From Planctomycetota bacterium (GTDB lineage: Bacteria > Planctomycetota > Phycisphaerae > UBA1845), in contig JAJRPG010000049.1 in the NCBI GenBank assembly GCA_024280855.1, forward strand, positions 1 through 33,194: a stretch of 33,194 nucleotides of DNA, written 5' to 3'. The position numbers were made by a program, and so were the translations under genes. This document shows, piece by piece, positions 1 to 33,194 of this stretch; positions within the stretch are counted from its first letter, which is position 1; every line of letters begins with the position of its first letter. The notes below the pieces were generated by a model. The model saw only the letters and a list, made by a program, of their open reading frames with translations. It was not told the DNA's origin and did no database searches.

Positions 1-136
1 ACTGGTTACGCGAGTTTCTAGTTCATCGAATCCAATTGCCCAATTTTTGGCCTCAGAAATTGAAATGGGCTACGCCAGCTTACACGTCCGCCCATATCTG
101 AACGATGGCTGAAAATGAGGATTCTTCAACAGGCTG
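1..136. mobile_element. Insertion-sequence end, left copy (partial)
   Basis: Bases 17-136 are an exact reverse complement of 33075-33194 at the other edge (120/120 identical by eye). Bases 1-16 probably belong to the same element but have no counterpart because the right copy runs off the window. The inner boundary is at 136, and the next four bases are CTAG. The right copy has TTAG at the same place. Identical ends that abut YTAG fit an IS5-like element (that family targets YTAR), but no transposase is visible here. The element splits the beta-helix gene on its right. It could also be another kind of dispersed repeat. Confidence 0.6.
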
Positions 137-1247
137 CTAGGTCCGTTGAAGTGATATCTGTGACAGCCAAATCATTTCCAGCATGTATCGCGGGTGAGTT
201 TGGCATGAGGCGCAGGTCGTCGTCTGCGGTTCCAGCAACTCCGTCAAATCCGAATGCATTAACGAACAGCGGGTCAGCGTCAATGTTGCTGCCTGCATCC
301 GTACCTAACGACGGATTCCACGCTGCACTGCCACCGCTGCCCGCCACATTACTGAAGGAGACTGTTGGCATGCGCCTGGTGCCGGTGTTGAATATCTCAT
401 CGGGGCTATCACCCCAGAGGATACAGTTGACTAACAGCGGCGGTGAGTTGCGGTTATTGTAAATCGCTCCACCTTTACCGCCACTGGCCGTGTTTCCGCT
501 GAACGTGCAGTTAGTAAAAATTGTTAAGCCGCCTGTATCGTTGAATACACCAGCACCGTTGTCTGTGGCAGTGTTGCCAGTGAATGTGCAATTGGTCAAC
601 GACGGACCTCTGCCGTTATTGTACATTCCGCCTCCATCATTAGCTGTGTTGCCTATGAAGGAACAGTTGGTCAATGTTGGACTTATACCGTTATGGTACA
701 TCCCGCCTCCAACACTTGCAGTATTGTTGATAAATGTACAGTTGATTACAGTTGGGTTGCCACCCAAATTGAACATGCCACCGCCAACGGGATATCCAAA
801 AGATGTCGAGTCACCAGTGCCTCCCGTAATCATGAAGCCATCCAGTACGGTCTCCGCTGTCTCCCCATTGACGCAGCGAACCACAGAGACCGTCTCACCT
901 GCAATCGGCACATTCGTCGCATCAATAATAGTCGTCGTCGCGCCATCCCGACTTCGCAGCGTGATAGCCTTACCTATAAAATCGATAGCTTCAAAGTAAG
1001 TCCCAGGCGCGACTTCGACCGTATCGCCATCTGCTGACGCGACAATGGCATCTTGTATTGCGCAGTAAGGATCAAAGGTGCTTCCGCTACCCGGCAATGG
1101 ACAGTTGTCGTCGTCCACATAAAGCGTAGTTTGGCCATTAGCCCCGCAGCACAAAGCCAGTGTAAACAGTAGCGCCAAACTAAAATGCTTTGGCGCAGCC
1201 ATAGGCTGTCGCACGTTGGCCGAAATTGTAGAAATCATCAACACCAT
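126..1247 (-). CDS. Secreted right-handed beta-helix repeat protein, C-terminus cut off by the insertion element
   Basis: About 373 aa. A signal peptide (hydrophobic LALLFTLALCC, likely cleaved after GANG) precedes a parallel beta-helix built from repeats of the type 'NCTFxGNTAxxGGGMYN', seen four to five times between about residues 150 and 270. This is the pattern of polymorphic outer-membrane and DUF1565-like planctomycete surface proteins. The final segment '...NSPAIHAGND...TSTDL' normally runs on into a 'DxxGNPR' strand. Here it stops after TDL and reads into the insertion end, which supplies the stop TGA. The gene is therefore 3'-truncated, and the last residues (AAC) are element-encoded. 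Start: ATG at 1247 has GAAGGGG just upstream. ATG at 1202 gives a tidier signal peptide but has no clear ribosome site. The role is presumably a cell-surface or secreted adhesin or polysaccharide-binding protein; the substrate is unknown. Confidence 0.75.
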   Translation of the reverse strand: MVLMISTISANVRQPMAAPKHFSLALLFTLALCCGANGQTTLYVDDDNCPLPGSGSTFDPYCAIQDAIVASADGDTVEVAPGTYFEAIDFIGKAITLRSRDGATTTIIDATNVPIAGETVSVVRCVNGETAETVLDGFMITGGTGDSTSFGYPVGGGMFNLGGNPTVINCTFINNTASVGGGMYHNGISPTLTNCSFIGNTANDGGGMYNNGRGPSLTNCTFTGNTATDNGAGVFNDTGGLTIFTNCTFSGNTASGGKGGAIYNNRNSPPLLVNCILWGDSPDEIFNTGTRRMPTVSFSNVAGSGGSAAWNPSLGTDAGSNIDADPLFVNAFGFDGVAGTADDDLRLMPNSPAIHAGNDLAVTDITSTDLAAC

Positions 1248-1351
1248 TTCCCCTTCACAAACATAACGAAATCCAACTGAACTGTGGCCATCCACGATAC
1301 CATCGAGTAGGCCCATATACAAGAAAAATCGAGCTTTCGACGTGAATTCCC

Positions 1352-1408
1352 GTAGGGCACGGTCGCTGATTCGCCGACCAAGGCGAAAGGTTGACCTGCC
1401 TGAACTAT
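1352..1408 (+). repeat. Dispersed repeat E, copy 1
   Basis: Two conserved blocks, GTAGGGCACGGTC (1352-1364) and a 26-bp block ending CCTGAACTAT (1383-1408), flank a variable middle. The same two blocks occur inverted at 10575-10629 and in shortened form at 32351-32383. It lies upstream of the beta-helix gene. The gap 1248-1765 also holds repeats C and D, and I see no gene in it. Confidence 0.7.
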
Positions 1409-1473
1409 GCAATCGCCAATAATACTTAAGACCTAAGATGGCCCAAGGTGTCCGTCATACTCGCGCAGCATTC

Positions 1474-1500
1474 CGTCATACCCGCGCAGGCGGGTATCCA
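1474..1500. repeat. Palindromic repeat C (CCCGC-type), copy 1
   Basis: A hairpin with arms ATACCCGC (1478-1485) and GCGGGTAT (1490-1497), framed by GTC and CCA. A partial tandem copy (CCGTCATACTCGCGCAG) lies just before it. Related palindromes are at 17254-17279, 24640-24665 and 32319-32344. This is the widespread 'GTCATxCCCGCG' intergenic repeat type. Confidence 0.75.
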
Positions 1501-1505
1501 TCCCG

Positions 1506-1541
1506 GTGCCCCATTCTTTGCCTACAGGCAAAGGGTGGGGG
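1506..1541 (+). repeat. Dispersed repeat D, copy 1
   Basis: The block GTGCCCCATTCTTTGCCTAC and the following AGGCAAAGGGTGGGG match the reverse complement of 7598-7633 with a few differences. The centre TTTGCCT/AGGCAAA (1518-1533) is self-complementary. It directly follows palindrome C. Confidence 0.65.
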
Positions 1542-1765
1542 AAGGATAAACAACAATAATCCCCTAGAACGTCCGAAAATATACGCTAATTCTCACAGAA
1601 AAGCCTATTTGAGACATATTCTGCAATATATATTGCCTATTATTGCTTTCTGCATTGACGAACAATAATACCGTGCTATAGTTAGGTAGATGTTAGGTTA
1701 GAGGCTCAAGCTTGATTGCCTCAATAAGCCATGCGGCATTGATCGGATCAGAAGGAGTAAAGAAG

Positions 1766-3235
1766 ATGGTCAGAAACATTGAATCGTCCCCAGCAAGCGA
1801 CCTGAAGTTGATGAGTCCCCAAAGCAAAGCTTCCAAAATCAAAATCAAGGTTAGCCCATCCATTTCCATGCGAATTTCGAGCGTGAAATCGTCCACGCTG
1901 CCGCGCATGACCCGCCGGGTTAGCGACATAGCCTTGAACTTTGGCTTGCCGCTTCAAAAGCATCGTTCGACATTAATAAAGTCTACCTCGCTTTCACTAA
2001 AACCCGCACAGGTAGTCGTCGTCTTGGGCGCGTCAGGCTCCGGTAAGACAACTGCCCTCGGTGAGATTGAGCGGCGCATCGGTGGAGGCTGCGTCGTGGA
2101 CCGTACCAGATTTCCCAAAGACTCCGCTATCGTCGATGCCATCGCCCCCTGGGGCACGCTTGAAGAAGCTACCTCACTTTTGACCACCTGCGGGCTAGGT
2201 GAGGCCAGGCTTTGGCTTCGACCTTACGCAGAACTGTCAGCCGGGGAACAATTTCGAGCACGCTTAGCCAAGAGTCTGGCCTTGCACCAACGAAGTGCCA
2301 CGACGATGCCACTATTGTGCGATGAGTTTACCACAACCCTGCATCGAAGGTCGGCAAAATCTATTAGCTTTAATTTGAGAAAAATAGTTTCACGTCACAA
2401 CATGACGGTCATACTCGCGTGCAACAATGAAGACATACTCGCGGACCTTCGCCCCGATCTTATTTTGCATATGAAGGGGCAAGGCGAAACCAGTGTTCAA
2501 TCTCAATCATCAACACGTCGTCATGGCCCATCTATAAAGCGGCGATTGCATATCGAGCGAGGTTGCGTGCGTGATTACGACGTATTTTCAGCGATGCACT
2601 ATCGGAAATCTGACGAGCTAGGCTTCGTAGACAAAATTTTCGTCATGAGAGATGGCCAAGACGGTGAACTTGTGGGCATCGTCGTGTACGCGATGAGCGC
2701 ATTAGAATTATCACTAAGAAATCAGGCGACCAAAGGCTGGTTCAAAAGAAATCCAGGTCGCGTGAATCGACATTTGCGTACCCTGCGCCGATTGATCATT
2801 CACCCCGACCTGCGTGGCTGCGGTTTGGGCCATTATTTCGTTAGAAAAACGCTTCCAATGGTCGGTACAAAATGCGTCGAATGCCTAGCGGCTATGGGTG
2901 AGTTCAATCCCGTGTTTGAAAAAGCCGGTATGAAACGAATTGGCCAATACGAATTATCAGCCAAACGTAAAGCCGCGATGGCTAGGCTAACTCAGCTAGG
3001 CGTGGACTCCAATCGTCATGATTTTTCTCGACAAGTAGCCCGCCGGCCTAGCGTGCGGCGCATCGTCGCGGAGATGGTGTACGGCTGGTACGTCGCAACG
3101 ACTACCGAAGCCGACGTGCGTATGAGGCGGCAATCAACTCAGTCCTTAGCCCACATATTTCGCAGCCTCATCGCACGTCGGCCGGTATATTATTTGTGGA
3201 AAAAAAGTCCTACGATTTGTGTCGGTCGAAATTAA
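1766..3235 (+). CDS. ABC-type ATPase fused to a GNAT (Mom-like) acetyltransferase domain
   Basis: About 489 aa. The N-terminal half is an ABC ATPase with Walker A GASGSGKTT (residues 88-96), signature LSAGEQ (157-162) and Walker B LLCDEF (183-188). No membrane segments are seen, so it is not a transporter. The C-terminal half has a GNAT core: an 'HYR' segment, strand 'GELVGIVVY', acetyl-CoA-loop-like RLIIHPDLRGCGLGH (about 342-356) and 'FNPVFEKAGM'. This arrangement matches COG2401 (ABC-type ATPase fused to a predicted acetyltransferase domain). The HYR...GELVG layout also recalls phage Mu Mom, a GNAT-fold DNA-adenine modifier, but that link is my inference. The first ~75 residues are basic and Ser-rich, without a recognised domain. 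Start: ATG 1766 has GGAG eight bases upstream; an in-frame start at 1712 has none. It stands alone, convergent with dapL. Substrate unknown; RNA, DNA and protein are all possible. Confidence 0.8.
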   Translation: MVRNIESSPASDLKLMSPQSKASKIKIKVSPSISMRISSVKSSTLPRMTRRVSDIALNFGLPLQKHRSTLIKSTSLSLKPAQVVVVLGASGSGKTTALGEIERRIGGGCVVDRTRFPKDSAIVDAIAPWGTLEEATSLLTTCGLGEARLWLRPYAELSAGEQFRARLAKSLALHQRSATTMPLLCDEFTTTLHRRSAKSISFNLRKIVSRHNMTVILACNNEDILADLRPDLILHMKGQGETSVQSQSSTRRHGPSIKRRLHIERGCVRDYDVFSAMHYRKSDELGFVDKIFVMRDGQDGELVGIVVYAMSALELSLRNQATKGWFKRNPGRVNRHLRTLRRLIIHPDLRGCGLGHYFVRKTLPMVGTKCVECLAAMGEFNPVFEKAGMKRIGQYELSAKRKAAMARLTQLGVDSNRHDFSRQVARRPSVRRIVAEMVYGWYVATTTEADVRMRRQSTQSLAHIFRSLIARRPVYYLWKKSPTICVGRN

Positions 3236-3259
3236 CGTCCTGCTTCCTTCCACCCCGCG

Positions 3260-3295
3260 CCCATCGGGCATGGTCGCCCTGCCATGCCCGGTGGG
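3260..3295. terminator. Hairpin between convergent genes, possible bidirectional terminator
   Basis: Arms 3260-3273 and 3282-3295 pair over 14 bp with one G-T-type mismatch (GGGCATGG/CCATGCCC core). It sits 24 bases after the ABC-GNAT stop and about 200 bases past the dapL stop on the other strand. No strong T run follows on either strand, so termination is a guess from position. The remainder of 3296-3494 shows nothing clear. Confidence 0.4.
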
Positions 3296-3494
3296 CATCC
3301 CTCCTATTTTAGAGAGGGGCGAGAGTCGGAGAGTTCCGCTATTATTTGTGAAGATTATTATGGAAAATAACGAAAAAAACATTTCGCCATGCCGTCGAAA
3401 AAACCCGTGTGATCGACCGACGAGCATAGCAAGTTCTCGGATAGTTTTCACTCATGATCGACATAGCCCGGTTCGTCAGCCCAAAAAACGCCCG

Positions 3495-4661
3495 TTACCA
3501 GGATAATTTGGCAATGCGCGCCGCGGCTTCACGGACGCGATCTTCGTTTACGGTGAGTGAAAATCTGACGAAGCCCTCGCCGGTTTCGCCGAACCCTGCG
3601 CCGGGAATGACGACGATGTCCGCTTCGTCCAAAAGTCGGGTGGCGACCGACCAGGAATCATGGCCTGGGGGGCACTTCGCCCATAGGTAAAAGGTAGCCC
3701 GCGGTGGCGTGACGTCCCAGCCAGCTTCTCGTAGTGCCGAGACGATGACATCTCGGCGCTGACGATACATGTTTCGTAGCTCTACGATTTCCGGCCTATC
3801 GAAACCTTCCATAGCGGCGATTCCCGCTCGTTGGATTGGCTCGAACATGCCGGAATCCAAATTGCTCTTGATCTTAGCTAGGGCAGCCAAGGTGTCCGCG
3901 TGACCAACTGCAAACGCCGTTCGCCAGCCAGTCATATTGAAGGTTTTGGAGAGTGAGTGAAACTCGATGGCTACATCCTTGGCCCCGTCAACTTGTAAAA
4001 TACTCGGCGGCGGCTCGTCGAAATATACTTCACCGTAAGCGCTATCGTGGGCGAGTAGAATGTCGTTGGCTTTGGCGAAGGCGATGGCTTGCTCAAAAAA
4101 GTCTAGGCTCGCGCAGGCGGATGTGGGATTGTTGGGATAGTTAATCCACATGAGTTTCGCTTGGCGACAAACTTCTGCCGGGATTTTTGTGAGGTCGGGC
4201 AGCCAATTGTTGGATTCGGTGAGCGGCATGGTATGCGTGACACCGCCAGCGAAGATGGTTCCGCTTTCGTAGACGGGATAGCCTGGCTGCGGGACGAGAA
4301 CGATGTCGGCGGGGTTAATGACGGCGAGGGGCAAATGGCCAATGCCTTCCTTTGAGCCGAGCAGGGCGATGACTTCGTTTTCCGGGTTTATAGTGACACC
4401 GAAACGGCACTTCATGTAATGGGCAGCCGCTCGACGATATTCGATGAGGCCTATGGTGGGGGTGTAGTTGTAGCTGCCGGGGGTGGACAGGGCGCTGGCT
4501 GTGGTATCAAGAATGAACGCGGGTGTCGGCAGGTCCGGGTCGCCCACGCCGAAGTCGATGACGTCTCGGCCTTGGGCCATGGCTGCGCGCTTAGCTTGGT
4601 CTATCTTTACAAACAGGTAGGGTGGGAGTTTCGATAATCTATCCGCACGAATATTTAACAC
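3495..4661 (-). CDS. dapL: LL-diaminopimelate aminotransferase-like PLP enzyme
   Basis: 388 aa, fold-type I class I/II aminotransferase of usual length. Visible features are an N-terminal 'DFGVGDPDLPTP', 'NYPNNPTSA' (about 174-182), the cofactor segment 'HDSAYGEVYFD' and the PLP-lysine motif SLSKTFNMTGWR with Lys239. The NMTGWR form and the opening 'ADRLSKLPPYLF' are typical of DapL, which converts tetrahydrodipicolinate to LL-diaminopimelate using glutamate, for lysine and peptidoglycan. An aspartate or alanine aminotransferase of the same subfamily cannot be excluded. Start: a GTG at 4661 with a perfect GGAGG six bases upstream. It lies 95 bp downstream of the 838-aa surface protein on the same strand and probably has its own promoter. 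Confidence 0.78.
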   Translation of the reverse strand: MLNIRADRLSKLPPYLFVKIDQAKRAAMAQGRDVIDFGVGDPDLPTPAFILDTTASALSTPGSYNYTPTIGLIEYRRAAAHYMKCRFGVTINPENEVIALLGSKEGIGHLPLAVINPADIVLVPQPGYPVYESGTIFAGGVTHTMPLTESNNWLPDLTKIPAEVCRQAKLMWINYPNNPTSACASLDFFEQAIAFAKANDILLAHDSAYGEVYFDEPPPSILQVDGAKDVAIEFHSLSKTFNMTGWRTAFAVGHADTLAALAKIKSNLDSGMFEPIQRAGIAAMEGFDRPEIVELRNMYRQRRDVIVSALREAGWDVTPPRATFYLWAKCPPGHDSWSVATRLLDEADIVVIPGAGFGETGEGFVRFSLTVNEDRVREAAARIAKLSW

Positions 4662-4667
4662 GGCTAA

Positions 4668-4672
4668 CCTCC
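4668..4672 (-). promoter_or_regulatory. Ribosome binding site GGAGG fixing the dapL GTG start
   Basis: GGAGG on the minus strand, six bases before the GTG at 4661. No ATG in this frame has a comparable site. Confidence 0.75.
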
Positions 4673-4756
4673 GCCATAAATTTAACTCAATCGGGTCGTT
4701 CCCCTAAGCATGAGCTAGGTTATGCCGGTGGTCGGCTGCGTCAATGGCGACGACTT

Positions 4757-7273
4757 CTATGGACAGTCTTGCGGTGCGGGGTGTGGGTATGGCACACCTT
4801 GGAACGCGAGGGCGAAAGCGAGAACATCGGACGCGTTGATGATTCCGTTGGGGTTAGCCGGGATAAGGTCTATGCGCGTGAAGTGGGGGGCTGTCGGGTC
4901 AAGTTGGAACTTCTTTATGGAAGCTAAGATGTCGTTGGCGGTGACGAGTCCGTCGGGGCCACTCCAATTGTTCGTGTTGCCATCGAAGGTTCCGACGGCG
5001 TCGCCGTAGAATCTTGGCGAGGGGGTTGGCGTGGTCGCTACGATGGTGGCGACGCCGAAGTTTAGGTCGTCGGTGGTTGGGGCGATGTCGTAGAAATTGC
5101 CTGGTGCGATGATACAGCCGCCGACGTATACGAGTGATTCGGTCCAGTCACGAAAAACGGGGTTGTCAACGAGTTGTGACACACCGTTGGCATCTGGGGC
5201 CGCGATGTATTTGTCGGCTATTTGACCGGCTAGGCCAAGGACGGTTACGCGGAAAGCTGTAGCTGTTGCCCCATCTATGCTAGGGTCAAAAGTGATGTAT
5301 CTGTCTCGTGTGTCGTCTAGTGGGGCTGAGGTGACAAGTATGTTGGTGGGTGGTAGGTCATCAATGGGGAATGTCGCGCCAGTTCCATCTACTAGGTAGG
5401 TCTCAGCGGTATTGTTGGTCAGTGATATTTGATATAGGCCGTCTGCATCCGGAGGAATGTTTAGGATGATTGTTCCTATATAGTTTCCGGAGGCGTCTGG
5501 TTCGGCTACGGATATACCGATCGAAGTATTTTCGAATGCATAGTCTAATCCGGGGAATGTTACGTCAGCGATAGTTGTAATGTTTTTGAATACATAATCG
5601 GGATTATTTTTGCATAAGCCGTTATCGATAGGGTCACAGGGGCCATTGTCACAATTGCATCCGCTAGTAACGCCAATCCGTTTTACAATGAATGCGCCGT
5701 CGCTGCAGGTGTTACCGCTGTTGGGGCAGCCATCTGGCGTGGCAAAATTCATTGGCTGAATGTCACCGCCGATTCCGTTGCTGTAGCTTGCGCCGTCTAT
5801 TTTTGCGTGGACCGCTTGCAGCTCGCCATCACCCACTCCAAACCAATTGGTTACTAACATATTTAGTTCTAAAACTGCGCCGCCGGGTGGCACGATGTAG
5901 AAATCGCCGAACTGTCTACCTTCAGTGGTTACATTTGAACTGTCTGGGGGTAACGGTGTTAGCGTGAGACTGCCGCAGTGAGCATTTTGCTCGCATTCAT
6001 CTGGAATAGAATTTAAGTTGCAATCGCTACTTGTGCCAATCGTAATGTCGCAAATATCCTGGACACTGTTGTTGTTGCAATCGCTCTGTGATTCGCATTC
6101 GTCTGGAATCTGATTGCTGTTGCAATCCAGGCTTGATCCTGCCGCAATTTCACAAACATCGCCCACTCCATTGTTCTGGCAATCGTCTTGGTTTGTATTA
6201 GGCATGTCGCAATTATCGCATACATCACCGATTGAATCTCCGTCCGAATCTGCTTGAGGAAAATTAGGCGCGCTTGGACAATTATCGCAGGCATCACCGA
6301 TAGTGTCGTTATCTATATCTGCCTGATTAGCATTGTTATCAAAGGGGCAGTTATCATTGATGTCAGGAATACCATCGCCATCGCGATTAGAGAGGTCTAA
6401 GGCAATTCCGCTAGCGGGCAAATCTTCTCCGTTGTTCATAAGATTTACATATATTTCAATGTTACTACCATCGAGGTTTGCTCTATTGATGCTACCACCG
6501 AATTCATCGTTTAATACCTCGTTTGAGGACCAGTAGACTTTTCCGGCAAGCTGGTCTATTGCGATTTGATTTGGAAATAATCCACCAAGTACGATTGTCT
6601 CAACCGTGTTGGTTCCGTCGTTTAACCAGCGATGTACTCTGCCTTCAAAACCCAGGCCGAATTGCTCTGTAAAGTATATGTCCTGTGTCTGTGTATTGAT
6701 CGCAATCCCAAGTATTGGGTTAGCTGCCCCTGTTCTGGATTGCACGTTTGATGTATCCGTTATCAAGAATCGCTTAACAAAAATTTTGCTTTCAACCCAA
6801 TATAGATACCCTCTCGTTGAATCCATCTCTAAAGCACCGACTTCTGCAACGAGAGAATAAAAATTTTCAACAGATGACCCATCAAGATTAGCTCGCATAA
6901 TACTGAACCTACTTTTAAATAAATTATTGACGGACCAATACATTTTTCCGTTCGGTAAATCCAATGCCAAGCCACCTATATGTTCGCTAGTGTCAACAAT
7001 TACTATGTTGACCAAGTTTGTGCCGTCAAGATTTGCACGGTAAATTGTGCGGAATCTTCTTAGGTACATTGTGCTTTGGCTAACGTCGAGCTTTATGTAT
7101 TCGAAAGAGGTAGACAGTACCGTTTCTTTAGCGGTTCCGTCAAGATTACCCCTTCTGATTGCACCGACGCTGGCACTTTGCGACCAGTATACTTTTGCTT
7201 GGCCGTTAACTGGAATTGGTAATGCAACTACAATCAAGAATGCACAAAGTGGTTTTACGTGTCTTGATGCCAT
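4757..7273 (-). CDS. Secreted YWTD-like propeller / TSP3 / cohesin-like / dockerin-like surface protein
   Basis: 838 aa. Signal peptide 1-24 (cut after VNG). Residues ~25-295 hold repeats such as 'GKMYWS...RANLDGS' and 'GKVYWSSNEV', typical of LDL-receptor YWTD-type beta-propellers. Residues ~296-360 are thrombospondin type-3 calcium repeats (DxDxDxxGDxCDNCP). Residues ~360-435 hold 'DCNSNQIPDECE'-type Asn/Cys units common in planctomycetes. Residues ~440-655 are a beta-sandwich resembling the exported protein at 24786-25547. The last ~90 residues contain two Ca-loop-like helices, 'GPDGLVTANDILASIKKFQ' and 'NPNGIINASDVLAFALAFQ', as in type-I dockerins. ATG 7273 is preceded by AGGGAG at six bases. 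It probably sits in an extracellular matrix or surface complex. Partners are unknown; the cohesin-like proteins in this window are natural candidates. Confidence 0.8.
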   Translation of the reverse strand: MASRHVKPLCAFLIVVALPIPVNGQAKVYWSQSASVGAIRRGNLDGTAKETVLSTSFEYIKLDVSQSTMYLRRFRTIYRANLDGTNLVNIVIVDTSEHIGGLALDLPNGKMYWSVNNLFKSRFSIMRANLDGSSVENFYSLVAEVGALEMDSTRGYLYWVESKIFVKRFLITDTSNVQSRTGAANPILGIAINTQTQDIYFTEQFGLGFEGRVHRWLNDGTNTVETIVLGGLFPNQIAIDQLAGKVYWSSNEVLNDEFGGSINRANLDGSNIEIYVNLMNNGEDLPASGIALDLSNRDGDGIPDINDNCPFDNNANQADIDNDTIGDACDNCPSAPNFPQADSDGDSIGDVCDNCDMPNTNQDDCQNNGVGDVCEIAAGSSLDCNSNQIPDECESQSDCNNNSVQDICDITIGTSSDCNLNSIPDECEQNAHCGSLTLTPLPPDSSNVTTEGRQFGDFYIVPPGGAVLELNMLVTNWFGVGDGELQAVHAKIDGASYSNGIGGDIQPMNFATPDGCPNSGNTCSDGAFIVKRIGVTSGCNCDNGPCDPIDNGLCKNNPDYVFKNITTIADVTFPGLDYAFENTSIGISVAEPDASGNYIGTIILNIPPDADGLYQISLTNNTAETYLVDGTGATFPIDDLPPTNILVTSAPLDDTRDRYITFDPSIDGATATAFRVTVLGLAGQIADKYIAAPDANGVSQLVDNPVFRDWTESLVYVGGCIIAPGNFYDIAPTTDDLNFGVATIVATTPTPSPRFYGDAVGTFDGNTNNWSGPDGLVTANDILASIKKFQLDPTAPHFTRIDLIPANPNGIINASDVLAFALAFQGVPYPHPAPQDCP

Positions 7274-7597
7274 GACTGTCTCCCTACTTGAGAACCTACT
7301 TCTGCTGCCGACCAGGAAAAGATGATGGGTTCAATGTAACCTTGTAACCTCCGATAATCAAGGATAATACATTTAATATTGAATTTGAATTAGCTACGTC
7401 TGGGTGGATTATTGGCGGGCTGGGGGGCGATATTGGCGGTAGGAAGGTGGAGTGGGAGTGAATTCCCGCTCTTGAAGTGCATCGGGACGGGAATGGCGGT
7501 GTCGTGACGCGAATTGTTCGATGAAGACACGGGTCGCTGGCGCTCGCCGCTCGGTTTGTCTTGATGATATTCTATGTCTAATTAGCCACTGCTCTTT

Positions 7598-7633
7598 CCC
7601 TCACCCTTAGCCAGTAGGCAAAGAATGGGGCAC
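7598..7633 (-). repeat. Dispersed repeat D, copy 2
   Basis: The reverse complement reads GTGCCCCATTCTTTGCCTAC followed by a TGGCTAAGGGTGAGGG tail, matching 1506-1541 with a few substitutions in the second half. Confidence 0.65.
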
Positions 7634-7657
7634 TCGTTGCCTGTCCTTAAATATTGC

Positions 7658-7683
7658 CCGCAGGCTTGCGCCGTGCGGCTCTG
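7658..7683 (+). repeat. Dispersed repeat B, copy 1
   Basis: 26 bp identical to 29986-30011: CCGCAGGCTTGCGCCG followed by TGCGGCTCTG. The ends CCGCA/TGCGG can pair. It resembles repeat A (8365-8393) in overall plan, so both may be variants of one palindromic family. Confidence 0.7.
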
Positions 7684-7877
7684 GTGGTGTCGAAAAGTTC
7701 GAGGTATGAGGTGTTGGTATTCGTTGAGAACGGACTGGCAACCCGTCCGGCGTGGTCGGGATATTTACAACCGGACGGGCAGCCGAGTGTCCATGATTAT
7801 TGTCGGTGCGAAATGGTGGGTTGGTGTATGGGGTTTGAGCCTCATTTTATGAGCGTGGCAAAGTTGGAAAAGGCTTG

Positions 7878-8300
7878 TTATTTGGCAGGTAAAGCTGTTT
7901 TTGGGGTATATCGGAAGATTCTGAGCAGAAGGCCAAAAATGACGGGGGTTCCAACGGCTAGCCATACTGGCCAGCATAGGAAGATCATGGCGGTGGTGGC
8001 AGATTGGCTACGGAAGATGGCGGCGTAATAAATGCCTGAGGTGGAAAGTGTCATGATTATGGCATTTGCGGAGGCCGGTTTGGAAATGGCGTGGTTGCCG
8101 TCGATACGCAAACGGTGAGAGACCATTTTGTAAATTAAGATGAAGGGCAAAGTCGCCCAGACCATAAAAGCGATGGAGGCTAGTGATAGCTGAGCGTGGC
8201 TGGCGTAGAGCATCATGCCGAGTGTGCTTAGTAGGCCAAGGGATAGGGCGAGGCGTTCGATGATTCGGTGGGGTTTAGGCATATTGGTTTGCGAATTCAT
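7878..8300 (-). CDS. Small four-helix integral membrane protein of unknown function
   Basis: 140 aa. Four hydrophobic stretches are visible at about residues 15-34, 38-58, 78-96 and 103-127, with a basic loop 'KMVSHRLRIDGNH' between the second and third. I recognise no family. It has no signal peptide and no Cys pairs. It starts 93 bases after the S46 peptidase stop on the same strand, and repeat A lies in that gap, so co-transcription is possible but not shown. No strong ribosome site precedes the ATG at 8300. Confidence 0.65.
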   Translation of the reverse strand: MNSQTNMPKPHRIIERLALSLGLLSTLGMMLYASHAQLSLASIAFMVWATLPFILIYKMVSHRLRIDGNHAISKPASANAIIMTLSTSGIYYAAIFRSQSATTAMIFLCWPVWLAVGTPVIFGLLLRIFRYTPKTALPAK

Positions 8301-8364
8301 TAGGATGCGTGAAGATAAATTTCTTAATAATGGCCAATAGTATTTTATGCTCTAATAGTTCCAG

Positions 8365-8393
8365 AGTCCTCGCGGGCTGAAGCCCGCGGCTCG
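8365..8393. repeat. Palindromic repeat A, copy 1
   Basis: 29 bp, AGTCCTCGCGGGCTGAAGCC then CGCGGCTCG, with perfect arms CGCGGGCT (8371-8378) and AGCCCGCG (8381-8388). It abuts the stop codon of the S46 peptidase and could stabilise or terminate that transcript, but no T run follows. The other copy, with one difference, is at 27493-27521. Confidence 0.75.
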
Positions 8394-10490
8394 TTATTTT
8401 CTGTGGCCTTGGATCATTTCGTCGGCTAAATTGCTGGCGTTGTAGATTTTACGTAGTGCCTCGATTATGGCACGGGCGTCTACGCCGACTGCCCGGGCGC
8501 TTTTTCCGGAGAAAACGGTTCCCCAAGTTAGGCTGTGAATGTTTCCGTCGAAGATGAGGCCTATGACTTCGCCGTCGCGGTTGACCATAGGGCTTCCGGA
8601 GTTGCCGCCGATGATGTCCGGAGTGGAGACGAAGTTGAATGGCGTGCTTTGATCTAATTGATCTTTATGGTTGACCCAGGATTGAGGCAGATCGAATGGC
8701 GGCTTGTTGCCGCGCGTAGCTGATCGTTTATAGATGCCGCCCATGTTGGTGAAGGCGGGGACGTTTTTTCCGGATTCGGTGTATCCTTTGATGGTTCCGA
8801 ACGAGAGTCTTAGTGACGAGGTGGCGTCAGGCGCAATGTCTTCACCCATGACGGCGAACTGGGCTGCGGCGATTTTGGCGTAGGCCTGGGTCTCGACGGC
8901 TTCGACCTTGGTTTCGTAATGTTCACGCAATGAGCGGACTTCAGGATTGATTGCTGCGGCGAGGGCGATCATGGGGTCGGTGGAGGCGTCGATGGCGGTT
9001 TGTCCTCCTGCGGCGTAGCGTTTGCGAATATCGATGTCGCCGATGCGGGTGTTTTTCACGGCGAATTCCGCGCGGGCGCGAGGGGATTTTCCGTCGAGGA
9101 GTTTTTGTACGAGCGGGTCGTTTGCGCCGAATGTTTCTGCGAGATAGGATAGGCCACTTTCGATGTTGGCGATTTCCATGGCTTCGAGAATGGGCGACGG
9201 GGAGTATAGCGAAAGATATAGTGAATCGAGCTGGGCGTCGTGATAATGGTCGAGCCTTTGTTCGTCGGCTTTGGGAAGTTCCTCGGCTAATTGTACGAGA
9301 TGATTCGCAATCTTGAAAAGCTCAGACCGGATGACGCTGCGTCTTGTGTCCAAGGCGGTGTAGCGTGCGTAAATTTCTTTGTGATCGCGCTGGGCCTGGG
9401 CGATTTGGTCCCAGGCATCTCCCCAGTCGGCAAAATACTTTAGATTATTTTTCACGGCTGATCTTAGTTTGCTTTCGGATTTAACTTTCTTAGAAAATAC
9501 ATCGGGGTCAAGTAAACCGGCGAGGCTGCCCACGAACGCCTTTCGGGAATTTTGTACGCCGTGTAATGAGTCTATAGCCATGCGCTCTTGGTCGTAGCTT
9601 CTGGCGGAGAAAGTTAGTAAATGAACTTCACGTCGCCAAAGTTTTTGCAGGATGGTGGGGTAAGACACATCGCGTAAAAATTTTAGATGATCGACGGTGT
9701 AGAGCCTGTTGGTGCTGTAGGGATGTCCGACGACGAAAATTAAATCGCCCTCGGCAGCGCCCGTTGAACTCCATCGTAGGTAATGGTTTGTGTGGTAGGG
9801 TTTGTTATTTTCGTAGAGGCGGAAGAATGTGGTGTCCAGGTTGAAGCGGGGGTATTCAAAGTTGTCGTTGTCACCGCCGAAGAAGGCGGCTTGTTGTTCC
9901 GGAGCCCAGACTAATCTGATGTCGGTGAAGCGTTTATAGCTGTATAGGTGGTACATAGCGCCTTGATAGAGGGTGACGACCTGACAATCTAATCCCGTGG
10001 AAGCTTCGGCTGCTTTTTCAATAGCTGCGATTTCGACTCGTTTTGCCTTGGCTATTTGATCGGCGCTTGCGCCTTGTGGTGCGACGTAATTGATGCGGTC
10101 TGTCATGTCTTCGATGGACATGAGGATGCGGACTTCGAGGTCTTCGCATTTTAGCTCGTCGGAGAGAGTGGGTGCGTAGAAGCCGTTGAGTAGTAGGTCG
10201 CGCTTTGGTGTGCTGAGTTTTTTGAGTTGGGTTGAACCCACGTGGTGGTTGGTCATGAGAAGCCCGTCGGCTGAGACGATGGAGGATGAGCTGCCGCCGC
10301 CGAAACGAGCCGTGGATTTTTGCATGTGTTCCAACCAGGCGGACGTTGGCTCGAAGTTGTGCTTCTGCTTGAGTAAGTCCAGCGGGGGGCGGTTTAGTAG
10401 CCACATGCCTTCGTCGGCGTTGGCGGGGGCGGAAATGGCTAGGCAGAGCAGAGTAAGTGTTAGGCAGGTCTTGGGATATTTATAGTTCAC
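8394..10490 (-). CDS. S46-family dipeptidyl-peptidase (DPP7-like)
   Basis: About 698 aa, the usual S46 length, after a signal peptide (TLTLLCLAISAPANA, cut before DEGMW). The catalytic His region is 'LLMTNHHVG' (about 78-84), the acidic region is 'GGDNDNFEYPRFNLDTTFFR', and the nucleophile is Ser631 in GGNSGSP. S46 enzymes are exported serine peptidases that release dipeptides from the N-terminus of peptides. The residue equivalent to position 673 of Porphyromonas enzymes is Gly (IFDGN), as in DPP7. DPP11 has Arg there for Asp/Glu at P1. A preference for hydrophobic P1 is therefore inferred. Start: GTG 10490 has CAGGAG eight bases upstream and gives a normal signal peptide. A longer in-frame start at 10592 begins inside repeat E and is unlikely. 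Confidence 0.9.
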   Translation of the reverse strand: MNYKYPKTCLTLTLLCLAISAPANADEGMWLLNRPPLDLLKQKHNFEPTSAWLEHMQKSTARFGGGSSSSIVSADGLLMTNHHVGSTQLKKLSTPKRDLLLNGFYAPTLSDELKCEDLEVRILMSIEDMTDRINYVAPQGASADQIAKAKRVEIAAIEKAAEASTGLDCQVVTLYQGAMYHLYSYKRFTDIRLVWAPEQQAAFFGGDNDNFEYPRFNLDTTFFRLYENNKPYHTNHYLRWSSTGAAEGDLIFVVGHPYSTNRLYTVDHLKFLRDVSYPTILQKLWRREVHLLTFSARSYDQERMAIDSLHGVQNSRKAFVGSLAGLLDPDVFSKKVKSESKLRSAVKNNLKYFADWGDAWDQIAQAQRDHKEIYARYTALDTRRSVIRSELFKIANHLVQLAEELPKADEQRLDHYHDAQLDSLYLSLYSPSPILEAMEIANIESGLSYLAETFGANDPLVQKLLDGKSPRARAEFAVKNTRIGDIDIRKRYAAGGQTAIDASTDPMIALAAAINPEVRSLREHYETKVEAVETQAYAKIAAAQFAVMGEDIAPDATSSLRLSFGTIKGYTESGKNVPAFTNMGGIYKRSATRGNKPPFDLPQSWVNHKDQLDQSTPFNFVSTPDIIGGNSGSPMVNRDGEVIGLIFDGNIHSLTWGTVFSGKSARAVGVDARAIIEALRKIYNASNLADEMIQGHRK

Positions 10491-10498
10491 GTTGCAAT

Positions 10499-10504
10499 CT
10501 CCTG
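10499..10504 (-). promoter_or_regulatory. Ribosome binding site CAGGAG fixing the S46 peptidase GTG start
   Basis: CAGGAG on the minus strand, eight bases from GTG 10490. It decides against the ATG at 10592, which lies within a dispersed repeat and has no such site. Confidence 0.7.
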
Positions 10505-10574
10505 AAAATTTAAGTCTATAAGGGCATCGGTATTGTGCCCGAAAATGTGAGGAGGGCCAAGTTACTGGTTGCGA

Positions 10575-10629
10575 ATAGTTCAGGCAGGTCAACCTTTCGC
10601 CAGTAAGCGAATGAACGACCGTGCCCTAC
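10575..10629 (-). repeat. Dispersed repeat E, copy 2 (inverted)
   Basis: The reverse complement contains GTAGGGCACGGTC (10617-10629) and the same 26-bp block as 1383-1408 (10575-10600), separated by a differing middle. It fills most of the gap between the class-V aminotransferase and the S46 peptidase. Confidence 0.7.
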
Positions 10630-10638
10630 AGTACGTGC

Positions 10639-11766
10639 TTAGTGCTTTGGTAGGGCGTTTAGTAGTTGGTCGATTTCAGCTTCGGAATTGTAGTAGTGGG
10701 GGCTGGCGCGGAGCCGGCCTGAGCGGACGGCTATGATGATGTGATGCTCGGTTTCAAGGTGTCTTTGGATTTCGCTGTGGTCGTGCAGGTCAGAGGTGAA
10801 CGCGACGATACCGCTGGCTTCGCTTGGCTGTCGTGAGCTGACGACGCGATAACCTTTGTCGCGTAGCCCTGTCGTGAGCCTGTTGGTGAGCGAGATGATT
10901 CTGCTGGTGATGTTTTCCAGGCCGATTTCGCTGATAAGGTCGAGTGCGCCGCTGAGTGCGAAGATGCCTGCGATGTTGAGGCTTCCGGCTTCGTAGCGGC
11001 GGGCGGTGTCGGCGAATTCTAATTGTCTTTTGCCGAAGACGAAGGGGTTTTTCATGCTTAGCCAACCGACGGTGGTTGGTTGTAAGTGGCCAAGGATTTC
11101 TTTTCGTACATAAAAAATGCCAGAGCCTTCGGCAGCGCATAACCATTTGTGTCCGTCGGCGGCGAGGAAGTCGATTTTCATGGCTGCGACGTCTATAGGA
11201 AAAGCGCCGAGCGATTGAATGGCGTCTACGCAAAGGAAGACGCCCTTGCTTTGACAGTATTGGCCTAGGGTGGCGAGGTCGGTGCGGAAGCCGCTAGCAA
11301 ATTGTACAGATGAAATCGTGACGACGCGCGTGCGAGAGTTAATGGCTTCGATAATTTGTTCGAGTGGGATTCGGCCATCTTCTTCGAGGACGGTTCGGAC
11401 CTCGACGCCGCGAGCGCGTAGGGCTTGCCAGGCGTAGACGTTGGCCTCAAATTCGACGTTGCTGGTGACGATGTTGTCGCCGTTTTGCCAGCTAAGCCCG
11501 TTAGCTACGAAGCTGATTCCCTCGCTGGTATTTTTTGTGAGTGCTATTTCGTCGGGCTTGGCGTTAATGAGGTCTGCGATTTGGCCTCGGACCTGGTCTA
11601 CTTTTCGGAAAAATCCACCTTTGAGGTAGGCGTTGTTTTCGCTGTGTTCAAGGTATTTTCTGGCTGCGTCACCCGCTCGTTTGCTGAGGGGCGAGACGAG
11701 GGCGTGGTTAAGGAAGTTGAAGTTCCGAGTGATGGGGAATTCTTCTCTAAGTAGCTGCCAGTCCAT
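10639..11766 (-). CDS. Class-V aminotransferase (cysteine-desulfurase-like fold)
   Basis: 375 aa, PLP fold-type I, Aminotran_5 family. Visible are 'FNFLNHALVSPLS' near the N-terminus, 'KNTSEGISFVANGL' (about 78-91), cofactor Asp181 in DAIQSLG and the Schiff-base lysine Lys207 in DGHKWL. The 'EAGSLNIAGI' segment is also typical. The exact substrate cannot be read off. The family includes cysteine desulfurases/selenocysteine lyases, isopenicillin-N epimerase-like enzymes and kynureninase-like enzymes. I see no convincing desulfurase active-site Cys loop, so epimerase/lyase-like is as likely. It lies 148 bp upstream of the S46 gene. The upstream region carries a large perfect inverted repeat (11820-11869). 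Confidence 0.82.
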   Translation of the reverse strand: MDWQLLREEFPITRNFNFLNHALVSPLSKRAGDAARKYLEHSENNAYLKGGFFRKVDQVRGQIADLINAKPDEIALTKNTSEGISFVANGLSWQNGDNIVTSNVEFEANVYAWQALRARGVEVRTVLEEDGRIPLEQIIEAINSRTRVVTISSVQFASGFRTDLATLGQYCQSKGVFLCVDAIQSLGAFPIDVAAMKIDFLAADGHKWLCAAEGSGIFYVRKEILGHLQPTTVGWLSMKNPFVFGKRQLEFADTARRYEAGSLNIAGIFALSGALDLISEIGLENITSRIISLTNRLTTGLRDKGYRVVSSRQPSEASGIVAFTSDLHDHSEIQRHLETEHHIIIAVRSGRLRASPHYYNSEAEIDQLLNALPKH

Positions 11767-11819
11767 TTGTGTCTCACTCTTTTCTTTTCTATTGTCCCAA
11801 CATTCTGTGGAACCAAGAC

Positions 11820-11869
11820 CATGGGTAAGTCCCGATTTCGATTTTCATCGAAATCGGGACTTACCCATG
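11820..11869. repeat. Perfect 23-bp inverted repeat with 4-base loop
   Basis: Arms 11820-11842 and 11847-11869 are exact reverse complements (core GGGTAAGTCCCGATTTCGAT), loop TTTC. It lies between two divergent genes. It is too long for an ordinary operator and has no T run, so it is a cruciform-forming repeat of unknown function, perhaps a mobile palindromic unit. Confidence 0.8.
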
Positions 11870-11903
11870 CCACCCGGATGGACGTACCCATGTCGCCCGG
11901 ATG
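11863..11903 (+). repeat. Short direct repeat beside the palindrome
   Basis: ACCCATGCCACCCGGATG (11863-11880) and ACCCATGTCGCCCGGATG (11886-11903) match at 16 of 18 positions, five bases apart. The first copy overlaps the right arm of the inverted repeat. Confidence 0.65.
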
Positions 11904-12144
11904 CCAACCGTTCCCTTATCTATTATACGAATGCTGGGGGTGGGATGTCTCCATAATTAGCAGGAATTTCTAATGATGGCTTCTTAATCATCTCCCACGT
12001 CCGCTAATGCCTGCTTATACCGATCGGCATGGTTTCCATATAAACTTTTACGCTTTTATGTGCTGGGCGCAGGCGGTGGTGGTTCGTATGATGCCGCGTT
12101 GCTATTGTTGTTGTTTTTTGTCGAATTTCGGATGTTATTCTCGC

Positions 12145-13815
12145 ATGGCTATTTCCTCGTTACGAAAATCGTTGCTACCCATACTTTTTGAAGACAGCGA
12201 ATTGTTGGCTGTTTGTAAGCCACCGGGAATTGATCTTGGTGATTCAACTAGCGCTAAGTCGGGCGGTCTGATCGAACTGCTGCAAAAACTTGATATGGGC
12301 AAAGTATTATTGCCGACCAACCGCCTTAGTCGTTATGAATCCGGGGTGGTGCTATTGGCGAAGAATCGAGCGATGGCTGAGCATCTGCGAAAAGGGATGC
12401 GGGCCGGGAGTGTTGATCTGGAATATGTGGTCGTGAGTATGGGACGCATGGCTACGGCGCGTATGGTGATTGATTCTAAGCATGGCGGTTCTCGCGGGAA
12501 ACGTGACGTGGGCAATCGTCGTCAAAACAAGACGAGTCGAGCAACAACATCGCGGGCAGCTGGTGACGGTAGAACGACGCTACAAAAAGTTAAGTCGTCT
12601 AAGAGAATGACTCTGTTGCGCTGTCGGACGACAGTGTCTACGACTCACGCACTGCGGGCGCAATTGCGGTCGGCGGGGCTAAGGGCTGCGGGTGATGCGG
12701 TGGGGCAGACGCATGTGCGGCGTGGTAAGAGCGAGCAGACGTGTATGCATCTGGTGAGTGTTTCCTTTCATCATCCGATCGTGAAAAAGAAAACTTCGAT
12801 TGGCTGTGGTGTACCGAATAGTTATGCGGACATTGTGGATGGCGGGTTTGGATTCGAGCGGATGTTAGAGACGGCGTTAGTACGACGCATCCCGCTACTC
12901 GAATCTTCCGAAACGAATGCGTATCGTCTTATTGGCCAACATGGCGAGGGGGTGAAGGGGGTTGAGGCGCAGCGGTATGATTCGTTGGTAATGATTCAAT
13001 CGGTGAACCCGTCGCCACAATTGGATGAGTCCTGGCATTCGATCGCGCGATGGTACAAACGTAAGCTGGGCGTCGAAACGATTTATCTCAAAAAGACTGG
13101 CAGGCGTATGGAAGAGGGTAATAAGACGCCTACGCCGTATGAGCAGACGCAGATTTTGGTAGGTAAAGCGCTGACGAAGCCGATTGTGATGCGAGAGTAC
13201 GATTTGCAGTATTTGATAAAGGCGGATGGCGGTCAATCGGTGGGTTTGTTTTTGGATCATCGTGAGAATAGGCATCGCATTCGACAATTGTCTCAAGGGA
13301 AAAAGGTACTGAATCTTTTTGCCTATACCTGCGGTTTTTCAGTGGCAGCGGCTAGGGGGGGGGCATCGGAGACGGTTAGCGTAGACCTGTCTACGAAGTC
13401 GCTGGACTGGGGGCGAGAAAATTTTGAGCTGAACTCGATCCCGACGGAAGGGCACGAATTTGTTACGTCGGATACGTTCGAGTATTTGAAGTGGGCTAAG
13501 CGGCAGGACTTATCTTTTGATGTCATTATTCTTGATCCGCCAACTTTTTCTCATGGTCGAAAGTCCAAGCAGGATTTTTCGGTGACGCGGGATTTACATG
13601 ATCTGGTTCGTCATGCGAGCGAAGTGTTATGCGACAAGGGCGTGATTTTTGTATCGAGCAACTATAGGAAATTTACGGCGCGAGAGATTAAGAATCATGT
13701 GAAGCGTGGGTGCGGTTCGCGGGGGATGCGGGTGATGAGTCAGCCTGGGCTTCCGGTAGATTTCGCGAAGGATGCGGACCATTGTAAGTCGATCATCGTG
13801 AAGCTCGATCCATAA
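12145..13815 (+). CDS. Degenerate RluA-like domain fused to an RlmK/RlmI-like rRNA methyltransferase
   Basis: About 556 aa. The N-terminal ~230 residues follow the RluA pseudouridine-synthase plan: 'LPILFEDSELLAVCKPPGID' then NRLSRYESG (59-67). The family motif is HRLDRxTSG, and the catalytic Asp is replaced by Ser here, so this half is probably an RNA-binding relic. A basic Thr/Arg/Lys-rich insert follows (~115-150). The C-terminal half is a class-I SAM methyltransferase: motif I-like 'NLFAYTCGFSVAAARGGA' near 390, and DPPTFSHG (464-471), the form seen in RlmK/RlmL. RlmK makes m7G2069 in 23S rRNA and RlmI makes m5C1962. Which base is modified here is unknown. Start: ATG 12145 removes a 46-residue unrelated Cys-rich extension from 12007; ribosome sites are weak for both. 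Confidence 0.75.
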   Translation: MAISSLRKSLLPILFEDSELLAVCKPPGIDLGDSTSAKSGGLIELLQKLDMGKVLLPTNRLSRYESGVVLLAKNRAMAEHLRKGMRAGSVDLEYVVVSMGRMATARMVIDSKHGGSRGKRDVGNRRQNKTSRATTSRAAGDGRTTLQKVKSSKRMTLLRCRTTVSTTHALRAQLRSAGLRAAGDAVGQTHVRRGKSEQTCMHLVSVSFHHPIVKKKTSIGCGVPNSYADIVDGGFGFERMLETALVRRIPLLESSETNAYRLIGQHGEGVKGVEAQRYDSLVMIQSVNPSPQLDESWHSIARWYKRKLGVETIYLKKTGRRMEEGNKTPTPYEQTQILVGKALTKPIVMREYDLQYLIKADGGQSVGLFLDHRENRHRIRQLSQGKKVLNLFAYTCGFSVAAARGGASETVSVDLSTKSLDWGRENFELNSIPTEGHEFVTSDTFEYLKWAKRQDLSFDVIILDPPTFSHGRKSKQDFSVTRDLHDLVRHASEVLCDKGVIFVSSNYRKFTAREIKNHVKRGCGSRGMRVMSQPGLPVDFAKDADHCKSIIVKLDP

Positions 13816-13865
13816 GCTGTCGAAGGATTTGTGTCACCATGACGACAGCACAAAGATGGCAAGTG

Positions 13866-13988
13866 TTACTTTGACACTCGATATTTGACCGGCTGAAATT
13901 TTTGCGTCTGCTTTGATTGCGACAGGATTGTCGTGAGTAAAAAACCCCAATAAGCGACGACGACAGTTGCAACGATAATCCATACCAT
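13866..13988 (-). CDS. Small 40-aa single-pass membrane protein, unknown function
   Basis: Reads MVWIIVATVVVAYWGFLLTT then a polar, basic tail ending KYRVSK. It has one N-terminal transmembrane helix and a ~20-residue Lys/Gln-rich tail. The ATG at 13988 has AAGGGGG about eight bases upstream. It lies in a 468-base gap, convergent with the RluA/methyltransferase gene and divergent from the zinc-ribbon gene. I recognise no family; the plan is like many short membrane subunits. A competing longer frame at 13793-14203 covers the same bases but overlaps the neighbouring gene's end and has no domain features. The remainder of the gap (13989-14283) shows only a GCTAGCC...GGCTAGC pairing at about 13992-14052, possibly part of this gene's leader. 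Confidence 0.45.
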   Translation of the reverse strand: MVWIIVATVVVAYWGFLLTTILSQSKQTQKFQPVKYRVSK

Positions 13989-14283
13989 GTAGCTAGCCCC
14001 CTTAAAAGACCGACCCCCAGTCTTGTATCAACTACATATCCTATGGCTAGCCGATGGGCGATTTCTTCAAAAAGTTGTAAAAACCTGCAATTATTAAGTT
14101 TTTGGGTTAGGTATGGGTCAATCATACTTCTTGCCTGCGTGCTATTTTCTCGTCTCCGAATCGCCCCGACCTCTATCACAATGATTTCGTCGGTGGTTGG
14201 CACGTGATGTATGGATGCCAGTGCATGTTCCTGCCGTTGCCTATAAGATAAGGCTTCGATTCTAAATTGAGCGGTCGGTACAT

Positions 14284-14919
14284 ATGGGTGAGAAAACTAC
14301 AAAAAAACGCCAGGAAATCAGGCTCGCGCCAGAGCCTTTAACCACTTGCCCGAAGTGTACCTACGCGCTCACCGGCTTGCCGAACGCCCACCGCTGCCCG
14401 GAGTGCGGGTTTGAATATGACGAGTATTCGTGGGTTTGGCCAATGCCAAATTCAAAATGGAGAAACACTCGCCTATTGATTGGGTGGGCTTCGATCATGC
14501 AGTTGCTGGTCTTCATCTTGGCTAGTTTTGAATACGACAGGTTTTTTACAATGGGTATGCTGAGCATTTTGATGTCTGTTGTACACTTGTGTGCCCTTGG
14601 CATGTGCATCATGTTGATTCGTCAGGTATTTCAACTACGACACCGACCTTTCGTAACCGCTACGCCAAAGGGCGTGACAGTACATGGAGTATCCTTGTGG
14701 AAGCAACACCGAACAATTCCCTGGCCCAACATTGTCGATGTAAAAGCAGGAGCTGGGTGGCGAAAAGGATTCAGCAGGATCATCGTCGCGAAAGGGGCTA
14801 ACGCTGGAGTGGAGCCTTTTTTTCGCAATCTAGAAGAATGGGAAGCGCTTAAAAATTCATTACTTGACGCCAAAGCTCATTACCTCAACCTGCCAAATCT
14901 CAACGAAAACCCCATGTGA
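14284..14919 (+). CDS. Zinc-ribbon, two-helix membrane protein with a C-terminal PH-like region
   Basis: 211 aa. Cys pairs CPKC (22-25) and CPEC (38-41), the first followed by 'YALTGLP', form an N-terminal zinc ribbon of the kind common in planctomycete membrane proteins. Two hydrophobic helices at about 62-82 and 88-114 follow. Then comes a ~80-residue soluble part ('GVTVHGVSLWKQHRTIPW') that reads like a bacterial PH domain. Function unknown. The ATG at 14284 has only a weak ribosome site. The thioredoxin-domain gene follows on the same strand, so the two may be co-transcribed. A related ribbon is found at the C-terminus of the protein at 31688-32305. Confidence 0.75.
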   Translation: MGEKTTKKRQEIRLAPEPLTTCPKCTYALTGLPNAHRCPECGFEYDEYSWVWPMPNSKWRNTRLLIGWASIMQLLVFILASFEYDRFFTMGMLSILMSVVHLCALGMCIMLIRQVFQLRHRPFVTATPKGVTVHGVSLWKQHRTIPWPNIVDVKAGAGWRKGFSRIIVAKGANAGVEPFFRNLEEWEALKNSLLDAKAHYLNLPNLNENPM

Positions 14920-15060
14920 GGGGACATGCGTACCTGGCTTGTGCATCTTTTGACGAGAATCTCGCCCGCACTACAATCCCTTGCTGGGCGAGAAAATTAT
15001 TTGCAAAAAGGCGATGATATGTACATACCCGTTAGGAAAAACTTGAGAGAAGAAGCACAT

Positions 15061-17247
15061 ATGCGTTCAGTACTTGCCGCATTATTCATAGCCTTGATTG
15101 TTATTGCAACAGCTACGACAACGCAGGCGACGCCACCAGACAAAACTAAAACCACGGAGTCCAACGTGACCACCCAACATAAGCATACGAATTCTCTCAT
15201 TAACGCTACCAGCCCGTACCTTTTGCAACACGCTCACAACCCCGTCAACTGGTATGAGTGGAGCAAGAAGACGCTCCAAAAAGCTAAGGATGAGGACAAG
15301 CTAATTTTTCTGAGCATAGGCTATTCCGCTTGTCATTGGTGTCATGTCATGGAACACGAAAGTTTCGAGCATGAAGACGTCGCTGCGATTCTCAACGAGC
15401 ATTTTATCAGCATCAAAGTTGACCGCGAAGAGCGTCCGGACATCGACGAGATTTACATGGCTTACACGCAGGCATCCACCCAGCACGGCGGTTGGCCTAT
15501 GAGCGTGTGGCTTTTGCCTGATGGTCAACCTTTTCTCGCAGGGACTTATTTCCCCAAAGCCAGATTCATGTCTACCTTGAACCAATTGGCCGATAACTGG
15601 ATAAATAATCGGGAGAAGATTTTCGATAGCGCCTCCTCCGCCCAGCAGTTTTTCGCCAACTGGTCTGTTTCGACCGCGCCGGCTTTGGAAGTCATTTCTA
15701 AGAAAATTGTTGACAGGGGTGCGTTGAACTTCGCGCGATATTTCGACAAGGCTAAGGGCGGCATGTCCGGTGGCGGAACCAACAAATTCCCCCCAAGCAT
15801 GGCTATGGACCTTATGCTGCGTGCTTATAAAAGAAATAGCAATAGTGATCTGATGAGTGCCGTCAATGTGACACTAGACAACATGGCCCGTGGCGGCATC
15901 TACGACCATATCGGCGGCGGCATTTGTCGCTATAGCACCGACGTTGATTGGCTGGTCCCGCACTTCGAGAAAATGCTTTACGATCAGGGTATGGTTAGCG
16001 GTATCTATCTCGACGCGTATCAAGTGACTAAAGACCCGCTTTACGCCTACATCGCAGCCGACATTTTCGATTATGTGATCGAAGATATGCAAGACCCCGC
16101 CGGCGGATTCTATTCCAGTCGAGACGCAGACAGCGAAGGCTTGGAGGGCAAGTTTTACATCTGGACGGTCGAGCAAATTAACCAAATACTAGGCAAAGAT
16201 GACGGCAAAATCTTTTGCGAATACTACGACGTGACTGCAAGAGGCAACTGGTTCGAACATCGAGGCCATGCGCCAGCCGGGGCGAAAAATATCCTGCACA
16301 TCACCACACCACCAGACAAGTTTGCTAAAGCACATGGCCTTGACGAGGCTCAGTTCACGCAAAAGCTTAAAACCTGGCGGTCCAAATTGATGAAGGTCCG
16401 GTCTATGCGCGTACCGCCACCGTTGGACGACAAGGTGTTAACCGGCTGGAATGGGTTAATGATTGCCAGCATGGCTAAGGGCGCTCGCGTGCTTGCTGAG
16501 CCTAAGTATGCAGACGCCGCTGCGAAGGCTGCGAATTTTATCCTCGACCATATGCGCAAGGATGGCCGATTGCTTCGCACGTCTCGGAAAGGCCACGCAA
16601 GGCTAACGTCCTACCTCAGTGACTACGCATTTTTCATTGATGGCTTAATCAATCTTTACGAAGCGACCGGCGAAAGGAAATGGCTAGACGCCGCCGTAGA
16701 ATTAACTGAAACATCGATTAAGTATTACTTCGACGAAGGTAGCGGCGGGTTCTTCTTTACGGCTAGTGACGCTGAGGAATTGATCGCTCGCTCCAAGAAT
16801 GCCCGCGACGGGGCGATTCCCTCCGGCAACTCTGTTCATGCGATGAACTTGCTGCGCTTAGCTGTGCTTTTGGACCGCAAGGATTTTCGTGAGAGTGCCG
16901 AATCCATTTTCAAAGACTTAGCTGGCTCGGCTAATCGTTCTTCGATGTCCCACGAGCGATTGTTATGCGCCGTCGATTTTTATCACGACCGTGTAAAGGA
17001 AATCGTCATCATCGGAGACCCCAATGATGAGGCTACTAAAGCTCTGTTGCGTACGGCGTACGACACTTACATCCCTAACAAGGTTGTCGTCACCGCAGCT
17101 AAGCCCGACCCGACTTCGGACTTGCCCTTGCTCAAAGGGAAGCAGATGAGAAGTGGCAAGCCGACGGCGTATGTGTGCGAGAATTATTCCTGTAAGTTGC
17201 CTGTGACGGATGCGGTTCAATTAGCCAGTCAGCTTAAAGGGAAATAG
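15061..17247 (+). CDS. Exported DUF255 thioredoxin-domain protein (SPATA20/YyaL-like)
   Basis: About 728 aa. A signal peptide ([20 protein letters not shown]) is followed by the DUF255 thioredoxin-like domain: '[17 protein letters not shown]', CHWC (91-94), '[19 protein letters not shown]', '[10 protein letters not shown]' and '[11 protein letters not shown]'. A long alpha/alpha-toroid region follows, as in N-acylglucosamine-epimerase-like folds ('[17 protein letters not shown]', '[10 protein letters not shown]'). Length and motif order match the YyaL/SPATA20 family. Biochemical function is not firmly known; a redox role is likely from CxxC. Most homologues are cytoplasmic, so the leader is notable. 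Alternative starts are 15019, which has AAGG at seven bases and would lengthen the n-region, and 14926, which would overlap no gene but adds unrelated sequence. Confidence 0.88.
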
Positions 17248-17253
17248 TGCTAC

Positions 17254-17279
17254 GTCATTCCCGCCTGCGAGGGAGTGAC
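17254..17279. repeat. Palindromic repeat C, copy 2
   Basis: GTCATTCCC...GGGAGTGAC can fold with one wobble pair, seven bases after the thioredoxin-domain gene stop. It may protect or end that transcript. The rest of the gap to 17436 shows no gene. Confidence 0.65.
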
Positions 17280-17436
17280 GGTACAGTAGTAAAGGCTCAG
17301 AAACAATTACCTGAATACCGCGGTGATATTCTGACAATGTCTTGACAAACTGGCCGTGGATTTTAACGATACATGATATTGAGTTCCCGTATCGCATAGT
17401 TGTAAGATCAGTAACTTTCTGCGAGGCTTCACACTT

Positions 17437-18441
17437 ATGAAAATCGCTAAACCATTTGTGTTGGCAATCGTGCTGGCGATGTTTGCCTGCGGGCCTGTTC
17501 TCGCCGCGTCGCAGCAGGAAGAACCGGCTGATTTACCGCCCAAAAAGGCCGATATAAAACGTGAATGGTTCGGCGAGCCAGCTGCGAGTCGTGGCGATAC
17601 GACGTCGGCTGCGTTGTTGCAACAGCTTCAGGCGACCAGGCCTTTTAATGCCCTGATTTCATCTAAGCGTTCACGCGAATTGCACGCCAAAGGGATGCCG
17701 AAACCCTTGCTCCCCGAAGGCACGCGCCTTATTGAGCGTATTGGGTCTATCAGGCAGGAGGGCGATTGGTGGCTGTTTTTACCAACTGGCGATGACAGCC
17801 ATGACGACGCTGGCCATAAAGCTGGCCATGAAGAAGCGATGCGGATTTTGCCTAGCGAATGGCTGGAGGTCATGATACGGTCGAGCGTTGGGTCTGCTCA
17901 GCCGCTACTTTTTAGCTTGTCTGGCGAAGTCACCGAATTCGATGGCAGCAATTATGTACTCGCCCGTTCGGTGTCGCGAGTGGCTATACAGCAGGATATG
18001 CAGACGCCTACACCAGCGGTCGCTGAGGTGGCCACGGATGCTCCGATAGACGATGTCGTGGCGCGACTAAGAAAAATCAAGCTGGAGATTGAGCTACTCT
18101 CGCCGCCCGAGTTGACTGTTCCGTCCATGCCTAAGTTTGTTGCGCCTGCGCTGCCGTTTGTCCGTCCTGAGGGAACGCCGATGGTGCGTCGTCCGGGCCG
18201 CTTGATTGAAGAGTCGCCTTGGTGGATGTTTGTACTTGAGACGAGCAGTAAGAACCAGGGCCAGCTTCCCCTGAAGTTGTTGCCCAACCGCAATGTCGAG
18301 CTGATGATTGAAAACATTTCTCGTGGTGCTGAGGGGGTCGTGTTTTTAGTATCGGGTCAGCTAACGCTTTACAACGGCGAAAACTATCTGCATGTGCAAG
18401 CCGTCACCCGGCAGGTTGATATCGGCAATCTTCGCAAATGA
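17437..18441 (+). CDS. Exported protein with two copies of one domain, unknown function
   Basis: 334 aa. Signal peptide 'AIVLAMFACGPVLA' near residues 9-23. Residues ~92-185 and ~236-330 are similar: 'PEGTRLIERIGSIRQEGDWWLFLPTG...LLFSLSGEVTEFDGSNYVL' against 'PEGTPMVRRPGRLIEESPWWMFVLET...VVFLVSGQLTLYNGENYLHV'. The shared features are the PEGT, WW(L/M)F and 'SG(E/Q)(V/L)T.(F/Y)(D/N)G.NY' positions. The repeat ends in a beta-rich OB-like segment. I do not recognise the family; it is probably periplasmic. It is convergent with the next gene, with only 11 bases between stops. Confidence 0.75.
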   Translation: MKIAKPFVLAIVLAMFACGPVLAASQQEEPADLPPKKADIKREWFGEPAASRGDTTSAALLQQLQATRPFNALISSKRSRELHAKGMPKPLLPEGTRLIERIGSIRQEGDWWLFLPTGDDSHDDAGHKAGHEEAMRILPSEWLEVMIRSSVGSAQPLLFSLSGEVTEFDGSNYVLARSVSRVAIQQDMQTPTPAVAEVATDAPIDDVVARLRKIKLEIELLSPPELTVPSMPKFVAPALPFVRPEGTPMVRRPGRLIEESPWWMFVLETSSKNQGQLPLKLLPNRNVELMIENISRGAEGVVFLVSGQLTLYNGENYLHVQAVTRQVDIGNLRK

Positions 18442-18452
18442 TTCGGCGTGAG

Positions 18453-19046
18453 CTACGCAGATGTTTGTTTCCGTTTCCGAATCGCCTGGACGCATAGAAA
18501 TACGGCGAAAAATGAGCCAAGACCAATCAACGAAACATTGCGATCGCTAGCTGGCTCTTTAATGGGAATTGCCGCCGTGGTTGTGGTCTGTGTGCCGTCG
18601 GCAAACTTCACGATGACATCGCCCACGCCTCGAGCTGCGCCACTCCAGACTAAGTTTAGACTGAACGTAGCTGACTGTTTATACTCAATAGCCTTTGACA
18701 AATCGACACATTTGAAAGTTACGAAGCCGCTTTGATGTTGGTTCCCTTTGACGCGTTCAAGCTCACCCTCCCAGCCGGCGGGGGCCGTGAGACCATGCGA
18801 TTTATCCTGGGGGAATTTTAGAGAGACAATCGGCGAACTATGATCGTGCGTCACAACCCAGGTATACACGCGCCCGTCAATGTCCACGCCGCCGTCGATA
18901 GTGACTTTCGGAGCAGCCATCACAGCCGGTGAAAATGCCAGTACGAGCATCGCAACGCTGGTGCAGACACTAGGATAAGTCCGTGGCGAGGTGGATGCGA
19001 TGTCTCGGATGTCGCGTTGATGTTTAGTCAGAATGTTACCTCGCAA
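18453..19046 (-). CDS. Exported protein with C-terminal membrane anchor, unknown function
   Basis: 197 aa if it starts at the TTG at 19046. A hydrophobic leader 'VAMLVLAFSPAVMAA' (~30-45), a beta-rich middle ('GGVDIDGRVYTWVVTHDHSSP'-type strands) and a C-terminal helix 'SLIGLGSFFAVFLCVQAI' followed by RKRKQTSA. This tail is like a sorting or anchor signal but has no PEP motif. The start is uncertain: no good ATG lies before the leader. It lies 121 bases after the PEP-CTERM gene on the same strand and may be read with it. Confidence 0.6.
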   Translation of the reverse strand: MRGNILTKHQRDIRDIASTSPRTYPSVCTSVAMLVLAFSPAVMAAPKVTIDGGVDIDGRVYTWVVTHDHSSPIVSLKFPQDKSHGLTAPAGWEGELERVKGNQHQSGFVTFKCVDLSKAIEYKQSATFSLNLVWSGAARGVGDVIVKFADGTQTTTTAAIPIKEPASDRNVSLIGLGSFFAVFLCVQAIRKRKQTSA

Positions 19047-19167
19047 CTATTTACCGTATCGAGAAAGAATGTACGCATCGTAAGTAGTGTCGTCCACTCG
19101 GGCACGAAATCTTCATTAGGCCACCAGACGTTTTGATAGACGAAGCGAGAAGGGGGAGGCGTCTAAG

Positions 19168-19779
19168 TTAGGGACGCTTTGAGTAGCGGCGGCGAATTAT
19201 AGCGCAACTGCCAGCAGCTAATAGCAGTAGGGAGGCAGGCTCAGGAACGACGGACAAGTTATCAATGATGGTTTCTTGCCCACCGATGAGAAAGCTGTCA
19301 ATTTGGCCGCTAAGTATGATTTGGTTATTACTGACCACAGCCGTAACTCCGATACTCGGAATCGCCGGAATGTCAGCCAGCGAAGCCAGTTCAATGGCTG
19401 GCCCACCGTTCACGGAAAAATTATGCGCTCCACCAAGGTCACGAAAGTCGATGGACACCAGATTGGGCGTGAAGCCTAGCTGGGTGAAATCAAATTCTAC
19501 GTTGATTTGATTAAGAGATAATGAATTAGTCGGAAAGGCTGCGGCATTCGGGCCTATGACGGATGCTTCAAAGAAATCAGTGAAACTTCCAAAGTTAAAC
19601 CGCTCGACTGACATGCCAATACCATTCTCAAACAGCACTTCCTGCCCTTCGAAGTTGGGTACATTTTCGCCATAAAATGTCCCTACGGAGAGATTGTCAA
19701 AATCAATCGTAGCTGCTTCCACGTAGCCGCACGTTAGTACAGCGCATAAAGCTAGTAGCCATTTGGAATGTAGAGCCAT
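19168..19779 (-). CDS. PEP-CTERM sorting-signal exported protein
   Basis: About 203 aa. Signal peptide 'WLLALCAVLTCGYVEA'. The mature part starts 'TIDFDNLSVGTFYGE', a beta-sandwich opening typical of PEP-CTERM proteins. The C-terminus is VPEPASLLLLAAGSCAII then RRRYSKRP: PEP box, hydrophobic helix and basic tail. These signals are recognised by an exosortase (EpsH) that processes proteins for the exopolysaccharide-coated surface. No exosortase is in this window. Start: ATG 19779 has GGGAAG nine bases upstream. ATG 19788 lies directly against that site and is less likely. Confidence 0.85.
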   Translation of the reverse strand: MALHSKWLLALCAVLTCGYVEAATIDFDNLSVGTFYGENVPNFEGQEVLFENGIGMSVERFNFGSFTDFFEASVIGPNAAAFPTNSLSLNQINVEFDFTQLGFTPNLVSIDFRDLGGAHNFSVNGGPAIELASLADIPAIPSIGVTAVVSNNQIILSGQIDSFLIGGQETIIDNLSVVPEPASLLLLAAGSCAIIRRRYSKRP

Positions 19780-20447
19780 ATGTCGCATCTTCCCAAAACC
19801 TCAATTTAGGATGGAACGACCAAAAACTTGGTGTCCCGTCCAGTTACCGATTATTGCCTCGTGGCTGGCGCAGTTCAATAATAATTGTTGAACGACCCCT
19901 CATTTTTATGTCCGCGCTTATACCTGCGGTCCAATATCGCTTCGACCCCCGCGAACGACAGTCCGAAAAATGGCGGCTTGGGTAGTGAATGTGCTTAACT
20001 AATCACACGCAGTAGCCCTCACCGCAACTAGGGTAGCAAAAATGGCATATTCATGTCAACAAAAATCCGGTCTAATCCCGGTATTACTTGCAGGCTAAGT
20101 CGTGCTGAGGCGTTATAGGACGTTTCCTATGTATCGGGCCGGAAGACTATCCCGAAACTGCATTAGTTCAACCCATACTTCTATTTGCCAAGTACCAAAC
20201 ATTACCGGATGTTATCTTTGATTGTTGTTGTTTTTAAGCATCGAGGTTGGTACAATGAAAGTAACTGCTGGCGTCGTGGAAGCTGATTCAGTTTACACCT
20301 GTGGTATGTTTGGGATGTGTTTGCCAACGTTTCGTGGGTGGGGGAAGTACAGGCTTTCGGTGCGACGGTGCCCGTTATGTGCAGTCTCTGAGGGAGAGGC
20401 TGTTGCGTGGTTACGCTGTGTACGGCACAGTTTGAGGGAGAAGCAAT
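19780..20447. other. Long divergent intergenic region
   Basis: 668 bases between the PEP-CTERM gene (-) and the 1356-aa gene (+), so promoters for both should be here. Visible are GTTCAA...TTGAAC half-sites (about 19873-19893) around an A/T-rich centre, a possible operator, and the repeated phrase 'TTTGAGGGAGAAG/TCTGAGGGAGAGG' just before the plus-strand gene. The frame at 20222-20482 has no domain and overlaps the real gene start. No RNA gene is recognised. Confidence 0.4.
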
Positions 20448-23400
20448 ATGTTTTTGTCCAGGGCCCGTTTATTTACAATTAGTTGCGCGCTATTGGTTTT
20501 TGTGCCTAGCACATTTGCAGCTATTACTTTAGAGCTACGACCATCATCGCAAACTGTTACGGCGGGTACAGCCGCTAGTGTCGGGTTGTATGTGGTTTCG
20601 GATCTAGTCGGTGGCGAGCCCGTCGGCAAAATTAATGCGATCATACAATTCGATCCGAACAGGATGACATTGTTGGGACACGACCTGACAGGCGCGCCCG
20701 CATGGGGTGCTGCTGAGTTCCCGAGTGCGTCGTCGTTAAATCCTGATTGGACTAATGGCACAGCCTTATTTTCAGCTACGAGTGGCATATTACCGTTTCC
20801 TTGTGGCACGCTGGAAGTCGCTACGCCTGCGGGATTGTTGGTGACTACATTTCTGTTTGATATCGGTCCGGTTATTGGCTCAGCTACGGTGTTGTTGCCG
20901 GCGACTTTGAGTGGCGAAACCACCGAGGTTTATGATGCCTTAACCATTCTCACCTGTGGCGGTTTGCCTTATCCCATTACACTGGGCCCAACTGTTATAT
21001 TGAACGTCGTCACATGTGGCGGGGCCGTTGACTGCAATGATGGCACGGCCTGTACAGATGATTTATGCACGGCTGGTGTTTGCTCTAATCCCGATAATTA
21101 TGATCCGGTGACGCTGTGTTGCAACCCGGCTAATGGGGCGACTTTGACCATCGACGATGGCAACGACTGCACGCGTGACCTCTGTGATTCAACAACTGGC
21201 GCAGTATCAAATTTGAATGAGAATTTTGGCGTTGCGTGTGGTGATACATTGACTTCGAGTTGTACCCAGCCAGACACCTGCGACGGCATGGGCGTGTGCC
21301 AGAATAACGATCAAAACGACGGAACGCCCTGTGCAGAGCAGAATATGTGTATAGCTGACGGCTCCTGCCTTAGTGGCGTTTGCAGCAATCCTACAGCATT
21401 TTCTATGAACGGCTCCAGTTGTGATGACGGGAATTTTTGTACTGAGTTGGACGTTTGCACGAACGGCGTGTGTGACGGGAGCAATCCTTGCTCTGGCGTG
21501 TTACCGTTGTGTTTCGAAAACGTGGGCGGATTTATTTGCGGAAACTGTTCGAATCGGTCTCAGTGCCCGCCTGACATTGGTTGTGTTACATGGGATTGCC
21601 TGACTACTTTGTCTCATATTTGTGCCAAGACGCAAGACAACGTGCTTTGCGATGACAATCTTTTTTGCACTGGCGATGACACATGTCTAGGAGATGGCAC
21701 TTGTACGAATAACGGTTCTCCGTGCCTGACAGGTGCGATTTGCGATGAGGCAAATACTGCCTGTATTGAGTGTATCGTTGATACTGATTGTAAACGGTGC
21801 GATGTATCGGGTGATGCCTGCCTGGATACTATTGATTGTCCTGTTGGCGAGATGTGTCTAACACAAACGAATTTGTGCGACCCGATTGTTTGCAACGCTG
21901 GAATTTGCGAGCCGGGTGCTCCGGTGAATTGTCCTCAAACTGAACAGTGCCTTATCAATGAATGTAATGCGGCGACAGGGGCGTGTGAGCAACAATTGCC
22001 AGGCTCAGTTGCTTGTACTGCTGGAACTTGCCCTGTTGGCTTTAGCTGTGACACTGTGCAGGACTTCGTATGTTTTCGTTCCGCTGGTTGCACTGATGCC
22101 GATGGTTGCACACTTGACGACATGTGCGTCAATGGTGCTTGTGTGGGCACGCCTCGACTGTTTGATCAAAACGTCGATATGCAATTAGTTCCGGTATATC
22201 CTGCTGGGCGAAACTACTACATGGTAGGCGAAACTGCGGAAGTGCAGTTAAGGCTAAAACTCAACAATGTAAGTACAATTTCGCGATCAATCGGTACAGT
22301 GGGAGCGAGTTTATCGTGGGATCCGCTAGTCTTAGGCGGCGCGATTGCGCCCACAATCGTTGATCCATGTACAGGAACTATTGATCCTTTACTGGACTGT
22401 CCTTTGGGGCAATATGATTGGTCGGGCAGCGTATTCTCGGGCGGTGTTTGTGCTGATGGTGCTGGACTAAGTGGTAACTTAATCGATGGTGATGCGATGT
22501 ATTGCGCCGCCGCCGCACTTGGAGCGCCGCAAGCCACTGTGACTACGACTCAGGATTTATGGGTTACTTCGTTCATGTTGCCAACCGTTAGGGCGTCTTC
22601 TACAACAGGATCTCGATTTTCAATGGTTCCTTGCGTAAGCGATCTTCTCGGTGGCAGTGCTTCAAATAGTCGGGTGTTAGCCGGCGCTGACCGTACAGGA
22701 AATTTGCTGCTGGCAAATGTACGCATTCAATGCACGGTCAATGCACAGTGTGATGATGGTGATCCTTGTACATTGGATTCTTGCAACCAGGCGACCAGTT
22801 TTTGCCAGTTTTTAGGTGATGCAACTTTAGCTGGTATTGCCTGCGGCGATGGGAGTTCAACTGATTGCGATAACCCAGACACCTGTGATGCCATGGGTAT
22901 ATGCCAGCTAAATAATGAAGCTAACGGTTTTGCTTGCACCGATGACGGAATTGATTGTACTAACGATGTATGCGGCAGCGCAGTTTGTACGCACCCCAAC
23001 AAGGTTGTTGGGTCTTCATGCGGTGATCCGACAGCCATTGAATGTAATGCAGCTGATTCGTGCGATGGCATCGGAAATTGTTTGGCTAACTTAACCACTG
23101 ACGGAACGGCTTGTTCATCAGATGGTAATAATTGTACGGATGATGTGTGCCAGTTCGGATTGTGTTTAAACAACAATAAGCCTAATGGAACAAACTGTGT
23201 CGATTCGCTTTTCTGTACTGATTTTACGACTTGCGACGCAGGGGTTTGCCAAGGAGGCCAAGTGACCGACTGCGGAGATGGGGTTGCCTGTACAATCGAC
23301 ACTTGCGACGAAAACACCAATTCGTGCGTCAATACGCCTGATGACGGTAGCTGTAGCAATGGCGCATTCTGCGACGGTGACGAAGTATGCAATGTGACCA

Positions 23401-24518
23401 ATGGTTGCCAGGCTGGTCCCGCTCGAAACTGCGACGACGGCGTGCCATGTACGGCTGACTCATGCAATGCAGGCCTGAATCAGTGCGATAATATTGCGGA
23501 CGACATGTTGTGTGATAACGGCCTGTTCTGCGATGGGGTGGAAACCTGTGATGTAAATAATGGTTGCCAATCTGGCAGTGCCGTTAATTGTACTGACGAT
23601 GGTGTAGCTTGCACTGTTAATGACTTCTGCGATGAAATGTTGGATGCGTGTTCAGGTATTGCGAATGATACCTTGTGTGCAATGGATGAGATTTGCGATC
23701 TAACTCTGGGCTGCGTGCCCGCAGTGACTTGCAACACGCCGATTGTTACGGCAGTTGGTTCACGGTTTTTCTCAGTGGAGCCTTTACCTGCCGACAGTAA
23801 TGTGTCAACACGCTTCTTCATTACTTCTCCGACTTGGCCTTGTCTGGCTAAATTCGTTGGCGTGCCAGTTGGTGTAGATTTGGACGCCAATGGTACGATA
23901 GACGGTATGGCTGCGACGTTGGTGGATGTCGTTAATGATGCTGGAGTCTTGACGCCTGCTGAATGGTCTGGCTTTGCTTGTAGTAACCTTTCGCCAACTT
24001 GTATGGTTGATGGTGATTGCGGCGTTGGCGGTAGCTGTGATCCTATCATGCGGTGTAGTGAATCTTTGCAGCCGTGTGCGATTACGCCTGATTGTCCTAT
24101 GGGGGGAGAAACATGCGTGCCGGGTAAGCTATACGTTGGTGGCCCGGACATCACACCTAGTGATCGCAATCAACCTCCAACGCAGTACCGTATTCAGGCG
24201 GATTGCGGTGGCGGCCAGCCTCCGATTCAAACAGTTCAGATGCACTTGTTCGGCGATACTGACCGGAGTGGTATTATCAATGCTACTGATATTACGCTAG
24301 CAGTCCAAGGGTTTCAGTTGAATTATCACCTTCCTGTCGGCGAGTTCAACGGTTCCTTAACAGTCTCGGTTGACCACCGGGGCACAGCTACCGTGTGTAG
24401 TATTATCGTGCCGTTGTCTATAAACGTAGCTGACATAACTGCCACTGTTAAGTCTTTTCAGTTAGCTACTTATGCCTCAGAAGCCGTTGCTGGTAATTGT
24501 CCTCTGCCATGCCCGTAG
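20448..24518 (+). CDS. Giant Cys-rich secreted protein with cohesin-like domains and a C-terminal dockerin-like domain
   Basis: 1356 aa. Signal peptide ~1-24 (LLVFVPSTFA). Residues ~25-185 read as a cohesin-like beta-sandwich ('ITLELRPSSQTVTAGTAAS', 'IIQFDPNRMTLLG'). Residues ~190-565 are Cys-rich units of the form C-DDG-xx-CTxDxC-xxGxC, as in myxobacterial and planctomycete surface proteins. A second cohesin-like domain lies at ~570-755, a second Cys-rich block at ~762-1095 and another beta domain at ~1100-1260. Residues ~1267-1345 carry two helices with Ca-loop-like 'DTDRSGIINATDITLAVQGFQ'-style sequence (dockerin type I). Base usage matches its neighbours. The ATG has GGGAG upstream (TTGAGGGAGAAGCAAT). 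Having cohesin-like and dockerin-like modules in one chain suggests self-assembly or scaffolding at the cell surface; this is inference. Confidence 0.82.
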   Translation: MFLSRARLFTISCALLVFVPSTFAAITLELRPSSQTVTAGTAASVGLYVVSDLVGGEPVGKINAIIQFDPNRMTLLGHDLTGAPAWGAAEFPSASSLNPDWTNGTALFSATSGILPFPCGTLEVATPAGLLVTTFLFDIGPVIGSATVLLPATLSGETTEVYDALTILTCGGLPYPITLGPTVILNVVTCGGAVDCNDGTACTDDLCTAGVCSNPDNYDPVTLCCNPANGATLTIDDGNDCTRDLCDSTTGAVSNLNENFGVACGDTLTSSCTQPDTCDGMGVCQNNDQNDGTPCAEQNMCIADGSCLSGVCSNPTAFSMNGSSCDDGNFCTELDVCTNGVCDGSNPCSGVLPLCFENVGGFICGNCSNRSQCPPDIGCVTWDCLTTLSHICAKTQDNVLCDDNLFCTGDDTCLGDGTCTNNGSPCLTGAICDEANTACIECIVDTDCKRCDVSGDACLDTIDCPVGEMCLTQTNLCDPIVCNAGICEPGAPVNCPQTEQCLINECNAATGACEQQLPGSVACTAGTCPVGFSCDTVQDFVCFRSAGCTDADGCTLDDMCVNGACVGTPRLFDQNVDMQLVPVYPAGRNYYMVGETAEVQLRLKLNNVSTISRSIGTVGASLSWDPLVLGGAIAPTIVDPCTGTIDPLLDCPLGQYDWSGSVFSGGVCADGAGLSGNLIDGDAMYCAAAALGAPQATVTTTQDLWVTSFMLPTVRASSTTGSRFSMVPCVSDLLGGSASNSRVLAGADRTGNLLLANVRIQCTVNAQCDDGDPCTLDSCNQATSFCQFLGDATLAGIACGDGSSTDCDNPDTCDAMGICQLNNEANGFACTDDGIDCTNDVCGSAVCTHPNKVVGSSCGDPTAIECNAADSCDGIGNCLANLTTDGTACSSDGNNCTDDVCQFGLCLNNNKPNGTNCVDSLFCTDFTTCDAGVCQGGQVTDCGDGVACTIDTCDENTNSCVNTPDDGSCSNGAFCDGDEVCNVTNGCQAGPARNCDDGVPCTADSCNAGLNQCDNIADDMLCDNGLFCDGVETCDVNNGCQSGSAVNCTDDGVACTVNDFCDEMLDACSGIANDTLCAMDEICDLTLGCVPAVTCNTPIVTAVGSRFFSVEPLPADSNVSTRFFITSPTWPCLAKFVGVPVGVDLDANGTIDGMAATLVDVVNDAGVLTPAEWSGFACSNLSPTCMVDGDCGVGGSCDPIMRCSESLQPCAITPDCPMGGETCVPGKLYVGGPDITPSDRNQPPTQYRIQADCGGGQPPIQTVQMHLFGDTDRSGIINATDITLAVQGFQLNYHLPVGEFNGSLTVSVDHRGTATVCSIIVPLSINVADITATVKSFQLATYASEAVAGNCPLPCP

Positions 24519-24639
24519 GCACAGGCGTTCGCACAACTTAGTATCTCTGCCATGTGTTTAGTCTTTATAGCGATGCTATAGATTCTTGGCGGCTGCTAGT
24601 GGTAGTCGTGATGTGAAGATTTCACCTGGCAAACGGAAC

Positions 24640-24665
24640 TGGATTCCCGTCTGCGCGGGAATGAC
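24640..24665. repeat. Palindromic repeat C, copy 3
   Basis: TGGATTCCCGTCTGCGCGGG followed by AATGAC, the reverse orientation of the copies at 1474 and 32319. It lies between the stops of two convergent genes (24519-24785), where a further small hairpin TAGCGATGCTA is found. Nothing else is seen in that gap. Confidence 0.7.
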
Positions 24666-24785
24666 AGATGGCGGCGATGGCTCTTGTTTGTTCGTGCTTC
24701 GTACATTGCCACTGACGCCCTGAACCGTTGGGCTTGGTATCCAGGGACATATTAGGTGTTCGAGTCAGTGGTGCGGCTCATGGGC

Positions 24786-25547
24786 CTATTTTGAATTGTC
24801 CATGAGTAGATTCGCCACACATCCGCTTCCAGGAAGCAGGTCTAGTCCACCCGCTGCTCTGTTGGCTAGGTCAATGATTCGTTTTATGGCCTCAATCTGG
24901 GAGGCTTCGCCGACAGATACTTTCAGCGACTCAACCTTATTCGGCATAATTTGAGCGCCGCTCGTCTCCAGGATTTGGCATGAATCCTTACTATCGATCA
25001 GCGAAAGCTCAAACTCTCCTTGGGCATTACCCGATACCAACATGTTGATAGAACCCATGTAGTACTTGGTCCCGTCCTGCTTTGAGAGCGGCCCGTTGTT
25101 CATGTCGATGAGGGCGCTAAGCCAGCGGTAGCCTTCCGAGCGGGTATCCGTCACGGGGATTGTTGTCTGGCCTTGATATATATATTTAGGGTGAGTCAGG
25201 TCAATGATGCATTGCGTTGGGTTGTCCGTACCAGCAAGCCTGGCGGCAGCATAGCCAAACGGTTCGATGAATCCTTTATTGCCACTGCTGAAACTAGCCG
25301 GGTTGATCTGAGCCTGGCAGGCAATAAGCTTTTGGCCAGCTGGCGACCAGTCACGGAGATAGACCTCAAGCGTTATCCTATCACCTGGCAGGACTTCAAT
25401 GCTGTCAGACGGGCCTTGAGGTATAGGCACATCGTTTATGTAAGCAGCTTCGAGAGAAAACGTCGGCACTGGTGCAGCTAAGACACTGGCTACGAAAGCA
25501 TTTGCAGTTACTAAAGCAATAATGATCGATCGATTGACGGTTTGCAT
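24786..25547 (-). CDS. Exported cohesin-like beta-sandwich protein
   Basis: 253 aa. Signal peptide 'IIIALVTANAFVASVLAA'. The mature chain has 'IEVLPGDRITLEVYLRDWSP', 'KLIACQAQINPASFSSGNKG' and a beta-rich body. The order of 'LEV..RDW', 'QA.I..AS.SSG' and 'DYVF/KYIY' resembles residues ~440-650 of the 838-aa protein (4757-7273). The two are likely the same domain family, cohesin-like in general plan. There is no dockerin and no anchor. ATG 25547 has GGAG eight bases upstream. It diverges from the 567-aa gene at 25764, with a ~216-base shared promoter region. Confidence 0.7.
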   Translation of the reverse strand: MQTVNRSIIIALVTANAFVASVLAAPVPTFSLEAAYINDVPIPQGPSDSIEVLPGDRITLEVYLRDWSPAGQKLIACQAQINPASFSSGNKGFIEPFGYAAARLAGTDNPTQCIIDLTHPKYIYQGQTTIPVTDTRSEGYRWLSALIDMNNGPLSKQDGTKYYMGSINMLVSGNAQGEFELSLIDSKDSCQILETSGAQIMPNKVESLKVSVGEASQIEAIKRIIDLANRAAGGLDLLPGSGCVANLLMDNSK

Positions 25548-25763
25548 ATCGGAACTCCGTTAAGTGTGTTGGCTTTATACCAGCTACCCAAAGACCTGTC
25601 TTTTCACATCTCCAAGGTATGGGCTTAGTTTTTATCGCCCGTTGGGCTGGCATGGTATACCAGATGCAAGAGATCGCATAGGCCGGACTATGTCTGCGTT
25701 GGCGATGCGATTGATGTGCAAGATGGTTCTTCAGCATCTTCCGCGCCCAGTGAGGTATTCACG

Positions 25764-27467
25764 ATGCCCAAGCGACGCATCAGAGCAACGATAGAAGACT
25801 TACATAGAATTCGTTTCGGCGGTCGGAATGGCGATATTGCAGAGCAGGCCCAGATACTCGCCCAGCTTACCCATGAAGCCGTGAGTCAGCCGACTGACGT
25901 TCTCGCGTGCCACGCTATAGCGATGGCTATCCATGCCTTTCCTTGTCGCCGAAAAAATGACCGGTTAGCCACTGACATATTAAGCCTATTGGGTCAGCAA
26001 ATATCACAAATGAAGGACCGAAAGAGAGGCCTTTTTCAGGATACCGGACTGCTTGGCACGAAAGTGGTCCACGCTTTTTCATATGAAATAGCTCGTTGGC
26101 TGGTAGATAAATTCGGAGAATCCGTTGACATTTCCTGGCCCGATTACGAAACACCTGAGCAGCTTGACCCTGTGTTAGCGCATCTACTCTTGCGGTCGGA
26201 GCTATCCGCTTTTGAAGAGGGTACAGTCGATACGAAAACTTGGCTGCGGTTAGCCAAAGGTGATTCGACGAAGACCGACTTGGCTTGGCTACTCGACGAG
26301 ATGGCCTGTTCTGACATCCCTGCGAGCGTGCTTAACGAAGCCTATACTACGGCGGAAGTTCCGTTAGTCTGGCGTCTTGACCATGCACTAGCCAGTAAAT
26401 CCGACAATCGCGTTGCCATGAAAAGCGTGGCCTATCGTGGAGAAGGGCTGAGGGTATTTCACGGCTGCGCTGCTCAAGAAATTACCAAACCGCTACGTGG
26501 CATTCGGAAACTTTCACGAATTCGTGCCCAGGAAGTTATCGATGTCGCGAGAGTCTCTCTTGCAAGTCGGCAGCGAGAAGTGTACGCGATAAGCCAGGCT
26601 AATGTCGATGAGGTTTATCTGGCGCCGCTCGGGAAAAATGTACACGTCGCTATCATCGGAGTTGTGCCAGCCGCTCGTCTTAGTTTAGAAGCCAACTATG
26701 GTTATCTACTTTTATCTAATGGTGTGCCGATTGGCTATGGCGGGGTGAGTCCGCTTTTTCGCCAGGCCAATACGGGCATTAACATTTTCGATGAATTTCG
26801 CGGAGCAGAATCAGCGACACTATGGGTTCAGGCGTTACGCGCCTTTCGCCAACTCTTTCAATGTCATCGTTTTATCGTGAATCCTTACCAATTCGGGAAA
26901 GGAAACTCCGAGGCTGTCGGTAGTGGGGCGTTTTGGTTTTATTACAAGCTGGGATTTAGGCCAATTGATGCAGACATTCGGGCATTAGCCGCGCGCGAGA
27001 AAAAGCGCTGCAAAAAAAATTCAGGACATCGCACGGATCGAAAAACGCTTCGACAATTGGCCCAAAGTGATCTTGAACTGCGATTACCCGGTAGCAGCCA
27101 AGCCGAAAGATTTGAAGAGCGTTGGCTGGAAACGCTGTCTCTTGGCTCGACACAGCTCTTGGCTTCTCAATCATGCTCGTCCAGGCGATTGGCGATGCGC
27201 CGCGTCGTTCGGGCCTTGTGTCGAATACTGAAAATTAATAGCCGTCACACATGGCCATCAAACGAACGCGAATCTTTTGAGTTATTAGCCCCCGTTATTG
27301 GCTTGGTTCAAACAGAGATCGAAAATTGGTCACGACGAGAAAAAAGTGACTTGGTAAAACTGATGCGGGCTAAGGGCGCTCGCGGCGAGCTGGACTTCGC
27401 ACGCTGCCTGGCTAATCATGATCGACTGCGCCAATCGTTAGCTAGGTATTGTCGCCGAGCGGAATAG
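25764..27467 (+). CDS. 567-aa protein with a GNAT-like region, unknown function
   Basis: No signal peptide or membrane helices. Residues 1-290 are mostly helical with no known motif. Residues ~293-400 look like a GNAT core: a strand 'YGYLLLSNGVPIGYGGVSPLF', then 'INIFDEFRGAESA' and 'NPYQFGKGNSEAVGSGAFWF' leading into 'YYKLGFRP', the usual last GNAT motif. The C-terminal ~150 residues are basic and helical (KKRCKKNSGHRTDRKT). ATG 25764 has GAGG eight bases upstream; an upstream in-frame start at 25716 has none. I do not recognise the family. The YKLGFRP end and the neighbouring strand suggest an acyltransferase fold, but no acetyl-CoA loop (Q/RxxGxG/A) is obvious, so it may be non-catalytic. 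Convergent with metK. Confidence 0.7.
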   Translation: MPKRRIRATIEDLHRIRFGGRNGDIAEQAQILAQLTHEAVSQPTDVLACHAIAMAIHAFPCRRKNDRLATDILSLLGQQISQMKDRKRGLFQDTGLLGTKVVHAFSYEIARWLVDKFGESVDISWPDYETPEQLDPVLAHLLLRSELSAFEEGTVDTKTWLRLAKGDSTKTDLAWLLDEMACSDIPASVLNEAYTTAEVPLVWRLDHALASKSDNRVAMKSVAYRGEGLRVFHGCAAQEITKPLRGIRKLSRIRAQEVIDVARVSLASRQREVYAISQANVDEVYLAPLGKNVHVAIIGVVPAARLSLEANYGYLLLSNGVPIGYGGVSPLFRQANTGINIFDEFRGAESATLWVQALRAFRQLFQCHRFIVNPYQFGKGNSEAVGSGAFWFYYKLGFRPIDADIRALAAREKKRCKKNSGHRTDRKTLRQLAQSDLELRLPGSSQAERFEERWLETLSLGSTQLLASQSCSSRRLAMRRVVRALCRILKINSRHTWPSNERESFELLAPVIGLVQTEIENWSRREKSDLVKLMRAKGARGELDFARCLANHDRLRQSLARYCRRAE

Positions 27468-27492
27468 CCTTTTGAACGCAATGGAAACCTGG

Positions 27493-27521
27493 AGTCCTCG
27501 CGGGCTGAAGCCTGCGGCTCG
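27493..27521. repeat. Palindromic repeat A, copy 2
   Basis: AGTCCTCGCGGGCTGAAGCC then TGCGGCTCG, one base different from 8365-8393. The hairpin arms are CGCGGGCT/AGCCTGCG. It sits between the convergent 567-aa gene and metK, so it may help end both transcripts. Confidence 0.7.
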
Positions 27522-27542
27522 ATACACCAAGTGCTGCAAGTT

Positions 27543-28790
27543 TTACGACGACGCTAATTGCAGTTGTCTTGCGGCTTCACAGAGATCATTTACACGGTTG
27601 GTTTGTTCCCAGGTGAAGCCCGCGCCGTCTCGGCCGAAGTGCCCATGACGTGCGGTCTGGAAGAATACGGGGCGACGCAAATTCAAGTAAGAAATTATCT
27701 CGGCTGGCTTTAGTGGGAAAACTCTTTGAACGATTTTCGCAAGTTCGTGTTCACTGATTTCGCTCGTGCCAAAAGTGTTCACGCAAACGCTGACCGGGTC
27801 CGCGACGCCAATCGCATAAGCCAACTGCACTTCGCATTCTTTCGCCAAGCCTGAAGCCACAATGTTTTTGGCGATGTGTCTAGCCATGTACGCGGCTGAG
27901 CGGTCTACTTTTGAGGGGTCTTTACCGGAAAAAGCCCCGCCACCATGTCGGCCTCGACCGCCGTAGGTATCGACGATGATCTTTCTACCCGTCAATCCGC
28001 AATCGCCATGCGGGCCACCAATGACAAATTTTCCTGTGGGGTTGATATGGTAAATGACTTTGTCGTCTGCAAACTGTGGGCACTCGCGTAGGATGACTGG
28101 CTTAATGACTTTCTCAATAATCTCATCTTGCGCAGCTTGGCTAAGAAGATTCGTCGCGTTATCCACCACGTCTGCGGAATGTTGCGTTGAGATTACGATG
28201 GTGTGAAGTGCAACGGGGACGCTGCCTTCATAGGCGACGGTGACCTGCGATTTTGCGTCTGGGTATAGCCAATTGATGTCGCCCGATTCACGCAGCTCAG
28301 CCATGTACTCCACCAGGCGATGCGAAAGATGAATCGGCAGCGGCATAAGCTGTTTGGTTTCGTCGCAGGCAAAGCCGAACATAAGCCCCTGGTCGCCAGC
28401 GCCTTGTTCGTCGTGCAGGCCCGCACCTTGGGTGACGCCCTGGCTAATATCTTCGGATTGCGGGTGGATGCGAGAAACGAACTCGCAGGTGTTTCCGTTG
28501 AAACCAATATCTTCCGAGGTGTAGCCAATGCTCACTAGTGCCTGGCGGGCGGTATTCTCTACATTTTCCAGCGCTTTCATGGCTTCGTCGTTGTGGACGG
28601 TAACTTCGCCAGCGACCATGCAATAGTCGGTGGTCACGAGGGTTTCTACCGCGACACGGGCTTGGGGGTCATGTTCGAGCAGGCTATCTAAAATAGCATC
28701 GGAAACCTGGTCCGAGACCTTGTCAGGATGGCCCATCGAGACCGACTCTGAGGTGAATAGATAGCGTTGTTGCGACGACGATTCTGACAC
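27543..28790 (-). CDS. metK: S-adenosylmethionine synthetase
   Basis: 415 aa, close to the family's usual ~390-415. It makes SAM from methionine and ATP. Visible are '[24 protein letters not shown]' (ATP/Mg site, N-terminal domain), '[16 protein letters not shown]' (signature 1), '[21 protein letters not shown]' and '[22 protein letters not shown]' (signature 2 and active-site Lys). All key residues are present. Start: GTG 28790 with GGGAG seven bases upstream. I see no SAM riboswitch in the 147-base leader. tRNA-Asp and the ferredoxin gene lie upstream on the same strand. Cytoplasmic enzyme. Confidence 0.97.
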
Positions 28791-28797
28791 GATGCAT

Positions 28798-28802
28798 CTC
28801 CC
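28798..28802 (-). promoter_or_regulatory. Ribosome binding site GGGAG fixing the metK GTG start
   Basis: GGGAG on the minus strand, seven bases from the GTG at 28790. Confidence 0.7.
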
Positions 28803-28937
28803 GGTACGAAACCAATTTACCCAGCCTAGCGTATAGAAAGACCATGATAGGCGTCGTGAGCGTGTTTTGCAATACGCAAGGAGCAGCGCTTAGTCTCACA
28901 GCCCGCTTCGGGGTGTGTTATTGTTTTATGGGGAAAA

Positions 28938-29011
<74 letters not shown>

Positions 29012-29267
29012 TCATTGTTCGCCAGATTTAGCTTAGGCACGCGAAGTAAAACTACCCCGCAGCGTTTGGCTCATCCACCTAGCAGAACGGCTTTTTTAGT
29101 CTATCAGATGAATCACGTCAAGTGATACAAGAGTCCGATCATCGCCGCCAAACAGTCCCCCCCGGTAAAGCACTATCGGGCATCGCCCGGAAAGCGCATC
29201 GCACTAACGGTGGTTGGCCATGCTGCGTCCGCCATGCGGAAAAGTTAATTAGCCGCGAGAGCTTTAA

Positions 29268-29606
29268 CTACCCTGCAAAACCTTCAGCATTTAGCTGGTC
29301 ACGCTTATTTTCTTCTTTCGCTGCGTCATCTGCACCAGACAGAGGCTCTTTTTGAGCGTCGATGACAGGCCAATCTGCGCCGTATTTGACGTTGAGTTCG
29401 ATGTAGTCGTTCCATTGGTCCGGAAGATCTTCTTCTGCGAAAATAGCCGTCGTTGGGCATTCTGGTGGGCATAATCCGCAATCGATACACGTTTCCGGAT
29501 CGATAGCCAGAAAATTGACGCCCTCATGAAAGCAGTCCACCGGGCAAACGGCGACGCAGTCGGTGTATTTGCAGTTGATACAAGGCTCAGCAACTATATG
29601 TGCCAT
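29268..29606 (-). CDS. fdxA: 7Fe-8S ferredoxin (FdxA type)
   Basis: 112 aa. Nine cysteines are arranged as in Azotobacter ferredoxin [18 protein letters not shown] (C9, C12, C17, C21, C25) and [11 protein letters not shown] (C40, C43, C46, C50). In that family C9, C17 and C50 hold a 3Fe-4S cluster, and C21, C40, C43 and C46 hold a 4Fe-4S cluster. The tail '[17 protein letters not shown]' matches the family's C-terminal extension. It is a low-potential electron carrier in the cytoplasm. GGGAG precedes the ATG at 29606 at ten bases. Upstream of tRNA-Asp on the same strand. Between them (29012-29267) nothing is seen. Confidence 0.93.
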
Positions 29607-29815
29607 CGGCTGATTCTCCCTTTGCGTTAGATCAGAGCATGATCAAAAAATTCGTATTCACAACCCACGGGCGTAATTTCGACCATTTCGACGGTTCGCC
29701 CGTACAAAAAATCTGAGACGGTAGTTATTCCTAGTGGTTAGCGGAAACAATTAAATCCGCTTCCAAACTTCCCAACTCGAAAACCATCGGCCCAAGTAGT
29801 AGCTTTGGTAACTTG

Positions 29816-29832
29816 TTGACACCATTTGTCAA
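29816..29832. promoter_or_regulatory. TTGACA-N5-TGTCAA palindrome, possible operator or promoter element
   Basis: Exact 6-bp inverted half-sites five bases apart. TTGACA also equals a -35 consensus, but the sequence 17 bases on (TTTCTA) is a poor -10. It lies about 210 bases before fdxA and 280 before murJ. Function inferred from symmetry only. Confidence 0.3.
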
Positions 29833-29985
29833 TAACTCTTTCTACGAAATTAGGAAAAGTGTGCAATTTATATGATCCACGACGGTTTCTGGGAGACGAG
29901 AATGAGTGCAAAACAGATATGGCGCCGCGTCATGTCAGAGCACCTGGCGCGAGCCTGGTGGCACGTTCATGTTAGTAACACATGT

Positions 29986-30011
29986 CCGCAGGCTTGCGCC
30001 GTGCGGCTCTG
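29986..30011 (+). repeat. Dispersed repeat B, copy 2
   Basis: Identical over 26 bp to 7658-7683, same orientation. Confidence 0.7.
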
Positions 30012-30111
30012 ACCCTGGCTCGGTACGTCCACCCCGCCTCATCTGTCTTGTACCCGACGAGGTAGGCCGCAGACTTGCGGTCTTGGCACGCCACGGATAT
30101 CGTGCATCGTA

Positions 30112-31674
30112 ATGCCACCAGCACACCAAGAGCTTAGATCAGCCAGAGTCATAGCCATTTTGACGATGCTCTCCCGCGTGACGGGCTTGATGCGCGAGTT
30201 GGTGTTTAGCCGACTGCTGGGAACTTCCGGAGAAATGTCCGCTTTTCGTATCGCATATATGGTTCCTAACCTAGCTCGCAGGCTTTTCGGCGAAGGGGCA
30301 CTCTCCGCTGCGACCATTCCCGTCCTAACGGAAACGCTCGAAAAAGAAGGCGAAAAGGATGCCCGGCGATTTGTTGGCTCTGTCCTGGCGATTCTGTTTT
30401 CTGGATTATCCCTAGCTGCGGTGGTGATTTGGGCGGTGATGTGGTTCGCTCGACTATTTACCGATGATCCATCGCTACCCTTCGCCATGACCCTCATCCC
30501 GTACATGCCCATCATCTGCACGGTGGCTGTCGCGGGCGGCGTACTCAATGTTCGAGGCCATTTTGCCACACCGGCTGCGGTTCCGGTTTTGCTGAATCTT
30601 TGCGTTATCTCAGTGACGCTGTGGGGCGGTTACGGAAAAGGTCTAACCAGCACGGCCTTGTTGAATACGGTTTGCTACGGCGTTCTATTGGGAGGGCTTG
30701 CTCAGCTAATCGCTACCGTGATTGCACTTTGGCGGGTTCGTTTTTTTCCACTACTGCGCCGCCCATTCGTTAATGTTCAGGTCAAAAGCGTTTTCGCGCT
30801 GATGTCGCCAATGGTTCTTGGTTTGTCCGCTGTGCAAATTAATTCCGCGATGGATTACCTGATTGCGTATTTTTTCATTGTGCAAGACGGCGTGCAAGTT
30901 GGCCCGGCTGTGTTGGGGTATGCGCAGTATCTTTACCAATTGCCGTTGGGCGTGTTCGGGATTGCTATCGCTACAGCGGTGTTCCCTTCGCTATCGATTC
31001 TTGCCTCTCAGAAAAAATGGGATCAAGTTGTACAAGTCGTTCATCGTGGGCTACGGATGGGTTTTATTATAGCTGTGCCCTCGACGGTGGGACTATGGCT
31101 AGTGTCGATTCCGCTAGTCGCGACGATTTATCAAGGGCAGGAATTTGACGAGCAAGCCACCCTTCGCGTTGCTGGAACACTTCGGTTCTACTCGCTTGGG
31201 CTAGTGCCATACTTCGCGCAACATATTTTGGTTCGAGCTTTTTACGCCGCTCATGAAAGTAGGACGCCGGCTCGCATTGCGGGTGCGATGGTGTTAGTCA
31301 ATCTTGCCTTAAATGTGATCCTGGTATTTTCAATGGAAGAGAGAGGCCTGGCTTTATCCACGGCGGTTTGCGCGACCGTTCAGGCTATTTGGCTGGGCAT
31401 TATTTTATCAAAGCGATATGAAAGCTTGTCGTTTTTGCGATTGGCTAAGGCTTTTTCCCGCGTGTTAATAGCCAGTGCCATCATGGGGGCAGCTGTGCTA
31501 GCGGTAGATTATCTTATGCCAGTGGAAGCGCCGGGGACAAGGCCGTTGCTTCGCCTTATTGTCGAAGTAACCGCTGGTATAGCCGCTTACGGCGCGGCTT
31601 CGCAGTGGTTAGGGCTGGGCGTATGGCGGATGGTCATCTCACGTCAATTTGATACGAACACACGCGACGATTGA
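30112..31674 (+). CDS. murJ: Lipid II flippase MurJ
   Basis: 520 aa, the usual MurJ length. Many hydrophobic helices (about 14) run through the chain. The N-terminal signature 'MLSRVTGLMRELVFSRLLG' and 'VPNLARRLFGEGALSAATIPV' (about 51-71) is diagnostic of the MVF/MurJ family. MurJ moves lipid II across the inner membrane for peptidoglycan synthesis, in line with dapL elsewhere in the window. Planctomycetes were long thought to lack peptidoglycan, so both genes support a peptidoglycan wall. ATG 30112 has no clear ribosome site, but the signature begins soon after it. The next gene follows 13 bases after the stop. Confidence 0.94.
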   Translation: MPPAHQELRSARVIAILTMLSRVTGLMRELVFSRLLGTSGEMSAFRIAYMVPNLARRLFGEGALSAATIPVLTETLEKEGEKDARRFVGSVLAILFSGLSLAAVVIWAVMWFARLFTDDPSLPFAMTLIPYMPIICTVAVAGGVLNVRGHFATPAAVPVLLNLCVISVTLWGGYGKGLTSTALLNTVCYGVLLGGLAQLIATVIALWRVRFFPLLRRPFVNVQVKSVFALMSPMVLGLSAVQINSAMDYLIAYFFIVQDGVQVGPAVLGYAQYLYQLPLGVFGIAIATAVFPSLSILASQKKWDQVVQVVHRGLRMGFIIAVPSTVGLWLVSIPLVATIYQGQEFDEQATLRVAGTLRFYSLGLVPYFAQHILVRAFYAAHESRTPARIAGAMVLVNLALNVILVFSMEERGLALSTAVCATVQAIWLGIILSKRYESLSFLRLAKAFSRVLIASAIMGAAVLAVDYLMPVEAPGTRPLLRLIVEVTAGIAAYGAASQWLGLGVWRMVISRQFDTNTRDD

Positions 31675-31687
31675 GCCTCGCGGCCAA

Positions 31688-32305
31688 ATGAATGGTAAAG
31701 TTGTGAGAAAAGTCGATTTGACTGAACAATTGCAAGAATCTGAGGCTGGGGCAGACTTAAGCCGGAAACGACATGTTACCTCATGGTTGTTCTGGGTGTG
31801 TGTTGCGTGGGTATGTAGTACGAATGTGTTCTATTGCGTAACTCTGGACTGTGAAGCATTGGTGAATTGGATTTATGCGACGTTCCCCGGGTGGTTAGGC
31901 TTCTTACAAATAGCATTCGGCTTCGTAATCGTGCCAATAGTAATTGGTAAAGGTTTGTGGGGGTTCTCATTACGTTTAAGATCGCCTCGGCGATTTGGAG
32001 TACTATCTGGCTTAGCTACTGGCTTGTGGATGAATAGTATGTTTATCGGCGTTCACCCATTGGGATACCTTCCAAATATCTTAACAGACACTGTTATGAG
32101 ACTCACGATTAATGACTATTTGAATAGAGAACATAGCGACTTGGCTCTCATGGTTACGAATATGTTTATCTACCCAATAGTTGGCTATTTCATTTGTATA
32201 CGAGCCCCTGCATGTCTTTTACCAGGTCACTGCCGCCGATGTGCATATGACTTAACTGGAAATGTGTCCGGAGTTTGTCCGGAATGCGGCTGTCCCACCC
32301 AATAA
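31688..32305 (+). CDS. Membrane protein with C-terminal zinc ribbon, unknown function
   Basis: About 205 aa. Hydrophobic helices at roughly 34-56, 68-95, 110-130 and 160-178. The C-terminus carries CRRC...YDLTGNVSG...CPEC, the zinc ribbon common at the end or start of planctomycete membrane proteins; compare 14284-14919. ATG 31688 is preferred. A TTG at 31649 would overlap murJ by 26 bases. The close spacing suggests co-transcription with murJ. No function can be assigned. Confidence 0.7.
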   Translation: MNGKVVRKVDLTEQLQESEAGADLSRKRHVTSWLFWVCVAWVCSTNVFYCVTLDCEALVNWIYATFPGWLGFLQIAFGFVIVPIVIGKGLWGFSLRLRSPRRFGVLSGLATGLWMNSMFIGVHPLGYLPNILTDTVMRLTINDYLNREHSDLALMVTNMFIYPIVGYFICIRAPACLLPGHCRRCAYDLTGNVSGVCPECGCPTQ

Positions 32306-32318
32306 TGTCACCCCGGCC

Positions 32319-32344
32319 GTCATACCCGCGAAGGCGGGTATCCA
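32319..32344. repeat. Palindromic repeat C, copy 4
   Basis: GTCATACCCGCG then AAGGCGGGTATCCA, matching 1474-1500 almost exactly. It is 13 bases after the zinc-ribbon gene stop. Confidence 0.75.
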
Positions 32345-32350
32345 GTTCTC

Positions 32351-32383
32351 GTAGGGCACGGTCATCGACCTGCCTTTACTATT
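32351..32383 (+). repeat. Dispersed repeat E, copy 3 (short form)
   Basis: GTAGGGCACGGTC (32351-32363) followed at once by GACCTGCCTTTACTATT; the middle present in copies 1 and 2 is missing. It directly follows palindrome C, as E and C are also close together near 1.4 kb. Confidence 0.6.
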
Positions 32384-32618
32384 CTTCTACGATTGTATGT
32401 GTTACGATTATTGTAAGTGTCGCAACGTCTGGCGTTTATGGGCCACCCGGCCGAAATTCGACAAATTTTCGATGCGGTGGGGCTGATTTACTGAACTGCC
32501 GTCGCGTCCGCATGCTGGCGCCACCAGAGACAAAGAACTAACCTTGAGACAAGTACAATGTTTGGGGTCAGGTCAACGCGGGGAATAATAGCCAAGAGAT
32601 GAAAGGCCATGGTTAACA

Positions 32619-33085
32619 ATGAAAAAAGGTATATGGGCGATAACTACTATCTCATTCTTGAGTGTCGCGTTTACTCAGGCGGCTGAGTCAAGAATACCAT
32701 ACGAACTGGATGGATCCGCTGGATAAAAGAAAGACACCAGAAGCAAGGTCTTGCGGTATTCTCTAACAATGGAGTACTGGGAACGGGTTTAACCCTATCG
32801 TTTATGGGTAAGCTAGAATCAGAAGTCCTTGACGCCTATAATCTCAATGTCGCTGAAGTCGTTTTAGGCGATGGCACCAAACTGACCAAGAAACAAATTC
32901 GAACAAAATCAAAAAGCACTTCTTCAATTAAAGACAAATGGGGTATCACACTCGGTGACGACCAGCTAAGTGTTGGCATTCAAGTGGACCTTACACTTAA
33001 TAAACTTAGTAACTTCAAATTGATATCCGGTCACTATATGGTCACAAGACCAAAAGGCGAAAAGATTAGCCTAACAGCCTGTTGA
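32619..33085 (+). pseudogene. Small exported protein, frameshifted and cut by the insertion element
   Basis: An ATG at 32619 opens a clear signal peptide (MKKGIWAITTISFLSVAFTQ, cut near AA-ES) but stops at 32726. A second frame, open from 32687, continues with 'IKERHQKQGLAVFSNNGVLG', 'KLESEVLDAYNLNVAEVVLG' and 'DDQLSVGIQVDLTLNKLSNF', to a stop at 33085. Joining them needs one shift (about -1) between 32687 and 32726. The last residues 'TAC' and the stop TGA come from the insertion end, so the 3' part is also lost. I do not recognise the family. It may instead be two genes, the second starting at ATG 32804, but the signal peptide without a body argues for one broken gene. A sequencing error could also explain the shift. 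Confidence 0.55.
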
Positions 33086-33194
33086 AGAATCCTCATTTTC
33101 AGCCATCGTTCAGATATGGGCGGACGTGTAAGCTGGCGTAGCCCATTTCAATTTCTGAGGCCAAAAATTGGGCAATTGGATTCGATGAACTAGA
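33075..33194. mobile_element. Insertion-sequence end, right copy (partial)
   Basis: 120 bases, exact reverse complement of 17-136. The inner boundary at 33075 follows CTAA (TTAG on the other strand), in line with the CTAG at the left copy. It starts CAGCCTGTTGAAGAATCC and runs off the window, so its transposase is not seen. In the outward direction a frame open after a TAG gives '...ISEAKNWAIGFDELE', too short to judge. Confidence 0.6.

Follow-up and report, generated by a model that had tools for sequence, protein, structure and literature searches.

A fusion gene at 12145..13815 (forward strand, 556 amino acids) of the window, i.e. the whole 33,194-nucleotide stretch of planctomycetotal DNA analysed here, encodes an RluA-type pseudouridine synthase-like (PUS-like) domain with Ser at the position of the catalytic Asp, followed by a class I rRNA-type methyltransferase, and its product is probably a single-chain enzyme that methylates rRNA. 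The Asp is missing in 41 of the 44 fused proteins covering the site in the taxonomic family of the window's bacterium (hereafter f1). The loss of the catalytic residue from a domain that is yet preserved by selection suggests that a former RNA-editing domain now holds RNA instead of editing it, and it is considered fairly probable that the retired module serves an m7G-type methyltransferase as a platform for docking on rRNA. As a rule, RNA-modifying enzymes are assigned the function that their family's chemistry implies; the present domain passes the Pfam cut-off for pseudouridine synthases, yet pseudouridine synthesis is not expected of it, which is a warning for annotation of this kind.

Gene structure, domain organisation and predicted fold

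The gene starts with Met at 12145 and ends with the stop codon at 13813-13815 without any internal stop; its reading frame opens at 12007, and the nearest homologues start near 12145. The PUS-like domain spans residues about 11-235 (12175..12849), as judged by Pfam and by alignment of the structural model to RluC (1v9k), and contains the PseudoU_synth_2 match at 12202-12669 (E 1e-10, 42.6 bits against a cut-off of 26.8). Alignment places Asp30 (codon 12232..12234) in the motif I loop KPPGIDLG and motif II, NRLSRYESG, at residues 59-67 (12319..12345), in which Ser62 (AGT, 12328-12330) occupies the position of the catalytic Asp of HRLDxxTSG. The methyltransferase module (residues about 237-556, 12853..13812), RlmK/RlmQ-like according to Pfam, NCBIfam and the structural alignment, matches Methyltrans_SAM (E 2e-33) and carries motif IV DPPTF at 13534..13548 and motif VI VSSN at 13651..13662, with Asn in the column that holds the Cys (SCS) of the RlmI-like paralogues. 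It has no N-terminal PUA domain, and Pfam finds no PUA match in the fusion protein. All these features lie on the forward strand. Thus, the open frame, the Pfam matches and the alignment confirm the first-pass annotation, in which a PUS-like domain without its catalytic Asp was described as fused to an rRNA methyltransferase; its reading of NRLSRYESG, with Ser for the essential Asp, and of an intact DPPTFS, which begins at 13534, is borne out as well.

The genome assembly to which the window belongs (4.56 Mb, 112 contigs, 96% complete) contains three PF00849 proteins at E 0.001, the fusion protein among them. The other two are an RluD-like protein with the motif HRLDKNTTG (L001) and a fusion of an RluA domain with a TrhO/sulfurtransferase part, whose motif is HRLDANTSG (L002). 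The fusion protein is the only PF10672 methyltransferase of the genome.

An AlphaFold2 model of the fusion protein, built from three sequences and of moderate confidence (mean pLDDT 66.9), was compared with known structures by VIA-align on Foldseek matches. The PUS-like part of the model (residues 11-235) superimposes on RluC 1v9k with Z 19.0 (rmsd 3.7, 194 residues aligned), and similar residue ranges align to RluD (Z 18.7) and RluA (Z 18.6). Residues 266-554 align to 2b78 with Z 26.2 (rmsd 5.1, 264 residues aligned), and the methyltransferase part also aligns to 3vse (Z 23.9), RlmK in RlmKL (3v97, 22.8) and RlmI (3c0k, 22.7). The window's protein shares the fold, KPxG, the base-flipping Arg, the Tyr and THxLR with RluC, RluD and RluA (PF00849, TIGR00005), and differs from these enzymes in having Ser for the catalytic Asp and a fused methyltransferase; its TIGR00005 score of 70.5 bits stays below the cut-off of 192.7. 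RlmI-type relatives possess an N-terminal RNA-binding PUA domain. Alignments of the window's protein begin at residue 84 of 2b78, 69 of 3vse and 75 of RlmI 3c0k; from the first two starts, the PUS-like domain replaces the N-terminal part of these proteins and appears to stand in the place of the PUA domain.

Loss of the catalytic aspartate and the altered motif II in family f1

Homologues were searched in 100 genomes (the window's own and 99 relatives), and matches at E 1e-20 or better were found in 45 of the 50 f1 relatives. The resulting f1 set has 46 proteins including that of the window, of which 43 could be aligned over motif II; two others (L006 and L041) are cut by a contig end before the motif, and one protein is divided between two contigs (L175/L029), its N-terminal piece spanning motif II. 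The duplicates L003, L030 and L034 were excluded from the alignments. In the 43 aligned proteins the catalytic column contains S in 19, E in 11, N in 4, G in 3, D in 3, A in 2 and P in 1, and the forty-fourth, L175, reads NRISGRESG, again with Ser. The proteins covering the site span 27 genera (26 and that of L175), those of the exceptions included. The three Asp-containing motifs are ERLDRFASG, ERVDRFASG and MGLDAHVSG; all three proteins are devoid of the motif II His and the motif III HQ, and the last one lacks the Arg as well. By parsimony, the Asp state changes three times on the methyltransferase tree. A metagenome-assembled genome (MAG) of the same genus, 71% identical over the whole protein, has the identical NRLSRYESG, so that a sequencing error at Ser62 is unlikely. 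Alignment of homologues therefore shows the clade-wide loss that the first-pass annotation had left to be examined, and the close relative with an intact HRLD motif that would have spoken against it was not among the f1 proteins; intact motifs occur only in distant relatives (about 26-29% identity).

Pseudouridine synthases are known to require the Asp at its own place. As this residue is gone, the PUS-like domain should be incapable of isomerising uridine, a prediction made from the sequence. In E. coli, RluC D144A is reported to yield zero pseudouridine, i.e. the Asp is essential (PMC11194073). The remaining active-site residues vary: the base-flipping Arg is conserved in 28 of the 43 f1 proteins and changed in 15, the active-site Tyr is conserved in 26 and changed in 17, and motif III is also altered in a large part of f1. 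The window's protein retains Arg60, Tyr94 and the motif III THxLR.

In motif II of the window's protein, Glu65 stands in place of Thr and Arg60 corresponds by position to the base-flipping Arg. A signature set was defined by two residues, Arg at motif position two and an acid at position seven; 24 of the 40 Asp-less proteins belong to it, that of the window among them. Because of this choice, Arg60 and the residue-65 acid do not constitute independent evidence. The motif of the set is (N/S/H)-R-L-(S/A/G/N)-R-x-(E/D)-S-G; L61, R63, S66 and G67 are each present in all 24, position 65 is occupied by Glu in 23 proteins and by Asp in one, and Asp30 of the KPxG loop is found in 23 of 24. Among the 40 Asp-less proteins, none has an acid at residue 65 without the Arg. 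D30 occurs in 29 of the 40, E65 in 23 and neither in 10, and the six aligned fusions with an intact motif have T at residue 65 and no D at residue 30. Within the alignment, the form NRL(S/A/G/N)RxESG, with Arg60 kept and with a new Glu65 and Asp30, is the most surprising feature of these proteins. According to one report on RluA and RluB, flipping of the target base is carried out by the Arg that precedes the Asp by two positions, R108A having 0.6% activity, and the active-site Tyr assists, Y140F having about 3% (PMC3919597). The pocket may have been rebuilt, such that Arg60 flips and clamps a specific, unmodified rRNA base as a 'ruler' for the methyltransferase, or such that the new acids provide a new chemistry; this is regarded as an unlikely interpretation of the conserved motif. 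If true, it would represent a protein-encoded 'ruler' for the target guanine, built from a retired RNA-modifying enzyme.

Selection on the two parts of the protein was compared in 11 close pairs (10 Asp-less and one Asp-keeping), several of them near silent-site saturation. dN/dS values range from 0.069 to 0.187 in the PUS part and from 0.055 to 0.241 in the methyltransferase part, i.e. purifying selection is similar in both. None of the 43 aligned f1 frames has an internal stop (L016 and L050 run off the contig end). The low dN/dS values and the uninterrupted frames together make a functionless decay of the domain unlikely. The earlier suggestion of a dead domain repurposed to present rRNA to the methyltransferase is supported to the extent that the family-wide loss of the Asp and the purifying selection are both as expected from it; the presentation of rRNA would be a further step.

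Methyltransferase type and phyletic distribution of the fusions

The METHYLTRANSFERASE part of the fusion protein resembles RlmK and RlmQ (m7G) in its motifs. RlmK (m7G2069), the C-terminal half of E. coli RlmKL, has DPPTFS and a motif VI SNN without Cys, comparable to the SSN of the window's protein (DPPTFSNSKR and SNNKRGF in RlmK, DPPTFSHGRK and SSNYRKF here); its partner in E. coli is RlmL and not a PUS. The closest solved structures, SMU.776 (2b78/3ldf) and 3vse (sequence E 2.7e-43 and 2e-38), which are presumed RlmQ orthologues, have DPPSF and a motif VI STN/CTN. RlmQ is B. subtilis YwbD and forms m7G2574, as cited in PMC12672651. RlmI (m5C1962) has the class I methyltransferase fold in common with the window's protein, which differs from it in the Asn in the Cys column, the absence of the PUA domain and the G at position 1962 of its own genome. 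In the alignment, the RlmI-Cys column contains Asn in 74 of 77 rows and Ser in 3, and Cys in both RlmI-like paralogues (L109 and L110); 10 of the 77 rows have a Cys next to this column, comparable to LCTN of 3vse. Of the 42 f1 sequences in the tree set, 34 have DPPTF or DPPSF as motif IV and the other 8 have DAPTF or DAPSF. The best NCBIfam score of the window's protein is 176.4 bits with the RlmKL model, which has 704 positions and spans RlmL and RlmK together; as such scores are far below the equivalog cut-offs (466 for this model), the m7G assignment is one by motif and not by family membership. The NCBIfam model for m5C at C2499 scores 153 bits against a cut-off of 650 and is disfavoured, the Cys being absent. 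A defence-related reading was set aside, since the PADLOC match to Mad2 is confined to the methyltransferase part and was taken to reflect the shared methyltransferase fold. A second, weaker methyltransferase match was observed in some f1 genomes, G014 and G046 among them.

The 23S rRNA was read at the candidate sites, using E. coli numbering in which the rrlA copy is one base longer and positions above 1900 are shifted by one. G2069 and G2574 are present in all 11 f1 genomes read, the window's own included, which says little because both bases are widely conserved. Position 1962, the C that RlmI methylates (m5C) in E. coli, is G in 11 of 11 f1 and 4 of 4 other-order genomes read, and C in both genomes covered of a distant Planctomycetota family (f33). 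From the motifs and the rRNA bases, m7G at 2069 or 2574 is the leading candidate product. The first-pass annotation had pointed to rRNA around the RlmK and RlmI sites; the RlmK side of this proposal agrees with the RlmK/RlmQ-like methyltransferase, while the RlmI site is unlikely because the m5C cysteine is missing. Loss of the target base was also considered as a cause of the Asp loss and rejected: U is retained at 746, 2504 and 2580 in all sequences covering these positions. Position 955 was rejected too: the 6 covered f1 genomes, with their dead domains, and the 2 covered f33 genomes, with an intact PUS, all have G there, so that it does not separate dead from intact domains.

Among the matches listed for a phylum-wide sample of 392 genomes, with three candidates scored per genome, at least seven f33 fusions were identified (five full-length matches, and L172 and L173 through longer stretches around partial matches). 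HRLDK(G/E)TSG is intact in all seven f33 proteins read. A further fusion, with an intact HRLDKGTSG, occurs in a Verrucomicrobiia MAG (L035); in its phylum, 39 of 288 genomes yielded a match at E 1e-50, and L035 alone extends into the PUS part. Its PUS part clusters with f33 (support 99), so that a transfer or misbinning is possible. The f33 and L035 fusions have the same domain order as the window's protein, with the methyltransferase directly after the PUS, and unlike it they keep the HRLDK(G/E)TSG motif and are, hence, potentially bifunctional. Outside f1, the search covered 49 genomes of the order, 40 of which have a match at E 1e-20 or better, and all sister-family matches listed begin at residue 207 or later, i.e. 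they cover the methyltransferase part only.

In the methyltransferase tree, 20 of 99 rows were left out (16 near-alike stand-alone proteins and four f1 fragments cut by contig ends, L006, L029, L041 and L050). The 21 sampled stand-alone methyltransferases form one group (96) inside a 99-supported group that includes f1. Family f1 itself requires two changes in one methyltransferase tree, and in the better one it is a single group with weak support (65). Neither a single clade of all fused PUS domains (AU p 0.588) nor one of the fused and the order's methyltransferases (AU p 0.787) is rejected. The canonical RluA profile outscores the profile of the intact fusions, built from six rows, in 34 of 34 f1 PUS sequences, which argues mildly that f1 and the intact fusions arose separately. 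The present distribution may reflect either a fused ancestor whose domain was lost in the sister families or a gain of the domain in f1. An origin of the fusion from adjacent genes was dropped: 18 of the 21 fetched stand-alone loci (L091-L108), which include about 2-3 kb upstream, were queried with the PUS domain in its dead and its intact form (E 1e-8) and with three PUS profiles (E 1e-3), and none has a PUS gene next to the methyltransferase; L053-L055 have shorter flanks and stand outside this count.

Two stand-alone degenerate RluA-like proteins were observed in a sister family, one at 1315-2193 of L141 (G065) with YSVEPDVSG (Asp replaced by Glu, Arg lost) and one in L174 (G068) with YHLDAALSG (Arg lost, Asp kept). 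They may possibly represent a second dead RluA lineage; ORFs near L141 resemble MreC and Sir2 by eye.

Proposed role, alternative explanations and gene neighbourhood

In the docking proposal, the retired RluA-family domain, positioned like the PUA domain of RlmI-type relatives, would dock on a stem-loop or a flipped base of 23S rRNA, and would thereby recruit and orient the rRNA so as to present a nearby guanine to the RlmK/RlmQ-like methyltransferase. That an RluC-like module should sit close to an m7G site makes spatial sense, since RluC acts at 2504 and 2580 in E. coli and RlmK and RlmL also work in domain V (PMC11194073). Against docking, a single mode of RNA contact common to f1 appears doubtful from the alignment, because the Arg, the Tyr or motif III is changed in many members, and the domain is not generally needed, because the sister-family methyltransferase does without it. 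A simple benefit of a dead PUS is also disfavoured by E. coli, where the same report describes dead RluC(D144A) as giving no help in assembly and worsening growth of the deletion strain (PMC11194073). In the titles, abstract openings and best matches of the literature on inactive or fused pseudouridine synthases, no such fusion and no dead-RluA guide for a methyltransferase is mentioned.

These E. coli data bear as well on the rather unlikely alternative of an assembly factor, in which the whole protein would assist the folding of 23S rRNA in the region of the peptidyl transferase centre, the dead PUS acting as an RNA chaperone and methylation being secondary. The selection on the PUS domain accords with it, as does the reported boost that E. 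coli RlmKL and RlmB give to 50S assembly even apart from their modification activity (PMC11194073); but the failure of RluC(D144A) to rescue assembly counts against it, and motif IV, which stays D(P/A)P(T/S)F in 42 of 42 f1 rows, indicates that methyltransferase catalysis also seems to be selected. A re-tooled pocket, in which Arg60, Glu65 and Asp30 would act on a flipped base or hold it stably, possibly by means of an acid that has moved or through another chemistry, is given still less credence. It draws on the constancy of the signature set around an Asp column of S, A, G or N and on T65 without D30 in the intact fusions; the need for the Asp at its own place, known for the family and seen in RluC D144A (PMC11194073), and the 10 Asp-less proteins with neither acid weigh against it, and the conserved positions may instead serve RNA contact or stability.

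The remaining two explanations deny the domain a new role. That it is a passenger, a remnant decaying after an ancestral bifunctional enzyme was no longer needed for pseudouridine, could account for the differing Asp substitutions among sublineages and for the sister-family protein without the domain, but is very improbable in view of the PUS-part dN/dS of 0.07-0.19, the 43 stop-free members and the new motif fixed in 24 of them. The least credible explanation is that it is still a pseudouridine synthase despite Ser62; the fold, Arg60, Tyr94 and THxLR kept in the window's protein would suit an active enzyme, but Ser occupies the catalytic position, where N, G, A, E and P also occur among relatives.

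The proteins form a natural series of intact fusions (f33), Asp-less fusions (27 f1 genera, three exceptions in 44) and methyltransferases alone (sister families). With this series one can examine whether rRNA binding rather than chemistry is what preserves a modification enzyme, an issue that PMC11194073 raises for E. coli RlmKL and RlmB.

Elsewhere in the window, three long ORFs on the forward strand (14284-14919, 17437-18441 and 25716-27467) have no Pfam match at E 1e-5. The ORF at 20448-24518 (forward strand) encodes a cysteine-rich, secreted-looking protein of 1356 residues with CDDGxxCT-type repeats recognised by eye, for which no Pfam family scores above its cut-off. A class V aminotransferase gene (10639-11766, reverse strand) is divergent from the fusion gene, and between the two lies an inverted repeat (11824-11865) with exact 19-base arms (GGTAAGTCCCGATTTCGAT), possibly a terminator or an operator. 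An arm matches only two other places in the same genome, with 2 mismatches, so the repeat does not belong to a large family. A search of four loci for the aminotransferase gave no match at L015 and showed that the gene pair is conserved in the congener L034 (93% identity) and in L009 and L020 (71%).
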